A stretch of DNA of 64,000 nucleotides from Veillonellaceae bacterium DNF00626. Lineage in GTDB: Bacteria > Bacillota > Negativicutes > Veillonellales > Dialisteraceae. The position numbers and the translations under genes are program-made. Below, piece by piece: positions 1 to 64,000 of the stretch; within the stretch, counting starts at the first letter, position 1; every line of letters begins with the position of its first letter. Below the pieces are notes generated by a model that was not told the origin of the DNA, did not search any database, and saw nothing but the letters and a program-made list of their open reading frames with translations. Location: NCBI GenBank assembly GCA_001553355.1, contig KQ960876.1:62001-126000 (forward strand). Direction: 5' to 3'.

Positions 1-9
1 TTTTCCGAT

Positions 10-1806
10 TCAGTCATCTTTTAATACCGCCATAAATGCCTCTTGCGGAATTTCCACACTCCCTACTTGTTTCATCCTTTTTTTACCCTCTTTTTGTTTC
101 TCAAGCAATTTTTTCTTTCGACTCACATCGCCACCATAACATTTTGCCAAAACATCTTTCTTATATGCTTTGATTGTTTCTCGTGCAATAATTTTACTAC
201 CTATAGCCGCCTGAACAGGTACTTCAAATTGCTGTCTTGGAATAATTTCTTTCAATTTCAACGCCAAAGCCCTACCACGAGGTGCCGCATTACTGCGATG
301 GACAATAATCGAAAGTGCATCAATTAATTCTCCATTAAGTAAAATATCTAATTTTACCGCATCTGTCTTTTGATATCCGTTCAACTGATAATCCAATGAC
401 GCATACCCTTTCGTAGCAGATTTCAATTTATCAAAAAAGTCAAAAATTATTTCTGCCAAAGGAACCTTATATGATAGATCAACTCGTGTTTCATCCAAAT
501 AGGTCATGGTAATAAATTCACCACGACGATTTTGCACCAACTCCATAACGCTCCCCACCATATCTGACGGAACCAATATATCTACTTTCGCCATTGGCTC
601 TTCAATATAATCAATTTTCGTCATTGGCGGTAATTCTGCCGGATTATCCACTGCCACCATTTCACCATCCGTTTTATGCACATGATAAATAACAGAAGGC
701 GCTGTTGTAATTAATTTTAGGCGATACTCACGTTCCAATCTTTCTTGAATAACATCCATATGGAGAAGCCCTAAAAAACCGCAACGAAAGCCAAATCCTA
801 ATGCCTGCGAAGTTTCAGGAACATATTCTAACGCTGCATCATTTAATTGTAATTTTTCCAGTGCCACCTTTAACTGATCATAATCTTTACTTTCAATAGG
901 ATACAACCCGCAATAAACCATAGGCAGCGCCTTACGATACCCCGGGAGTGGTTCTACTGCACCGTTCTCTGCCGTAGTTATCGTATCTCCTACCGCACAA
1001 TCACCTACATTCTTTATACTGGCTGCCATATATCCTACCGAACCGCAAGACAAAACATCCGTTGCCTTAGGTAATGGCGTAAAATATCCGACTTCCGTCA
1101 CTGTATACACCTTGCCGGATGACATCATTTTTATTTCCATACCGGGGCGAATTTCCCCATCCATGACACGAATATAAGCAATAGCTCCCTTATATGAATC
1201 AAAAATAGAATCAAATATCAAACATCGTAAAGGCTTATCTGAATGATCTTCCGGTGGCGGAATAAGTTCTACAATACGTTTTAATACTTCTCCTACATTT
1301 TCTCCTGTTTTAGCACTTACCGGAACAGCCTCAGACATATCAAGACCAATAACATTCTCTACTTCCGCTTTAACTCTCTCCACATCCGCACTCGGTAAAT
1401 CAATTTTATTAATGACCGGTACAATCTCTAAATTATTATCCAACGCCAAGTATACATTAGCCAATGTCTGTGCCTGTACCCCCTGAGTGGCATCGACAAT
1501 TAAAATTGCCCCCTCACATGCAGTAAGACTACGAGATACTTCATAATTAAAATCCACATGCCCGGGCGTATCAATCAAGTTAAGCTCATATACTTCTCCA
1601 TTTTCATAGGTATACATCAATCGAGCAGACTGCTCCTTAATAGTGATGCCTCTCTCACGTTCCAAATCCATCGTATCCAAAATTTGAGCTTCCATATCTC
1701 GTTTCTCTACGGTCCCGGTCATTTCAATCAACCGATCTGCCAATGTTGATTTCCCGTGATCAATATGCGCAATAATAGAAAAATTTCTAATATGTTTCGT
1801 ATCCAT
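10..1806 (-). CDS. lepA: Elongation factor 4 (LepA), ribosome back-translocase GTPase
   Basis: The 598-residue protein has the full length of the LepA family. It opens with the G1 loop HIDHGKST at residues 14-21, followed by DTPGHVDF and NKID, so it is a translational GTPase. The C-terminal part is the LepA-specific domain rich in Lys and Arg. LepA acts on the ribosome in the cytoplasm and assists translation or 30S maturation. The ATG at 1804-1806 has an AGGAGA ribosome site a few bases upstream. The gene appears to be monocistronic at this end, with its own extended -10 promoter upstream. The stop lies 9 bases from the window edge, so downstream partners (often hemN or hrcA) cannot be seen. 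Confidence 0.97.
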
Positions 1807-1842
1807 AATCTCTCCTACTTATTTCACTTAACTTCACATAAA

Positions 1843-1851
1843 ATTATAACA
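1843..1851 (-). promoter_or_regulatory. Extended -10 promoter of lepA
   Basis: On the minus strand the sequence reads TGTTATAAT, a perfect TATAAT preceded by TG one base upstream. It lies about 37 bases before the lepA start codon. No good -35 hexamer is seen at 17 bases, which fits an extended -10 type. Confidence 0.5.
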
Positions 1852-1943
1852 TGACAGAAGATTCCCCGCCGTAAAAACTTTACTACAAAAAACACTCAAA
1901 CTTCATCCTTCACTACCAAGGCAATAATTTCTTGCCATTCAAA

Positions 1944-1981
1944 AAACAAAGAGACTGTCAATGCTGATAATCTCTTTGTTT
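1944..1981. terminator. Bidirectional intrinsic terminator after the ABC transporter genes
   Basis: The arms AACAAAGAGA (1945-1954) and TCTCTTTGTT (1971-1980) form a perfect stem with a 16-base loop. It is flanked by A-rich sequence on the left and T-rich sequence on the right. On the minus strand it ends the transcript of the ATPase gene that stops at 2020. Confidence 0.8.
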
Positions 1982-2019
1982 TTATTTTGTGTTAAACATA
2001 AAATTTTACAAGCTATCAG

Positions 2020-2757
2020 TTATAACACTTGAGATAAAAATATTTTCGTACGCTCTTCTTTCGGATAGGTAAATAACTCTTCCGGAGTTCCCTCTTCTAA
2101 AATAAGCCCTCTATCCAAAAAAAGTACCCGATTCCCCACTTCACGTGCAAATCCCATTTCATGCGTCACTACTACCATAGTCATTCCCTCTTCCGCCACT
2201 TCTTTCATGACATCTAATACTTCATGAACCATTTCCGGATCAAGCGCCGATGTCGGCTCATCAAAAAGAAGCGCCTTTGGTTTCATCGCTAACGCACGTG
2301 CTATCGCTACACGTTGCTGTTGACCGCCTGATAATTGCGTCGGTTTATCATCTGCTTTATCTTCCAGTCCTACTTTTCTCAGAAGTTTGATTCCTCTTTC
2401 ATAAGCATCTTCTTTTGACATTTTACGAACTTTTATAGGAGCTAACATAATATTTTCAATCACCGACATATGAGGGAATAGATTAAAGCGTTGAAATACC
2501 ATACCCACTTCTGTACGAACCGTATTTAAATTTGCTTCGCCTTCCAAGGGAAAGCCATCAAAAGTAACCATCCCGGATGTCACAGTTTCAAGCCCATTAA
2601 TGCAACGCAAAAATGTACTTTTACCGGATCCGGAAGGGCCTATAACAACCACCACTTCCCCTTCTTTTATTTTAGCGGAAATATCACGCAACACCGTGAG
2701 TTCTCCAAATTTTTTACTGATATGATTAATATCAATAAGATAGTTTGTATCTGCCAT
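2020..2757 (-). CDS. Polar amino acid ABC transporter, ATP-binding protein (GlnQ/HisP type)
   Basis: The 245-residue protein is a complete ABC ATPase of the polar amino acid uptake class. Walker [10 protein letters not shown] is at residues 40-48, the signature [15 protein letters not shown] sits near 143, and Walker B ends in [10 protein letters not shown]. It powers the permease encoded 3 bases upstream, and together they would form the inner-membrane importer. The substrate (glutamine, histidine, arginine or cystine) cannot be told from the ATPase. No substrate-binding protein is encoded beside it, so that component must be elsewhere. It is the last gene of its unit, which ends at the hairpin near 1960. 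Confidence 0.95.
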
Positions 2758-2760
2758 AAT

Positions 2761-3399
2761 TTATCTCTTTTCCAACCATGCTACAAAACGAGAAATCGCC
2801 AACGTCATGATTAAATATAAAATCGCAACAGTCATCCAAATTTCAAAAGAACCATAAGTCTGGGCAATAATTAATTGTCCTCTCCGTGTTAATTCTTCGA
2901 AGCCAATAACAGATACCAACGAGGAATCTTTTAACATGGCAATAAATTCATTCCCAAGCGGCGGTAATATATTTTTGAAAGCTTGCGGAAGAATAATATA
3001 ACGCATAGTCTGCCACCAAGTCAATCCTAAAGATCGTCCGGCCTCCATTTGCCCCACGTCAATAGATTGAATTCCGGCACGAAATATTTCTGAAACATAA
3101 GCGCCACTATTAATTCCGCACGCAGCTACCGCTGCTATAAAAGGTTCCACCCGCTGACCGGTAATCATAGGCAAAGCAAAATAAATAAGAAATATTTGCA
3201 CCAACAATGGTGTCCCACGAATACAATCTGCATAAACAGCCGCCAACAAACGGAGAATTTTTATACGACATATACGAGCAATTCCCACAAAAAGCCCAAT
3301 AATAAAACCTACCGCCACACTAAATGCTGTAATTTCAATAGTCACACCCGCACCAATCAATAAAATTGGCAATGCGTTTTGTATCAACTCAAAATTCAT
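2761..3399 (-). CDS. Polar amino acid ABC transporter, permease protein (HisM/GlnP type)
   Basis: The 212-residue membrane protein has about five hydrophobic segments and the typical binding-protein-dependent permease loop EAGRSLGLTWWQTMRYIILP, which docks onto the ATPase. This length is normal for the His/Glu/Gln/Arg permease family. It lies directly upstream of its ATPase on the same strand and a gltX terminator separates it from the next operon. The leader (3428-3454) has two 11-base direct repeats that could be a regulator site. The substrate is not identifiable from sequence alone. Confidence 0.93.
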   Translation of the reverse strand: MNFELIQNALPILLIGAGVTIEITAFSVAVGFIIGLFVGIARICRIKILRLLAAVYADCIRGTPLLVQIFLIYFALPMITGQRVEPFIAAVAACGINSGAYVSEIFRAGIQSIDVGQMEAGRSLGLTWWQTMRYIILPQAFKNILPPLGNEFIAMLKDSSLVSVIGFEELTRRGQLIIAQTYGSFEIWMTVAILYLIMTLAISRFVAWLEKR

Positions 3400-3427
3400 A
3401 AATTACTTACCTCTAAATATAAAATTT

Positions 3428-3454
3428 ATTGTATATTTATTCCATTGTATATTT
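3428..3454. repeat. Two 11-bp direct repeats in the ABC transporter leader
   Basis: ATTGTATATTT occurs at 3428-3438 and again at 3444-3454, a 16-bp period. The pair sits 29-55 bases upstream of the permease start codon and overlaps TACAAT sequences that could serve as -10 elements on the minus strand. It may be an operator; no known regulator is assigned. Confidence 0.45.
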
Positions 3455-3476
3455 CCATATCCATTTCGTCAACACC

Positions 3477-3512
3477 AAAAAAAGGAGGAGTTTTATTCCC
3501 CCTTCTTTTTTT
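3477..3512 (-). terminator. Intrinsic terminator of the radA-yacL-ispDF-gltX operon
   Basis: An A7-rich arm with AAAGGAGG (from 3477) pairs with CCCCCTTCTTTTTTT (to 3512), allowing one G-U pair, around a short loop. On the minus strand the stem ends in seven Ts. It overlaps the gltX stop codon. Confidence 0.75.
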
Positions 3513-4965
3513 ACAACAAACTTTGTTTCAATAAATGAATCGTCTTTTCTTTTCCAAAAAGTGCAATCATTGTATATAATCCCGGGCCATGTGTTTCTCC
3601 GGTCAAGGCCAAGCGAACCGGTTCAAAAGCTGCTTTCCCTTTTATCCCTATTTCTTTCATTAACTCGGTAAAACAATTCTTAACTGCAACTTCATCAAAA
3701 GTATCCAATTGCTCTAACCGTTCTGCAAAAGCCGAAATAAACTGTTTTGAGGTTTCTTGTTTCAATATTTCTATATAAGCATCATCTGTAAGCGGGGGTA
3801 ATTCTTCAAAAAACATTTTAATCTGCTCTACCACTTGTGAGCCATAATACAATCTTTCACGCAAATACCACACCACTTCTTTTAGCCAGTCTTCTTTTTC
3901 TTTAGATAACGGCAATGATATGTACCCGGCATGGACAATAAATGGCAATGTGAGCTCTAATAATTCTTCAGGTGATAATTTTTTCATGTACTGAAAATTA
4001 ATCCAATTTAATTTCTCGATATCAAATACAGCATCATTAGCAGACACACGTTTCATTGAAAATTGTTCAATCAACTCTTCACGACTAAATATTTCTTGTT
4101 CTCCCTTGGGTGACCATCCTAAAAGAGCTAAATAATTAACAATAGCATCAGGTAAATACCCCATTTTTTTGTATTCATCCACGGAAGTAGCTCCATGACG
4201 TTTGCTCATTTTTTTATGATCCGATCCCAAGATAAGAGAGATATGCCCAAAAACAGGTATGTCATATCCTAACGCTTGATATATCGCAATTTGTCTGGGC
4301 GTATTTGACAAATGTTCTTCGGCACGAATAACGTGCGTGATTTTCATATATGCATCATCCACAACTACCGCAAAATTATATACCGGAATATGATCTGATT
4401 TCATAATAATAAAATCACCAACGCCGGCACATTGAAACTCCACATGCCCACGAACCATATCATCAAAGGCAAAAGTTCCTTCTGTGGGAACACGAAGTCG
4501 TATAACGGGTTTACGTCCTTCTTTTTCATAAGCTTGTGCCTCTTCTACCGTCAAATGGCTACAATGTCCATCATAAATAGGAGTTTTGCCTTCCTTTAAT
4601 TGCTCATTTCTACTTTTTTCCAATTCTTCCGCGCTACAGTAGCAATAATAAGCTTTATCTTCTGATAATAAACGTTCAATTTCATTTTGATAGATTTCCA
4701 GTCTTTCCGTCTGACGATAAGGGCCATTCTCACCCCCTACGTCAATACCTTCATCCCAATTCATACCTAACCATTGCAAAGCCGATTTGATATTTTCTTC
4801 CGACTCTTTCGTTGAACGAGCTAAATCAGTATCTTCGATACGAACCAAAAAAGTCCCCTTTTTATGCCGTGCTAAAAGCCAATTAAATAAAGCTGACCGT
4901 GCCCCTCCTATATGAAAGGGTCCGGTAGGACTCGGTGCAAAACGAACTTTAAACGGTTTTTCCAT
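3511..4965 (-). CDS. gltX: Glutamate--tRNA ligase
   Basis: The 484-residue enzyme is a class I aminoacyl-tRNA synthetase of full length. The HIGH-type motif is HIGG at residues 18-21, after PSPTGPF. The KMSKR motif occurs near residue 250 inside the sequence HKKMSKRHGAT. It charges tRNA-Glu, and in organisms lacking GlnRS also tRNA-Gln, in the cytoplasm. The start codon overlaps the ispDF stop by one base (TAATG), and an AGGAGG site precedes it inside ispDF. No T-box leader is present, as expected for an internal operon gene. The order radA-yacL-ispD-ispF-gltX resembles Bacillus. Confidence 0.97.
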   Translation of the reverse strand: MEKPFKVRFAPSPTGPFHIGGARSALFNWLLARHKKGTFLVRIEDTDLARSTKESEENIKSALQWLGMNWDEGIDVGGENGPYRQTERLEIYQNEIERLLSEDKAYYCYCSAEELEKSRNEQLKEGKTPIYDGHCSHLTVEEAQAYEKEGRKPVIRLRVPTEGTFAFDDMVRGHVEFQCAGVGDFIIMKSDHIPVYNFAVVVDDAYMKITHVIRAEEHLSNTPRQIAIYQALGYDIPVFGHISLILGSDHKKMSKRHGATSVDEYKKMGYLPDAIVNYLALLGWSPKGEQEIFSREELIEQFSMKRVSANDAVFDIEKLNWINFQYMKKLSPEELLELTLPFIVHAGYISLPLSKEKEDWLKEVVWYLRERLYYGSQVVEQIKMFFEELPPLTDDAYIEILKQETSKQFISAFAERLEQLDTFDEVAVKNCFTELMKEIGIKGKAAFEPVRLALTGETHGPGLYTMIALFGKEKTIHLLKQSLL

Positions 4966-6128
4966 TATGAATTCCTCCTAAATAACAGAGCTGTTGCCAA
5001 TGCGGCTATTCCTTCTTGTCGCCCAATAGCATCAAGCCGTTCATTGGTTGTAGCTTTTATATTAATCTGTTCGACTTCAATATTCAATGCTTCCGCTATA
5101 ACTTTTTTCATTTCAACAACATGAGGCGATAATTTTGGTTGCTCAGCAATAATAGTACTATCGATATTTCCTATTTCATATTGTTTTTGAGCAATAAATT
5201 CCCCTGTCTTTTTTAATAACGTCACACTTGATATATTATTATACTGCACATCAGTATCGGGAAATAGCTGCCCAATATCTCCCAAGCCTGCTGCTCCTAA
5301 TAATGCATCAATAATCGCATGGATTAGTGAATCTGCATCAGAATTACCCATTAATCCCCGTGTTTCTGAAATTTTTATTCCACCCAAATACAATGGCCGT
5401 GTTTCTTTTGTGGGATGAATATCATACCCCTGCCCTATGCGATAGGGACAACTATTTAATGAAACCATTGATTTAAATCGCATCCAATCTTCTTTCGTTG
5501 TTATCTTAAAATAACTATTACGACCAACCACTATTTGCACAGGAATATTCATATATTCCAAAATAGACGCATCATCAGTTATATTTTCTCTGTCTTTTAC
5601 TGATGCCAGTGCTTTTCGATATATATTTGTCATAAAGCCCTGCGGAGTTTGCGCTCTCCATATTTTATTTCTATCTACAGTTTGTGAAATAAAGTCACCA
5701 TGAGTCATTTTTATCGTATCGACAGCGGGTAACGCATAAATAACTGCCGGACATGAAACAGTTAACTTATGAAATATATAGTCAAAGGCTTCACCGGGTA
5801 CTAAAGGCCTCGCACCATCATGAATAAGCAATTTACTTGATGTGACATTTAGTTCCTTTACACCATTACAAACTGATTCTATCCGCGAAACCCCTCCATC
5901 AGCATACTTCACTTCCACACGATGCGGCAACGAATTAACAATATTTATAAATTCAAGCCTTTCCTCTTTTTTTGTTACCAAAATTAATTCATCTAACACA
6001 TTTGATTCAAAAATATGTTTCAAAGTATACCAAATTAAAGGACGATTATTGACTTTCAATAATAATTTATTGACGAGTTCTCCCATTCGTGTTCCTGATC
6101 CGGCAGCGACAAGTATTAAACTATTCAT
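4965..6128 (-). CDS. ispDF: Bifunctional IspD/IspF (MEP cytidylyltransferase and MECDP synthase)
   Basis: The 387-residue protein joins two enzymes of the non-mevalonate isoprenoid pathway. Residues 1 to about 225 are IspD, with the nucleotide-binding AAGSGTRMG near the N-terminus and HDGARPLV further on. From about 230 the sequence is IspF, with GYDIHP providing the metal ligands Asp and His, [12 protein letters not shown], and the C-terminal [16 protein letters not shown]. IspF sequences usually read GHSDAD here, so the Asn is a small deviation. Many Bacillota carry ispD and ispF as separate adjacent genes; here there is no stop between them. The gene overlaps yacL by 8 bases and gltX by one, so all are co-transcribed. 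Confidence 0.95.
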
Positions 6129-7233
6129 TATTCAGATTATCCAATTTCGCAAAAATCATTTTCCCCGCAGCAGTTTGCAATACGGATGTAATAATAACCG
6201 GTACTTCTTGACCAATAACATGACTTCCATTTTCCACAACAATCATCGTTCCATCTTCCAAATATGCAACTCCCTGTCCTTCTTCTTTCCCATATTTTAT
6301 CAATTGTACAAATATTTGCTCACCCGGAATCACCACAGGTTTCACCGCAATAGCTAAATCATTGATATTTAATACATTAATTCCTCGTAATTCTGCTACT
6401 TTATTCAAATTATAATCATTCGTGACAATTCCATACCCCTTTTGCCGGGCTAATTTGATTAACTTAGAATCCACTTCATTTATATCATCAAAATCATCCG
6501 TGACGATAACTATATCATCTTTGCTTTTCTTTTTAATTTGATTTAAAATGTCTAATCCGCGACGTCCCCTATTTCTTTTTAATACATCAGAAGAATCTGC
6601 AATTTTTTGTAACTCTTCCAACACAAAAACAGGAACAATAAGAGGCCCCTCTAAAAAACCGGAAGCATAAATATCAATAATTCGTCCATCAATAATGACA
6701 TTGGTATCCAACAATTTGCCGGTCTTTGCCTTTGGCTTCTTTTGTTTCCCCGATATTTCAGTTCGTAATTGAAACAAATTTGAAAGCTCCATTTTTTTTG
6801 AAAGGGCTAAATGCATCCCTAAATATCCTAAGATAATGCTTAATACAACAGATACATAAGGCCCTATTAGAGGAACACTGCTAAATGCCAATCCCACTAA
6901 ATTGGCTATAATCAATCCTAAAAATAAGCCAAACGTCCCTGTAATCAAATCTTGTGTCGATATGTATGAAAGAGATTTTTCAATTTTAGCGGTAAGCTTA
7001 AAAAGGCTTCTTACTAAATAAGGTGCTATAAAAACACCGACAAGTGCTCCTATCATTCCACTAATTATCAGTGCTCCGATAGATAAGACAGTAACGCCGA
7101 ATATAGTTTCACTTAAAACGAATACAGGCAAAATAAATGATAGTAATAACTTTACTTGAACAGCTAATACGATACCTAACACTGTAAAAAGCAAAATAAA
7201 TATCATTTTCAGTATCTTTTCAGGCATTTTCAT
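6121..7233 (-). CDS. yacL: Membrane-anchored PIN/TRAM domain protein (YacL family)
   Basis: The 370-residue protein begins with four predicted membrane helices (residues about 5-150). These are followed by a PIN nuclease-like domain starting [15 protein letters not shown] and containing [19 protein letters not shown] with its conserved acidic residues, and then a C-terminal TRAM RNA-binding domain. This order matches Bacillus YacL. The ATG at 7231-7233 was chosen because AAAGGAA lies just before it; an upstream in-frame start would add 33 residues without a ribosome site. It sits between radA and ispDF. The disA gene usually found between radA and yacL in Bacillus is absent. Its substrate is unknown; it is probably a ribonuclease. 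Confidence 0.9.
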
Positions 7234-7337
7234 TATTCCTTTTTGGATAAACTGTAATTTTTTTTGCAAAATAAATTTTATAACATATGTACCATAGTAG
7301 CACAATTTACTGCCATTGAAAATAAACGACACTCACT

Positions 7338-8744
7338 TTATTTAGATTTGATAAGACGGATTGCCTCATTCAAATTTTTCACAAAAATAATATTTTTCAA
7401 CAGATCCGGACGTTTCATATCGTGACAAATATCTTCTGTTTCTTTTTTATTTCGCTCAGGCAATATGAAATGGGTAAAATTCATTTTTATACCCTCTTTA
7501 AGTCGTAATGAAACTTTAGATACCCCCATAATTTCCCCACTTAACCCTATTTCGCCTAACGCCAAAATAGGTGTTTCCCAAGAAATATCATATTTGATAG
7601 AAATAAGTGCTAATGCAACAGCTAAATCTGCCGCCGGTTCTTTAATTCTATAGCCGCCTACCACATTAATATATACATCATCTGTGGAAAATGGTATATG
7701 TAATTTCTTTTCCAACACAGCAAGCAAAATAATCAATCGATTAAAATCATAACCTGACGCAATTCTTCGTGGTATGGCCAATACAGAATGAACTGTAAGT
7801 GCTTGTATTTCAGATAAAACAGGGCGAAGCCCTTCCATACACGACACAATCGTACATCCCGCTACTGCTTCATCATGATTATCTTTTAATAAATATCGAG
7901 AAGGATCGTCAATCCCTTCAAGTCCCGTATTTTTCATGATAAACAATCCTGATTCTGCGGTAGAACCAAATCTATTTTTCACTGTTCGCAAGATACGAAA
8001 CTGATAGCTACGATCACCTTCTAAATAAAATACCACATCCACCATATGTTCTAATAGGCGTGGGCCTGCAATATTTCCTTCTTTTGTCACATGACCAATA
8101 ATCATAACAATCATATTTCTTTCTTTTGCCATTCTCACAAGAGAAGCCGTGCAATCACGAATTTGCCCGGGACTCCCCATCGCAGAATCATTTATAGAAA
8201 GAAACATCGTTTGTATTGAATCAATAACAAGCATCGTTGGATTAATTCGTTCTACTTCATCGAATATTTTATCTAAATTGCTTTCAGACAAAACTAAGCA
8301 ATTATCCGTATGCATCCCTAATCGCTCTGCCCTTAATTTAATCTGTAATTCGGATTCCTCTCCGCTGCAATATAAAACAATTCTATTTTTCATCGCTATG
8401 GCATTACAAATTTGTAAAATAAGAGTCGATTTTCCGATTCCCGGCTCGCCACCCCACAAAATAACAGAACCCGAAACCAATCCACCACCTAAGGGTCGAT
8501 CAACTTCCGGAATAGACAAACATAAACGATTATCTACACCGGTCTCAATATCCGATAATTTTTGCGGTATTTTTTCTTTATTCTGTTGCGTAGACACCCG
8601 AATATTTTTAGGAGTAGACACAACCGTATGTTCCTGTACCGTATTCCATTCTCCGCACTGCATGCATCTTCCTAACCATTTAGGATAAACTGCGCCACAG
8701 TTAGTACAAACAAAATTTATTTTATTTTTTCCCGATGAACTCAT
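7338..8744 (-). CDS. radA: DNA repair protein RadA
   Basis: The 468-residue protein has the three RadA parts. An N-terminal zinc finger has Cys13, Cys16, Cys27 and Cys30. A RecA-like ATPase core has GGEPGIGKST near residue 100 and the RadA signature KNRFGST. The C-terminal part is a Lon-like domain with a GEIGLSGE stretch. RadA promotes branch migration during recombinational repair. The gene starts 47 bases after the clpC terminator T-tract, so it has either its own short promoter or depends on read-through. It is followed by yacL after 104 bases. Confidence 0.96.
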   Translation of the reverse strand: MSSSGKNKINFVCTNCGAVYPKWLGRCMQCGEWNTVQEHTVVSTPKNIRVSTQQNKEKIPQKLSDIETGVDNRLCLSIPEVDRPLGGGLVSGSVILWGGEPGIGKSTLILQICNAIAMKNRIVLYCSGEESELQIKLRAERLGMHTDNCLVLSESNLDKIFDEVERINPTMLVIDSIQTMFLSINDSAMGSPGQIRDCTASLVRMAKERNMIVMIIGHVTKEGNIAGPRLLEHMVDVVFYLEGDRSYQFRILRTVKNRFGSTAESGLFIMKNTGLEGIDDPSRYLLKDNHDEAVAGCTIVSCMEGLRPVLSEIQALTVHSVLAIPRRIASGYDFNRLIILLAVLEKKLHIPFSTDDVYINVVGGYRIKEPAADLAVALALISIKYDISWETPILALGEIGLSGEIMGVSKVSLRLKEGIKMNFTHFILPERNKKETEDICHDMKRPDLLKNIIFVKNLNEAIRLIKSK

Positions 8745-8791
8745 TATTATCCTTTATCATCAATATTCAACACTGATTCATTTATTTACAT

Positions 8792-8827
8792 AAAAAAATA
8801 GACACAAGGAATAGTCCTCATGTCTAT
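8792..8827 (-). terminator. Intrinsic terminator of ctsR-mcsA-clpC
   Basis: The arms ATAGACA (8798-8804) and TGTCTAT (8821-8827), extended by AGGA/TCCT nearer the loop, form a hairpin. On the minus strand it is followed by seven Ts. It separates clpC from radA. Confidence 0.75.
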
Positions 8828-8849
8828 TATACTACTTTTTACAGTAATT

Positions 8850-11255
8850 TTAATCTATATTAAATATTAACTTTTTATTTTCATCCGTAGATATATGAAT
8901 GGTTGATTTTCCTTGAAGTCCCCCCTTCAAAATCAATTCCGATATAGGATCTTCCACTTCTTTTTGAATCGTTCTTCTTAATGGACGTGCGCCATATTCC
9001 AAATCGGTCCCGGAAGAAATCAATACTTCCTGCGCTTCTTCCGATATATCCAAAGAGAGATGTAAATGCTGTATTTTCTTTTCTACATCTTTTAACAGCA
9101 ATTTCAGTATAGCACCTAAACTTTCTTTATTTAATGGATGGAATACAATCATTTCATCAATTCTATTAATAAATTCCGGTCTAAAGGTACGTTTCACTTC
9201 ATTCATAATAACAGTTTTTCTGTCATTGAAATCTTTTTCTGTATCTTCTTTTGATAAAAATCCCACATGTGCCGATTTATCTTTCAAAAATTTAGATCCC
9301 AAATTACTCGTCATGATAATGATGCAATTAGTAAAATCTACAGTCCGCCCCTGTCCATCAGTTAATCGCCCATCATCCAATACTTGAAGTAAAATATTAA
9401 AGAAATCAAAATTTGCTTTTTCTATTTCATCAAAAAGTATGACACTATATGGATGCAAACGAATAGCGTCCGTTAATTGTCCGCCTTCTTCATACCCTAC
9501 ATAACCGGGAGGCGCTCCTACCAATCTGGATACTTCATGTTTCTCCATATACTCCGACATATCAAAACGAATCATATGTTTTTCACTACCGAACATCGTT
9601 TCAGCCAAAGCTTTTGCCAATTCCGTCTTTCCAACGCCTGTAGAACCTAAAAACAAAAATGAACCAATTGGTTTTTTCGGATCTTTAAGTCCGGCACGAG
9701 CTCTTCGAATAGCCTTAGCCACACTATGTACCGCCTCATCTTGTCCGATAACACGTTTATGCAATTCATCCTCCAAATGGAGCAACCGTTCTGATTCTGT
9801 TTCTTTCAGATTCTGCAAAGGCACACCGGTCCATTTAGCCACTACTTCCGCTACATCATCAGCAGTAACCACCAAATTCTTATCGTTATTTTCTTTCCAT
9901 TCATTTTTTGATTTTTCTATTTCTTTAGAAATATCCTTGACCTTATCACGCAATATAGCGGCTCTTTCAAAGTTCTGTGTCGAAATAGCTGCTTCTTTTT
10001 CTTTTTGCAGAGAAGCCAATTCTTGTTCTTTTTCTTTGACTGATATAGGTGAAGAATAAGCTTTCATACGTACTTTAGCTGCTGCTTCATCAATCACATC
10101 AATAGATTTATCAGGCTGAAATCTATCCGTAATATAACGATCTGCCAATTCTACGGCCTTATAAATAGCTTCGTCAGTAATCTTTGCTTTGTGAAAAGCC
10201 TCATATCTATCCCGTAACCCAAATAATATTTTTTCCGTATCTTTTATATTTGGTTCTCCTACTTTTACAGGTTGAAACCGTCTTTCTAATGCCGCATCTT
10301 TTTCGATATATTTTTTATATTCTTTTAACGTTGTAGCACCAATACAGCGCAATTCTCCTCTTGCCAAAGCCGGTTTCATGATATTAGCAGCATCCATAGA
10401 TCCCTCTGTTGAACCGGCACCTACTAACGTATGCAATTCATCAATAAAGAGAATCCAATTATCATGCTTTTTTACTTCACCCAACACCTTTTTCAAACGT
10501 TCCTCAAATTCACCTCTATATTTTGTACCGGCTACCACAGACGCCATATTTAAGGAAATCACGTGACAATTTCTTAAGATTTCCGGCACATCATTATTGA
10601 CAATCCGTTGTGCAAGCCCTTCAGCAATAGCAGTTTTACCTACCCCCGGCTCTCCAATTAATACAGGATTATTTTTATTTCTCCGAGACAAAATTTGAAT
10701 CACTCGTTCAATTTCCGTTTGTCGACCAATCACCGGATCGATTTTTCCTTGCTTAGCACGTTCATTTAAATCAATAGCAAACTCGCCTAATTCTCCAATA
10801 TTCTCCGTTTTTTCTCCTTGCGGATCTTCACTCATGAACTTTTCAAAAGCATGTTGCAATTTCTCTCCCGTGACGTTAAAATGCTCTAAAATCTCAAGCG
10901 CTGTATTATTTCCTTCATGAATAATAGCTAACAATACATGAGCTGTACCCACATAATTATTATCCATTTCATTAGCTTCTTCAATCGCCATTTCCATGAC
11001 ATGTTTTGTTCGAGGTGCTACATATAATTCATTGCGTCTATAAAAATTACTGCTATATTCTTGTAACAATGATTCTAACGCCTGTACGCTAACCCCCAAC
11101 GAATTTAATATCTTACCACCGGCACTATCCTTTTCATTAGCAATACCCAAAAGTAAATGCTCTGTACCTATATATTCGCTACCTAATTTTGCTGCTTCGG
11201 CAGCTGCAAAATTCCATGCATTTTTCACACTATCTGTATATCTGTTATCCATCAT
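8850..11255 (-). CDS. clpC: ATP-dependent Clp protease ATP-binding subunit ClpC
   Basis: The 801-residue AAA+ unfoldase has the ClpC architecture. Two Clp N repeats occupy residues 1-140. The first ATPase module has GEPGVGKT near 205. A UVR/coiled middle region follows (residues about 415-455, with [11 protein letters not shown]), and the second ATPase module has GSTGVGKTE near 535. It feeds substrates to ClpP, which is not encoded here. The ATG at 11253-11255 follows AGGAGG. It is the last gene of the ctsR operon, 26 bases after mcsA. In Bacillus mcsB lies between mcsA and clpC; here there is no room for it. Confidence 0.96.
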
Positions 11256-11281
11256 TACTCCTCCTTTGTGAAATATAAATA

Positions 11282-11776
11282 TCAGCCTTTACCGTCTTTA
11301 TATTTCTGAATTTCATCACGCAATCGAGCTGCTTCTTCATAATCTTCTGTTTGAATACTATCTTGCAATTTCATTTCTAATTGATGCAAATATTGATCTT
11401 GTGATGAAATTTCTTTTTTTCTTTCACCATCTTTTTTCGCCCCGAAAAACGGTCTCAATTTCTCACGAAACGAAATATAATCGCTTCCCAACATATCCTT
11501 ATGTGCTCTTTTTGCCGCACTTTCATCAAGAGAACGATACCTCATAGATCCACCTTTATTTGACTGTGACCATGATAACTCAGGAGCCACATTCTTTAAA
11601 AAAGACAATAACGAGGAATCTAATGCCATAAAGGGATTTTCCTGATGAAACACATCCATCATATCGTATCCTTCACAAGCACAATCCTGACAAAGATATT
11701 CTTCTGACTTACGGCCATTAGTTATTTTCGTAAAATGGACCGTAGCAGTTTTTCCATGACAACGTTCACAAAGCAT
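11282..11776 (-). CDS. mcsA: McsA-like zinc-finger/UVR protein
   Basis: The 164-residue protein has two CxxC pairs (Cys3/Cys6 and Cys29/Cys32), a linker, and a C-terminal UVR motif with [11 protein letters not shown]. This is the layout of McsA, the activator of the McsB arginine kinase and modulator of CtsR and ClpC. The ATG at 11774-11776 was chosen because AAAGGAG precedes it, two bases after the ctsR stop. A longer frame overlapping ctsR is unlikely. Since no mcsB follows, the protein may act here directly with ClpC or CtsR rather than with a kinase; that is an inference. Confidence 0.88.
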
Positions 11777-11778
11777 TT

Positions 11779-12246
11779 CTATTCTCCTTTCACAATCCAA
11801 TCTAAACGACGTATCACTGTTTTTGTCGCTTTTTTGCGTTCTTCCGGTGGACAAAATTCCATCATTGTACGCATTAACGCTTGCATTAACTTATACTCTT
11901 GCCCGGAAATCATATCATAATCCGCAAGCAATCGAAAATAACCACTTAAGTCTTCTTCAAAAGCACAAGGTGCCGTTTTTGTAAACGGTATCGAGGCGTT
12001 AGAATCATTTCTCTTTGCTCTTTGATATGAAATCTTAATATATCCGCCATTTCCCCTCCTGGACTCCACCACAAATCCATTTTCATCAGAAAACCTGGTA
12101 TTAATCACATAAGTAACTTGAGATGGAGCACATGAAAGTTCATCAGCCACATCTTTTCGCCTTAGTAAAATACTATTACTTTCATGGGCCTTTATAAGTT
12201 CTAAAATAAATTGCTCAATTTTATCCGATAATAAAGTATTTGCCAT
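11779..12246 (-). CDS. ctsR: Transcriptional repressor CtsR
   Basis: The 155-residue protein matches CtsR, the class III heat-shock repressor of clp genes. The N-terminal winged helix contains RRKDVADELSCAPSQVTYVI and the DNA-contact wing SRRGNGGYI. The start has AAGGAG upstream. It is the first gene of ctsR-mcsA-clpC and lies directly downstream of a promoter that contains three GACTTTTT direct repeats, so autoregulation is very likely. Confidence 0.96.
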   Translation of the reverse strand: MANTLLSDKIEQFILELIKAHESNSILLRRKDVADELSCAPSQVTYVINTRFSDENGFVVESRRGNGGYIKISYQRAKRNDSNASIPFTKTAPCAFEEDLSGYFRLLADYDMISGQEYKLMQALMRTMMEFCPPEERKKATKTVIRRLDWIVKGE

Positions 12247-12274
12247 TTATATCACTCCTTACGTTTACAACTCT

Positions 12275-12303
12275 ATTATAAAGTCAAAAAGTCAAAAAGT
12301 CAA
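12275..12303 (-). promoter_or_regulatory. ctsR promoter overlapped by triple direct-repeat operator
   Basis: On the minus strand TTGACT (12298-12303) and TATAAT (12275-12280) are 17 bases apart, a near-consensus housekeeping promoter. Three copies of the GTCAA core (plus-strand view) repeat every 8 bases between and across these hexamers. Published CtsR sites are tandem GTCAAA-type heptamers repeating every 10 bases, so this is a close variant. Binding here would block polymerase. Confidence 0.8.
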
Positions 12304-12306
12304 TAC

Positions 12307-12338
12307 AAAAAATCCATTGTCTAAACAATGGATTTTTT
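12307..12338 (-). terminator. Intrinsic terminator after recX
   Basis: A perfect 13-bp stem (AAAAAATCCATTG with CAATGGATTTTTT) surrounds a 6-base loop. The T6 tract on the minus strand follows the recX stop directly. It ends the rarA-to-recX unit and insulates the ctsR promoter. Confidence 0.88.
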
Positions 12339-12793
12339 CAATCTTCTCTATCGTGAATATTTAATGTAGATAATACTGTTTGTACAACAGAATACCTAAA
12401 TCCTCTTCGCACAAGAATTCCTGCTGCCCTTGCATAATTTTTTTGTACCGCAGGAACTAATGATAACTTAGATTTCATCACATGCATAGCAGCTTGCAGC
12501 TCATCTTCAAAAGTCAAATGGTCATCAAAATGAAGCCCCATTTTTTTCAATTTTCTATGCACATATAAATCTCCATAAGCATTCATCTCTTTATATTTAT
12601 TAAACAGATCCTCTGCTAATGATTCATCATTTACATAACCGTAGTATTCCAATTTTTCAATAGCTTGACGAATATCATCTTCTGAATATTTCCTGACTTT
12701 TAATTTTTGCGTCAACTCATAAGAACTTTGTAATTTATATTTGAGAAGATGCAGAGCCGCCTCATAAGCAGTTTTATTACTTTTCATCTTCAT
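12338..12793 (-). CDS. recX: Regulatory protein RecX
   Basis: The 151-residue protein shows the RecX three-helix repeats, with [15 protein letters not shown] and [19 protein letters not shown]-like sequence (actual stretch [16 protein letters not shown]). RecX modulates RecA filaments. Its start overlaps the recA stop by 17 bases, so it is translationally coupled. Two in-frame ATGs exist at 12791-12793 and 12785-12787; the second has better spacing from AGAGA. It is the terminal gene of the operon. Confidence 0.9.
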
Positions 12794-13832
12794 TCTCTGC
12801 TATTATTTTATCGTCAAACTTACCGGGTTCTACCATCAGCGTATCTCTGACAATTTTATCAATCTCTTCCATCACTTCCGGATTTTCATGCAAATATTTC
12901 TTGGCTGCTTCTCTACCTTGACTCATTCGTTCGCCTTTGTAAGAATACCAAGCCCCGCTTTTCTTTATGACATCTAAGTTAACGGCTAAATCTAACAGTG
13001 TTCCCTCTTTAGAAATTCCCTCTCCATACATCATATCAAATTCAGCTGTTTTAAATGGCGGAGCTACCTTATTCTTTACCACTTTTGCACGAGTTCGGTT
13101 TCCCACTGTTTCACCATTAGCCTTGATCACTTCTCCACGACGAATATCAATACGTATAGATGAGTAAAACTTCAACGCACGACCGCCGGTTGTTGTTTCC
13201 GGATTTCCATAACTCATACCGACTTTTTCTCTGATTTGATTAATAAATATGACAATTGTTTTTGATTTACTTATAATACCTGTCAATTTTCGCATGGCTT
13301 TACTCATAAGACGCGCTTGCAATCCTACCGATTGATCACCAATATCTCCTTCAATCTCTTGTTTAGGTACCAATGCTGCCACAGAATCAATAACAATAAT
13401 ATCTACCGCACCACTGCGAACCAATTGTTCGCAAATACTTAATGCTTGTTCACCGCTATCCGGCTGAGAAATTAAAAGGCTTTTTGTATCTACCCCCAAA
13501 TGATGGGCATAAATGGGATCTAATGCATGTTCAGCATCAATAAAAGCTGCTACGCCGCCCATTTTTTGCGCTTCTGCAATACCATAAAGAGCCATCGTAG
13601 TCTTCCCCGATGATTCCGGGCCAAAAATTTCAATAACACGACCTCTCGGATATCCACCAACGCCAACGGCAATATCCAATGCCAATGAACCGGTCGATAT
13701 GACATCTATATCAAGTTTTCCATTCATATCGCCCAATCGCATAATAGCACCGGCGCCAAAATCTTTGGTAATTTGTTTTAGTGCAGCATCAAGGGCTTTC
13801 TCTTTATCTTCACTTTGATTTTTTGTTACCAT
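12777..13832 (-). CDS. recA: Recombinase RecA
   Basis: The 351-residue protein is a standard RecA. Walker [10 protein letters not shown] is at residues 71-79, and [27 protein letters not shown] contains the L2 DNA-binding loop. The C-terminus is acidic. It carries out strand exchange and activates the SOS response. The start follows AAGGAGG. Only 16 bases separate it from the upstream gene, so there is no room for a private LexA-type operator; transcription comes from upstream or from within the pncC coding region. Confidence 0.98.
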
Positions 13833-13848
13833 GATATCCTCCTTGGGT

Positions 13849-14343
13849 CTATTTTAATAATATATAATCAATCAGATGCTGAATTGATTTATGCACTGCC
13901 TGCTTGCGAATATTGTCTCTACTACCCACAAAATTTTCCTTAAAAACATACACGCCTTGCCATCCTGAAATTCCTATATAAACTAATCCCGGACTTTCGC
14001 CTCGTTCTCCATTTCCCGGTCCGGCATAACCGGTTGTAGACACCGCTAAATCAGAATGATAAATATTTCGACTTCCTATGGCCATTTCTTTCGCCACTTC
14101 TTCACTCACTGCCGTATATGTCAAGAGTGCAGAATGTTTAACACTTAATATATTTTCTTTGGCTTCATTACAATAAGTTACCGCTGACCCCTTGAAATAG
14201 CGAGAACTTCCCGGAATATCTGTTATCATTTTAGCGATTAATCCGCCTGTACAAGATTCTGCTGCGCTTATAGTTATTTTACGACAAATTAGAAGTTCTG
14301 CCAAATAAAGAATATTGTCTTGCAGATTATCATTTAACTCCAT
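13849..14343 (-). CDS. pncC: Nicotinamide-nucleotide amidohydrolase (CinA C-terminal domain only)
   Basis: The 164-residue protein corresponds to the CinA C-terminal domain, with [17 protein letters not shown] near residue 27 and [13 protein letters not shown] near 106. This domain deamidates nicotinamide mononucleotide in pyridine nucleotide salvage. Bacillus CinA has an additional N-terminal molybdopterin-binding-like domain that is missing here. The neighbouring recA is a common partner of cinA. It lies 21 bases downstream of rimO on the same strand. Confidence 0.88.
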
Positions 14344-14364
14344 TTTTTCTTCCCCTATCAGATG

Positions 14365-15708
14365 TCAAATCTTTTCTCCAATTAAATCATAGGCATATCC
14401 ATCAGTAATACGTACCTTAATAAAATCCCCGGGTAATATATCTTTGGAACCTTCTACATAAATATTTCCATCCACTTCAGGAGCTTGAAAGATCGCACGT
14501 CCTTTAGCTTGTACAAAACCTTTTTTATCCTTTAATATTTCTTCTATCAATACTTCTGTTGTAGTCCCAATTAATGCACGATCATTTTCTTCTGAGATTT
14601 TAGCCTGTATCGCCATTAATTTATGATATCTTTCTTCTTTAACAGATTCAGGCACTTGATTTGGCATATGAGCTGCCGGCGTACCATCTTGCGGTGAATA
14701 CATGAACGCACCCAAATCATCAAATCGTATTTCCTTAATAAACTCACATAACTCTTCAAAATCCGAATCAGTTTCTCCCGGAAATCCAACCATTAACGTA
14801 GTGCGAACAGTTATTTTAGGTTGAGCTTGTTTTAATTTATGCAGCAATAGCCGTATACTTTCTGCTGTATCTTGCCGCCGCATACGCTGTAATACATTAT
14901 CACTTATATGTTGTAGTGGAATATCTACATATTTACAAATTTTAGCTTCTTTCGTGATTAAGTCCAATAATTCGTCAGTAAAATAAGTAGGATACAAATA
15001 AAACAATCTAATCCATTTTATCTTATCGATTTTAACCAATTCTTTAAGTAATTTACAAAGATTAGTGCCATCTTTCAGATCCCGTCCATAACAACTTAAG
15101 TCCTGTGCAATTAAATTAATTTCTTTAACACCAACAGCCGTTAATGCCTTTACCTCCCGCACAACGGAGCCTATCGGCCTACTGTGCATAGCTCCTCGTA
15201 CATAAGGGATATAACAAAAAGTACATCCATTGTTACACCCCTCAGCAATCTTGACATAAGCTGAATATTCCGGAGTTAATGATTGTCTCGGCACTAATTC
15301 TTCATGCTCACATGGTGCTGTATCAAATCGAAATATTTTCTTCCCATTTTGTTGATATGATTCGACAATAGCATCTAAAATATCTTGCCACGAATCTGTC
15401 CCTATAAAAATATCTATTTCAGGAATTTCTTTACTTAATGCTCTCTTATATTGCTGTGTAAGACAACCGGCCGCTACTAAGCGTTCACAGCATCCGGTCT
15501 TTTTATATTCTGCCGCTTCTAATAAAGTCTGTATAGATTCGTCCTTCGCCGGATCAATAAAGGTACATGTGTTGATAATAATTACATGTGCTTCACTTAA
15601 ATCTTCCGTCAATTCAAATCCTGCATTAGTTAAAATACCCAACATCTTTTCTGTATCAACTAAATTTTTTGAACAGCCTAAACTTATATACCCCAATTTT
15701 TTATTCAC
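14365..15708 (-). CDS. rimO: Ribosomal protein S12 methylthiotransferase RimO
   Basis: The 447-residue radical SAM enzyme has the MTTase N-terminal domain with cluster cysteines Cys12, Cys48 and Cys82. The radical SAM triad is Cys158, Cys162 and Cys165 in CNNGCTFC, and a C-terminal TRAM domain follows. It adds a methylthio group to an aspartate of ribosomal protein S12. The N-terminal GYISLGCSKNLVDTE and the absence of tRNA-type features favour RimO over MiaB. It is followed by pncC and preceded by a solute-binding protein gene 3 bases away. Confidence 0.94.
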   Translation of the reverse strand: MNKKLGYISLGCSKNLVDTEKMLGILTNAGFELTEDLSEAHVIIINTCTFIDPAKDESIQTLLEAAEYKKTGCCERLVAAGCLTQQYKRALSKEIPEIDIFIGTDSWQDILDAIVESYQQNGKKIFRFDTAPCEHEELVPRQSLTPEYSAYVKIAEGCNNGCTFCYIPYVRGAMHSRPIGSVVREVKALTAVGVKEINLIAQDLSCYGRDLKDGTNLCKLLKELVKIDKIKWIRLFYLYPTYFTDELLDLITKEAKICKYVDIPLQHISDNVLQRMRRQDTAESIRLLLHKLKQAQPKITVRTTLMVGFPGETDSDFEELCEFIKEIRFDDLGAFMYSPQDGTPAAHMPNQVPESVKEERYHKLMAIQAKISEENDRALIGTTTEVLIEEILKDKKGFVQAKGRAIFQAPEVDGNIYVEGSKDILPGDFIKVRITDGYAYDLIGEKI

Positions 15709-15711
15709 TTA

Positions 15712-16746
15712 CTATTTCCTCCCAAAACGGATATTTTCCATCCAATAATCCAATATCTCTTTTTTCCCCTCATCACTATATTTCTTTTGCAAATCCCAAT
15801 AAGTTAATTCTGTGCCATTCTTATCGGGTTTTGCGTCTTCATCATTAAGATAAATATAATGATAATTATTATCTTCCATTATTTTTTTATATTTCTTTGG
15901 TTCGCATAACCAATCAATAAATTTTTTCGCATCATCAGAATCTTTACTTTCCCGAGAAAGCCCTACTCCATAAAGATACCAGCCCGTACCATCCGTAGGA
16001 TAAAAAATAGTCACAGGTATTTTTTCTCTTTGTGTTCTTATCGCCTCATTATAATTAGATATTCCAATATCGCATTTTCCCATTCCTACCAATCTTGACG
16101 GCGTAGATAAATATCTACCGTATTGCACAATATGCGCCTTGCTCATATTTAACAAAGAAAATGCCTCTTTTTGTCCAAAATGTTCAATAAGCATCATAAG
16201 TAAATCCCCGGACATATCGCTTGAAAAAAAATCAGTCAATGATATGTCAAATGTATTATTAGTCAAGACGCTTGTCCAATTATAACTATATAAAGGATAT
16301 TTTTGTATAAAATCCTTATTTGCGACAAATACAAAGGGATCTATCCAAACACCATACCAATAACAATCTTGATCTTTGAATAAATTTAATGTCACATCTG
16401 TAACAGGCGATGAATAAATCGCTAAATTTTTATTTCGTTTCAAATAGTCTAAATTCTCTAATGATGTAATATATAAATCCGGTACACTCCCGTCATTATC
16501 GTTCCGTCCGAATAGTGATTTATCATCTACCGAAACAAATTCCACCGAAATTCCGGTTTCTTCACGGAATTTTTCCCCCACACGAGATAGTACGTCTATG
16601 GGAAAATCAGTATATACTCGGACTGTTCGTATTTTTTCAACAGTCGCTCCTTCTATGGACTTCTGCTCTTTTGAATATTCAAGAATGCCCATAAAAATTC
16701 CTATTGATAAAATAAGAAAAAAAAGAACAAGAAAAAATCGTTTCAT
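15712..16746 (-). CDS. Membrane-anchored extracellular solute-binding protein, orphan
   Basis: The 344-residue protein starts with a hydrophobic segment at residues 3-22 and no lipobox cysteine, so it is probably secreted or N-terminally anchored. The remainder resembles type II periplasmic binding proteins of the iron/polyamine/sulfate class (RVYTDFPIDVLSRVGEKFREETGI, then YGVGLSRESKDSDDAKKFIDWL near the C-terminus). AAGGAG precedes the ATG. No permease or ATPase gene lies nearby; it sits 9 bases after ftsK and 3 before rimO. The ligand is unknown. A sensor or scavenging role rather than classical import is possible. Confidence 0.75.
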   Translation of the reverse strand: MKRFFLVLFFLILSIGIFMGILEYSKEQKSIEGATVEKIRTVRVYTDFPIDVLSRVGEKFREETGISVEFVSVDDKSLFGRNDNDGSVPDLYITSLENLDYLKRNKNLAIYSSPVTDVTLNLFKDQDCYWYGVWIDPFVFVANKDFIQKYPLYSYNWTSVLTNNTFDISLTDFFSSDMSGDLLMMLIEHFGQKEAFSLLNMSKAHIVQYGRYLSTPSRLVGMGKCDIGISNYNEAIRTQREKIPVTIFYPTDGTGWYLYGVGLSRESKDSDDAKKFIDWLCEPKKYKKIMEDNNYHYIYLNDEDAKPDKNGTELTYWDLQKKYSDEGKKEILDYWMENIRFGRK

Positions 16747-16755
16747 GAAAACTCC

Positions 16756-19113
16756 TTATTTATCTTTTGCATCAGAAGATTTATTAAATATATCAGATAA
16801 CTGCTCCTTAGTAATTAATATATCCCGGGGTTTCGACCCTTCTGCCGGTCCAATAATTCCCAATGATTCCATCGTATCAATAAGCCGACCTGCTCGTGTA
16901 TATCCAATTCTAAATCTACGTTGTAACGCAGATACAGACGCCCGTTTAGTATCAAGTATCCATTCTGTAGCCTCATTTAATAAATCATCTGTTTCCGTTA
17001 AAGAAATAGTTTCTTCCGACTTTTCCGGCAAAGATAAATCTATCTCTTCTTCCTCTTCTTTAGGCAAATCTTGTGACTTCGATATTGTTTTTAAGTAATT
17101 AACAACTGCTTCTACTTCTTCATCAGAAATAAAAGCTCCTTGTATACGAATAGGATTCGGTGAACCTGATGGGTCAAATAACATATCTCCTTTTCCCAAA
17201 AGCTTTTCTGCTCCGGCTTTATCTAAAATCGTACGAGAATCTACTTGTGACGAAACAGCAAATGAAATTCTGCTCGGAATATTAGCTTTAATTAGGCCCG
17301 TAATAACATCTACTGACGGTCGTTGTGTTGCCACCACTAAATGAATACCTGCTGCGCGAGCTTTTTGTGCCAACCGGCAAATAGAATCTTCTACGCTATC
17401 CTTCGCCACCATCATTAAATCAGCCAATTCGTCAATAATAACTACAATATATGGCATCTTCGTCTCAGGATGCTGTTTATTAAACCCGCTAATATCTCGT
17501 ACATTATATTCAGAAAATGACTGATATCTGGCTTCCATTTCATGAACAGCCCAATTTAAAGCTCCGGCCGCCTTTTTGGGATGCGTGACTACTTCAATGC
17601 GTAAATGTGGAATCCCATTATAAACTGATAACTCTACAACTTTAGGATCTATTAAAATCATCTTTACTTCATCAGGTCGACTATGATAAAGAATACTTGT
17701 AATCAGCGTATTAATACATACTGATTTACCGCTTCCCGTTTGTCCGGCAATCAAAAGATGTGGCATTTGCGCTAAATCGGTAACCACCGTTCGTCCGGAA
17801 ATATCTTTTCCCAATGCCACCAAAATTTTCCCTTTCCCTTTTTGAAATTTAGATGACGATAACACATCATACAAAGGAACTGCCGCCTTATGTGCATTAG
17901 GTATTTCTATACCAACTGCAGATTTCCCGGGTATCGGCGCTTCTATGCGAATACTGGTCGCTGCCAACTGCAAGGCTATATCATCCGCTAATCCTTCTAT
18001 TTTAGACACCCGCACACCCGGTGCAGGTTCCAATTCATATCGAGTAACAGATGGCCCCACACTAACATTACGTATTGTCGCATTAACACCAAAACTTTTA
18101 AGCGTTGTTTCTAATCTCTCTGCTTTATTTCCTGAGTCAATATTTGTAGAAGATTCCGCGTCCCCTTGATGTAACAAAGACAACGGGGGAAATTGATAAG
18201 CCGAAACGTGCAAATCTTCAGAAATTTTTTCTGTATCAGCTTTACTACCATTATTTGGTGTTGTAACACCTTCCGTTGTAATTGTTTTTATGTCTTCACT
18301 ATTTGTATTTTTATTCTGCGCTATTTCCGGCTCTATTGCATCGTTAGAATACAATTCTTCCGTTTTTTCATTATCGTTATTTTCAGTATCACTCATCTCA
18401 TTTACTTCATAAGGATTTTCTTCCGTTGGTATTACATCAATTTCATCTTTTTGCGTTTTATGATTTTTCTTTTTAAAAATAAAATCACGTAAATGATATG
18501 TGGAATTCTCTTTTTGGTTTCCCCTATATTCTTGCCGAGTATTTTCAATTTTATGTTTTACTTTTTTTATTTTTTCCTCCGTTTTCGCTCCTATTTTCTT
18601 AGCATTTCCGGAAAGTGACCAACGAGTCAACAACAATATATCCACAAAAATAAACCCACCAAGAAATAAAGTGGTCCCAATATTCCCGATAAGTAAATGA
18701 ATAAACCAAACCGGCGCACCACTTATTATTCCACCATAATACATAAGTGAATCTATTTCTAATTCTTGTCCCAAAGGAGTCATCATGTGATGATACATGA
18801 CTAAAACTGACCAAAATAAGATTACTACAAGCACTCTATGAGCATTAAGAGAAATACTCGTGCCGGTAAACATATATATAGCTCCCATAAGGACAAAACA
18901 CACTGCCACTAAAAAAGCAGCTATCCCGAAAATAACATGAGCAGCATCACTTAACATGCTTCCCACAATTCCCGTATCATAGCCGAGCAAACTAACAGAC
19001 ATAAAAAATCCAAAAAGAAATAAAATTATACCGAAAATTTCTATATTTCCTTTATTTTGTAATTTTTCTTTATTATTCTTTTCTTTTGGTTTCGTGCTTA
19101 CCTTTTTCTTCAT
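16756..19113 (-). CDS. ftsK: DNA translocase FtsK/SpoIIIE
   Basis: The 785-residue protein has four or five N-terminal membrane helices (residues about 25-185). A long acidic, Glu/Asn/Thr-rich linker follows to about 310. The motor domain has [13 protein letters not shown] near residue 465 and [15 protein letters not shown]. The C-terminal gamma winged helix contains [14 protein letters not shown]. It moves DNA through the division septum and helps resolve chromosome dimers. It is 19 bases downstream of rarA. The length is usual for Bacillota SpoIIIE/FtsK. Confidence 0.95.
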
Positions 19114-19132
19114 AAACTTATATTCCTTCCGT

Positions 19133-20440
19133 TTATTTTCTTTTTGTACGCTTTAACCAAATTTCTGATAATTCCTTTTCTTTTCCATTAAGCACAGGAT
19201 GATAAAAAATTTCTGATTTCAACTCATCGGGCAAATATTGTTGTTCTACCCAACCACCATATGCATGAGGATATTTATAAGTTAATCCATGCCCTAATGC
19301 CGCTGCACCTGAATAATGAGCATCTCTTAAATAATCGGGAATTGACCAATTTCGCTGTTTCTTCAAAGTAGTTATGGCTTCTGAAATCCCTTTTATAGCA
19401 CTATTACTCTTTGGCGCCAGTGACAAATATATAACAGCTTCTGCTAAAATGATTCGTGCTTCCGGAAATCCCACCATTTCTGCAGCCTGTGCAGCTGAGA
19501 CTGCTACCCGCAGAGCTTCGGGGTCGGCAAGTCCTATATCTTCCGCCGCACAAATCATAATACGTCGTGATATAAAAGATGGTTTTTCTCCCCCTTCTAT
19601 CATCCTTGCCAAATAATGTAAAGCCGCATTGGGATCGCTACCACGCATACTTTTTATAAAAGCTGAGGTAATGTCATAATGATTATCTCCTTTTTTATCA
19701 TACACAGACATTTGTTCTCCTGCAACTTTTTGTATTTCTAATAGAGTAATACGACTCCGAGGCGGCAAAACAGATGCCGTTTGCTCTAATAAATTTAAGG
19801 CAATTCGACTATCCCCGGATGCATAAGCTGCCATAACTTCCAATGCTTCTACATCCGCGGTATATAAATTTTTACCTAATCCTCTTTCTTTATCATATAG
19901 CGCCTTTTCTAAAATATGCACAATGGATTTCTTCGTTAAGGGTTTTAATTTAATCACTCGTATACGAGAAAGCAGCGGTCTATTTAATTCAAAATACGGA
20001 TTCTCCGTAGTTGCTCCAATTAAAATAAATGTTCCATTTTCTATATAAGGTAATAACAAATCTTGCTGCGTTTTATTAAACCGATGTATTTCATCAATAA
20101 ATACAATAGTTCTTTTACCATAGTAATCCAATTCTTTTTTTGCTTTTTCTACTGTTTCTCTTATTTCCTTTGTTCCGCTAAATGTAGCATTTAATTTGAT
20201 GAATTCACATTTTGTCGTTTTTGCGATAGCCGATGCAATAGTTGTTTTTCCACATCCCGGAGGTCCAAATAGCAATAAAGAGGGAATCGTATCCTGTCGG
20301 ATCATTTGATATAAAAAAGAATGACTTCCCACAGCTTCTTCTTGCCCAACAATATCATCTAATAGCTTAGGACGCATTCGTTCTGCTAAAGGTGCATATT
20401 TTTTTCTTTCATCTTCCGAAGTATCAAACAAAGATTCCAT
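19133..20440 (-). CDS. rarA: Replication-associated recombination protein A (RarA/MgsA) ATPase
   Basis: The 435-residue AAA+ protein has [12 protein letters not shown] near residue 60, the clamp-loader-like [10 protein letters not shown], and the RarA C-terminal tetramerisation region with [28 protein letters not shown]. It acts at stalled replication forks. The GAGGAAAA ribosome site starts immediately after the T-tract of the 6S RNA terminator, leaving no space for a separate promoter. It heads the unit rarA-ftsK-SBP-rimO-pncC-recA-recX. Confidence 0.95.
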
Positions 20441-20452
20441 AGCATTTTCCTC

Positions 20453-20677
20453 AAAAAATAAGCCGCCAAGTAAAACTCAGCGGCCATAATACTCAAAGAC
20501 CCCACCATGTCGTTTCATGCTGCATTTTGAGTCTGCATAGGTGCAGGTGGGTGTCCTTTTCTCATGATTCGTCAGTCCTCAACCAAGGCATTGATTCCTC
20601 ATTCGACGTAAACTCCCTTTATAAAAGTGTTGGTTCAAAATATAAAGCGACACGTGCACAGCAGGGTTTTATTCTTT
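20453..20677 (-). ncRNA. ssrS: 6S RNA
   Basis: On the minus strand, beginning about 7 bases after a promoter, lies an approximately 225-base region without a reading frame. It contains GGACACCCACCTGC, which resembles the 6S motif GACACNNNCACCT, and long interrupted complementarity between its halves (for example CCTTGGTTGAGG facing AACC-rich sequence). It ends in GCCGC/GCGGC (20480-20484 with 20462-20466) followed by TTATTTTTT. A position beside aspS and rarA is also that of a Bacillus 6S RNA. 6S RNA binds the housekeeping RNA polymerase holoenzyme and mimics an open promoter. No T-box motif is present, which rules out an aspS leader. The exact 5' end is estimated. Confidence 0.82.
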
Positions 20678-20683
20678 ATATGT

Positions 20684-20712
20684 AGTGTATCAAAATTTCG
20701 CATAATTTACAA
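20684..20712 (-). promoter_or_regulatory. Promoter of 6S RNA
   Basis: TTGTAA (20707-20712) and TACACT (20684-20689) are 17 bases apart on the minus strand. They lie just after the aspS stop codon and just upstream of the 6S RNA. Confidence 0.6.
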
Positions 20713-20735
20713 GTTTTCATGCACTTTATCATGCA

Positions 20736-22538
20736 TTATACGAGTAAATCGCTTTCCTTTTTGATATCTGTTTTAATATGCAATTCTTTTAGTTGTTTTT
20801 CTACTACTTCCGAAGGTGCTTGTGTCAACTGATCAATAGCACTCTGTGTTTTCGGAAAGGCAATAACATCTCGAATAGATCCTAAGTGCAACATCAGCAT
20901 AACTAAGCGATCCAACCCTAAAGCAATACCTGCATGAGGTGGTGCTCCATATTGGAAAGCGTCCAACAAGAAACCAAATTTTTCCTGCGCTTCATCTTTT
21001 GAAATACCAATAGCTTTAAACACTTTTTCTTGTAATTCTTCTTGATAAATACGCAAAGAACCGCCACCGGCTTCTACACCGTTAAGCACCATATCGTAAG
21101 CTTTCGCATATACTTTGCCCGGATTTGTTTCTAAATATTCTATATCTTCATCTCTTGGTGCTGTAAAAGGATGATGTTCAGCTACCCATCGTTTATCTTC
21201 TTCACTATATTCAAACATCGGGAAATCTGTTACCCAACGGAAGCAAAATTCATTTTCATCAATCAAATTCATTCTGCGTGCCATTTCTAATCGAAGTTCG
21301 CCTAACGCTTGTGCAACAATCTTAGGTTTATCGGCAATAATAAGAATTAAATCGCCTTTTTCTGCTTCGCAGAATTTCCCAATTTCACGGACTTTTTCTT
21401 CTCCTAAGAATTTCGTAATTTGACATTTCAGCGTATCATCTTTATTAAACCCTATCCATGCCATTCCTTTAGCGCCATATCGACCTACATAATCAACCAA
21501 TCCATCTAACTCTTTACGTGGTATATCAGAATCATTTTTTACGTTAATAGCTTTAACTACACCACCATTATCCAATACATTTCTGAATACCTTAAATTCT
21601 GTATCTCTAAGTAAATCGGAAATATCATAAAAATGCATATCAAAACGCAAATCCGGTTTATCAGATCCATATAAATTCATTGCATCATCCCAAGTAATTC
21701 TCTTAAATGGAATAGGAATGTCTACATTAAGCACATTTTTAAATACACGCTGCATCATATGTTCCATCAAATCTAAAATGAAATCCTGATTTTCAAACGA
21801 TAATTCCATGTCCAATTGAGTAAATTCAGGCTGCCTATCAGCACGTAAATCTTCGTCACGGAAACACCGAGCAATTTGGAAATAACGTTCCATCCCCGAT
21901 ACCATCAATAATTGTTTAAATAATTGCGGAGATTGAGGCAATGCATAAAATTTCCCGGGATTTACACGACTCGGCACTAAATAATCACGAGCCCCTTCCG
22001 GTGTACTCTTCGTTAAAATTGGTGTTTCAATTTCCAAAAAATCATGACCATCAAGAAATTCACGTATTTCGTGAATAATTTTATGACGCATAATCAAATT
22101 TCGCTGCATTTCCGGACGGCGTAAATCAATATACCGGTATTTAAGACGAACCATTTCATCTACATCAATACCATCTTCCACGTAAAAAGGCGGTGTCTTC
22201 GCTTTATTTAATACGCGCATTTCCGATACTACCACTTCTACTTCACCGGTAGCCATTTTCGGATTAATCGTATCAGCACTTCGTTCGCGAACTACTCCTT
22301 TTACTACCAATACATATTCACTACGCACATCTTCTGCTTTATGAAAAGCTTCTTCTCCATATTGAGGACTCATTACAATTTGCACGATACCACTTCTATC
22401 ACGCAAATCAATAAATATCAACCCACCATGATCTCTTCGAGTATTCACCCATCCGGCTAAAGTCAATTCTTTACCGCAATCTTCCTTTGTTACTACACCG
22501 CAACCGCAAGATCTATGCATTCCTGTCATCGTTTCCAT
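20736..22538 (-). CDS. aspS: Aspartate--tRNA ligase
   Basis: The 600-residue class II synthetase has the bacterial AspRS layout. An N-terminal OB fold recognises the anticodon. Motif 2 is FRDEDLRADRQPEFTQLD. A large bacterial insertion (GAD) domain follows, then motif 3 GIALGLDRLVML. The ATG at 22536-22538 was chosen because AAAGAGGTG precedes it; a GTG three codons upstream lies inside that ribosome site. It is 25 bases downstream of hisS, the usual partner. No discriminating feature for ND versus D specificity was resolved. Confidence 0.96.
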   Translation of the reverse strand: METMTGMHRSCGCGVVTKEDCGKELTLAGWVNTRRDHGGLIFIDLRDRSGIVQIVMSPQYGEEAFHKAEDVRSEYVLVVKGVVRERSADTINPKMATGEVEVVVSEMRVLNKAKTPPFYVEDGIDVDEMVRLKYRYIDLRRPEMQRNLIMRHKIIHEIREFLDGHDFLEIETPILTKSTPEGARDYLVPSRVNPGKFYALPQSPQLFKQLLMVSGMERYFQIARCFRDEDLRADRQPEFTQLDMELSFENQDFILDLMEHMMQRVFKNVLNVDIPIPFKRITWDDAMNLYGSDKPDLRFDMHFYDISDLLRDTEFKVFRNVLDNGGVVKAINVKNDSDIPRKELDGLVDYVGRYGAKGMAWIGFNKDDTLKCQITKFLGEEKVREIGKFCEAEKGDLILIIADKPKIVAQALGELRLEMARRMNLIDENEFCFRWVTDFPMFEYSEEDKRWVAEHHPFTAPRDEDIEYLETNPGKVYAKAYDMVLNGVEAGGGSLRIYQEELQEKVFKAIGISKDEAQEKFGFLLDAFQYGAPPHAGIALGLDRLVMLMLHLGSIRDVIAFPKTQSAIDQLTQAPSEVVEKQLKELHIKTDIKKESDLLV

Positions 22539-22563
22539 GTTCAGCACCTCTTTATTATTTGTT

Positions 22564-23829
22564 TTATTTATTAATACTATTTTCTTGACTAATATAATCA
22601 GCTACTTGAGAAAAGCTTATCTCGCTTTGTTCTCCTGTTTGCATATGTTTCACCGTAGCTTTTCCTTGCTCTATTTCATTTTCTCCAATAATAACCGCAT
22701 AAATAGACTGCACTTTCCCGGCTTGTTTCATTTGTCCTTTCAAGCTTTTTTCTTGTAAATCCATATAAGTCATTACGCCTTTTTCCCGTAATTCTCCTTG
22801 AATTTTCAGCCCTTCTATTTCTGCTTTTTCCCCTAAAGCCACAATATAAACAGAAGATTTTTGAGGACAATTTGGAATTAAGTTTTGACCTTCTAAAGCC
22901 AATAACAACCGTTCCAGTCCAACCGCAAATCCAATCCCCGGTACATCTGGTCCACCCATTTCTTCTACCAGTTTATCATAGCGACCTCCACCACAAATGG
23001 CACTTTGTGCTCCTAATGGAGGATATTGTATTTCAAAAGCTGTATTCGTATAATAGTCCAGCCCTCGAACCAATCCGGGATCAACAACATAAGAAATATG
23101 CAATGCGGTCAATCCTGATTTCACTTTTTCAAATTTATTATGGCACTCTTCACAGAGATAATTGGTGATAACCGGAGCATTTTTAGCTAAAATTTTACAA
23201 TTATCTTCCTTACAGTCTAAAAGTCTTAAAGGATTTTTATACAAACGCTGCTTACAATCCTCACAGAGCATGTCCTTTTGCGATTCATAATAAGAAATCA
23301 ATTCTTTTTTATAAGCATTTCTACAATTTTTATCACCAATAGAATTGATTCGTAATTCCAAATTTTGTAAACCCAACTTTTGAAATAGCCTATACGCTAA
23401 TACGATTACTTCCACATCTGCCAGTGGAGAAGATGCTCCTAATATTTCTACGCCAAATTGATGAAATTCCCGATATCGTCCGGCTTGTGGCCGATCATAA
23501 CGAAACATCGCGCCAATATAAAATAATTTATGAACGCCTTGATCTCCATACAATTTATGCTCCAAAAATGCTCGCACCGCTGAAGCTGTATTTTCCGGGC
23601 GAAGAGTAATGGAGCGTCCGCCCCTATCCTCAAAAGTATACATCTCTTTTGTTACCACATCCGTAGTATCACCTATTCCGCGTAAAAACAACTTTGTTTC
23701 CTCAAAAATAGGCGTTCTAATTTCACCATACCCATAGAGTGCGCATAAATCTCTAATTATATTTTCCATATATGACCATTTATATATATCATTGGGTAAT
23801 ATATCCTGCGTACCTCTTAACGCTTGCAA
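22564..23829 (-). CDS. hisS: Histidine--tRNA ligase
   Basis: The protein of about 421 residues is a class II HisRS. It has RGTQDILP at the N-terminus, motif 2 YRPQ..RYREFHQFGVE, the histidine-binding LDYYTNTAFE and CGGGRYDKL, and a C-terminal anticodon domain. A TTG start at 23827-23829 is preferred because AAGAGGTG lies 8 bases upstream and it gives the family's usual N-terminus. A GTG seven codons earlier lacks a ribosome site but cannot be excluded. It heads hisS-aspS. The leader is under 115 bases and shows no T-box. Confidence 0.93.
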   Translation of the reverse strand: MQALRGTQDILPNDIYKWSYMENIIRDLCALYGYGEIRTPIFEETKLFLRGIGDTTDVVTKEMYTFEDRGGRSITLRPENTASAVRAFLEHKLYGDQGVHKLFYIGAMFRYDRPQAGRYREFHQFGVEILGASSPLADVEVIVLAYRLFQKLGLQNLELRINSIGDKNCRNAYKKELISYYESQKDMLCEDCKQRLYKNPLRLLDCKEDNCKILAKNAPVITNYLCEECHNKFEKVKSGLTALHISYVVDPGLVRGLDYYTNTAFEIQYPPLGAQSAICGGGRYDKLVEEMGGPDVPGIGFAVGLERLLLALEGQNLIPNCPQKSSVYIVALGEKAEIEGLKIQGELREKGVMTYMDLQEKSLKGQMKQAGKVQSIYAVIIGENEIEQGKATVKHMQTGEQSEISFSQVADYISQENSINK

Positions 23830-23942
23830 TTGATTGACACCTCTTATCACTTTTCGCTATAAATGTACCATTTACATCAATATTAACGAATTAATTTTAC
23901 CATCATACCTACATATAATCAAATTCCACATACTCAATGAAC

Positions 23943-24422
23943 TTATCGCGCTAAAATTTTCTTTCTCTGTACCAAATTATTCTTTTCACAAACTGAACAA
24001 TATCCATAAAATTTTAGCTGATAATCTACAATATTAAAAGCGTTTTCCTTCTTCACTTTCTTTTTTAAATCATCTAAAAAATTATAGGAAAATTCCACTA
24101 CCTTCCCGCAGCCAAGGCAAATCAAATGATGATGTGAATGAGCTAAATTATGATCATTTAGTTCATATCTATTTCTTCCATCACCAAAATCAAGCTTCTT
24201 TACTAATTCTAAGGAAGTAAATAATTCTAATGAGCGGTAAACCGTAGCTAATCCGATATCCGGATTTGAATCATGTATCAATGCAAATACATCTTCTGCG
24301 CTTAAATGGTTTTCTTTGCTATCCAAAAAAGCTTGTAAAATAATCTGCCTTTGCATAGTGAACTTATAATTCCGTTCACGAATTTTTTTCTTCAATGTTG
24401 TCATAATTACAGATTTTTTCAT
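23943..24422 (-). CDS. fur: Fur family transcriptional regulator
   Basis: The 159-residue protein has the Fur winged helix with GLATVYRSLELF, the metal site HSHHHLICLGCGKVVEF, and a second cysteine pair in YGYCSVC. Fur proteins repress iron-uptake or peroxide-response genes when metal is bound. The subfamily (Fur, PerR or Zur) cannot be fixed from sequence alone, though Fur or PerR is more likely. Its ATG overlaps the preceding stop by four bases (ATGA), with GGAGG upstream, so it is coupled to the AI-2E family gene. It is the last gene of the recJ-relA unit. Confidence 0.9.
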   Translation of the reverse strand: MKKSVIMTTLKKKIRERNYKFTMQRQIILQAFLDSKENHLSAEDVFALIHDSNPDIGLATVYRSLELFTSLELVKKLDFGDGRNRYELNDHNLAHSHHHLICLGCGKVVEFSYNFLDDLKKKVKKENAFNIVDYQLKFYGYCSVCEKNNLVQRKKILAR

Positions 24423-25483
24423 AAGCTACCTCCATTTATTTTTTTATACTTTTCATAAAACCACATATGCCTTAATATGATTTGAATAACTGCTACCACA
24501 GGCACTGATATAATCATACCGATAATGCCGAATAAACTCCCACCAATAAGTACCCCCGCAATAATTGCTAAAGGATGCACATCAATAATACTTCCCATTA
24601 ATTTTGGCATGACAAAATGTGAATCTATCTGTTGAACTATTACATAAAAAATAATAACCTGCATCATAACGCCGGTTCCCTGTAATAAGCCTAATAAGAT
24701 GGGCGGTATGGCTCCCACTACAGGTCCTATAATAGGCACTAATTCAACAACGCCCGCCAAAAGTCCAATAACTAAAGGATATGGTATATCCATGATCCAC
24801 ATTCCAATGAAAACAACTACCGCCATAAGCGCACAAAGTAATAGTTGTCCGTGTACATAAGCACGAAGCACAAAATGCAACTCTTTACATATTTGTTGTA
24901 AATGCGCATGATATTTTTCAGGAAAAAATCCAATGAACATTCGTGTAAAATATTGTCCCCGTTTCATCATATAAAAGGTAATAAATGGAACAACGATTAA
25001 CTCAATAAGAGTTCCGGCAAAAGAAAAAATCGCCGACACACTAAATTGAGCAATTTTAATAGTATATTCGCCTATATCTTGGATAATGCCAATAATAAAT
25101 TTTTGTATTTCCGGTGGCAATAAATTTAAATCATATTTCGCTTCAAAGGCAGGAATCGCCTGTTGAAGTGCCAAAAATGTAGCAGGTAAACTTTTTATAA
25201 ATTCTCGTAATTCATTGATAAAAGGCACAAAAATATGAATAGCGATAAAGCACAAGACTCCTATAAAAATCAAAAATGACAAAATAATTGATAAATCATA
25301 GGGCCACTTCTTTAAACCACTCCGACATATTAGTTTTTGTATATGATGCGCCAGAGGTGATAGCAATATAGCGATAATCAGAGATATCCCAAAAGGAAAT
25401 AAAACGATTGGTGCGCAAATAATAATAGCAACGAAAAACGCTACAATAACTACACGAAGCCAAAATTCAGCACTTTTTTTCAT
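24419..25483 (-). CDS. AI-2E family (PerM/YtvI-like) membrane transporter
   Basis: The 354-residue integral membrane protein has about eight hydrophobic segments, paired near the N-terminus with a soluble region at residues 85-150. The family signature runs through GLLAGVVELVPIIGPVVGAIPP and HPLAIIAGVLIGGSLFGIIGMIISVP. The family includes proposed exporters of autoinducer-2 and Na+/H+ antiporters; the substrate here is unknown. It lies between an MBL-fold hydrolase gene (one base away) and fur (overlapping). Confidence 0.88.
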   Translation of the reverse strand: MKKSAEFWLRVVIVAFFVAIIICAPIVLFPFGISLIIAILLSPLAHHIQKLICRSGLKKWPYDLSIILSFLIFIGVLCFIAIHIFVPFINELREFIKSLPATFLALQQAIPAFEAKYDLNLLPPEIQKFIIGIIQDIGEYTIKIAQFSVSAIFSFAGTLIELIVVPFITFYMMKRGQYFTRMFIGFFPEKYHAHLQQICKELHFVLRAYVHGQLLLCALMAVVVFIGMWIMDIPYPLVIGLLAGVVELVPIIGPVVGAIPPILLGLLQGTGVMMQVIIFYVIVQQIDSHFVMPKLMGSIIDVHPLAIIAGVLIGGSLFGIIGMIISVPVVAVIQIILRHMWFYEKYKKINGGSL

Positions 25484-25484
25484 A

Positions 25485-26120
25485 TCAAACCCCCGCTAAA
25501 AATGGATTCATAACCTTTTCGTGACCAATACTTGTAGGTTCTCCATGTCCGGAAAGAACCATTACATCATCAGGTAAGGTAAACAAATTATTCTTTATAT
25601 TCGATAATAACTCTTCCATATTTCCACCGGGAAAATCCGTCCGCCCAATAGTTTCTTTAAATAATGCATCACCGGTAAATACCACTTTTTCTTTTGACAT
25701 ATAAATGGAAATCCCTCCCGGCGTATGCCCTGATGTATTAATTATATGAAATTCAAAAGGTCCTATATTGATAATATCGCCATGTTTTACCCATTCATCA
25801 GCATCCTGACAAATTACTTTGTCCGGAAACCCATATGATAAATTTTTGTACGGGTCTGACAAATACTCCTTATCCCGTTTATCTATATAGACTTTAGCAT
25901 CTTTGCAATACGCCCGCACACTATTTAACCCTGCCATATGGTCTAAATGACCATGCGTGATAAAAATGCCTTTCACATTGACCTTTAGTTTATCAATAGC
26001 ATGAATAATGGAATCCGGATCAAATGACGGATCAATAATAACACCTTCATGCGTATCCGGATCATGAACAATATAAGTGTTCGTCACATAAGGTCCCAAT
26101 ATCAGATAATCAATTTTCAC
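25485..26120 (-). CDS. MBL-fold metallo-hydrolase (glyoxalase II-like)
   Basis: The 211-residue protein carries the metallo-beta-lactamase signature THGHLDHMAG near residue 55, plus downstream metal ligands in NTSGHTPGG, FTGDALF and LSGHGEPT. Small proteins of this class hydrolyse thioesters such as lactoylglutathione or related substrates; the true substrate is unknown. The GTG at 26118-26120 was chosen because GAGGAGG stands 5 bases before it; an upstream TTG overlaps this site. It follows dtd in the same operon. Confidence 0.88.
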   Translation of the reverse strand: MKIDYLILGPYVTNTYIVHDPDTHEGVIIDPSFDPDSIIHAIDKLKVNVKGIFITHGHLDHMAGLNSVRAYCKDAKVYIDKRDKEYLSDPYKNLSYGFPDKVICQDADEWVKHGDIINIGPFEFHIINTSGHTPGGISIYMSKEKVVFTGDALFKETIGRTDFPGGNMEELLSNIKNNLFTLPDDVMVLSGHGEPTSIGHEKVMNPFLAGV

Positions 26121-26143
26121 GATAACCTCCTCTGTCAACGCTA

Positions 26144-26593
26144 TTAAAATAACTTCTCTGAATCAAGTAAAATGGTTACCGGGCCATCATTTTCCAACTC
26201 CACTTTCATATGCGTTTGAAAACGCCCGGTAGCTACTGTTACACCTTGCGTTCGACAAAATTCGACAAATGATTCATACAAAACTTCCGCCTTATCAGGT
26301 AATTCTGCTTCAGAAAATCCCGGACGTCTCCCATGCCTACAATCACCATATAAAGTAAATTGTGATACAATTGCCAATTCGCCTTGTACATCTTTTAGCG
26401 ATAAATTCATTTTGTCATTTTCATCCTCAAATATGCGTAAATTCAAAAGCTTTGATGCCACATATTCGATATCTTTATCTGTATCCCCTTTTTTTATTCC
26501 CAATAATACAACTAAACCTTTTCCTATTTCTCCTACCTTTTGGTTGTCAGAAAACACTCGACAATAGTTGCAACGCTGAATAACTGCACGCAT
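26144..26593 (-). CDS. dtd: D-aminoacyl-tRNA deacylase
   Basis: The 149-residue protein matches DTD in length and motifs: MRAVIQR at the start, the catalytic SQFTLYGD near residue 76, and NDGPVT near 135 corresponding to the cross-subunit Gly-cisPro motif. It removes D-amino acids and glycine from mischarged tRNAs. It starts one base after the relA stop, as in many Bacillota. Confidence 0.96.
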
Positions 26594-26594
26594 A

Positions 26595-28952
26595 TTACTC
26601 TCCTTCCGATTGTGAACGATACACCGAATGAACGCCCTTAATACGGCGAATTTTCGTCATAATATAATCTAATTGATGTAAATCTTTGATTTGTATCCCC
26701 AATTTCATGATAGCCATTCCATTATCGTCTACCTTAGCATTTGCAGAGGAAATAATCATTTTCATGTCGGCAAATACCGCTAATATATCTGCAATAAGTG
26801 CTGTACGATCATAGGATATAACTTTAATATTAACTAAAAATGTACCGGTGGTAGAAGATTCCCATTTTACTGAAATCTCTCGAGCCTTATCCGAAAAGTG
26901 AATAGCGTTGGAACAATCAGCCCGATGAACAGACACTCCATGCAAACGTGTAATATATCCGATAATTTCATCCCCCGGCACAGGATTACAACATTTAGCT
27001 AAATGAACATCCAATCCGCTCTCACCTTTAACTAAAATTCCATTTCCGCCTCGGCTTTTCACGTTTGTTATTTTTAATTTTTCTACATCTTCTTCCAATG
27101 TCTTCGGAGCTACATTTTTAACAGCTATTTCTTCTTGATAAAAATCAATTAACTTAAGAGCTACACTTTTAGACGCCAATCCTCCAAACCCTACGGATGC
27201 CAATAAATCATCTTCAGACATATTATTGAAATACATCCCTACTTTATCTAATCTATCTTTACCAATCACATCTTTCCATTTATACCCGGCTTTTTCTATT
27301 TCTGTGGCTAAAAGTTCTTGCCCCCGTGATATATTCTCCTCACGATTTTCCTTTTTAAACCAACTGCGAATTTTCGCTCGACTTTCTGTCGACCCTACCA
27401 TAGTAATCCAATCGTAACTGGGCTTTCCTGTTTTTGATGTAATAATTGATACAATATCTCCATTCTTCAATTTTGTATCCAACGGCACAATTTTGTTATT
27501 AACCTTAGCACCCACACAACGATTTCCCACTTCCGTATGAATCCGATAAGCAAAATCTAAAGGAATGGAACCTTTGGGTAAATTAATGACATCACCCTTT
27601 GGAGTGAAAACAAAAACTTCATCAGAAAATACATCTAATTTCAAAGCATTCATAAATTCTTTTGAATTAGAAGTATCTTGCCATTCTAAAAGCCGACGAA
27701 GCCATGTAATTTTGGCATCAAAATTTTTATTTCCCCCTTTATTCCCTTCTTTATACCGCCAATGGGCTGCTACGCCGTACTCCGATATATGATGCATCTC
27801 CCACGTACGTATCTGTATTTCTACCGGCTGACCCCTCGTTCCTATAACCGTAGTATGAAGAGATTGATACATATTAGGCTTAGGCACTGCAATATAATCT
27901 TTAAAGCGATTTGGTAGCGGCTTCCAAAGAGAATGCACAATACCCAAGACAGCATAACACTGCGGAATCGTGTCAACAATAACACGAACCGCATATAAAT
28001 CATAAATTTGTGATAAATCCTTATTATCACGTTTCATTTTCTTATAAATACTATAAAAATGTTTCGGTCGTCCGGTGACTTTCGCCTCAATACCGGATTC
28101 TTCGATATGCCGATGTAAAACCGCCATGGTATCATTGACTATTTCTTCTCGAAATTTCCGTTTCTGCCTCATTTGTCGAACTAAATCATAATATTCATCG
28201 GGATAAAGATAATGGAAACATAAATCTTCCAGCTCCCATTTGATATTATAAATTCCCAAGCGATGAGCTAATGGTGCGTAAATTTCCATTGTTTCCTTAG
28301 CAATTCTTTCCTGCTTCTCTCGACGAAATACCCCTAAAGTACGCATATTATGCAATCTATCGGCTAATTTAATAACAACAACACGAGTATCTCTTGCCAT
28401 CGCTAAAAACATTTTTCTAAAATTTTCAGTTTGTTGATCTTCCTTATCCTTGTAGTGAAATTTGGATAATTTAGTCACTCCATCTACCAGAAAAGCAATT
28501 TCTTCACCAAAAGCTTTTTTAATATCTTCTACGGTATATTCCGTATCTTCTACCACATCATGAAGTAACGCTGCAATAAGCCCCTCTTCATCCATTCGCA
28601 ATTCCGCTAAAATATAGGCCACCGCCAACGGATGAATGATATAAGGTTCTCCGGTAGCTCGCGTTTGCCCGTCGTGTGCCTTATCTGCCAATTCATAAGC
28701 CTTTTTAATAGAGTCCATTTGATCTTTATTTTTTATATACGAACCGATTTTATCTATTAGCTTTTTATATTCAGTTTCTTTTTCTTCAGAAAAATCCGTA
28801 TTTCCCTTCGCCTTTTCTACATATTCCTGTTGTCGAATTAAAAATTCTGCCAACGTAGTGGCTGATGCATCAGTATGTATCATTCCATTCGGTTCTACCG
28901 CTGACTCTAATTGATTTGTACATACATCCTTCAATATTTTCTTTTCATTCAT
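26595..28952 (-). CDS. relA: Bifunctional (p)ppGpp synthetase/hydrolase RelA/SpoT
   Basis: The 785-residue protein contains an HD hydrolase domain with [14 protein letters not shown] near residue 125. A synthetase domain follows ([21 protein letters not shown]), then TGS ([17 protein letters not shown]), a helical/zinc region with [12 protein letters not shown], and a C-terminal ACT domain. Both catalytic sites look intact, so it makes and degrades the stringent alarmone. The N-terminal 60 residues are a longer-than-usual, low-conservation extension. It starts 11 bases after recJ and leads into dtd. Confidence 0.96.
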
Positions 28953-28963
28953 TATAATATTCC

Positions 28964-30970
28964 TTACTTTTTATACTGCTCATAAATACAAGATGATGTT
29001 AAATCCATTTTCTCACCAAATTTTGCCGGCATTTGATAATAATCAGTCCCTGATTGATGACATCTCTTTAAGATTTTCAACTCCTCAAAAACGGATAATG
29101 CTATTTCAATTTGATTTTTCGTCATTTTACTCTTCAAATTTCTATATATATCATTTTCCACTTTATAAACAGCTTTCCCCTCTAATAACATAGGATCTTT
29201 TTTTAGCTGTAAAAACATACTAACCAATAACTCCCGTGTTAAAAACGGTTCACGTTGTATATGTAAATCCTTTCCTATCAACTGCACTCGCTTACCATAC
29301 CAGTTATTAATTTCCGGCTCAAACACCATATCTACAACATCACCGACATGACATACATTTTCCTGACAGACATTCCATAATAAAACATCTATCGAAGAAT
29401 TTTGCTGCCCTAACTGATATTTTATATGCTTATTATCCTGCCCAATATATCTCGCAATTTCTACATACAAATTACGAGCTGCAAAAAGCGGCTTAGGATT
29501 ATCACAACCAAAAGGTTCAAGTAAATCCAACGATTCCACAAAAGGTACCGTAAACTCAGACAAAGCTAACCTGTCTTCTATCTCTAAGATCGGAAGAAAA
29601 TCTTCAGGTTTTAATATAGATTTCGCATATTGATTTATTTTTTGACGGAACGCCGGAATATTTTCTTCTTTAATACTAAATCCGGCTGCCATGGTATGCC
29701 CGCCAAATTGAATTAATAAGTCAGAACAATGCGACAAAGCTTTATAGATATTGAAAGCAGGAATACTTCGACAAGATCCTTTTCCCACACCATCACGAAT
29801 AGTCAAAATTAACGCTGGTTTATGATAAAGTTCAAGCACACGAGAAGCTACAATGCCGATAACTCCGGGATGCCAATCTTTTCCATCTATGACCAGTACC
29901 ATGTCATCTTCTGTATGTAATTCCTCAATACGTTTGATAGCCTCTTCATAAATATCTTTCTCGATAACTCTCCTCTCATTATTCGTTTCATATAATTTAC
30001 GTGCCAATTTTTCCGCTGTTTCACCATCATCCGTAAGCATCAATTCCACACCATATTTTGCATGGGCAATTCGACCGGCAGCATTTAACCGCGGTGCCAA
30101 ACCAAAAGATACTTGCTCTGCGCTATGAAAGGTTTTCGTATTCTCATTAACAAGGCCCGTAATAGATAACAACGCAGATAACCCTTTAATAGGTGTACAA
30201 AGAAATCTTGCCATTCCTTCACGAACCAATATACGATTTTCTCCTGTTAATGACACTACATCCGCAATTGTGCCCAATGCAACCAATTCTAATGTATCTT
30301 CATACCGTTCACCATATTTACGCAAAAACAACGCGCGACAAACAGTATACGCCACCCCACACCCTGCCATATCTTTATACGGATACATGCAATCATCTCT
30401 ATGTGTATCCAATACCGATACACATTGAGGTATATTCGGTGGTATCTGATGATGATCCGTTATAATAATATCTATCAAATGAGAAACCTTAGCCACTAAA
30501 TCAGCCGAAGCAATCCCACAATCCACAGTGATAAGCAAGGCAAACCCTTGATCCACTAAATAGTGAATGGCTTTCTCATTTAATCCATATCCCTCTTCTT
30601 CCCGTAGAGGAATATAAAAATCAACATTTGCGCCTAATTTCTTTAACCCACGAATCATGATTGATGTAGCAGTGATTCCATCTACATCATAATCACCGTA
30701 AATAACTATTTTCTCCTTTTTTTCAATAGCCGATAAAATACGTTCTACCGCTGCTTCCATTCCTTTCATCAAAAAAGGATCTGCTAAATCATCTAACGTA
30801 TCATACAAAAAATGACCTAATGCATCTTCAGTTTTTATACCCCGACGAAATAAAATTTTCGCAGTTCCCTCCGGTATATTATGTCTTTGAAAAAAACTCG
30901 GAATTTCATTATTCACGTCACTATCTGATCTAAACTTCCACCGATAATTTACTTTTTTTGCCATTGTCAT
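28964..30970 (-). CDS. recJ: Single-stranded-DNA-specific exonuclease RecJ
   Basis: The 668-residue protein shows DHH-family motifs GDYDVDGITATS, TVDCGIAS and ITDHHQIP, followed by the DHHA1 element GGHTMAAGFSI and an OB-like DNA-binding domain. RecJ degrades single-stranded DNA 5' to 3' in repair and recombination. About 100 C-terminal residues beyond the core form a helical tail, seen in many Bacillota RecJ proteins. Two starts two codons apart are possible (30970 or 30964); AGAGGAA precedes both. It heads recJ-relA-dtd-MBL-perM-fur. Confidence 0.94.
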   Translation of the reverse strand: MTMAKKVNYRWKFRSDSDVNNEIPSFFQRHNIPEGTAKILFRRGIKTEDALGHFLYDTLDDLADPFLMKGMEAAVERILSAIEKKEKIVIYGDYDVDGITATSIMIRGLKKLGANVDFYIPLREEEGYGLNEKAIHYLVDQGFALLITVDCGIASADLVAKVSHLIDIIITDHHQIPPNIPQCVSVLDTHRDDCMYPYKDMAGCGVAYTVCRALFLRKYGERYEDTLELVALGTIADVVSLTGENRILVREGMARFLCTPIKGLSALLSITGLVNENTKTFHSAEQVSFGLAPRLNAAGRIAHAKYGVELMLTDDGETAEKLARKLYETNNERRVIEKDIYEEAIKRIEELHTEDDMVLVIDGKDWHPGVIGIVASRVLELYHKPALILTIRDGVGKGSCRSIPAFNIYKALSHCSDLLIQFGGHTMAAGFSIKEENIPAFRQKINQYAKSILKPEDFLPILEIEDRLALSEFTVPFVESLDLLEPFGCDNPKPLFAARNLYVEIARYIGQDNKHIKYQLGQQNSSIDVLLWNVCQENVCHVGDVVDMVFEPEINNWYGKRVQLIGKDLHIQREPFLTRELLVSMFLQLKKDPMLLEGKAVYKVENDIYRNLKSKMTKNQIEIALSVFEELKILKRCHQSGTDYYQMPAKFGEKMDLTSSCIYEQYKK

Positions 30971-31082
30971 ATTCCTCTATTCGCATATTTCCTTATATTC
31001 CCTTATATTTTACCATTTTTTATTCTCAACTTCCACATATGATTATCATTTTCAACATATTTTCTTACAAAATAAAACAAAT

Positions 31083-31116
31083 GCCGATGGCATCTAATAA
31101 AAAGACACTCATCGGC
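31083..31116. terminator. Intrinsic terminator of the 31133-31573 gene
   Basis: GCCGATG (31083-31089) pairs with CATCGGC (31110-31116). On the minus strand the stem is followed by ATTTGTTTTATTTTG, and on the plus strand by TTTTGGTTTCTTTT. Confidence 0.65.
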
Positions 31117-31132
31117 TTTTGGTTTCTTTTGG

Positions 31133-31573
31133 TTATTTCATTTGATTCATCAGCGAAATATATTCTTTTTGTAAATGATCAATAATGACATCTAATACTG
31201 CCCGCACCACTTCTGCATCAAAACACGCCTGACTACTTGGTAAACAAGCATCCAAAAAAATAGACCCATCTTCAGTAATCATGTATTTAAACACTTTATA
31301 ATTCCTATTCAAAACATTAATATACTCTTCCAACTTTGATTGAATCCCTTGAGATACCACCTTTTCGGCTATTTGCACACGTATAATCGTATAAATTGTA
31401 TCATCTGTAATAATTCCTACCGGCAAATATATATCATTTACGGGAATTTGCGACTGAAAAATAACCGTATGTGCATCATCACCCAACTCATTACAATGAA
31501 AATAAGCCAAATTATTTCCATCCAAATAATTTTTAAATTTAAGAGCTTTCGCATTCATCTGTTGATTTTTCAT
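31133..31573 (-). CDS. Conserved hypothetical protein, possibly YbjN-like
   Basis: The 146-residue acidic soluble protein has no signal peptide or membrane segment. The pattern of beta-strand stretches (HTVIFQSQIPV, YTIIRVQIAE, SIFLDACLPS) ending in a helix with VVRAVLDVIIDHLQKEY resembles YbjN/secretion-chaperone-like folds, but I do not recognise it with certainty. The ATG at 31571-31573 was selected because AAGGAGATTTGAT precedes it. It is a single gene with its own terminator, divergent from tadA. Confidence 0.75.
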   Translation of the reverse strand: MKNQQMNAKALKFKNYLDGNNLAYFHCNELGDDAHTVIFQSQIPVNDIYLPVGIITDDTIYTIIRVQIAEKVVSQGIQSKLEEYINVLNRNYKVFKYMITEDGSIFLDACLPSSQACFDAEVVRAVLDVIIDHLQKEYISLMNQMK

Positions 31574-31690
31574 ATCAAATCTCCTTTTCACTATTTCATT
31601 TTATTTATTGTATCCTTTTTCAAATTTCTTGGCTACTGAAATTTACAAATAAACCGTTTATAATATAAAAAAGAATCGTAGGAGAAAAAT

Positions 31691-32137
31691 ATGACCGACA
31701 CAGATTACATGAATTTAGCACTAATTGAAGCAAAAAAAGCGCTCAAATTAAAAGAAATCCCCATTGGTGCTATCTTAGTATATCAAAACAGCATTATTGC
31801 CTCTGCGCATAACCTCTGTGAATCTTTACCGGATGCCACAGCCCACGCAGAAATATTAGCCATAAAAAAAGCCGCAAAAACACTCCATAATTGGCGTTTG
31901 ACGGGTTCTACCCTTTATGTTACCATAGAACCATGTCCTATGTGTGCCGGTGCCATCATAAATTCACGCATATCCCGTGTAGTTTATGGCTCAGCTAATG
32001 CACAATACGGAACTACCAATGCCCTGTATCCCATAAAATCTTTTTCAAAATGGGACACCGGCATTACCATTATTTCCGGCATTGAAGAAATAAAATGTCG
32101 AGAACTAATGAATTGTTTCTTCAATGAAACAAGATAA
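31691..32137 (+). CDS. tadA: tRNA-specific adenosine deaminase TadA
   Basis: The 148-residue zinc deaminase has HAE at residues 52-54 and PCPMC with Cys82 and Cys85, plus the TadA-typical ARVVYG-like SRVVYGSANAQYG. It converts A34 to inosine in tRNA-Arg(ACG). TAGGAGA lies before the ATG, and a TATAAT sits at 31659-31664. It is followed after 9 bases by a tRNA-Ser gene on the same strand, which is probably on the same transcript. This is the first plus-strand gene of the window. Confidence 0.96.
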   Translation: MTDTDYMNLALIEAKKALKLKEIPIGAILVYQNSIIASAHNLCESLPDATAHAEILAIKKAAKTLHNWRLTGSTLYVTIEPCPMCAGAIINSRISRVVYGSANAQYGTTNALYPIKSFSKWDTGITIISGIEEIKCRELMNCFFNETR

Positions 32138-32146
32138 TTTTAACAC

Positions 32147-32235
32147 GGAGCGGTATCGAAGTGGTCATAACGGGGCTGACTCGAAATCAGTTGTACAGCA
32201 ATGTACCGTGGGTTCGAATCCCACCCGCTCCGCCA
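32147..32235 (+). tRNA. tRNA-Ser (CGA anticodon)
   Basis: The 89-base tRNA has the acceptor stem GGAGCGG/CCGCTCC (32147-32153 with 32225-32231), G discriminator and an encoded CCA end. The anticodon loop CTCGAAA is closed by GCTGA/TCAGT and gives anticodon CGA for codon UCG. The T arm reads GTGGGTTCGAATCCCAC. A long variable arm with GTAC pairing is typical of serine tRNAs. T-rich sequence follows directly. Confidence 0.96.
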
Positions 32236-32417
32236 TTTTTTATTTTACAAAGTAACATGAAGTACAAACAAGTTAAAAAGCGTTACAAGCCCGCATTATA
32301 CCGGTCTTTTTTCTTGCCCTTGTTGGTAACACAAAAGAACCTTAAATTATCAAAATTTACCCCCTTTTTCAAAATTAACAAAAAAGACTTTTCGCTTGAA
32401 TTTCTAAGCAATTCCCA

Positions 32418-32537
32418 TTATTTCCCTATTGTGTACCATACTACTAAACACATAATAGCGCCTGCAATATTTCTTTGCCTCTCAAGATGTTTCATTTTCC
32501 ACCATTCCTCTTGTTCGTATTTTTTATATCCATTCAT
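32418..32537 (-). CDS. Unrecognised 39-residue small protein with one hydrophobic segment
   Basis: This short frame has a strong ribosome site (GGAAAGGAGAG, 5 bases before ATG). The N-terminal half is charged and aromatic (MNGYKKYEQEEWWKMK), followed by basic LERQR and a hydrophobic stretch IAGAIMCLVVWYTI near the C-terminus. It could insert in the membrane. It lies on the strand of the YefM/YoeB pair and just after the hairpin that ends that operon, so it needs read-through or its own promoter. No family is recognised. The remaining sequence between it and the tRNA (32236-32417) shows nothing else I can support. Confidence 0.5.
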   Translation of the reverse strand: MNGYKKYEQEEWWKMKHLERQRNIAGAIMCLVVWYTIGK

Positions 32538-32554
32538 AGACTCTCCTTTCCAAT

Positions 32555-32582
32555 AAAAAAGCACCCTATTGAGTGCTTTTTT
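32555..32582. terminator. Bidirectional terminator after the toxin gene
   Basis: A perfect 10-bp stem AAAAAAGCAC (32555-32564) and GTGCTTTTTT (32573-32582) surrounds an 8-base loop, with T6 on each strand. It lies 6 bases after the yoeB stop on the minus strand. Confidence 0.85.
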
Positions 32583-32588
32583 CATTTA

Positions 32589-32852
32589 TTAAAATTCGTA
32601 ATGACTCCACATGCTAATAATTTTTACTGTTTTTACATCTTCAATAACTTCATATACCAAACGATGCTTGATATTAATTCTTCTTGAATATAACCCATCT
32701 AAATCTCCCACCAATTTTTCAAATCGTGGTGGTACATGAAACGGATCTTTCTTTATTAACTCTACCAAAGCCTTTGCTTTTACTGCTAATCCTACCACCC
32801 TAAGTTTAGAAATATCCGCTTTTGCCCCTTTGGTATAGACGATGGTATACAT
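32589..32852 (-). CDS. yoeB: Toxin of the YoeB family (mRNA interferase)
   Basis: The 87-residue protein matches YoeB, with RRINIKHRLVYEV near residue 57 and the C-terminal IISMWSHYEF carrying the catalytic His84 and Tyr85. YoeB cuts mRNA in the ribosomal A site. The ATG at 32850-32852 overlaps the antitoxin stop by one base (TAATG), and GAGGTGGAG provides the ribosome site within the antitoxin gene. All expected C-terminal residues are present, so it appears functional. Confidence 0.93.
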   Translation of the reverse strand: MYTIVYTKGAKADISKLRVVGLAVKAKALVELIKKDPFHVPPRFEKLVGDLDGLYSRRINIKHRLVYEVIEDVKTVKIISMWSHYEF

Positions 32853-33100
32853 TACCACTCCACCTCATCTTCCGGAATACATTTTTCTATCGGTGTATTT
32901 TTACCTTCAACAAGCTTTTCTTTCATTCCGGGAATAGACATTAAGTATACCGTTTCCATAAGTCCGTTATAATCATCTTCACTAAGTAAAACAACATTCC
33001 CCGATTTCGTACTGACATTAACCGGCTCATTATATGTAACCGTTTGTTCCAATAACCCAAATATATTTTTTCTAAAATTTGTAACATTCACATGTAACAT
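32852..33100 (-). CDS. yefM: Antitoxin of the YefM/Phd family
   Basis: The 82-residue protein has the Phd/YefM N-terminal DNA-binding fold, with NVTNFRKNIFGLLEQ followed by VVLLSEDDYNGLMETVYL. It should neutralise YoeB and repress the operon. The ATG at 33098-33100 was chosen because AAGGGGGG stands just before it; an upstream in-frame start overlaps the promoter. It is coupled to the toxin by a one-base overlap. Confidence 0.93.
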   Translation of the reverse strand: MLHVNVTNFRKNIFGLLEQTVTYNEPVNVSTKSGNVVLLSEDDYNGLMETVYLMSIPGMKEKLVEGKNTPIEKCIPEDEVEW

Positions 33101-33117
33101 GATATCGCCCCCCTTGC

Positions 33118-33150
33118 GTACATTATAACGTACATTATTACTATTAGCAA
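33118..33150 (-). promoter_or_regulatory. Promoter and palindromic operator of yefM-yoeB
   Basis: On the minus strand TTGCTA (33145-33150) and TATAAT (33122-33127) are 17 bases apart. The -10 is embedded in an imperfect palindrome with GTAC at both ends (33118-33133), typical of autoregulated YefM operators, where TGTACA-like cores are common. Confidence 0.65.
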
Positions 33151-33154
33151 TCAC

Positions 33155-33310
33155 GTCACATCAAATATGATGGAACGATTGAATGGAAAAATAAAACAAA
33201 GAGAAAGTGTTATTCGTATATTTCCAAATGTAAGTAGTATTTTAAGACTAATGGATTCTATTTTAATGAATGGAAATGAAAAATGCTACAACGAAAATAT
33301 ATGGAAATAA
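33155..33310 (+). mobile_element. IS256-family transposase remnant (C-terminal end only)
   Basis: The plus-strand frame ending at the TAA at 33308-33310 reads TSNMMERLNGKIKQRESVI followed by RIFPNVSSILRLMDSILM. This strongly resembles the C-terminus of IS256-type transposases (pattern TSN-ERLN-EIKRR-VIRIFPN). The upstream catalytic part is missing, being replaced by the toxin-antitoxin promoter region. No inverted repeats were found, so this is a dead fragment. Confidence 0.75.
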
Positions 33311-33390
33311 AAGGATTAACCGAAGATGTTTCTCTCAAAGTGGCCGCCTCCATGGGTGTAAATGGAAGTGCTCCCACTATTGCTGCATAA
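33301..33390 (+). pseudogene. Unidentified degenerate reading frame
   Basis: A second plus-strand frame overlaps the end of the transposase remnant. It encodes IKGLTEDVSLKVAASMG and ends at TAA (33388-33390), with protein-like sequence AISTNIERIYTNFL continuing after the stop in the same frame. No ribosome site precedes the ATG. The composition suggests a fragment of a broken gene; I do not recognise the parent. Confidence 0.25.
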
Positions 33391-33447
33391 GCTATTAGTA
33401 CTAATATTGAAAGAATTTACACCAACTTTCTTGACACAACTTTTCTT

Positions 33448-33476
33448 TTGACAAACCGATGCGTGCCATTTATACT
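33448..33476 (+). promoter_or_regulatory. Promoter of thiT
   Basis: Consensus TTGACA (33448-33453) and TATACT (33471-33476) are separated by 17 bases. They lie directly upstream of the TPP riboswitch. Confidence 0.75.
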
Positions 33477-33483
33477 GATATTA

Positions 33484-33564
33484 TGGTGCAGGGGAACATA
33501 TTGTTGAGAGGACATACGTCCGACCCTTTGAACCTGTAGGTTAATACCTGCGTAGGGAGCACCC
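33484..33564 (+). promoter_or_regulatory. TPP riboswitch (THI element)
   Basis: The aptamer has closing stem GGTGC (33485-33489)/GCACC (33559-33563), the pyrophosphate and pyrimidine sensor motifs TTGAGAGG and ACCCTTTGAACCTG, then TTAATACCTGCGTAGGGA. These are hallmark TPP sequences; the usual CTGAGA appears here as TTGAGA. Downstream, CACCCC (from 33560) can pair with GGGGTG (33577-33582), an alternative to the closing stem. The GGAGGG ribosome site follows at 33595. No T-tract is seen, so control is probably at translation initiation. Confidence 0.93.
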
Positions 33565-33605
33565 CCGTTTTCGTGTGGGGTGACTTGCGCGAAAGGAGGG
33601 ATAAT

Positions 33606-34127
33606 ATGAATACACGAACCATAGTCGAAGGAGGACTTTGTGTAGCATTGACACTCATATTGGGCTGGATTACTTTTTGGAAAATGCCCCAAGGAGGATC
33701 GATTCATGCAGCACACATGGTACCTCTTTTATTATTTGCCTTACGCCGAGGAACTTGGGCGGGGATACTGGCAGGCATCGCATACGGTGCTTTACATTTT
33801 TTGATCGGTGCCAAATATTCCCTACAGCCGCTATCCATTTTATTGGATTACCTACTGGCATACGGCGTGCTTGGTCTGGCAGGACTTGCAGGAACGTATC
33901 CTGCTAAGTATAAGGGACTCTTGGTCGCACTTGGTGCTATGCTTTGCCGCATGATTTGCAGCATTCTATCCGGTGCTATCGTCTTTGCTGCATATGCACC
34001 GGCAGGCATGAATCCGTGGCTCTATTCAATTAGTTACAACAGCAGTGTCATGCTACCCGACATCGCCATCAACTTAATTGTACTGTGGATTCTTTATCAA
34101 AAAGTCGTCCGTTTACCTCGTACCTGA
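33606..34127 (+). CDS. thiT: Thiamine ECF transporter S component ThiT
   Basis: The 173-residue protein has six predicted membrane segments and the ThiT signature, including LGWITFWKMPQGGSI near residue 20 and GIAYGALHFLIG. It is the thiamine-binding subunit of an energy-coupling-factor importer; the shared EcfA and EcfT module is not in this window. The ATG at 33606 is preceded by AAAGGAGGG, and the TPP riboswitch upstream confirms the thiamine role. A longer frame starting inside the riboswitch is spurious. It is followed by a strong terminator, so it is monocistronic. Confidence 0.94.
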   Translation: MNTRTIVEGGLCVALTLILGWITFWKMPQGGSIHAAHMVPLLLFALRRGTWAGILAGIAYGALHFLIGAKYSLQPLSILLDYLLAYGVLGLAGLAGTYPAKYKGLLVALGAMLCRMICSILSGAIVFAAYAPAGMNPWLYSISYNSSVMLPDIAINLIVLWILYQKVVRLPRT

Positions 34128-34147
34128 TTCACAAATCGGACGTACCT

Positions 34148-34194
34148 AAAGAGGCTGTAAGATAATACATTTGCATTATCTCACAGCCTCTTTT
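34148..34194 (+). terminator. Intrinsic terminator of thiT
   Basis: AAAGAGGCTGTAAGATAAT (from 34148) pairs with ATTATCTCACAGCCTCTTTT (to 34194) with one mismatch, and ends in TTTTATT. Confidence 0.88.
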
Positions 34195-34278
34195 ATTGAC
34201 TAATCTTTCATTTCCAAAATTTATCGTTACAAAACTTCAATTTATATTTTCGATAACACTTACTGAGCTCCATTATAG

Positions 34279-34761
34279 CTATAAGTGTGATATTTCTTTT
34301 CCCTTATTAGTTTTATCATCATAAGCCCATATATCAACTTGAAAAGCGATATTATCATCTTTCACCGTCGCTTCCCGAAGTGCTACATTCATCCATATAT
34401 CTTTAGTGCTTATCATATCAAAAGCTGTCGCAATTTGAGAAAATTTTCCTTTTCCCTTTACATGAAATATGATAATTGGTCTTTCTTCTTCTGACGTTTT
34501 TTCTTCTATTTCTTCTATGTAACAGCCGGCTTCTTCAAATGATTGGGAAATATCTGTCATGCTCGGCTTTCGCAAGAAATTATTCAAAAATTTCGTTCGT
34601 CCTTCTTTTTTTGTCTTACTTTCCCAGGCATCAATGCTTGTAATTATTTTTTCTGTTTCTTGTATTTCTTCTTTCATCTCTTGTATTTTTGTAGTAATGA
34701 AAAGACTTAATGTAAAACATAGGCAAATCGTTAAAAGGCAAATTTTTCTTGTTCCCATCAT
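34279..34761 (-). CDS. PilO-like type IV pilus assembly protein
   Basis: The 160-residue protein has an N-terminal membrane helix (residues 6-23), a coiled-coil segment rich in Glu and Lys (26-45), and an alpha/beta C-terminal part with IIFHVKGKGKFSQIATAFDMI. This is the layout of PilO/GspM, which bridges the inner membrane platform with PilN. Sequence identity is too low for certainty, and the position after a PilM-PilN fusion is the main support. It overlaps that gene by 4 bases and is the last gene of the pilus unit. Confidence 0.65.
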   Translation of the reverse strand: MMGTRKICLLTICLCFTLSLFITTKIQEMKEEIQETEKIITSIDAWESKTKKEGRTKFLNNFLRKPSMTDISQSFEEAGCYIEEIEEKTSEEERPIIIFHVKGKGKFSQIATAFDMISTKDIWMNVALREATVKDDNIAFQVDIWAYDDKTNKGKEISHL

Positions 34762-36227
34762 GCATCCTCCTTTTGCCTTTTACAGGTAATAGAAAAGGTC
34801 ATCATAGATAAACCTTTTCCATGTCCTTTCATGTGCATAATCGTTTTCACTTGCCAAAAGCGTTCTATATTTCCCATAAATTCTTCGGCTTTCTCTTTAT
34901 TCGATGCACTACCGTTAATAGTAATATCTTCATCTGTTGCATGAATTTCTCGAATAACTACGCCTAAAGGTGTCGCTTCTGACAACATTACCCATTTTGA
35001 TTCCCATCGTTCATTTTCTTTTTCTATATTTTTCCATTCATCTATCCGATTTGCCTCTTCTTTTAATATTTTCTTCTCATTCTCCATTTGTTGCCGCAAA
35101 TTTTCTTTTCCTAACAGAATTTCTTGAGTCTGCTCTTTTTCATAATATACATATCCACCGTAAACACTATAAAAAAATGTTAATAAGCAAATAGCCACAG
35201 TAGCATTTTTCCATACCATTTTATGAGTTTCTGTATTTTCATTTCCTAAGTCAGTGTTCCGATGAAAAAGAAAATCAATATTCGTCTGTTCCATGTCCTT
35301 CCACCACGTCGAAGGAAGTTCGTTCATAAAGTTTTTCACTATATTCGCATAGCTATCTTCTGCCGTTTCTATTTTTTCTACGTTTTCATCATTAGTCATA
35401 ATTTCTTCATTATTATTTTTGCTTTTCCAAAAGGAAATGCACGTTTTCCAATAGGAAAAACTTTCTGCCGTGCAATCATGTAATGGAAATATCATAATAT
35501 CTTCCGATCGAATGCTATACACTTCTCGTTGTCTTGTAATAAATACCTTCCCTATTTCCATCGCGGTTTCTTTTGGTATAATTCTCATCGATTCTCCTCG
35601 CCGATGACGAGAAATAAAAAGTGCTGATTTTTCTTTACAAAATAAATAAAATCCCTCTTTATGGTTAGCTCGAATAAGTGCTGTCAACGGAACGATTTGT
35701 TTTATTTGAATCATTTCAGCTTTTGCTGCTGCCATCAGATCATCTACAACCGTTTTACGTACGGCAGTAGCAGAAACCACGCAATCCATAGCATCATGAG
35801 AAATAATATCCCATGCCACAGATACGTCAAAAGAGACGGTAAACATCCTATCCTGATCCCAATAAAGTGTTTCTTCTAATTCTTCATCTGTCATAGCCGG
35901 AAATCGCTTTGATGCCAAGCGCAAATCACTACAGTTATATAAAATATGCCAAACTTTCTTTGGTATTCCTTTTTCAATAAGTTCCTGAAAAGCTGAAATA
36001 AAGCCTTCTTTTGACTTCTCCGGTAATGTAGCCGTAATAACATCATTCACTAAAGTGGTCGTATAATCTTTTCTTTCTTCATCAATATTTTGTATTTCTT
36101 CATCAGTCACAACCTTAGCACATAATTGATTACCGTCAAACCAAATCCATACTGACGGTGCAGTAAAAGGCCATCTCTTTTTTAATACACTTATCCCATG
36201 TACCCATAATTCCTTATACCTTACCAC
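34758..36227 (-). CDS. PilM-PilN fusion, type IV pilus inner-membrane platform protein
   Basis: The 489-residue protein looks like two pilus proteins in one chain. Residues 1 to about 230 resemble the actin-like PilM, with APSVWIWFDGNQLCAKVV and FPAMTDEELEETLYWDQ. After a variable Glu/Asn-rich linker, a membrane helix (about residues 347-365, NATVAICLLTFFYSVYGG), a coiled coil, and a ferredoxin-like domain with PLGVVIREIHATDEDITINGSA follow, as in PilN. The start is a GTG at 36225-36227 with only a distant G-rich ribosome site. It resembles GspL of type II secretion in overall plan. Confidence 0.7.
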   Translation of the reverse strand: MVRYKELWVHGISVLKKRWPFTAPSVWIWFDGNQLCAKVVTDEEIQNIDEERKDYTTTLVNDVITATLPEKSKEGFISAFQELIEKGIPKKVWHILYNCSDLRLASKRFPAMTDEELEETLYWDQDRMFTVSFDVSVAWDIISHDAMDCVVSATAVRKTVVDDLMAAAKAEMIQIKQIVPLTALIRANHKEGFYLFCKEKSALFISRHRRGESMRIIPKETAMEIGKVFITRQREVYSIRSEDIMIFPLHDCTAESFSYWKTCISFWKSKNNNEEIMTNDENVEKIETAEDSYANIVKNFMNELPSTWWKDMEQTNIDFLFHRNTDLGNENTETHKMVWKNATVAICLLTFFYSVYGGYVYYEKEQTQEILLGKENLRQQMENEKKILKEEANRIDEWKNIEKENERWESKWVMLSEATPLGVVIREIHATDEDITINGSASNKEKAEEFMGNIERFWQVKTIMHMKGHGKGLSMMTFSITCKRQKEDA

Positions 36228-36347
36228 TCTTGATTTCCCCCACTTTTAACATCTTGACTATACTCAAAAATCCATCCTTTTATCTCAGCTTTATTCATAA
36301 TTATTTTGCAAAATTTTTATATCATTTTATTTTACTTGATTATATCA

Positions 36348-36785
36348 CTACTTCCCATATAATGAATTCCAATCTTGATAGACATTATCGCTCTTAATAT
36401 ATTCTACTTCTACTTTACCCTTTTCTTTTACAGATACAAGTAATGTCACTCCGCCCACAGTTTCTGTTTTCTTATCACATCCTTCCGATGTAATTTCCCA
36501 CAATTTTTCTTTGCCGCTGTTTTTTATTTCCTTTATTTTCACTTTCGCTTCTCCATCACCAACAGGGAACGTAATTTGTTTCTTTTTTATTCCATATCTT
36601 TTTATATATTCCAGTGCCCAATTTGCTCCACTTTCTGCCATATATCGTGCGCAAATAGCATTTTTATAACGCTCGCGCACCATCATACTTCGAGATTGAT
36701 AAAAGAGAAATGCTGCTGTAATAGTCATAAGTGCTGATAAAAATAATAAAATGGTAAGACCTATCATTCCTTTATGATGACGCAT
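36348..36785 (-). CDS. Minor pilin-like protein (PilX/GspK type)
   Basis: The 145-residue protein starts HHKG then MIGLTILLFLSAL, a class III prepilin leader with cleavage after Gly and a hydrophobic helix. The +5 glutamate typical of major pilins is replaced by Thr, as in tip-type pilins. The globular part contains ARYMAESGANWALEYIKR, similar to the PilX/GspK region AESG. The ATG at 36783-36785 has AAGGAA upstream and overlaps the preceding gene by 14 bases. A longer frame start is less likely. Confidence 0.7.
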   Translation of the reverse strand: MRHHKGMIGLTILLFLSALMTITAAFLFYQSRSMMVRERYKNAICARYMAESGANWALEYIKRYGIKKKQITFPVGDGEAKVKIKEIKNSGKEKLWEITSEGCDKKTETVGGVTLLVSVKEKGKVEVEYIKSDNVYQDWNSLYGK

Positions 36786-37302
36786 AACGCTTTCCTTGAT
36801 ATAAATCTTCATAAGGGACCACTGCTGTTCGTATTTCATAAAGCTGCTCTCCATTTTCTTTCCCGAATTTATAAAAAATCTCTACTAACCCATGACGTTT
36901 CACTCGAAAAACTCTGCCATCTGCCAGTGGAAATACTTTTACATCCCCTTCTTTTTCACTACCGCCGGTAATCGGTTGAATAACACCGTTATAAAGCTGT
37001 ACATACAAAGATTTCCCAATCAAACGAAATTCATACCGCAATCGTTCCCGAATCAGATTACCACGGTAAAACGCATATCTATCTCCTTCTTTTGCTTCTT
37101 TCGTCCGTGCTCGATTATTTTTTATATGCTCAATCATAAGATCTGTCGCCCAGACGCCTTGTTCTACCGCTTGACTTCGCTCCATCACAAGTCTTTCCCC
37201 GGATAAGAACTCACGAAATAACGGAAATATAAATAATGCAAGAGACGCCATAAGCATAAGTGCTATTAAAAGTTCCATTAAAATAAATCCTTTATGCCTC
37301 AT
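36772..37302 (-). CDS. Minor pilin (PilW/ComGF-like prepilin)
   Basis: The 176-residue protein has a clear prepilin leader, RHKG|FILMELLIALMLMASL, with Glu at +5 and a conserved hydrophobic helix. The C-terminal domain is beta-rich (YAFYRGNLIRERLRYEFRL, VFRVKRHGLVEIFYKF) and matches no single family obviously; PilW- and ComGF-like proteins are the nearest types. It overlaps both neighbours by a few bases, consistent with a tightly coupled pilus operon. Confidence 0.75.
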   Translation of the reverse strand: MRHKGFILMELLIALMLMASLALFIFPLFREFLSGERLVMERSQAVEQGVWATDLMIEHIKNNRARTKEAKEGDRYAFYRGNLIRERLRYEFRLIGKSLYVQLYNGVIQPITGGSEKEGDVKVFPLADGRVFRVKRHGLVEIFYKFGKENGEQLYEIRTAVVPYEDLYQGKRYASS

Positions 37303-37667
37303 CTCGGCACCTCCATATCAAGAGTAGCAGAAAAAGAGAATTTTCCATTTGCTGATACTGTACAAACCAATTCTGTTAACGGGACACCGTCCACATCAAT
37401 TCTTATCTCTTTAAGAGAAACTTGATACACTCTTCCGTTACGCATTACTTCTCCCGTCGGATAAGGTACAGATTCATGAAATACACGATTGTATTTTTGT
37501 ATTTCCAATACTTCTTGAACTAAAAACATTTCATCCGCCACCACTTCTCCTATACGTTCTCGATGAAATGTTTCTCGTATACCCAAAAATACAGAAGGTA
37601 GTAAAAGTAATACAACTGCCACCACTATGACAGTCCATAAAAGAAATACTCCTTTTCTACGTTTCAT
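37299..37667 (-). CDS. Minor pilin-like protein without +5 glutamate
   Basis: The 122-residue protein starts MKRRKG|VFLLWTVIVVAVVLLL, a short basic leader and hydrophobic helix compatible with prepilin peptidase, but position +5 is Trp rather than Glu. The rest is small and beta-rich. The ATG at 37665-37667 is chosen with GTGGGTG upstream; a GTG two codons earlier overlaps the fimT-like stop. The family is not recognised beyond pilin-like; the neighbours are what support the role. Confidence 0.6.
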   Translation of the reverse strand: MKRRKGVFLLWTVIVVAVVLLLLPSVFLGIRETFHRERIGEVVADEMFLVQEVLEIQKYNRVFHESVPYPTGEVMRNGRVYQVSLKEIRIDVDGVPLTELVCTVSANGKFSFSATLDMEVPR

Positions 37668-37669
37668 AG

Positions 37670-38167
37670 TCACCCACTTGTCACACGCACACGTTTTGTA
37701 TACATCGCTATCGTAATATAACGAAAAAATTTCCTTTTTTTCGTATATAAGGTTATTACCGAATCATTATCTTTAGCAGCAAAACGATTTTTATAAAAAA
37801 TAATAAGCGCTGCACCATTCGCTAAAAAAACACCTTCCGGAAGCACCCCCGCCGGCTGCACATTCATCACATTCTGTGCCAGTCGATAATGCACTCTCCC
37901 ATCAGAACCATTCTCACAAGTAAACATTACCGGTCCCATATTTCCGTTGATCCCACCCTTCCCACCGGAACGAGCCATTATCTGTGCCTCTCGAATAACC
38001 GCTGAAAGCTCCATCGTCGCCACCTCTAATCTATGTTCCTCGAGCCATCGATCATATGACAGACATACAAACCCCAAAGATACGGATAAAAGTACTACCA
38101 CAAAAAGAAGCTCAACCAAAATATAACCGGCATATCTCCCACCACCACGGTGACAAAGAGAACCCAT
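37670..38167 (-). CDS. Pseudopilin of the GspH/FimT type
   Basis: The 165-residue protein has a prepilin leader ending YAG|YILVELLFVVVLLSVSLG with Glu at +5, and the GspH/FimT pattern in its start of globular domain (HRLEVATMELSAVIREAQIMARSGG). The C-terminal sequence ends in short beta strands. The ATG at 38165-38167 is preceded by GGTGGAG. It overlaps the end of the prepilin peptidase gene by 56 bases, an unusually long but plausible overlap. Confidence 0.75.
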   Translation of the reverse strand: MGSLCHRGGGRYAGYILVELLFVVVLLSVSLGFVCLSYDRWLEEHRLEVATMELSAVIREAQIMARSGGKGGINGNMGPVMFTCENGSDGRVHYRLAQNVMNVQPAGVLPEGVFLANGAALIIFYKNRFAAKDNDSVITLYTKKRKFFRYITIAMYTKRVRVTSG

Positions 38168-38678
38168 ACGCACACACTCCACCTAATGAAATAAAAGGAA
38201 TAAAGAAAATCGCTGACTGCAACGACTGCTTCCTTCTACAAAGTAAAACAACAGAAAAAACAGCCGCACTCAGAAAAGAAAGCCATACAAAAAATGCAGC
38301 AGACAAAGGAGAAAACCACCATGCCACAGCTGAGGACAAAATGACATCTCCGGCTCCTATAGCCCCACGAGCCAAAACAAAAAGAAGAACAAAAAATAAA
38401 GTTACTCCTGCAAAAGAAAGAAAAGCATCCCACATACGCCCCATCATCAATGCATCAAAACAACCAACTATCATCGTGCCCAAAGCCCATGTATCAGATA
38501 CAAAACCGGTTCGTGCATCTTCTACCGCCGGAAAAATCAAAAGCCAAACAAGTGCTAAAAAAGGAGAATACAGCCAAAGGAAAAAGGCCAAAGAAAGCCA
38601 TAAAACCCACAAAAAAAGAGATACCTTGCCATCGCGCCAAAAGCGCCCTAATGCCCGATATCTCCATAAATTTTCCAT
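38112..38678 (-). CDS. Prepilin peptidase (type IV leader peptidase, A24 family), short form
   Basis: The 188-residue membrane protein has several hydrophobic segments and both catalytic aspartates of the A24 family: Asp54 in FPAVEDARTG and Asp111 in the GxGD motif GAGD. Typical PilD proteins are about 250 residues with an N-terminal cysteine-containing cytoplasmic domain linked to methylation. That domain is absent, so this one may only cleave. The ATG at 38676-38678 has AGAGGAAA upstream. It follows the pilin gene by 10 bases. A plus-strand frame over this region is a shadow. Confidence 0.85.
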   Translation of the reverse strand: MENLWRYRALGRFWRDGKVSLFLWVLWLSLAFFLWLYSPFLALVWLLIFPAVEDARTGFVSDTWALGTMIVGCFDALMMGRMWDAFLSFAGVTLFFVLLFVLARGAIGAGDVILSSAVAWWFSPLSAAFFVWLSFLSAAVFSVVLLCRRKQSLQSAIFFIPFISLGGVCAYGFSLSPWWWEICRLYFG

Positions 38679-38688
38679 AAAATTTCCT

Positions 38689-39078
38689 CTACTGCGCTGC
38701 TTTCTTACCAAAAGACGAATATGTAACGCCCTTAAAAGAACAAGTCACCTCACCTGTTTTCTTATTAATAGCATATGAAACATCCTTTGCCGGAGGTACC
38801 GGATCACTACGAAGAAAACCTTCCTTTCCCTCCGAAGAAACCAGATCCGCCACAGCCGAAGGATAAGTTCCATTTCGCACATAATACATCTCAGCCGCGG
38901 AACCGATAGTAGATAAATCTGCCTGAATCCGTGCTATCTTCGCCTCATCAGTCATACCGGTGAAATGAGGAATAGCTACCGCCGCCAAAATACCTACAAT
39001 GGCAATCACCAAAAGCAATTCCAACAACATAAATCCTTTTCTCTTTTTCTTCATACAATGCATTATTCTGTTCATCAT
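38689..39078 (-). CDS. Major type IV pilin-like protein
   Basis: The 129-residue prepilin has the leader KKKRKG|FMLLELLLVIAIVGILAAVAIPHF with Glu at +5 and the well-conserved N-terminal helix. The small C-terminal domain has the pseudopilin GspG-like pattern IQADLSTIGSAAEMYYVRNGTYP and a single Cys. The ATG at 39076-39078 follows AAGGAGA. It is the first gene of the pilus operon and carries a consensus promoter. A major pilin or GspG/ComGC-type pseudopilin cannot be separated by sequence alone. Confidence 0.88.
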   Translation of the reverse strand: MMNRIMHCMKKKRKGFMLLELLLVIAIVGILAAVAIPHFTGMTDEAKIARIQADLSTIGSAAEMYYVRNGTYPSAVADLVSSEGKEGFLRSDPVPPAKDVSYAINKKTGEVTCSFKGVTYSSFGKKAAQ

Positions 39079-39149
39079 AAATCTCCTTATAGAAATACTA
39101 TTCATGATATGCATTAATTATTTGTAAAAAAGCAAAAGTAATTAACCAA

Positions 39150-39178
39150 AATATAATACACGTTCTGTTTCTTGTCAA
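39150..39178 (-). promoter_or_regulatory. Promoter of the pilus operon
   Basis: Consensus TTGACA (39173-39178) and TATATT (39150-39155) are exactly 17 bases apart on the minus strand, about 70 bases before the pilin ATG. The divergent gap 39079-39385 otherwise holds only a plus-strand TATAAT (39340-39345) serving the DUF4127 gene; I see nothing else in it. Confidence 0.8.
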
Positions 39179-39385
39179 ATATTTTTTACACATGATAATA
39201 TACTACCATGCCATCTCAAGACATAGAATTTCAATCCTTTTCTTTCATTTCTCCATTACTTCATCCCCTGCTACTTCTTCAAATTTCTCTCCTTCATCTA
39301 CACATTCATTTCGTCTCTCCCGAAAATTTCATAAAATGTTATAATGAGTAAAATATGTCAAAAAATATATCAAAAGGAGGTATAT

Positions 39386-41062
39386 ATGTTTTACCAAAAA
39401 ATAATTACTCTCGTGCTGACACTTTCATTCGGTTTATTTACTCCATCTGTTACTGCAAAAACTATCCTTTTGGTACCGCAAGATGATCGTCCGGTAAGTT
39501 ATACCTATACAGTATCCACCGCGAAAAAAGCAGGATATGATGTATTAACTCCTCCGGCCATTTATTTATCCGGAAAAAATTATCAAGGTTTCCCGGATCA
39601 AATATGGAAATGGGTTGAGGAAAACGCATCCAAAGCAGATGTTATTATTTTATCCACAGACACCGTCATCTACGGTGGGCTTGTCGATTCACGTAAACAT
39701 AACGAAAGTTTACAGACTCTTCAAACACGCGAAAATCGCATACGTGAACTACATAAAAAATATCCTCACATTCCTATTTACGCCTTCAGCACGATTATGC
39801 GCACTCCCTATGCTTCCGGTGGTGGCGTAGAACCATATTATTATGATAAATACGGCAATGATATTTATCAAATTGCCGGATTACAAGACAAACAAGATCT
39901 CGGTACTATCACAGCTGATGAATCTGCCCAATTACTGGCATTAAAACTAACTGTCCCTACCGAATATCTGCAAGATTGGTTTCGTCGTCGAACAAAAAAT
40001 AATATTATCAATAACAAATTAGTCGAAGATGCTAAGGATGGTGTATTTGACTATTTCTGTGAAGGCTACGATGATAATAGCAAACATTCGCAAACCACAT
40101 TAGAAGCTCGGTATCAAAAAGAGAACGCAAAACATTTAAAGAAAGACTCTTTTGGTGCTTTTCCGGGAGCTGATCAATTGGCTCTACTTCTTATTGCACG
40201 TTATCATGTCAAATCAAATCATCAAACGCCCTCATTTGATGTCATTTATCCTTTAGGTCGGGGCGCATCCACTGTCCCCTCTTATGAAAATCAGCCTATC
40301 GGACAAACGATTATCCAACATGTCAACGCAGTAGGCGGAGTCATGATTCATAAGGGAAAACCGGATATTATGTTAGCGGTCAATACGCCGCTTACTTCTA
40401 CCGGTGAATCCGGTCAATTCAATAATTTTGCTATGTTAAAGCCAAGCACGATAGATTTTGTAAATAAAGTACAAACCGTTATTGACCACGGTATTCCTTT
40501 AGCCATGGTAGACGTATATTTCGCTAATGGATCTGATAATACCCTCATGAATTTGATGGTAAAAAATCAATTACTTTATAAAGTCGCTGCTTATAATGGT
40601 TGGAATACTGCAAGTAATACCATAGGATATGCCATTGCACAAGCCGTATTAGCTTCATCTATGACTGCAGAAGATCATAAAAATATGCTAATAGAACAAT
40701 ATATTGACAACTGGGCATATCAAGCAAATATCAGAAATGAATTACGCCGTTATTGCAAAATAAAGTACAATAAAGAAATCGTAACACCACTTGTTGAAAA
40801 TGAAATGCGTGCTAAATTACAAAATTTTGCCAAGCGGAAAATGGGATTAGATCCTCATAGAATATCTGCAAGCTTCCCGTGGGATCGTTTATTTGAAATT
40901 AATGCATTAGTATCTTCTACGCCTCAGTATCGGATATATTTAACAGAAGAAGAACTAAATAAACGCCAAGCAGCCGCTAAAGAGAAGCAGAAGCAACAAA
41001 AGAAACAAAAATCATCAAAAAATCAACCCAAGGCAAAAGATATAATTATTCCATTAAAATAG
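39386..41062 (+). CDS. Secreted DUF4127 family protein
   Basis: The 558-residue protein begins with a signal peptide (hydrophobic residues about 4-20, likely cut near SVTAK). LLVPQDDRPVSYTYT follows, the start of the DUF4127 domain. Further family-like stretches are LSTDTVIYGGLVDSRKH and DVYFANGSDNTLMNLM. The C-terminal 30 residues are a Lys/Gln-rich low-complexity tail. DUF4127 has no established function. The ATG at 39386 follows AAAAGGAGG. It is a single gene with a perfect downstream terminator, divergent from the pilus operon. Confidence 0.88.
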   Translation: MFYQKIITLVLTLSFGLFTPSVTAKTILLVPQDDRPVSYTYTVSTAKKAGYDVLTPPAIYLSGKNYQGFPDQIWKWVEENASKADVIILSTDTVIYGGLVDSRKHNESLQTLQTRENRIRELHKKYPHIPIYAFSTIMRTPYASGGGVEPYYYDKYGNDIYQIAGLQDKQDLGTITADESAQLLALKLTVPTEYLQDWFRRRTKNNIINNKLVEDAKDGVFDYFCEGYDDNSKHSQTTLEARYQKENAKHLKKDSFGAFPGADQLALLLIARYHVKSNHQTPSFDVIYPLGRGASTVPSYENQPIGQTIIQHVNAVGGVMIHKGKPDIMLAVNTPLTSTGESGQFNNFAMLKPSTIDFVNKVQTVIDHGIPLAMVDVYFANGSDNTLMNLMVKNQLLYKVAAYNGWNTASNTIGYAIAQAVLASSMTAEDHKNMLIEQYIDNWAYQANIRNELRRYCKIKYNKEIVTPLVENEMRAKLQNFAKRKMGLDPHRISASFPWDRLFEINALVSSTPQYRIYLTEEELNKRQAAAKEKQKQQKKQKSSKNQPKAKDIIIPLK

Positions 41063-41105
41063 ATACATTCATAGTAAAAATGGTAATAGAGAATCAGAAA
41101 CCATA

Positions 41106-41155
41106 AAAAAGATTGTCATATATGCACAAATTTCAGCATATATGACAATCTTTTT
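41106..41155. terminator. Bidirectional terminator between DUF4127 and cvfB
   Basis: A perfect 20-bp stem spans 41106-41125 and 41136-41155 with a 10-base loop, ending in T-runs on both strands. It serves the convergent genes on both sides. Confidence 0.92.
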
Positions 41156-41177
41156 ATTTATCCGCAAATACTCACAT

Positions 41178-42053
41178 CTAATTCTTGAGCTTAAATTGTC
41201 CGTTTTTTTCAACAATCTTTTGTAATTTCAACAAATGTCCTACCGCTCTTTTGAAAGCTGCTTTACTTAAGTGTAAATTTTGTCGAATATCTTCAGGCTG
41301 ACTCTTATCTGTATAGGGAAGAACACCCTGATGTTTTTCCATACAGGCGATAAGAATTTCCATATCCGAATGAATTGCTTCTTCTTTTTGTGCCCGCATG
41401 GATACATTCGCATGTCCATCCTCACGAATATAAGTAATTCGTCCTGTCACTTCTGCTCCTATTTGAAGTACGCCTACTATATCATCTTTATAAATAAATC
41501 CAAGTTCTCTATCTTTTGTGATCAAGAAAGCACCCTTGGATGTTAAATTATAGATAGTACCGGTCAACGTATCTCCTTTTTTTCTATTTCTAATAGGGCG
41601 AGCGATACGAATCATTTCTTTATCAACTTTCATAGTCACGGCTAAACGGCCGGTTTTATCTTCATAAAGTTTTATCCAAATAGATTGACCTTCTTGCACT
41701 CTTTCAGTCATTTCAGAGAATGGAAGAAAAATCCCCCTCTCTGTTCCTACATCAACAAAAGCACCAAATCGAGTGGTAGATAACACTTTGGCATATCCTA
41801 TATCTCCTATGGCAAGTTTAGGTAAATTCATACTGGCCGTCAATCTATGATGCGGGTCATGATAAAGAAATACCTCCACACGCTCCCCTTCTTTTACCGG
41901 TCGTGTTTGCTGCGCATTATGCAAAAGAATGTCATCAGCCGTATTCCCCGTCCCGCCATCAAGAAAAACACCAAAGGATGCTACACGCACCACCGGCAAT
42001 ATAGCAATAGAATTTTCCTTTCTTCTTCCTGATATTTCGTGATTACTCTCCAT
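41178..42053 (-). CDS. cvfB: S1-domain RNA-binding protein of the CvfB family
   Basis: The 291-residue protein has S1-like OB folds in tandem (VVRVASFGVFLDGG, AKVLSTTRFGAFVDVG, GTIYNLTSKGAFLITKD) and a C-terminal winged helix with NLHLSKAAFKRAVGHLLK. This is the organisation of CvfB/YitL, an RNA-binding regulator. It overlaps the rsfS stop by 11 bases and ends the obgE operon. Confidence 0.9.
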   Translation of the reverse strand: MESNHEISGRRKENSIAILPVVRVASFGVFLDGGTGNTADDILLHNAQQTRPVKEGERVEVFLYHDPHHRLTASMNLPKLAIGDIGYAKVLSTTRFGAFVDVGTERGIFLPFSEMTERVQEGQSIWIKLYEDKTGRLAVTMKVDKEMIRIARPIRNRKKGDTLTGTIYNLTSKGAFLITKDRELGFIYKDDIVGVLQIGAEVTGRITYIREDGHANVSMRAQKEEAIHSDMEILIACMEKHQGVLPYTDKSQPEDIRQNLHLSKAAFKRAVGHLLKLQKIVEKNGQFKLKN

Positions 42054-42408
42054 GAGTCACTCCTACGTCTTTGTTGTGATAGCTTTCCTCCGGAGCTTCT
42101 GCCCACAAAGAATCAAAATCAAAATGCCGACGTTCTTCGTCTGTGAAAACATGAACAACCACATCACCAAAATCTAAAAGAATCCATTGTCCCTCTCGAT
42201 AACCTTCCTTTCGCAGAGGAATATTTCCTATTTCTTTCATTTTATCTTCCACTTCATCAGCTGCCGCTTGGCACTGCTTTTTATTTGTAGTCGTAGAAAT
42301 AATAAAATAATCGGCAATAGATGTAATATCGCGAACTTTTAAAATTTTAATAAGAACCCCTTTTTTCGACGAAATAGCGTCGCAAATAATTTGTAATTCT
42401 TTTTCCAT
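42043..42408 (-). CDS. rsfS: Ribosomal silencing factor RsfS
   Basis: The 121-residue protein matches RsfS/YbeB, with VRDITSIADYFIISTTTNKKQ near residue 25 and GQWILLDFGDVVVHVFT. It binds ribosomal protein uL14 and blocks subunit joining under starvation. The ATG at 42406-42408 overlaps the preceding stop (TAATG), and GAGGAGG is upstream. A longer frame overlapping the previous gene is unlikely. Confidence 0.95.
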   Translation of the reverse strand: MEKELQIICDAISSKKGVLIKILKVRDITSIADYFIISTTTNKKQCQAAADEVEDKMKEIGNIPLRKEGYREGQWILLDFGDVVVHVFTDEERRHFDFDSLWAEAPEESYHNKDVGVTHGE

Positions 42409-43298
42409 TAATTTGTCTCCTCCTCTTGGTGTAATGTCAATCCGATCACTTTTTGTACAGCAATAGGATTTATTTGCCAATATGTTTTTTTATTTTCTTC
42501 TTTTATTTCACCCGGCAAAATAACGAAAGTGATATTTTCTAAAGGAAACTTCGTAAAATCATAAGCTAATGAAGCAGCTTCCGATGATGTCATACTCGTT
42601 CCATCAGTATTCCAGTAATGATATACCATACCCCAATTGTAAAGTGATGAATTGTTATGCATCTCACTCAATATAGCTTTCATCAATCGTTCTTGCCTTT
42701 GCCAACGGCCTATTTCCTTGTCTTGATTGTCAATATATCGCAAATAGGCAAATGCGTTATTCGGAGAAAGTGTCTGATAACCTTGAAATAAATAAATATC
42801 TGAATTTCCATCTGCATCGTCATGAATCATATTTTTCTCTACATAAAAATCAATCTTTCCTATTTTATCCATCATCGCACAGAAAGATGTATTATCAAAT
42901 ACAATAAAATGCTTCATTCGGATATGTAAAAGATTTTCCACGGCACTTTTTGTTTCTTCAATTCCACCTTCAATAAAAGTATCTTTCAGTAAAACTTGCT
43001 GTTTATTATCACGAGAAATTTGAGTGTTCTCCGGAACGGATATAAAGGTAATATATTGTGTTTGATGATTAATAGCTACCACAACTACCGCATCGGCATG
43101 CGCCCCCGATTGATCATCAGTACCAACCATTAAATAGTATTCCGGCGCATCAGGCGCATTGGATAATAAATCATGGGTGACATATTGATAGGCTTTCATA
43201 GCCATTAAAAAAATTAAAATAGCAATGGCACTTACAATTAAAAGAGCCACTATAATCCGATCATAACGAATTGTTCGTCTTCGATTTGTCTTTTTCAT
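42408..43298 (-). CDS. LytR-CpsA-Psr (LCP) family envelope protein
   Basis: The 296-residue protein has an N-terminal membrane helix (about residues 15-36) and an extracytoplasmic LCP domain. It contains MVGTDDQSGAHADAVVVVAIN, FAYLRYIDNQDKEIGRWQRQERLMKAI with the conserved arginines, and a predicted polyprenyl-phosphate pocket. LCP enzymes attach anionic or capsular glycans to peptidoglycan. The usual longer Asp-rich LCP motif is partly degenerate (VGTDDQS instead of GID-R). It lies between yqeK and rsfS. Confidence 0.85.
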   Translation of the reverse strand: MKKTNRRRTIRYDRIIVALLIVSAIAILIFLMAMKAYQYVTHDLLSNAPDAPEYYLMVGTDDQSGAHADAVVVVAINHQTQYITFISVPENTQISRDNKQQVLLKDTFIEGGIEETKSAVENLLHIRMKHFIVFDNTSFCAMMDKIGKIDFYVEKNMIHDDADGNSDIYLFQGYQTLSPNNAFAYLRYIDNQDKEIGRWQRQERLMKAILSEMHNNSSLYNWGMVYHYWNTDGTSMTSSEAASLAYDFTKFPLENITFVILPGEIKEENKKTYWQINPIAVQKVIGLTLHQEEETN

Positions 43299-43868
43299 TT
43301 ATTTTCCTTTTTTCAAAATCAAATCGTTTCGTGCCAAAAAAGTTAATTCATAAATATATTCACCTGAGTCAAGAAGATATTTAATGGTAGAATTATAAGC
43401 CGCCATAACTGCCTCATCTAAATTTTCTTCAGCTTTTTCACGAAGCTGATCAACCCCGGGAAAATCTCTTGACGGTTCAATATAATCTGATAAAAACACT
43501 ATTTTCTCTAACGTGGTCATATCCGGTCGTCCTGTGGTATGAAAATAAATAGCCTGTACAATTTCTTTATCATACACGCCGTAAAGAGTCTTTGCTAAAA
43601 CACTCCCGGCCGGTCCATGAAGTAATGCTCTCCGTTTTAATACAGCAGCATCGACTTGTATTCCTTCTTGCTCTACGTTTTTTTGCATTTCTGCCAACGT
43701 CAATTCTTTAGCACAATCATGAAGCAATCCAGCTATTTCCGCTTTCTTTTTATCAGTGCCATATAATTCCGCCAATCGCCCGGCAACATCTGATGTGCCA
43801 AGAGAATGAACAAAGCGTTTATGAGTTAATGTAGACTCTAACTTTTCTTTTATTTCCTTAATTGTCAT
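43299..43868 (-). CDS. yqeK: HD-domain Ap4A hydrolase YqeK
   Basis: The 189-residue protein has an HD domain with RFVHSLGTSD then LLHDCAKELT near residue 45, plus LHGPAGSVLAK and FHTTGRPDMTTLEKIVFLSDYIEPSR. These are the metal ligands and signature of YqeK, a symmetrical diadenosine-tetraphosphate hydrolase. It overlaps nadD by 4 bases, the common arrangement in Bacillota. Confidence 0.94.
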   Translation of the reverse strand: MTIKEIKEKLESTLTHKRFVHSLGTSDVAGRLAELYGTDKKKAEIAGLLHDCAKELTLAEMQKNVEQEGIQVDAAVLKRRALLHGPAGSVLAKTLYGVYDKEIVQAIYFHTTGRPDMTTLEKIVFLSDYIEPSRDFPGVDQLREKAEENLDEAVMAAYNSTIKYLLDSGEYIYELTFLARNDLILKKGK

Positions 43869-44476
43869 TTTCCGCCTCGATAGATTTGTTTTTCTTTTAT
43901 ATATTTAATTACTGCATCCGGAATCATGTAGGTAACCGACATATTGTTTTCAATGCGCCGACGTAAATCAGTAGATGAAATTTCCAATTCCAGCATTTTC
44001 AAAAAATGAATCCTTTCTTTTCCTAATTCACCAAAATATGAAACAGATTTATTTAACTTATCCGTACTCCCCGGTCGACCGGCACAAATAAAATCACATA
44101 TAGACAGTAATTCCTTATTATATTTCCAAGTAGGCAAATCAGCAACAGCATCTGTGCCTGCTAAAAAATAAATTTTATATTCATCTCCTATCATCTTTTT
44201 TACTTGATGAATGGTATCTACTGTATACGAGGGTCCGGTTCTCTCCAGTTCAATAGACGAAATTTCAAAATAGGGATTTCCTTGTATAGCCAATTCCACC
44301 ATGTGAAAACGATCTATTTTATCCACATAATGCATATCTTTATTGGGCGTATCTCCGGTAGGAATAAAAATTACTTTTTCTAAGTGAAATTCTTGTCGTG
44401 CCGATTCAGCTAATATCAAATGACCTATATGAATCGGATTAAAGGAACCGCCAAAAACGCCTATACATTTTTCCAT
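43865..44476 (-). CDS. nadD: Nicotinate-nucleotide adenylyltransferase
   Basis: The protein of about 203 residues is a nucleotidyltransferase with GGSFNPIHIGH, the HIGH at residues 16-19, and ISSTDLRRRIENN near the C-terminus. It converts nicotinate mononucleotide to deamido-NAD. The ATG at 44474-44476 has no clear ribosome site, and a GTG two codons before is equally bare, so coupling to an overlapping small frame upstream is possible. yqeK follows. Confidence 0.94.
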   Translation of the reverse strand: MEKCIGVFGGSFNPIHIGHLILAESARQEFHLEKVIFIPTGDTPNKDMHYVDKIDRFHMVELAIQGNPYFEISSIELERTGPSYTVDTIHQVKKMIGDEYKIYFLAGTDAVADLPTWKYNKELLSICDFICAGRPGSTDKLNKSVSYFGELGKERIHFLKMLELEISSTDLRRRIENNMSVTYMIPDAVIKYIKEKQIYRGGK

Positions 44477-44646
44477 GTCCACAAAACCATTTCTATAACA
44501 ATAATAAATCCCAATAATATAAGCAATAACTTTCCGTAATGTTTCAATTCAAAACGCCCTTTATTTGTGCAAATATAATAATGCATGAGGCATTTCAACT
44601 TGTAAAGCAAACTTATCCGTACTTTTTTATTTTCTCGGTAATTCAT
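44461..44646 (-). CDS. Possible small membrane protein overlapping yhbY and nadD
   Basis: A 61-residue frame from ATG 44644-44646 contains a basic N-terminal half and ends with a hydrophobic helix KLLLILLGFIIVIEMVLWTW. It overlaps the end of yhbY and the first codons of nadD, and could couple nadD translation, which lacks its own ribosome site. Against it: no good ribosome site and no recognised family. Confidence 0.3.
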   Translation of the reverse strand: MNYRENKKVRISLLYKLKCLMHYYICTNKGRFELKHYGKLLLILLGFIIVIEMVLWTWKNV

Positions 44647-44923
44647 AATGAGATTCTTTGTCTTTCTGCTTAAAGAGAATACAATTTCGACCAATGATTT
44701 GGACGATTTCGCAAGAAAGTGTTCGTCCAAGATAATTCGCTGTATCTTCTATATTTTCCGCAGAATTTTGGTTAATCTTAATTTTGATTAATTCTCGCGC
44801 ATTTAATACATCCGATACGCTTTTCAGGACAAGATCTGTCATTCCTTCTTTTCCTATTTGTACCACTGCAGGAAAAGAATGTGCCATACTCTTTAAATAT
44901 TGTTTTTGTTTTCCTGTAAGCAT
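44627..44923 (-). CDS. yhbY: YhbY/CRM-domain RNA-binding protein
   Basis: The 98-residue protein is a single CRM (CRS1-YhbY) domain with LTGKQKQYLKSMAH and VVQIGKEGMTD, and ends in VQIIGRNCILFK. It associates with pre-50S ribosomal particles. It overlaps the obgE stop by one base (TAATG). The obgE-yhbY-nadD-yqeK order matches many Bacillota. Confidence 0.95.
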   Translation of the reverse strand: MLTGKQKQYLKSMAHSFPAVVQIGKEGMTDLVLKSVSDVLNARELIKIKINQNSAENIEDTANYLGRTLSCEIVQIIGRNCILFKQKDKESHYELPRK

Positions 44924-46227
44924 TAAAAATCCTCACTTTCATTTGTCGTATGTGTTTTCTCATCGGTAAAAGAAAATTCTACGCCATATAAATCAACGAC
45001 ATCTCCTTCTTGAATGCCTTGTTTTTTCAATAAACGGTCAATACCCATAAAGCGCCAAGCTTTTTCGAAACGTCTAAGTGATACCGTATTGGAAAAATCT
45101 GTCATAGATACTAATTTTTCTACTCGTTTTCCCTTTACATAATAAATATCATCAATTTTTTCGACGATAAATTCATTTTTCGGTGCTTCATATACAATCG
45201 TCTTTTCATCCGGTTCAAAAGAAATATCCGGTACTTCTTGTAATATTTTCCATGCAGCTTCTAAAAGAGGTTTCAACCCTTCGCTGTTCAATGCACAAAT
45301 AGGGAAAAATTGATATCCTTCTCCTTCGATTTTTTCCCTTAGATCTTCCAATACTTTCGGATCTTGAATCAAATCAATTTTATTTGCTGCTACGATTTGT
45401 TTTTTCTGTGCCAACACCGGACTATATATCGCTAATTCTTTATTGATAGTATGAAAGTCTTCTATTGGATCTCGACCTTCACTACCGGCAGCATCTAATA
45501 CGTGAATAAGTACCTTACTTCTTTCTACATGCCGCAAAAATTCATATCCAAGTCCTACGCCTTCACTGGCACCTTCAATAAGTCCGGGAATATCTGCCAT
45601 CACGAAACTTCTGCTATCATCTAAATTCACAACACCAAGCCCCGGTGTTAAAGTAGTAAAATGATAAGCTGCCACTTCAGGACGAGCACCTGACACTTTT
45701 CGTATCAAGCTGGATTTTCCCACACTGGGAAATCCTAATAGCCCGACGTCTGCCAACACTTTCAATTCCAATTGGAGCTCTTTTTGTTCTCCCGGTTCCC
45801 CTTTTTCTGCATAAGTCGGTGCACGTACAGCACTGGTGGCAAAATGTGAATTACCTCTACCCCCGTGTCCACCTTTCAAAAGTAATACGGTTTGTCCGTC
45901 ATGAATCATATCAGCCAATAATTCATGGCTCTGCAAATCGTAAACCATTGTACCCAAAGGAACTTCTATGGTAACATCTTCTCCATTTTTTCCATACATT
46001 TCTTTGGCACCGCCATTTTCTCCTTTAGTGGCAACAAATTTTCTCTTGCGCCTAAAATGCATGAGTGTATTTAATTCCTTATTAGCCCGGACATAGATTG
46101 ATCCGCCTTTTCCCCCATCGCCTCCACTGGGACCACCACGGGGAACATATTTTTCCCGGCGAAATGAAACCATACCATCGCCACCGGCCCCGGAAGCTAC
46201 CATAATTTTTACTCGATCAATAAACAT
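44923..46227 (-). CDS. obgE: GTPase ObgE
   Basis: The 434-residue protein has the glycine-rich Obg fold (residues 1-158, including RGGPSGGDGGKGGS), a G domain with GFPSVGKSSL, DIPGLIEGAS and NKIDL, and a C-terminal OCT domain. Obg supports 50S assembly and the stress response. It heads the operon obgE-yhbY-nadD-yqeK-LCP-rsfS-cvfB. The start lies downstream of a short intergenic region. Confidence 0.97.
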   Translation of the reverse strand: MFIDRVKIMVASGAGGDGMVSFRREKYVPRGGPSGGDGGKGGSIYVRANKELNTLMHFRRKRKFVATKGENGGAKEMYGKNGEDVTIEVPLGTMVYDLQSHELLADMIHDGQTVLLLKGGHGGRGNSHFATSAVRAPTYAEKGEPGEQKELQLELKVLADVGLLGFPSVGKSSLIRKVSGARPEVAAYHFTTLTPGLGVVNLDDSRSFVMADIPGLIEGASEGVGLGYEFLRHVERSKVLIHVLDAAGSEGRDPIEDFHTINKELAIYSPVLAQKKQIVAANKIDLIQDPKVLEDLREKIEGEGYQFFPICALNSEGLKPLLEAAWKILQEVPDISFEPDEKTIVYEAPKNEFIVEKIDDIYYVKGKRVEKLVSMTDFSNTVSLRRFEKAWRFMGIDRLLKKQGIQEGDVVDLYGVEFSFTDEKTHTTNESEDF

Positions 46228-46310
46228 AACTACCTCAATTCATATTTCTCTCAATGATGTATTTATTATACTAAAAATAATAAGTCCCTGTCATTCTCTG
46301 ACTAATAAAT

Positions 46311-46349
46311 AAAAACCGTAACACAATCTTTCTTGTAGATGTCACGGTT
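46311..46349 (-). terminator. Intrinsic terminator of the prfB-ctpA operon
   Basis: AAACCGTAACA (46312-46322) and TGTCACGGTTT (46339-46349) pair with one mismatch. On the minus strand the stem is followed by TTTTATTTATT. It stands just after the ctpA stop. Confidence 0.7.
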
Positions 46350-46358
46350 TCTTTTTAA

Positions 46359-47495
46359 TTACTTTTCCAACGTATCTATTGCTTTTTGTAACACATTATC
46401 ATTAGTACGCTGAAACACTGTTCCCGTTTGCTCGATAACCACATCCGGTTCAATACCTTTTCCATCTATGCTACGCCCTGCGGCGGTACGATATTCTGCA
46501 ATGGAAATTTTTAAAACAGAATCATCTCCATCAGGGATGATAGACTGAACCGTCCCTTTACCATAGCTTTTTTCTCCTATAACGATACCTTCTTTTTTAT
46601 CTTGTATAGCACCGGCTAAAATTTCTGACGCGCTGGCACTATTTTTATCAATTAGAATTACCATAGGCATAACATGTTCTACACCATGAATATCAAATAT
46701 TTTATCTTCTCCATTTTTCGTATGAAAACTAAGCACTGTCCCTTTTGTCAAAATTTTATCAGCAATAGCAACCACGGTATCCACGATACCACCGGGATTC
46801 ATACGTACATCAATAATGAGTTTTTTCATTCCTTGCGCTTTTAATTCGGATAATTTCTTATCAAACTCGCTATCCGTATGTTTCATAAAAGAAAATATAT
46901 GAATATACCCGATGTCATCAGTGAGCATTTCACCACTGACCGTAGGTAAAGACACTTGAGCCCGTTCTACTTCATAAGAAATATTTTCCCCATCCCGTTG
47001 AATAACAATAGATACTGATTCACCGATAGGTCCTTTAATTTTCCCTACCACTGCGTCTAACGCCATCTCTTGCGTAGCTTCTCCATTAACAGATTGGATA
47101 ATATCTCCCGATTGAATGCCGACGGCTTCTGCCGGACTATCAGGAAATACGGATAATATTTGCACCTTTGATTCTGCTGTATGTCCAATAACCACTCCAA
47201 TGCCTACATACTCAGCATTAATGGATTGCATAAAATGTTCATATTTATCTCCACTTATCAACATAGAATGCGGATCTTGTAAGGATTTCACCATACCGAT
47301 GGTGGCATTTTCCAATAGTTCTTTATCGGATACGGGTCGATAGTAATATTTCTTTACTATAACAAAGTTTCTACAAAAACGAATAAAAGCCCCCGGTTCG
47401 TCAGTTATATAATATAAGCCACCCGCAAGTATCAGTACAGCAGCAAAAATTACTGACATCAACCAAAGAAAATATTTCCTCAACTTTATCATCAT
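46359..47495 (-). CDS. Carboxyl-terminal processing peptidase (S41, CtpA)
   Basis: The 378-residue protein has an N-terminal membrane helix (residues 9-30). A PDZ domain follows (VQILSVFPDSPAEAVGIQSGDII near residue 110), then the S41 protease core with the catalytic serine in NSASASEILAGA and the lysine in KSYGKGTVQS. It acts outside the membrane on C-termini of envelope proteins. It overlaps the M23 peptidase gene by 4 bases; the FtsEX-EnvC-CtpA grouping suggests a role in septal peptidoglycan processing. Confidence 0.93.
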   Translation of the reverse strand: MMIKLRKYFLWLMSVIFAAVLILAGGLYYITDEPGAFIRFCRNFVIVKKYYYRPVSDKELLENATIGMVKSLQDPHSMLISGDKYEHFMQSINAEYVGIGVVIGHTAESKVQILSVFPDSPAEAVGIQSGDIIQSVNGEATQEMALDAVVGKIKGPIGESVSIVIQRDGENISYEVERAQVSLPTVSGEMLTDDIGYIHIFSFMKHTDSEFDKKLSELKAQGMKKLIIDVRMNPGGIVDTVVAIADKILTKGTVLSFHTKNGEDKIFDIHGVEHVMPMVILIDKNSASASEILAGAIQDKKEGIVIGEKSYGKGTVQSIIPDGDDSVLKISIAEYRTAAGRSIDGKGIEPDVVIEQTGTVFQRTNDNVLQKAIDTLEK

Positions 47496-48619
47496 AAATA
47501 ACCCATAGGATCGACAGCTTCACCATTTCTCCGAACTTCAAAATGACAATGCGGCCCGGTAGAATACCCTGTAGATCCGGAATAAGCAATCACTTGTCCT
47601 TGTGAAACAGTCTGTCCTTCTGATACCGCCACTGATGTATTGTGTCCATATAATGTCTGCAATCCGTTTCCGTGGTCAATAATCACCGCATTACCATAGC
47701 CACCGCACCAGCCTGCCAAAATAACCGTACCGCCATCAGCCGCATGAATAGGTGTATTATAATCTACTCCAATATCAATTCCGGAATGATAAATGGTCGT
47801 ACCAAAAATCGGATGTGTACGATAACCAAAAGGCGATGTAATAGGTCCATTGCATGGCCAAATAAATGTACCGTTGCCATGAACAATTTGATCACTTCCG
47901 GAATTCTGCTGCATGCGAGATTGAATCATTTGACGAATTTCATTACTGCGTGCAATTAAATCTGCTTCCATTTGTTTCGCTGCATCTTGCTGTGTTCTGG
48001 CATGCGCTAATACACGCTGTTGTTCTGCTTTTTTTGCTTTCACTTCATCCTGTACTTTTTGTGCTTCCGATGCTAATTCGTCAAGACGAGCTTTTTCTTT
48101 TTCAATTTCTACTTTTTTGGCTTCAATAGCTGCTTTTCTTTGTTGTATTTCTTGTATCAAGTTAAAATCTGAACGAATAATGCGTTTTAATAATTCCAAA
48201 CGATTGGCAAAATCACTAAAACTATTTGCTCCTAAGATAACTTCTATATAGCTAAGTTGACCATGCATATAAATAACACGCACTCTTTTATTTAAAATGG
48301 CTTGTCTTGCACGTAATTGAACTTCTGCTTTCTGTATTTCTTCTTGCAACTGTTTTATTTGAAGATTGACTTGATCTTGCTCTTTTTTAATAGCTTGCAG
48401 TTTGCGCGTAGCCTCATCTAATTCAGCTTGAATGGCTTTTAATTTTTCTGTAATATCTGTAATAATAGCTTGCCAACTTGCTTGTGTCGAACGAGATTCA
48501 TCAATTTGTCCTTGAACATCCTGTAATTCATTATCTAAATCATCAGCCGTAGATAAATAAGTAGGAGAAAGTAATAAGGAAACAGCCAATAATGCAGATA
48601 CGTATCGATTATATTTCAT
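47492..48619 (-). CDS. EnvC-like murein hydrolase activator or M23 endopeptidase
   Basis: The 375-residue protein has a signal peptide, a long coiled coil from about 25 to 245 (LQDVQGQIDESRSTQASWQ...), and a C-terminal M23 (LytM) domain. The metal ligands HSGIDIGVD and GPHCHFEVR are intact, so it may be catalytic, unlike E. coli EnvC. It directly follows ftsX, as expected for a hydrolase gated by FtsEX. The C-terminus ends soon after the catalytic motif. Confidence 0.93.
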   Translation of the reverse strand: MKYNRYVSALLAVSLLLSPTYLSTADDLDNELQDVQGQIDESRSTQASWQAIITDITEKLKAIQAELDEATRKLQAIKKEQDQVNLQIKQLQEEIQKAEVQLRARQAILNKRVRVIYMHGQLSYIEVILGANSFSDFANRLELLKRIIRSDFNLIQEIQQRKAAIEAKKVEIEKEKARLDELASEAQKVQDEVKAKKAEQQRVLAHARTQQDAAKQMEADLIARSNEIRQMIQSRMQQNSGSDQIVHGNGTFIWPCNGPITSPFGYRTHPIFGTTIYHSGIDIGVDYNTPIHAADGGTVILAGWCGGYGNAVIIDHGNGLQTLYGHNTSVAVSEGQTVSQGQVIAYSGSTGYSTGPHCHFEVRRNGEAVDPMGYL

Positions 48620-48621
48620 AG

Positions 48622-49515
48622 TTATACCTTCATATATTTACGCAATGAAATGGCACTCCCCAACGCACCGATAATAATTCCTGCTGCCAAAAGGAAAATC
48701 GCCACATGTACTATAAATGGATACATCGCTAAAAGTGGTATAAATACCAATCCCGCATTATGTATTTCTTCTTGAATCATTCGATAACAAAGCCAAAGAA
48801 GGATAGAAGATATACCTGAACCAATAAATCCGATGACCATCCCTTCAAACAGAAATGGCCAACGAACAAATCCATTAGTAGCTCCTACATATTTCATAAT
48901 TTGAATTTCTCTCCGTCGGGCAAACACAGTCAGTCTGATAGTATTAGAGATAATAAACAGTTCCGCAGCCGCTAAAAAGAGAATTAAAATAATACCGCTT
49001 ATACGTATAAACTGTGCCACACGATAGAGTTGTTCAACAATTTCTTGCCCATATTGAACATCATCTACTTGGGGATATTTTTTTACCAAATTGACAGCAT
49101 CTTGTAACTGATCCGGTGACTGAAATGAAATTTTATAAGAAGCCGGCAAAGGATTCCCATTCATCGAGTCTAAAAGAGCAGCTTGATCACCCATGCTTTC
49201 ACGAAAATTTGCCAAAGCTTGATCTTTGTTGGTAAAAGAAATTCCTTTTAACCCATTCAGCTGTTTTAATTGTTTTCCCACTGCCATCACGTCATCTGTC
49301 TTAATTCCGTCCTTCAAGTAAACGGTCATTTCTACCTGACTTTCCAAATAAGTTGCCATATGATTGATATTCAAAACAGCACTAAGAAAGGCTCCTAAAA
49401 TGAACATAGACAGCGTTACGGTCAAAATAGATGCTACTGCCATAAAACGATTTCTCACAAGAGAAGTCACTGTTTCGCGTAAAAAATAACAAAGAGAGCT
49501 ACACATGTAAATCAT
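48622..49515 (-). CDS. ftsX: Cell division protein FtsX
   Basis: The 297-residue permease-like protein has four membrane helices, with the large extracytoplasmic loop after helix 1 (VEMTVYLKDGIKTDDVMAVGKQL) and the FtsX motif FARRREIQIMKYVGATNGFVRWPF. Together with FtsE it transmits ATP hydrolysis to a septal peptidoglycan hydrolase. It overlaps ftsE by 17 bases. An ATG nine bases further down is an alternative start. Confidence 0.95.
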   Translation of the reverse strand: MIYMCSSLCYFLRETVTSLVRNRFMAVASILTVTLSMFILGAFLSAVLNINHMATYLESQVEMTVYLKDGIKTDDVMAVGKQLKQLNGLKGISFTNKDQALANFRESMGDQAALLDSMNGNPLPASYKISFQSPDQLQDAVNLVKKYPQVDDVQYGQEIVEQLYRVAQFIRISGIILILFLAAAELFIISNTIRLTVFARRREIQIMKYVGATNGFVRWPFLFEGMVIGFIGSGISSILLWLCYRMIQEEIHNAGLVFIPLLAMYPFIVHVAIFLLAAGIIIGALGSAISLRKYMKV

Positions 49516-50185
49516 ACTCTCCTTTCTTCACATCACCGACGATATGGCCTTCTTCTATACTGACCACTCGTTTATGCATGGAATTAACTAAGTCCTTATT
49601 ATGTGTCACCATAATAATAGTCGTTCCCATATGATTAATTTCATTAAAAAGCTTCATGATATCTTCTGACGTAGACGGATCTAAATTCCCTGTGGGTTCG
49701 TCAGCGATAAGCAATATAGGTTGATTAACTAAAGCGCGGGCAATTGCCACTCTTTGCTGTTCACCACCGGATAACTTCGAGGGAAATTCTTTTGCTTTAT
49801 TACGAAGTCCTACTAGATCAAGTACCCGATTTACTTTTTCTTTAATAGCGTTTGTTTTAGCTCCGGTAACGCGCAAGACGAATGCTATATTTTCAAATAC
49901 AGTTTTCTCGGTCAGTAATCGAAAGTCTTGAAATACAATACCCAAGGTGCGTCTATAATATGGTACTTTTGCAGCTTTCATCTCATTTATTTTTACACCA
50001 TCGACAATAATGTCTCCTTTGTCCGGCACAAGTTCGTGGGTAATTATCTTCACAAAAGTAGATTTACCTGCTCCACTGGCTCCTACAACAAAGACAAACT
50101 CTCCTTTGTCTATATGAATATTAATATTGCTCAACGCTGTATGTCGTGCGTCATATCGCAAAGAAACATCGCTAAAAGTAATCAT
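49499..50185 (-). CDS. ftsE: Cell division ATP-binding protein FtsE
   Basis: The 228-residue ABC ATPase has Walker A GASGAGKST at residues 35-43, the signature [15 protein letters not shown], Walker B with ADEPTGNLDP, and the Asp-containing switch. The ATG at 50183-50185 follows AAAGGAAG, although the spacing is 10 bases; a TTG upstream overlaps the preceding gene. It partners ftsX. Confidence 0.95.
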   Translation of the reverse strand: MITFSDVSLRYDARHTALSNINIHIDKGEFVFVVGASGAGKSTFVKIITHELVPDKGDIIVDGVKINEMKAAKVPYYRRTLGIVFQDFRLLTEKTVFENIAFVLRVTGAKTNAIKEKVNRVLDLVGLRNKAKEFPSKLSGGEQQRVAIARALVNQPILLIADEPTGNLDPSTSEDIMKLFNEINHMGTTIIMVTHNKDLVNSMHKRVVSIEEGHIVGDVKKGEYDLHV

Positions 50186-50189
50186 CTTA

Positions 50190-51125
50190 TTATGACTTCC
50201 TTTCAATCAACTTTATAGATTCTTCCATGATATGTTCTTCTGTCAATCCGTATTTTTCAAGTAATTCGTCAGCTTTCCCTGATTCACCAAATGTATCATT
50301 GGTACCAATCATTGCCATCGGCACCGGATGCGATTGACAAACTACCTCTGCCACAGCACCGCCCAGGCCTCCATGAATAGTATGCTCTTCGCAGGTAATA
50401 ATGGCACCGGTTTTCTTTGCTGATTCAATAATTAACTCTTTATCAATAGGTTTAATAGAACTCATATTAATCACACGAGCTGACAGATTTTTTTCTTCTA
50501 AATGTTTCGCTGCCATTAAAGCTTTCGCTACCATAATTCCACATGCAATGATAGTCACATCTGTTCCTTCTTTTAATATGGTTCCTTTCCCCGGAATAAA
50601 TTCCATATTTTCAGGCATAATATCTTCGCACTTTGCGCGCCCCATACGGATATACACCGGGCCTTTATAATTGGCTGCCCAAGTAACAGCAGCTGTTGTC
50701 TCCGCTGCATCAGCAGGCACAATAACTGTCATATTTGGCAATACACGCATAAGCGCCACATCTTCCAGCATCTGATGTGTTGCCCCATCTTCCCCTACCG
50801 TTAATCCCGCATGAGTAACTGCTATTTTTACATTTAAATTAGGATAACAAATAGAATTTCGTATTTGTTCATAAGCTCGTCCTGCGCCAAATACAGCAAA
50901 TGTAGATGCAAAAGGAATCTTCCCGGATGCGGCCAACCCTGCTGCTACACCCATCATATTCGCTTCAGCTATTCCCGTATTAAAAAAACGATGAGGAAAG
51001 GCTTTAGCAAATATGGCTGTCTTGGTAGATGAAGATAAATCTGCATCCAAAACCACAATATCCGGATTTTTTGCCCCTAATTCTTTTAATATTTCGCCAT
51101 ATGCATCACGTGTCGCTTTTCCCAT
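50190..51125 (-). CDS. Transketolase C-terminal subunit
   Basis: The 311-residue protein covers the pyrimidine-binding and C-terminal transketolase domains, with RFFNTGIAEANMMGVAAGLA and THAGLTVGEDGATHQMLEDVALMR. Combined with the N-terminal subunit encoded just upstream, it forms a split transketolase of the pentose phosphate pathway. It follows that gene after 2 bases, and the ftsE start is 5 bases away on the other side. Confidence 0.94.
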   Translation of the reverse strand: MGKATRDAYGEILKELGAKNPDIVVLDADLSSSTKTAIFAKAFPHRFFNTGIAEANMMGVAAGLAASGKIPFASTFAVFGAGRAYEQIRNSICYPNLNVKIAVTHAGLTVGEDGATHQMLEDVALMRVLPNMTVIVPADAAETTAAVTWAANYKGPVYIRMGRAKCEDIMPENMEFIPGKGTILKEGTDVTIIACGIMVAKALMAAKHLEEKNLSARVINMSSIKPIDKELIIESAKKTGAIITCEEHTIHGGLGGAVAEVVCQSHPVPMAMIGTNDTFGESGKADELLEKYGLTEEHIMEESIKLIERKS

Positions 51126-51127
51126 AA

Positions 51128-51958
51128 TTACGCCTCCAATGCCTTTATAAATTCTTCACATTGTTCTTTCGTCGGTGCTTTGCCATGCCATTCTGCCTTA
51201 TCTTCTATGGCCGGAATGCCTTTACCTTTTATCGTCTTCATCACAATCATTGTTGGCTTTTCCTTGACTTCTTTAGCTTCCATAATTGCACAATGCAATT
51301 CATTCATATCGTGACCATTTACTTCAATAGTATGCCAACCAAAAGCTGTAAATTTTTCTAAAATAGGAAGTGAAGACATAACTTGGGTAATCTGTCCATC
51401 AATTTGTAATCCATTATTATCAACAAAAGCAATGAGATTATCTAAATGATAATGTGCCGCATACATAGCGGCTTCCCAAATTTGTCCTTCTTCTATTTCA
51501 CCATCACCTAAAATAGCGTAAGTATACCAATCAGCTTTATCTATTTTTGCTGCAAGTGCCATACCACAAGCAGCACTAAAACCTTGCCCCAATGATCCGG
51601 TAGTCATATCAACCCCGGGTGTATGTTTCATATCGGGATGCCCTTGCAGCATATGATTCACTTGTCGCAAATGCTTCAATTCCTCTTTGGGAAAATACCC
51701 TTTTTCTGCTAATGTCGCATAAAGCGCCGGTGCACAATGTCCCTTGGATAGTACCAACCTATCTCTATCAGCTTTTTTCGGATGTTTCGGATCTACATTC
51801 ATCTCCTCAAAAAAGAGCAATGGGATAATATCCGCCGCCGATAAAGAACCTCCGGGATGTCCTGAATTTGCTTCGGTAATGGATTTTATGATCTCAATGC
51901 GTATTTGTCTTGCCTTCTCTTTTAAAAATTCCAACTTTTCATTACTTAGATTGTTCAT
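51128..51958 (-). CDS. Transketolase N-terminal subunit
   Basis: The 276-residue protein holds the thiamine diphosphate-binding domain, with SGHPGGSLSAADI, LSKGHCAPALYA and the TPP motif LGDGEIEEGQIWEAA. It completes the split transketolase with the next gene. It lies one base after csaB. Split forms are common in Bacillota; why it sits in an envelope operon is not clear. Confidence 0.94.
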   Translation of the reverse strand: MNNLSNEKLEFLKEKARQIRIEIIKSITEANSGHPGGSLSAADIIPLLFFEEMNVDPKHPKKADRDRLVLSKGHCAPALYATLAEKGYFPKEELKHLRQVNHMLQGHPDMKHTPGVDMTTGSLGQGFSAACGMALAAKIDKADWYTYAILGDGEIEEGQIWEAAMYAAHYHLDNLIAFVDNNGLQIDGQITQVMSSLPILEKFTAFGWHTIEVNGHDMNELHCAIMEAKEVKEKPTMIVMKTIKGKGIPAIEDKAEWHGKAPTKEQCEEFIKALEA

Positions 51959-51959
51959 C

Positions 51960-53054
51960 TTACCCCTCCTTGGAATGACTGATTTCCTTTAATATTTCCA
52001 TAGTTACACGAGCTTTTTCTCTGAGTTCATCCACTTTTGACCAATCATATACTTCGGGATTTTGCGCTAACATCTTTTTCGATTCTTCATACAATTTATC
52101 CGCGTTAAAATTTTCTATTATAAATATGGATTCTTTCCCCCAAGAGTGAAGGAAATTATCAATTTTAGGGTCATAGGAAATACCAATAGCCGGGATATGC
52201 ATAAGCGCCGCAAAAATCAAAGCATGTAATCGGATTCCAATAAGCATATCAAAATTTCCGATAAGAGACATCAATGTTTCTGTATCATAAGCTTCTTTCA
52301 AAATATATGTATCCGGTAACCCCTGAGCATATTCACAAACCGTCTTATAATCTTCCGGATACTGCATAGGAATAAACACAAATGCATATTCATGATTTTT
52401 ATTAAGTTTCTCCATGTATACATTTAATTTGTCCATCCACATATCGGTATCCAACCAACGTCTCACGGATATACCTATAATCTTTTTTTCTAAAGAAACT
52501 CCATATCTTTCTAATATATTTTGTCCTTTTATTTTGGAAACGGGTTCTAAAGACAAAACTGAATCAGCCGTACAATAGATTCTATTTCTTACACCTAACT
52601 CTTTCAAAAACTTTTTGGATTCTTCATCACGCACCGTAATAGCAGAAACATGATCCAACACAATTTTCAATATATATTGAACCCATCGATGTTTTACCGG
52701 TCCAATGCCTTGAGAATAAAGAAATACCTTATTTCTGAAAAAGATTCCACAAACAATAATACTTAGATAATACATTAAGCTTTTCCAACTGGTCACATCT
52801 TGTAATAAACTTCCGCCTCCGCTGATAAGCAGCGATGATCGACACAATTTCTTTATAATTCCCAAACCATCAAAGCGTGAGACTGCATGTACGTGAAAAA
52901 CATCTGCTGTTCTTTTAGGGTCCCCGGAAATTACCGTAATATTCGGATTGGTGAAATGAGTTTCTAACGTTTTAAGTATAGCAAAGAGCATCGCCTCATC
53001 ACCGGCATTATTAAATCCATAATATCCGGAAATCACTATATTATTATTTTTCAT
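51960..53054 (-). CDS. csaB: Polysaccharide pyruvyl transferase CsaB
   Basis: The 364-residue protein has the pyruvyl transferase N-terminal motif GYYGFNNAGDEAMLFAI and GIGPVKHRW in the middle, and MLIGIRLHALIFAALMHIPAIGISYDPKI near the C-terminus, all features of CsaB. It adds pyruvate to cell-wall polymers, which usually provides the docking ligand for SLH-domain surface proteins. It overlaps the DUF5693 gene by 11 bases. Confidence 0.92.
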   Translation of the reverse strand: MKNNNIVISGYYGFNNAGDEAMLFAILKTLETHFTNPNITVISGDPKRTADVFHVHAVSRFDGLGIIKKLCRSSLLISGGGSLLQDVTSWKSLMYYLSIIVCGIFFRNKVFLYSQGIGPVKHRWVQYILKIVLDHVSAITVRDEESKKFLKELGVRNRIYCTADSVLSLEPVSKIKGQNILERYGVSLEKKIIGISVRRWLDTDMWMDKLNVYMEKLNKNHEYAFVFIPMQYPEDYKTVCEYAQGLPDTYILKEAYDTETLMSLIGNFDMLIGIRLHALIFAALMHIPAIGISYDPKIDNFLHSWGKESIFIIENFNADKLYEESKKMLAQNPEVYDWSKVDELREKARVTMEILKEISHSKEG

Positions 53055-55077
53055 AGCAATCTCCCAAATATTTTGTCATCTTCGTAATAAGTATCGTGCC
53101 TACAAGAACGATTACGGCTACAATAGTCCCCACTGCCAAGCCATCAATACCTCGTATGAAGCTTAATATAAATGGACTACGCATATGTGCAAAAGTTTCC
53201 ACTATTGACCCTTGCCCTACTGTGACAGCTACAATCAACAAATAATGAATAATTTGCGGCCATTTTCTATATAATGCCGCTAAAGAAAGAAATACAGCCG
53301 GATGCCCTAAGAGAAATTCCTTTTCCCGTGGTCGTGCATACATGATAGATTCTAAAAAGCGACGTAAAACTATTTCGAAATGCGGTACCGGTGCACCATT
53401 ATTACCACTTCGACCGACAAAAACAAATCCGGCTACTCCTAAAACACCCAACAAGACTAATAGTCCAAGCTTAATGTCTACTTGACAGAATTTTTTCACA
53501 AAACGAATAAAGTCATGACCATCTGATACAGATTTTCCAAAGAAAGGGAATCTTTGTATGTATATCAGAGAAATAAAGATAATTGGCAGTACAAAAGTTA
53601 ATTTCACGCCACGGAAAATCTCCATTTCCAAAAGAAATCTGATATCACTCAATAGCCCACTAACATAAAGCGCCCCTATAAGTGAAAAAGCGCCGCAAAT
53701 CCAAAGTAAAATCACTGACTCGCCAAAAATCCCCATATAGCCACGTGATTGATATGCTTCTTTCTTTCGCTTCAAACAATAATCAATAAATAATGTAACC
53801 ACAATAACCGGTGTCGTCACAGCACAAACTAGAGCCAATAATTGAGTAGTCAACGTCGCATGAACACCGAAAAACATCAATTCAAATAATATGACCGCTA
53901 AAATTTCTATGGGCCAAACATATTTCCCTACATAGGGAATAAGTAAAATAAGAAACCATACGCCCATAGAGACAGCCCCAGCGATAGCTACAGATTTCAT
54001 GATTTGATTAGGAAAGTATGCTTCCATTACAGACGCCTTTCCAACCGAGAAACCATGATTCTCTATGCGATTTGTTACATCAGAAATATAAGCCGCATTT
54101 GTTTCCGATAAAGTATGACCACCTGTCGCAAATTTATAAGAAGGGAATAAATTCAACCTTATATTTCTTTCGATGGTACTGATGTAAAAACGAGATGCTG
54201 CTTCTTTCGGATCAATTTTAATTAATTCATCTTTAGACATCGCATATGCACGAACTGCTTGATAATTCGATTGTTTAGCTAAATCTACGATACCTGCCTG
54301 TTTTTCAAACCCTAACTGACTTTGTGCCTCAACCAAAGCAATAGGAATATGTCTTTTCTTTAATTCATTGGCAACATAGCCCAAATGTTCTTTATACCCT
54401 AAAACTTCTTTCCCCTGAAATAATACAGCACTAATATGGTCAGATGAATCCACTACCGCCAAAAAATTATCAATCCACTCTTTCGTAATATGAGGTTCAT
54501 TATGCGGACGTAAAACTAAATATAGCCCACTTTTTTCAGCGTCCTTCACAGTGGACACAAAAATACCTAATGGCATAGTTAAAAACCGGTGATAACTGGC
54601 ATTCACTTCAATAGTTTCGATGCCATCAAGCGTCACCATTCGTATATCATCAGATCCAAGAAGATGGAATAAATTTTTCTTTAATTCCTCAAAATAAGAA
54701 CGATCTGTCGCAACAAGCGTCGGCTGAATATAAATTTTATTCGTAGAAATATTCTCACCATACTCATGATACTTTATCATCATCTCAGAACCACGATACA
54801 CTAAAACATGACCATGATTCATCAATTTTTCCAAAGTTTCGTCATAAACAGCCAGTGAAGTAATTCCACTTTTTTTGTATAAAGAAAATAGATGCTCCAT
54901 GGAAGTATGTTCTACAGAAGCACTTTCTACGATATTATTATAATCATAAACCATCTCTACTGTTGTGGCATTTTTCTCCACATGATAGCGTTCCCATGAA
55001 ATATATCCACACACCAATGCGCCCAAAAGAATCAAAAAGGCTAACACTTTCAATGCCGTATTCTCTACTTTTATCAT
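53044..55077 (-). CDS. DUF5693 family membrane protein
   Basis: The 677-residue protein has an N-terminal membrane helix, then a large extracytoplasmic region to about residue 345 with NYQAVRAYAMSKDELIKIDPKEAASRFY. About nine membrane helices follow to the C-terminus (VSMGVWFLILLIPYVGKYVWP and onwards). It matches DUF5693, often encoded next to csaB. Its function is unknown; it may be a flippase or ligase-like partner for the wall polymer CsaB acts on, which is inference from position. Confidence 0.85.
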   Translation of the reverse strand: MIKVENTALKVLAFLILLGALVCGYISWERYHVEKNATTVEMVYDYNNIVESASVEHTSMEHLFSLYKKSGITSLAVYDETLEKLMNHGHVLVYRGSEMMIKYHEYGENISTNKIYIQPTLVATDRSYFEELKKNLFHLLGSDDIRMVTLDGIETIEVNASYHRFLTMPLGIFVSTVKDAEKSGLYLVLRPHNEPHITKEWIDNFLAVVDSSDHISAVLFQGKEVLGYKEHLGYVANELKKRHIPIALVEAQSQLGFEKQAGIVDLAKQSNYQAVRAYAMSKDELIKIDPKEAASRFYISTIERNIRLNLFPSYKFATGGHTLSETNAAYISDVTNRIENHGFSVGKASVMEAYFPNQIMKSVAIAGAVSMGVWFLILLIPYVGKYVWPIEILAVILFELMFFGVHATLTTQLLALVCAVTTPVIVVTLFIDYCLKRKKEAYQSRGYMGIFGESVILLWICGAFSLIGALYVSGLLSDIRFLLEMEIFRGVKLTFVLPIIFISLIYIQRFPFFGKSVSDGHDFIRFVKKFCQVDIKLGLLVLLGVLGVAGFVFVGRSGNNGAPVPHFEIVLRRFLESIMYARPREKEFLLGHPAVFLSLAALYRKWPQIIHYLLIVAVTVGQGSIVETFAHMRSPFILSFIRGIDGLAVGTIVAVIVLVGTILITKMTKYLGDCYEK

Positions 55078-55098
55078 TTCGTTTCTTCCTGCTGCCTC

Positions 55099-56215
55099 TT
55101 ATCTTTCCGCAAATTTTTTGTACTTCAAATAGCCTTGAATAAACGGATTCAAATCTCCATCCATTACCCCTTGTATATTTCCGGTTTCTACCGCCGTGCG
55201 ATTATCTTTCACGAGAGTATACGGCTGAAATACATAGGAACGGATCTGACTTCCCCACTCAATAGCCTGCTGATCGCCTTCAATCCCTTTTTTCATTTGC
55301 TCATGTTTCTGCATTTCCAATTCAAATAGTTTTGCCCTAAGTAACCTCAAACACTGTTCTTTATTTTGGAATTGAGAACGCTCGTTTTGACAAGCCGCTA
55401 CAATACCGGTCGGGATATGTGTCATTCGCACCGCAGAACTGGTTTTATTAATATGCTGTCCGCCGGCGCCACTGGAGCGATAATAATCTATACGCACATC
55501 AGACATATTTAAATTAATATCTATATCATCACTAATTTCCGGCATGACATCCACAGCAGAAAAAGAAGTATGCCGCCGTTTTGCTGCATCAAAAGGAGAA
55601 ATACGAACCAAGCGATGTACGCCTTTTTCAGATTTTAATAATCCATAAGCAAATTTCCCTTTTACCATATATTCTGCACTCTTTATGCCTGCTTCATCCC
55701 CCGGAAGCATATTTAATTCTTCTAAAACAAATCCCTCTGATTCTGCCCATTTCATATACATACGAATAAGCATCTCTGTCCAATCTTGCGCTTCTGTACC
55801 ACCGGCACCGGCATGAAAAGTAATAATAGCGTTATTGGCATCATATTTTTCATTAAGGAGTAATTCTATTTCTTTCTTATCCAAAATCTCCTTTATTTCC
55901 TTTATTTCTGCTGCCAACTCACTTTCCATATCCTGATCGTTTTCCTCCAGTGCCATATCCAAAAGTTCTTTCATCCCTTCGGCACGAGCAAACAACCGAG
56001 TATAAGTGTCATAAGCCTCTTTCGCTTCTGTCGCTTTCTGTGATATTTCTTTTGCTTTATCTGCATGATTCCAAAAATCGGGATCACTCATTTGCACATC
56101 ATAACTTCTTATTTTTTCCTTCAACTGAGGTAAGTCAAAGTGAATCCCTTATTTCTTTTTCATGTTGCAATAATTCTGTCAATGTCTTTTTCAAGTCTTC
56201 CAGCACTACATTCAT
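55099..56215 (-). CDS. prfB: Peptide chain release factor 2, with programmed +1 frameshift
   Basis: Translation begins at ATG 56213-56215 and reaches CTT TGA C at 56140-56134 after 26 codons. A +1 slip at the TGA (56135-56137) continues the frame for 345 residues, 371 in total. The short AGGGATTCA upstream of CTT resembles the internal Shine-Dalgarno of E. coli prfB. The downstream part has the RF2 anticodon-like SPF (RISPFDAAKRRHTSF) and GGQ in RSSGAGGQHINK. RF2 terminates at UGA and UAA and thus autoregulates the shift. It starts 34 bases after secA and heads prfB-DUF5693-csaB-tkt-ftsEX-envC-ctpA. Confidence 0.95.
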
Positions 56216-56249
56216 CTCTCTTTCATTATCGAATTTTCAATTTATCATC

Positions 56250-58706
56250 CTAATCATCTGACGAATTCGTATTTTCATCTACATAATGTTCCTTGGCATC
56301 TTTAAGATGATCTTCCGCTTGAATAGGCTGCTCTTGTTTTTGCTCCGTATCAAATTGAATTTGAATATGATAGAGATACAATACAATCGTTTCCATCATA
56401 GCCTGTTGCATTTCTTCAAATATATCAAAAGCTTCTACTTTATACTCCACAATAGGATTTCGTTGTCCATAGGAACGTAACCCGATACCTTCTTTTAGCA
56501 TATCCATATCATCCAAATGTTCCATCCACTTGGAATCAACTACTTTCAACATAACAGCTTTTTCTAATTCTCTCATCATCGGTGAACCGATAGACTGTTC
56601 ACGCGCTTCATAAGTATCGTGTGCCGTTTTAATCAATTTATTTTCCAACTCTTCACGACTTAAATCTTCCACTTCTTCTACGGTTATTTCACCGGGTGCA
56701 AGGAAATATTTTTCACAATACTTCAATAATCCCTCAAAATCCCATTCCTCAGGATATAACTTTGCATTAGCATACACATCAAGGCCTCGTTGAATCAGCG
56801 AATCAACCATATTCAAAATTTGTTCTTTCATATCATTGCCTTCCAAAATCTTATGGCGTTGATCATAAACAACTTTTCGTTGCTGATTCATAACATCATC
56901 ATACTCAAGGACATATTTACGAATATCAAAGTTTCTTTCTTCTACACGCTTCTGCGCTTTTTGAATCGCATGTGTCACCATGGAACTCTTAATTTCTTCA
57001 TCTTCCTCAAGTCCCATTTTTTCCATAAATTTCTTAATATTATCTCCGCCAAAAATACGCATTAAATCATCTTCCAATGATAAGAAAAATTGACTCGAAC
57101 CGGGATCACCCTGTCGTCCGGCACGACCTCTAAGCTGATTATCAATACGACGACTTTCATGTCTTTCTGTCCCAATAATGGCCAATCCGCCCAACTCCGG
57201 AACATCCTTCCCAAGCACGATATCCGTACCACGACCTGCCATATTTGTAGCAATAGTCACCTGCCCTTTTTGTCCGGCTTGCGCTACAATCTGAGCTTCC
57301 AATTCGTGATATTTCGCATTCAATACGTTATGTACAATGCCGGCTTGTTTCAGCATTTGACTTAATTGCTCCGACTGTTCAATAGATGTTGTGCCGATAA
57401 GAATAGGCTGTCCCAAAGCATGCCGTCTTTGTACTTCTCTCACAACTGCTTTATACTTTCCACGTTTTGTTTTGAAAATGACATCAGACAAATCTTTTCG
57501 CTGAATTGGCTTGTTTGTAGGTACTTGAAAAACTTCCAGTCCATAAATTTTGATAAATTCTTGTTCTTCCGTCTTTGCCGTACCGGTCATACCTGCCAAT
57601 TTATCATACATACGGAAATAGTTCTGGAATGTGATTGTTGCTAAGGTCTGACTCTCTCTTTGTACCTGCAAACCCTCTTTGGCCTCAATAGCCTGATGGA
57701 GTCCATCAGAATAACGACGTCCATACATCAAACGCCCTGTAAATTCATCAACAATAATAACTTCTCCATCTTTTACTACATAATCTTTATCACGTTCCAT
57801 CATAGCTTGTGCACGTAACGCTTGTACAAATAAATGATTCAATTCCAAATTCGCCGGGTCATAAAGATTATCTACTTTAAGCAATTTTTCCATTTTAGCT
57901 ACACCGGCTTCCGTAGGTGCCACGGTTTTTTGCTTTTCATCAATAGTATAATCTTCCTCTTTCTTAAGTTGCGGAACTAATTTCGCTACTACATAATAGT
58001 TATCTGTGGATTTTTGCCCCGGCCCGGAAATAATCAATGGAGTTCTTGCTTCATCAATCAAAATACTATCCACTTCATCAATCAGACAATAATGAAGCGG
58101 ACGCTGCACCATTTGATCCAAACTGGTGACCATATTATCACGGAGATAATCAAATCCAAATTCATTGTTTGTGCCATAAGTAATATCTGAATTATAGGCT
58201 ACTTTTCTCTGCTCAAAATCAAGATCATGTACAATCAATCCCACAGAAAGGCCTAAAAATTTATAGACCTGTCCCATCCATTCGCTATCACGTTTTGCCA
58301 AATAATCATTGACTGTGATAACATGAACGCCTTTTCCTTCCAGTGCATTTAAATAGACCGGTGCTGTAGCCACAAGTGTCTTACCTTCACCGGTACTCAT
58401 TTCAGCAATATTTCCTCTGTGAAGAATAATACCGCCAATCAACTGTACATCAAAATGTCTCATTCCAAGCACACGACGAGATGCTTCACGAATAACCGCA
58501 AAAGCCTCCGGCATAATATCATCCAAAGTTTCTCCCTTAGCAAGCCGTGCTTTAAACTCATTGGTTTTATTTGCTAACGAAGAATCGCTCAAATTGCGAA
58601 GAGAATCTTCAAGGGGATTGATTTCCTCCTCAACGATTCGACGCATTTTTTTAATATCCCGTTCGTTAGAACCGTTAAATAATCTGTCTAAAAACTTGTC
58701 AAACAT
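56250..58706 (-). CDS. secA: Preprotein translocase ATPase SecA
   Basis: The 818-residue protein is a SecA motor with GEGKT at residues 106-110, [14 protein letters not shown] near 207, and MAGRGTDI with [14 protein letters not shown] further on. It drives secretion through SecYEG. The C-terminal end is acidic (residues about 785-818) and lacks the Cys-rich zinc motif present in many SecA proteins. The start is preceded by an AAGGAG-like site and an intergenic region after hpf that includes a terminator. Confidence 0.97.
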
Positions 58707-58798
58707 TGAATTTACTCCTTCACTTTTTAGTATTTACATATATAACTATATCATAAGCCAATATCTAATTTATTTTATCAAAATAGGTTCATATAGTC

Positions 58799-58830
58799 AA
58801 AAAAAGAGCGGTATTATCCACTCTTTTTTT
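58799..58830 (-). terminator. Intrinsic terminator of hpf
   Basis: A7-GAG (from 58799) pairs with CTC-T7 (to 58830), with two inner GG/CC pairs flanking a C/A mismatch. On the minus strand it ends in seven Ts after the hpf stop. Confidence 0.78.
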
Positions 58831-58847
58831 CACTATGTGAAATATTA

Positions 58848-59384
58848 TCAATTATGTTCTGAATCAATAAGTCCATATTTCCCGTCATTTCTCCGATATA
58901 CAACAGCCATTCCATCAGATTCTATGTTATAAAACATAAAGAAACTATGACCCAATAAATTCATCTGTAACACCGCTTCTTCCGGTGTCATAGAATTAAT
59001 AACGAAACGTTTTTGTCGAACAATTTCAAAATCATTATCAGCCGTTGACTGTTCTTTTTCTTCAATAAACTGCTGACTCATTACATCTTTTCCCTTAAAT
59101 TTACGTGCCAAACGTGTTTTATATTTATGGATCTGTCTTTCTACTTTATCAAACACCAAATCAATCGATTTATACATATCATTTGATTTTTCCACGCCCC
59201 GCAAAATAACACCATCAACGAAAACCGTCACTTCACAAGTTTTTGTCATATTGGAAATTCGCATCAACACATTAATTTTCAAAGGTTTATCAAAATAGCG
59301 CTGAATTTTGCCTGTATGCTTTTCGACATAAGCATGTAATGCCTCTGTGACTTCAAGATTTTTTCCTCGTACTGTTAGTTCCAT
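58848..59384 (-). CDS. hpf: Ribosome hibernation promoting factor, long form
   Basis: The 178-residue protein has the N-terminal RaiA/HPF domain (LTVRGKNLEVTEALHAYVEKHTGKIQRYF) and a C-terminal dimerisation domain ending VLQMNLLGHSFFMFYNIESDGMAVVYRR, the long form that builds 100S ribosomes. The ATG at 59382-59384 follows AGGGAGGA; an upstream start would add a poorly conserved 24 residues. It is monocistronic. Confidence 0.96.
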   Translation of the reverse strand: MELTVRGKNLEVTEALHAYVEKHTGKIQRYFDKPLKINVLMRISNMTKTCEVTVFVDGVILRGVEKSNDMYKSIDLVFDKVERQIHKYKTRLARKFKGKDVMSQQFIEEKEQSTADNDFEIVRQKRFVINSMTPEEAVLQMNLLGHSFFMFYNIESDGMAVVYRRNDGKYGLIDSEHN

Positions 59385-59528
59385 GATAAATCCTCCCTTC
59401 AATAACACCGTGAAATTCTCTATATTTATTATATGATATGTAAGCAATTTTTCCAATAAATATAAACGTCAAGATATATGAAATTCTTAATAAGGATACA
59501 TAGATTATTTGGAATAATAAAGCATTTG

Positions 59529-59556
59529 AAAAGCAGACACATTTCTGCATCTGCTT
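59529..59556 (-). terminator. Likely terminator of cspA
   Basis: AAGCAGA (59531-59537) and TCTGCTT (59550-59556) form a stem with a short loop. On the minus strand it is followed by TTC rather than a long T-run, so strength is uncertain. It lies 36 bases after the cspA stop. Confidence 0.5.
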
Positions 59557-59591
59557 AACTCAGTCATCGTATTTTATGCTTCAGTAAGCGA

Positions 59592-59792
59592 TCAGTCTAC
59601 CACTTGTACATTAGCAGCCTGGGGTCCTCTTTCTCCATCAATGATGTCAAATTCAACCTTTTGGCCTTCATTCAGTGTTTTGAAGCCTTCAGCCTGAATG
59701 GCAGAGTAGTGAACGAAAACGTCGCCGCCTTCTTCTCTTTCAATAAAACCAAAACCTTTGTCTGCACTGAACCACTTAACTGTACCTTTCAT
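59592..59792 (-). CDS. cspA: Cold shock protein
   Basis: The 66-residue protein is a single cold-shock domain with RNA-binding motifs [11 protein letters not shown] and DVFVHYSAI. It acts as an RNA chaperone. A strong AGGAGG ribosome site and a consensus promoter with a transcribed palindrome lie upstream. It is monocistronic. Confidence 0.97.
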
Positions 59793-59843
59793 AAAATGTT
59801 CCTCCTAAAAATATCACTTCCTGCTCAATTTGAGCATAGATTA

Positions 59844-59872
59844 ACAATATCACAAAATTAAGATTGCGTCAA
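59844..59872 (-). promoter_or_regulatory. Promoter of cspA
   Basis: TTGACG (59867-59872) and TATTGT (59844-59849) are 17 bases apart on the minus strand. The transcript would begin near 59837 and contains a short palindrome GCTCAA/TTGAGC in its leader. The remaining intergenic bases 59873-60003 show only a weak hairpin with T-run for fumC. Confidence 0.65.
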
Positions 59873-60003
59873 TAAGAAGCTAACTCACTATTTAAGGTAA
59901 TAATATCAAAAAATAAAATGCTCATTTTATACATGTGATAGAGAAATAGACAACTCCTCAATTTCTATGATAAAACTATTTCGGTAATTTCCCTCTCTAT
60001 CTT

Positions 60004-61386
60004 TTACACTTTTGTCATATCTTTTGCTACCACCATATGGTCATAATCTTTTTCTGTAACATAACCTAATGCCATAGCAGCTTCTTTAAGAGATGTCCCG
60101 TCATGAAAAGCTTTCTTCGCTATCTCTGCAGATTTTTCATACCCGATATGAGGAGACAAAGCAGTGACCAACATAAGTGATTTTTCTACTAATTCATTCA
60201 TTCTATCTTCATTAGCAGTCATTCCCTTTAGACAATGATCATTAAATGATTGAATAGCGTCACCTAAAATATGAACAGATTCAATATATGTATGTGCAAT
60301 AATCGGCGCATACGCATTAAGTTCAAAACGCCCCTGTGATGAAGCCATAGATATAGTACTTTGATTACCATGAACACGACAAGTTACCATTGTAAGTGCT
60401 TCACATTGAGTAGGGTTCACTTTCCCCGGCATAATAGATGAGCCCGGTTCATTAGCCGGGAGTGTAATTTCTCCCAACCCTGCTCGCGGTCCGCAAGCTA
60501 AGAGTCTAATATCATCAGCTATTTTCATTAGATCTGTTGCCAAAGCTTCTAAAGCACCGTGAGAAAAAACAAATTCATCACGCCCGGTAAGTGCATAAAA
60601 TTTATTTTCTTCCGACTTAAAAGAAATACCTGTTTCTTTCGCAATAACTTCAGCTACATCTTTACCAAACCCTGCCGGGCTATTTAATCCTGTCCCCACA
60701 GCAGTACCACCTATGGCTAAGCCTAAAAAATATTTTTCACTTTCTTCTATCATTTGTTTACTTTTCTGAAGCATCATTTGCCAACCGGAAATTTCCTGTC
60801 CAAAAGTAAGCGGAACGGCATCTTGTAAATGTGTTCTTCCTATTTTTACCAGATGCATATATTTTTGTTTTTGCTTTTCCATAGTATCAATCAAATTCTG
60901 CAAAGGTCGATAAAGATTATGATGCAGTGCTTCTATCACCGCAATATGCATCGCCGTAGGGAATGTATCATTCGATGATTGCGACATATTTACATCATCA
61001 TTAGGATGGATCGAGCTGTCTATTCCTTTTTCTTTTAATTTCTCATTAGCAATATGAGCAATAACCTCATTCATATTCATATTACTTTGTGTACCTGACC
61101 CTGTTTGATAAATCACCAAAGGAAATTCATCTTTCCACTGACCTGCAATAATTTCGTCACAAACATCTTTAATCGCTACTTCTTTTTCCGCTGAAAGCTT
61201 ACCGGATTTCTTATTCACTATCGCAGCACTTTTTTTCAATATAGCAAAAGCCCGAATAATTTCTTCAGGCATTTTATCTTTCCCAATTTTAAAATTTTCA
61301 AAAGAACGCTGCGTTTGTGCTCCCCACATATGTTCTGCCGGTACTTTAATTTCCCCAAAAGTATCATGTTCAATTCTGTAACTCAT
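60004..61386 (-). CDS. fumC: Class II fumarate hydratase
   Basis: The 460-residue enzyme belongs to the fumarase/aspartase superfamily. It has [12 protein letters not shown] near residue 96, [10 protein letters not shown], and the flexible signature loop [11 protein letters not shown] near 318. The class II features favour fumarase over aspartase, but the related aspartase cannot be entirely excluded. It interconverts fumarate and malate in the cytoplasm. It is a single gene between cspA and the SRP RNA. Confidence 0.93.
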
Positions 61387-61529
61387 GTCTACCTCCTATT
61401 ATTTTCTTCCCTCTTGATTTTATCACCTTTATAAAGTTATTGCATAAAAGAAATTTCTATTTCTATTGTCATATTTTCTTTTTAAGAATAAAATGTAATG
61501 TATAGTTAGTAGTATTTCAAATAAAAATC

Positions 61530-61557
61530 TTGATTTTCCTCGTACATATAGTATAAT
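61530..61557 (+). promoter_or_regulatory. Promoter of the SRP RNA
   Basis: TTGATT (61530-61535) and TATAAT (61552-61557) are 16 bases apart, about 30 bases before the SRP RNA stem. The rest of the fumC-dnaX gap (61387-61529) holds nothing else I can identify. Confidence 0.7.
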
Positions 61558-61587
61558 AGTTGCACATGGCTTTGTAATTTTGATTTA

Positions 61588-61695
61588 TGGCAGTCTTCGA
61601 GCCTGTGCAATGGAATCCCATGAATCCTGTCAGGTCCGAAAGGAAGCAGCAGTAAGTGGCCCTTTCCATGTGCCACAGTAACCCGAAGGCTGTCG
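61588..61695 (+). ncRNA. ffs: Signal recognition particle RNA, small (4.5S) type
   Basis: The roughly 108-base region folds as one long hairpin. GGCAGTCTTCG at the 5' side pairs with CGAAGGCTGTC at the 3' side, and the apical part contains the conserved GTCAGGTCCGAAAGGAAGCAGCAG of the Ffh-binding domain. It lacks the Alu domain of Bacillus scRNA, so it is the short form. It lies upstream of dnaX, as in many Bacillota. The precise ends are estimated. Confidence 0.92.
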
Positions 61696-61753
61696 TAAAT
61701 GAGAATTGCAAGGTCTTTTCTTATGCTTATACATTTTTTATTCGGAGGTTCTC

Positions 61754-63703
61754 ATGGCGTATTTAGCATTATATAGAAAATGGCGTCCTCGCACTTTTGA
61801 TGAAGTGGTGGGACAAAAACATATTTCCATTCCTCTTTTACGTGCTTTAGAGCAGAATCGTCCTGCTCATGCTTATCTCTTTTCCGGATCTCGCGGTACA
61901 GGAAAAACCAGTATGGCACGCATCATGGCAAAAGCAATCAATTGTTTACAACCGATAAATGGTAATCCTTGTAATGAATGTACGAATTGTGTAGAAATCA
62001 ATCAAGGTTCTTCCTTAGATGTATATGAAATAGACGGTGCATCAAATCGTGGTGTTGATGAAATATTGGAAATTCGTAAATCTATTCCTACATTACCTGT
62101 CGCTTGTCGTAAAAAGGTCTATATCATTGATGAAGTTCACATGCTCACTAAAGAAGCATTTAACGCTCTTTTGAAAACATTGGAAGAACCGCCATCCCAT
62201 GTACTTTTCATTTTGGCCACAACAGAACCGGGCCGTGTACCGGTCACTATTTTATCCCGCTGCCAACGTTATGAATTTCATCGTATTTCTGTTCCTGCCA
62301 TGAAAGAACATTTACTATCGGTAGCAGCGAAAAGTGATATTTCCCTATCTCCCGAAGCAGCCGACTTAATTGCCATTCGTGCAGATGGCGGATTACGTGA
62401 TGCACTATCCCTCTTGGATCAATGTTCCGCTCTCGCAGCAGGGCAAGAATTAACCGTTGAAATGGTTTATCAATTATTAGGACTCACCGGAAAAGATCAA
62501 ATCATTCAATTAACCCACTATATCTTGGAAAATAAAAATGGCGAAGTGTTGCAGCTATTTTATGACATCTTACAGACGGGTAAGGACCCCGGTGATATTC
62601 TCCGAGATCTATTAGAGCATTTACGCTCAATCATGGTGTGCAAAGTGAATCCTCAAGCACCGGAATTATCAGCATACGGAAAAAATATTTCCTTATTAAA
62701 AGAAGATGCCAACAAAATCAGCGCCCCCTATTTAGACGCTTTATTTTCCTCTTTGCATGAAACAGTATACAGTGTAAAGAAAAGTTCTTCTCCACGCATG
62801 AATGCAGAAATGGGATTACTTCGTCTTTGTCGTATCAAAGGCTCTCAGGCATTGGACAGTTTAACGGAACGAATTGAACAATTGGAGCAGGAAATAGAAC
62901 GACTGAAAAAAAATGGCATTTCCGTGCCTTTAACGGAACATGCTCCGTCATCTTCCGCTACTTTTAATTCTTTAACCACCTCTGCCTCAGCATCATCCAT
63001 CCACTCATCTACTACGCCTATAAAAAAAACAACTGCATTAAAAGATGCGCCTATTCCTCCATCGTCTGCTCATCAAACAACAATAACAACAGAAACACAT
63101 ACCGCCATACCGACTCATCCAATTGAACAAGCACCTATAAAAGAAACTATTCCTACACCGACAAATGACATACTTACTACATCTCCTGAAAAAAGCACTC
63201 CTACTAAAACAATAAAAAAAGATGAGCTCACACCAAATACAGAGCAGGTCATCTCTCCGAGCGAATATGATAAGATATGGACACAAATGGCTGATTATTT
63301 GAAGCAAATTTATCGCATAGATATATGGAATTGTGTTCAAAAAAGTTCCTTACTCTTAGTCAGCAACACGCGAGCAGTAGCAGTAGCGCCTATGAAATTC
63401 ATATTAGTGGGATTAGACAATCCGTCCTATCAAAAAGTCATTTCTGAAGGATTTCAGAAAATTTTAGGATATCCCTTGCGCATTCATGGCGTTCTAAAAA
63501 ACAGTTCACAAGAAAAAGATATTCGTACCTATTTAGAAAGTATTTCCTTTTCTTCATCATCAAATCGCTCCATAAATGTACCGGCTTCAGACAAATACAC
63601 ATTAATCAAGCCACAGGAAATAAGTGAATCAGAAAAAGAAAATAAAACACTGACTGAGGCTTTAAAAATTCTCCCCAATTGCGATATTTATAAGAAGGAA
63701 TAA
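61754..63703 (+). CDS. dnaX: DNA polymerase III subunits gamma/tau
   Basis: The 649-residue clamp-loader ATPase has Walker A GSRGTGKTS at residues 45-53, a zinc module with Cys64, Cys73, Cys76 and Cys79, DEVHML, and a domain III ending near 375. A Ser/Thr/Pro-rich linker (about 390-510) and a C-terminal tau-like domain follow. The ATG at 61754 has CGGAGG upstream. An A8 run at codons 385-387 lies just after domain III, where slippage would give a gamma-like truncation. Upstream is the SRP RNA and downstream a ybaB-like gene, the standard order. Confidence 0.96.
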   Translation: MAYLALYRKWRPRTFDEVVGQKHISIPLLRALEQNRPAHAYLFSGSRGTGKTSMARIMAKAINCLQPINGNPCNECTNCVEINQGSSLDVYEIDGASNRGVDEILEIRKSIPTLPVACRKKVYIIDEVHMLTKEAFNALLKTLEEPPSHVLFILATTEPGRVPVTILSRCQRYEFHRISVPAMKEHLLSVAAKSDISLSPEAADLIAIRADGGLRDALSLLDQCSALAAGQELTVEMVYQLLGLTGKDQIIQLTHYILENKNGEVLQLFYDILQTGKDPGDILRDLLEHLRSIMVCKVNPQAPELSAYGKNISLLKEDANKISAPYLDALFSSLHETVYSVKKSSSPRMNAEMGLLRLCRIKGSQALDSLTERIEQLEQEIERLKKNGISVPLTEHAPSSSATFNSLTTSASASSIHSSTTPIKKTTALKDAPIPPSSAHQTTITTETHTAIPTHPIEQAPIKETIPTPTNDILTTSPEKSTPTKTIKKDELTPNTEQVISPSEYDKIWTQMADYLKQIYRIDIWNCVQKSSLLLVSNTRAVAVAPMKFILVGLDNPSYQKVISEGFQKILGYPLRIHGVLKNSSQEKDIRTYLESISFSSSSNRSINVPASDKYTLIKPQEISESEKENKTLTEALKILPNCDIYKKE

Positions 63704-63712
63704 TTCCCCCTC

Positions 63713-63741
63713 TTATCAGCCCCGCATAGATACGGTATAAT
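63713..63741 (+). promoter_or_regulatory. Possible promoter of the ybaB-like gene
   Basis: TATAAT (63736-63741) with a weak TTATCA (63713-63718) 17 bases upstream lies between dnaX and the next gene. Confidence 0.4.
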
Positions 63742-63795
63742 GTATATGATTTCATTTTCCATTCCGAAGTGAATGGATTATTCAAGGAGGATACT

Positions 63796-64000
63796 ATGTT
63801 TGGAAATAAAGCACAAATGCAAAACATGCTAAAAAAAGCACGCAAAATGCAAGAAGATATGCAAAAAATGCAGGAAGAATTAAAGAAACAAACTGTGGAT
63901 GTATCTGTAGGCGGCGGTGCTGTCACATTGGTTATGAACGGAGAAAAACAAATTGTTTCTCTAAAAATTTCTAAGGATGCAATCGATCCAAACGATCCGG
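63796..64000 (+). CDS. YbaB/EbfC family nucleoid-associated protein (5' part only)
   Basis: The frame runs off the window after 68 codons. It begins MFGNKAQMQNMLKKARKMQ, followed by a methionine-rich repeat pattern MQEDMQKMQEELKKQ and then a domain with VDVSVGGGAVTLVMNGEKQIV. This is the YbaB/EbfC family, which binds DNA as dimers. AAGGAGG stands 6 bases before the ATG. Its position after dnaX, normally with recR following, fits. Confidence 0.93.
   Translation, partial: MFGNKAQMQNMLKKARKMQEDMQKMQEELKKQTVDVSVGGGAVTLVMNGEKQIVSLKISKDAIDPNDP

Follow-up and report, generated by a model that had tools for sequence, protein, structure and literature searches.

PilM and PilN are ordinarily two separate proteins, and how the motor ATPase engages the base of a pilus is poorly understood. 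Among the closest described systems, transformation of V. parvula has been reported to depend on its type IV pilus locus (PMC5397411), and a PilM-PilN fusion within a pilus system has already been published, in the account of the C. difficile type IV pilus (PMC6916266). Here we analysed a window of 64,000 nucleotides from Veillonellaceae bacterium DNF00626 (Dialisteraceae, hereafter Dialister; contig KQ960876.1, positions 62,001 to 126,000), in which a run of eight genes is very probably part of a type IVa-type retractable pilus, most likely for DNA uptake, with its motor genes elsewhere.

The gene set comprises eight ORFs on the minus strand, from position 39078 down to 34279 of the window, and every product originally predicted was present: a pilin, a short prepilin peptidase, four minor pilins, a PilM-PilN fusion and PilO. 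The ORF of the major pilin PilA (38689..39078, cleavage site G/FMLLE) opens at 39114, the likelier start being 39078 with AAGGAG ahead; its product scored over cut-off for Pfam N_methyl (2.5e-5) and for the IV_pilin_GFxxxE model, while its best model, GspG (8.7e-14), stayed under that model's own cut-off. pilD (38112..38678), whose ORF opens with TTG at 38711 and likelier starts at 38678, encodes a short peptidase that matched Peptidase_A24 over cut-off (4.5e-7) and is without the N-terminal A24_N domain, a domain tied to pilin methylation; PF06750 gave no match genome-wide at E <= 0.01.

Four minor pilins follow. The H-position protein (37670..38182, site G/YILVE) matched N_methyl (0.0097), ComGD and GspH, and the J-position protein (36772..37302, site G/FILME) matched N_methyl (0.0011), ComGE, GspJ and ComGF, each below cut-off, with a homologue of the H-position gene in relatives. 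The I-position protein (37299..37673, G/VFLLW) and the K-position protein (minK; 36348..36854, G/MIGLT), both without Glu at +5, were assigned by place and by homologous genes in the matching place of relatives; the I-position protein had no family match over a cut-off among Pfam and curated models, and the K-position protein matched GspK under cut-off (0.043). Genome-wide, N_methyl gave three matches, all inside the pilus locus. The last two genes, pilMN (34758..36227, 489 aa) and pilO (34279..34761, 160 aa), overlap by 4 bases. PilO had no Pfam match over a cut-off and was assigned by position and predicted fold, the best match being PilO 2rjz_B (Z 12.5, 87 residues, rmsd 2.0), followed by the periplasmic domains of GspM and GspL (Z about 10). 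Several of the eight genes overlap, as had been proposed for all of them, but 120 bases (36228-36347) separate minK from pilMN and ~10 bases separate pilA from the likelier start of pilD. A promoter-like site, TTGACA-17-TATATT (39150..39178, minus strand, 11/12 matches), lies ahead of pilA; however, such sites numbered 16 in the region against 18.7 expected from shuffling, so that the site alone is no evidence of a promoter, and the single consensus promoter originally proposed does not rise above chance.

The product of the last-but-one gene reads as a PilM-PilN fusion with a GspL-like architecture, in agreement with the original prediction, with an actin-like domain (about 31-302), a membrane helix (about 342-360), a coiled coil and a ferredoxin-like domain (about 406-485). 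Pfam PilN scored just above cut-off (5.2e-5, residues 415-456), and a profile from eight PilMN proteins reached both PilN (E 0.0017, positions 316-443) and PilM (E 0.0042, positions 62-159) of 3jc8; four FAM155A rows scoring slightly above these were set aside as coiled-coil or low-complexity look-alikes. The structure prediction, of middling confidence (mean pLDDT 59.7), resembled PilM 5eoy (E 1.6e-6) and GspL 4pht (3.7e-5) in Foldseek, with low whole-length TM-scores against 5eoy (0.21 and 0.28, rmsd 16.3). VIA-align placed residues 31-302 on PilM 2ych (Z 9.7, 218 residues, rmsd 5.6), roughly level with FtsA chains (up to Z 8.9 on the actin-like part), and residues 407-483 on GspL/XcpY 6ghu (Z 10.6, 74 residues, rmsd 2.3), in line with predicted actin-like and ferredoxin-like halves. 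No further PilM or PilN was found in the source genome, where the whole-fusion profile matched only pilMN, and a plasmid collection gave zero matches to PilMN. Near-matches to PilM_2, one stretch of which passed the cut-off only together with its neighbours (27.4 bits), were rejected as a second PilM; from the character of their sequences, we take one to be a DnaK-like protein of 621 aa and the other to be MreB-like, with an MreC-like protein next in line.

Nine of the 12 genomes from the source genome's family (f1) and all four genomes read from a second family (f2) carried the fused gene as an open frame, and a sequencing artefact was rejected on this ground; in the f1 exceptions the gene was frameshifted (G006), cut by a contig end (G011) or without a match in a 75% complete genome (G007). 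For the f2 genes, fusion was judged from gene length, location, a single membrane helix in the middle and an alignment; searches with single sequences gave weak matches to three of them (1.2e-4 to 4.9e-4) and no match in G018. Scanning genome contigs yielded eight loci, one of which, a Deltaproteobacterial PilN (L050), was left out of the alignments; because the M profile, widened in rounds, overlaps N matches in several fused proteins, M boundaries from it were not used. PilM-PilN fusions in four Negativicutes families are new here. In a motor-gene tree, f1 and f2 grouped together (support 0.998) and f12 formed a separate fused group, while the f3+f4 node was weak (0.297) in this tree and reached 98 in a smaller one. 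Given that f1, f2 and f12 form no clade, at least two changes are needed in the history of the fusion, and two fusions would cost the same in the motor-gene tree as one fusion and one split. A possible association of the fusion with displacement of the motor operon was set aside, as it tracks the families too closely.

Genes for a motor ATPase, PilC and PilT are absent from the locus itself, as originally noted, and so is a secretin gene, but the organism does not lack them, and profile searches for PilB, PilC, PilT and PilQ elsewhere in the genome found all four kinds. The genes pilC, pilT and pilB lie on contig C16 (C16:110-3287), with T2SSE and T2SSF over their Pfam cut-offs for the extension ATPase and platform protein. 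Between pilB and pilC sits pilT (C16:1134-2123), which matched a PilT-family model at E 4.5e-87, below cut-off (292.5 vs 319.1 bits asked), and carries Walker A and AIRVLP motifs. A secretin (Pfam Secretin, 1e-43) is on contig C9 next to a PilP-like gene (PilP family 6.6e-5, below cut-off), and overlapping comEA and comEC genes are on contig C39 (ComEA 4.9e-22, ComEC 8.7e-60); ComEC occurred in 20/20 genomes examined and is thus weak evidence of competence.

The original prediction had left a pilus, a competence system and a type II-like secretion machine side by side. Were PilMN a true GspL and the pilins a periplasmic pseudopilus pushing proteins through the secretin, the GspL-like architecture of PilMN would be expected, a likeness common to any PilM-PilN fusion, and the order of the minor pilins does resemble GspHIJK. 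The curated NCBIfam models fail to tell a pilus from a secretion system and tilt a little towards secretion, as GspG scored best for the pilin, GspE led PilB (385.9 vs 373.4) and GspF led PilC (168.5 vs 158.7), while the secretin was near-tied (PilQ 210.1 vs GspD 205.0 bits); all of these, secretion and pilus models alike, stayed below cut-off. By contrast, a PilT-type ATPase sits between pilB and pilC, the fused gene shares one run with pilT in six relatives (four in f2, two in f12), and the type II secretion system is described as having arisen when PilT was lost (PMC10191384), which makes type II secretion a very improbable reading. PilT and these six relatives favour a type IVa-type pilus, for which the genome also holds PilM, PilN and PilO (M and N in one protein), an extension ATPase, a platform protein, a prepilin peptidase, pilins and, in this diderm, a secretin. 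A pilus or competence role is favoured by the presence of PilT, ComEA and ComEC, and by the gene order of related families: f2, f3 and f4 have a single run with pilB-T-C, M/N and O, and its order in f4 agrees with that described for the V. parvula competence locus (PMC5397411).

Beyond gene content, fusion, predicted folds and relatives' layouts, we infer assembly, retraction and DNA uptake. The locus would supply the pilins, their processing enzyme and the inner-membrane base as its stator or alignment part, and pilB-pilT-pilC on C16 and the PilP-like gene and secretin on C9 would supply the rest. PilMN, as one membrane protein, would offer its actin-like half as a cytoplasmic socket for the motor, while on the periplasmic side its PilN half would pair with PilO, and PilP would connect this assembly to the secretin. 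PilB would then extend the filament and PilT retract it, and DNA taken up would pass to ComEA and ComEC.

PilB is without the N-terminal MshEN domain, and an MshEN-sized PilB N-terminus and the PilM nucleotide loop were missing in every Veillonellales sequence examined; pattern searches found no nucleotide loop in these PilMs and no tetracysteine pattern in PilB, a pattern called essential in a recent review, which also inferred a contact of the PilB N1 domain with PilM (PMC11656802); the missing tetracysteine pattern speaks against the pilus reading. A strict Walker A pattern failed in six uncut PilBs (f2, f12) and eight PilTs. The loss of motor domains, with neither MshEN nor the tetracysteine pattern in PilB, the spread of the genes across three contigs and the pilMN frameshift in G006 might together indicate a decaying remnant on its way out. 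However, every gene found in the source genome is open, the PilB and PilM losses are common to all Veillonellales sequences examined including f4, and the f4 gene order agrees with the V. parvula locus, described as working (PMC5397411); decay is very unlikely. What appears new among the Veillonellales examined, judged from their sequences, is a reduced motor-base joint without MshEN, the PilM nucleotide-loop pattern and A24_N. Returning to a working pilus, it is possible, though somewhat less likely than not, that Veillonellales rebuilt this joint by losing PilB MshEN/N1, the PilM loop and A24_N, and that PilM was welded to PilN in two families. If such pili work, a pilus can retract and import DNA with MshEN/N1, the PilM loop and A24_N all dispensable, and a GspL-like subunit has arisen repeatedly in systems other than type II secretion. 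A lineage without PilB N1 and the PilM loop, kin to transformable V. parvula, lets the requirements of the joint be tested. The recurring fusion illustrates how a GspL-like protein may originate, by joining adjacent pilM and pilN.

Among known systems, one of the closest to the Dialister genes is the V. parvula competence and type IV pilus locus (VPAR_RS05490-5435; PMC5397411), which is described as likewise encoding a pair of motor ATPases, of which the second resembles PilT, along with a peptidase and pilins. V. parvula, known to us from that description rather than from sequence, has a single run of 12 genes whose order agrees with that in f4, whereas the Dialister genes lie in three places, and the f4 relatives have PilM and PilN as two proteins where Dialister has them fused. 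The C. difficile pilus, also from Bacillota and likened here by its description (PMC6916266), has a PilM-PilN fusion too, although C. difficile is a monoderm, unlike diderm Dialister. BfpC of type IVb pili, again by description, has a cytoplasmic domain with the PilM/GspL fold according to a review (PMC4471445). GspL (PulL, EpsL, XcpY), like the predicted PilMN, has an actin-like cytoplasmic half, one membrane helix and a ferredoxin-like periplasmic half; but GspL belongs to PilT-less systems, and its partner GspE is described as docking through an N-terminal domain (PMC6325625, PMC11656802), whereas Dialister has PilT and a PilB without that domain.

All eight open reading frames that the original prediction assigned to a type IV pilus locus were present on the minus strand (39114-34279), comprising pilA (most likely starting at 39078), pilD (most likely starting at 38678), four minor pilin genes, the PilM-PilN fusion gene pilMN and pilO. 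They are tightly packed as claimed but do not all overlap, as 120 bases separate minK, the K-position minor pilin gene, and pilMN; a match to the claimed consensus promoter was also found, but such matches occur without excess. One flank holds, on the opposite strand, a TPP riboswitch immediately upstream of the thiamine transporter gene thiT (33480-34127, plus strand, 63 bits), and the other a divergent DUF4127 gene. The window also contains a YefM-YoeB type toxin-antitoxin pair (32589-33154, minus strand; PhdYeFM_antitox 3.7e-12, YoeB_toxin 1.8e-11) and a tRNA-Ser(cga) (32147-32235, plus strand).

Overall, the prediction was sound for the locus, but its headline of absent motor genes was not borne out: pilB, pilT and pilC lie head to tail on another contig of the same genome (C16:3287-110), adjoining the contig end. 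This genome, 99.24% complete at 1.59 Mb in 64 contigs, also carries a PilP-like gene and a secretin gene on contig C9, and overlapping comEA and comEC genes on contig C39. Its three N_methyl matches all fell inside the pilus locus; pilins as unusual as two of the minor ones found there would be missed by this search. The GspF and PilC models aligned to its PilC (L005:110-1132, minus strand) only from ~57-78 and the ComGB model from 4, indicating that, relative to the GspF and PilC models, this PilC is without the first ~60 residues. Adjoining the PilP-like and secretin genes, a 543-residue protein (L015:8646-10277, minus strand) matched LptC weakly, at 0.02 and under the cut-off, and is perhaps linked to LPS export.

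The sole Pfam match of the 489-residue PilMN was to PilN, at residues 415-456. A profile built from eight relatives (alignment A1) matched PilM (E 0.0042, profile positions 62-159) and PilN (E 0.0017, positions 316-443) of a single pilus-machine model, 3jc8, in collinear order; four FAM155A chains, marginally above both in the six-row profile table, were discarded as chance. The predicted structure, made from an alignment of seven sequences, was of low to moderate confidence (mean pLDDT 59.7, pTM 0.45), and its best Foldseek matches were PilM chains (5eoy, E 1.6e-6), followed by the GspL cytoplasmic domain (4pht, 3.7e-5) and FtsA, all with low whole-length TM-scores. VIA-align superposed residues 31-302 on PilM 2ych (Z 9.7, 218 residues, r.m.s.d. 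5.6) and residues 407-483 on XcpY 6ghu, a GspL periplasmic domain (Z 10.6, 74 residues, r.m.s.d. 2.3), with FtsA at Z 8.9, the GspL cytoplasmic domain at 7.0-7.5 and unrelated ribosomal proteins at ~7. These comparisons give an actin-like plus GspL/PilN/PilO-like fold, and gene order, place and the 3jc8 profile matches give the PilM-PilN identity. The PilO model resembled PilO 2rjz (Z 12.5, 87 residues, r.m.s.d. 2.0), with GspL and GspM domains at ~10. Profile searches of the window's genome found no further PilM or PilN.

Across 20 genomes, a secretin and ComEC were always present and pilB was found in 19, the sole miss (G007) being 75% complete. In families f4 (G014, G056, G017) and f3 (G013, G022, G024, G026), pilB-pilT-pilC, PilM and PilN form one run with M and N separate, these two being labelled in G013 by place and later profiles. 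The order in G014 and G056 is B-T-C-A-D-four minors-M-N-O, then a putative aroK gene. Family f2 (G012, G015, G018, G021) has a single run with M and N fused, and they are also fused in f1, the window's own family. Within f1, pilB-pilT is divergent and ~1 kb from pilA in G010 and G011, and divergent nearby in G008, where pilA was not found; pilB-T-C lies ~7 kb beyond pilMN-pilO in G001, whose fused gene escaped the single-sequence search and was recovered by position, ~23 kb away in G002, ~320 kb away in G004, and on a different contig in G003, G005 and G009 (G002, G003 and G005 belong to the same genus as the window). In G006 the corresponding positions on its single contig are 27 kb and 1,217 kb, and pilMN (L040:9023-10424, plus strand) carries a frameshift, possibly an early loss of the pilus; this one-contig 1.27-Mb genome retains pilB-T-C and ComEC.

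A profile search matched 70 of 120 genomes of the class at E <= 0.01, with misses, since G014, carrying both genes, was absent. Five of the 70 had been read earlier (G000, the window's genome, and G012, G013, G015, G018), 29 were left unread and 36 were fetched and classed by whether M and N lay within one open frame: 16 were fused (nine f12, seven f16), 17 separate, among them the f16 genome G102, and three not assignable (L149, L150, L152), with weak M support at L131 (0.002), L123 (7e-5) and L124 (5e-6). Two genomes of f12 and four of f2 have the fused gene, pilB, pilT and pilC together in a single run. In G141, the second half of an 868-residue open frame (L151:6830-9436, minus strand) carries the M and N parts, the first 350 residues of the frame being without assignment. 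An internal LNLLP/VNLLP stretch, which resembles the PilM-binding start of free PilN, occurred in 4 of 29 fused proteins (G090, G111, G129, G144), and G144 also retains the DIG loop; these four fusions look like joined neighbouring genes. Neither feature was found in the 13 Veillonellales (f1-f4) fusions. The motor genes of 31 genomes gave a tree in which f1+f2 (0.998) and f12 (0.712) formed separate fused groups in one clade with the unfused f3 and f4, which implies at least two changes of state.

The PilB core starts at most 44 residues from the frame start in 24 of 31 proteins, all f1-f4 and f12, while four (f5, f18, f24, f25) have at least 122 additional residues and three are truncated by ends of the fetched stretch. 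Among ten PilBs scanned with Pfam, MshEN was detected in all four long proteins (1.1e-20 to 2.8e-23) and in none of six short ones at E <= 0.01. The PilB tetracysteine pattern is missing from 7 of 11 f1 proteins (window's genome included), 4/4 of f3 and 3/3 of f4, and present in 4/4 of f2 and 2/2 of f12. Outside Veillonellales, 12 of 13 separate PilMs carried the pattern [GA]-x-D-[IVF]-G (exception G073); it occurred in none of 20 proteins within Veillonellales (7 separate, 13 fused), in none of nine fused f12 and in one of seven fused f16 proteins; being gone from separate Veillonellales PilMs too, its loss does not need fusion. Pfam PilM_2 exceeded its cut-off in all three PilMs of canonical type; the seven other proteins scanned gave no such match. 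For the PilD domain A24_N (PF06750), which serves methylation, G077 and G121 gave matches over the cut-off and the ten Veillonellales genomes searched gave none; one weak f2 match (0.0078) contains five stops. According to excerpts of a Thermus thermophilus study (PMC6325625), PilM unable to bind ATP still binds the motor and stimulates it with PilN, and one motor N-domain is required for stimulation and none for binding.

The phrase 'PilM-PilN fusion' was not found in the papers searched, and titles and abstract openings among the matches listed, in a coverage with most subscription literature outside it, gave no fusion in Dialister or Negativicutes type IV pili. Excerpts of earlier work address Negativicutes pilus loci and secretins (PMC5007114, PMC5491611) and Veillonella parvula competence (PMC5397411), and others describe GspL as equivalent to PilM plus PilN (PMC10191384, PMC4471445) and a Clostridioides difficile type IV pilus with PilM and PilN fused (PMC6916266). 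We read the present system as a known kind of pilus, type IVa-type and derived, in which the fusion recurs and the joint between motor and base is reduced.
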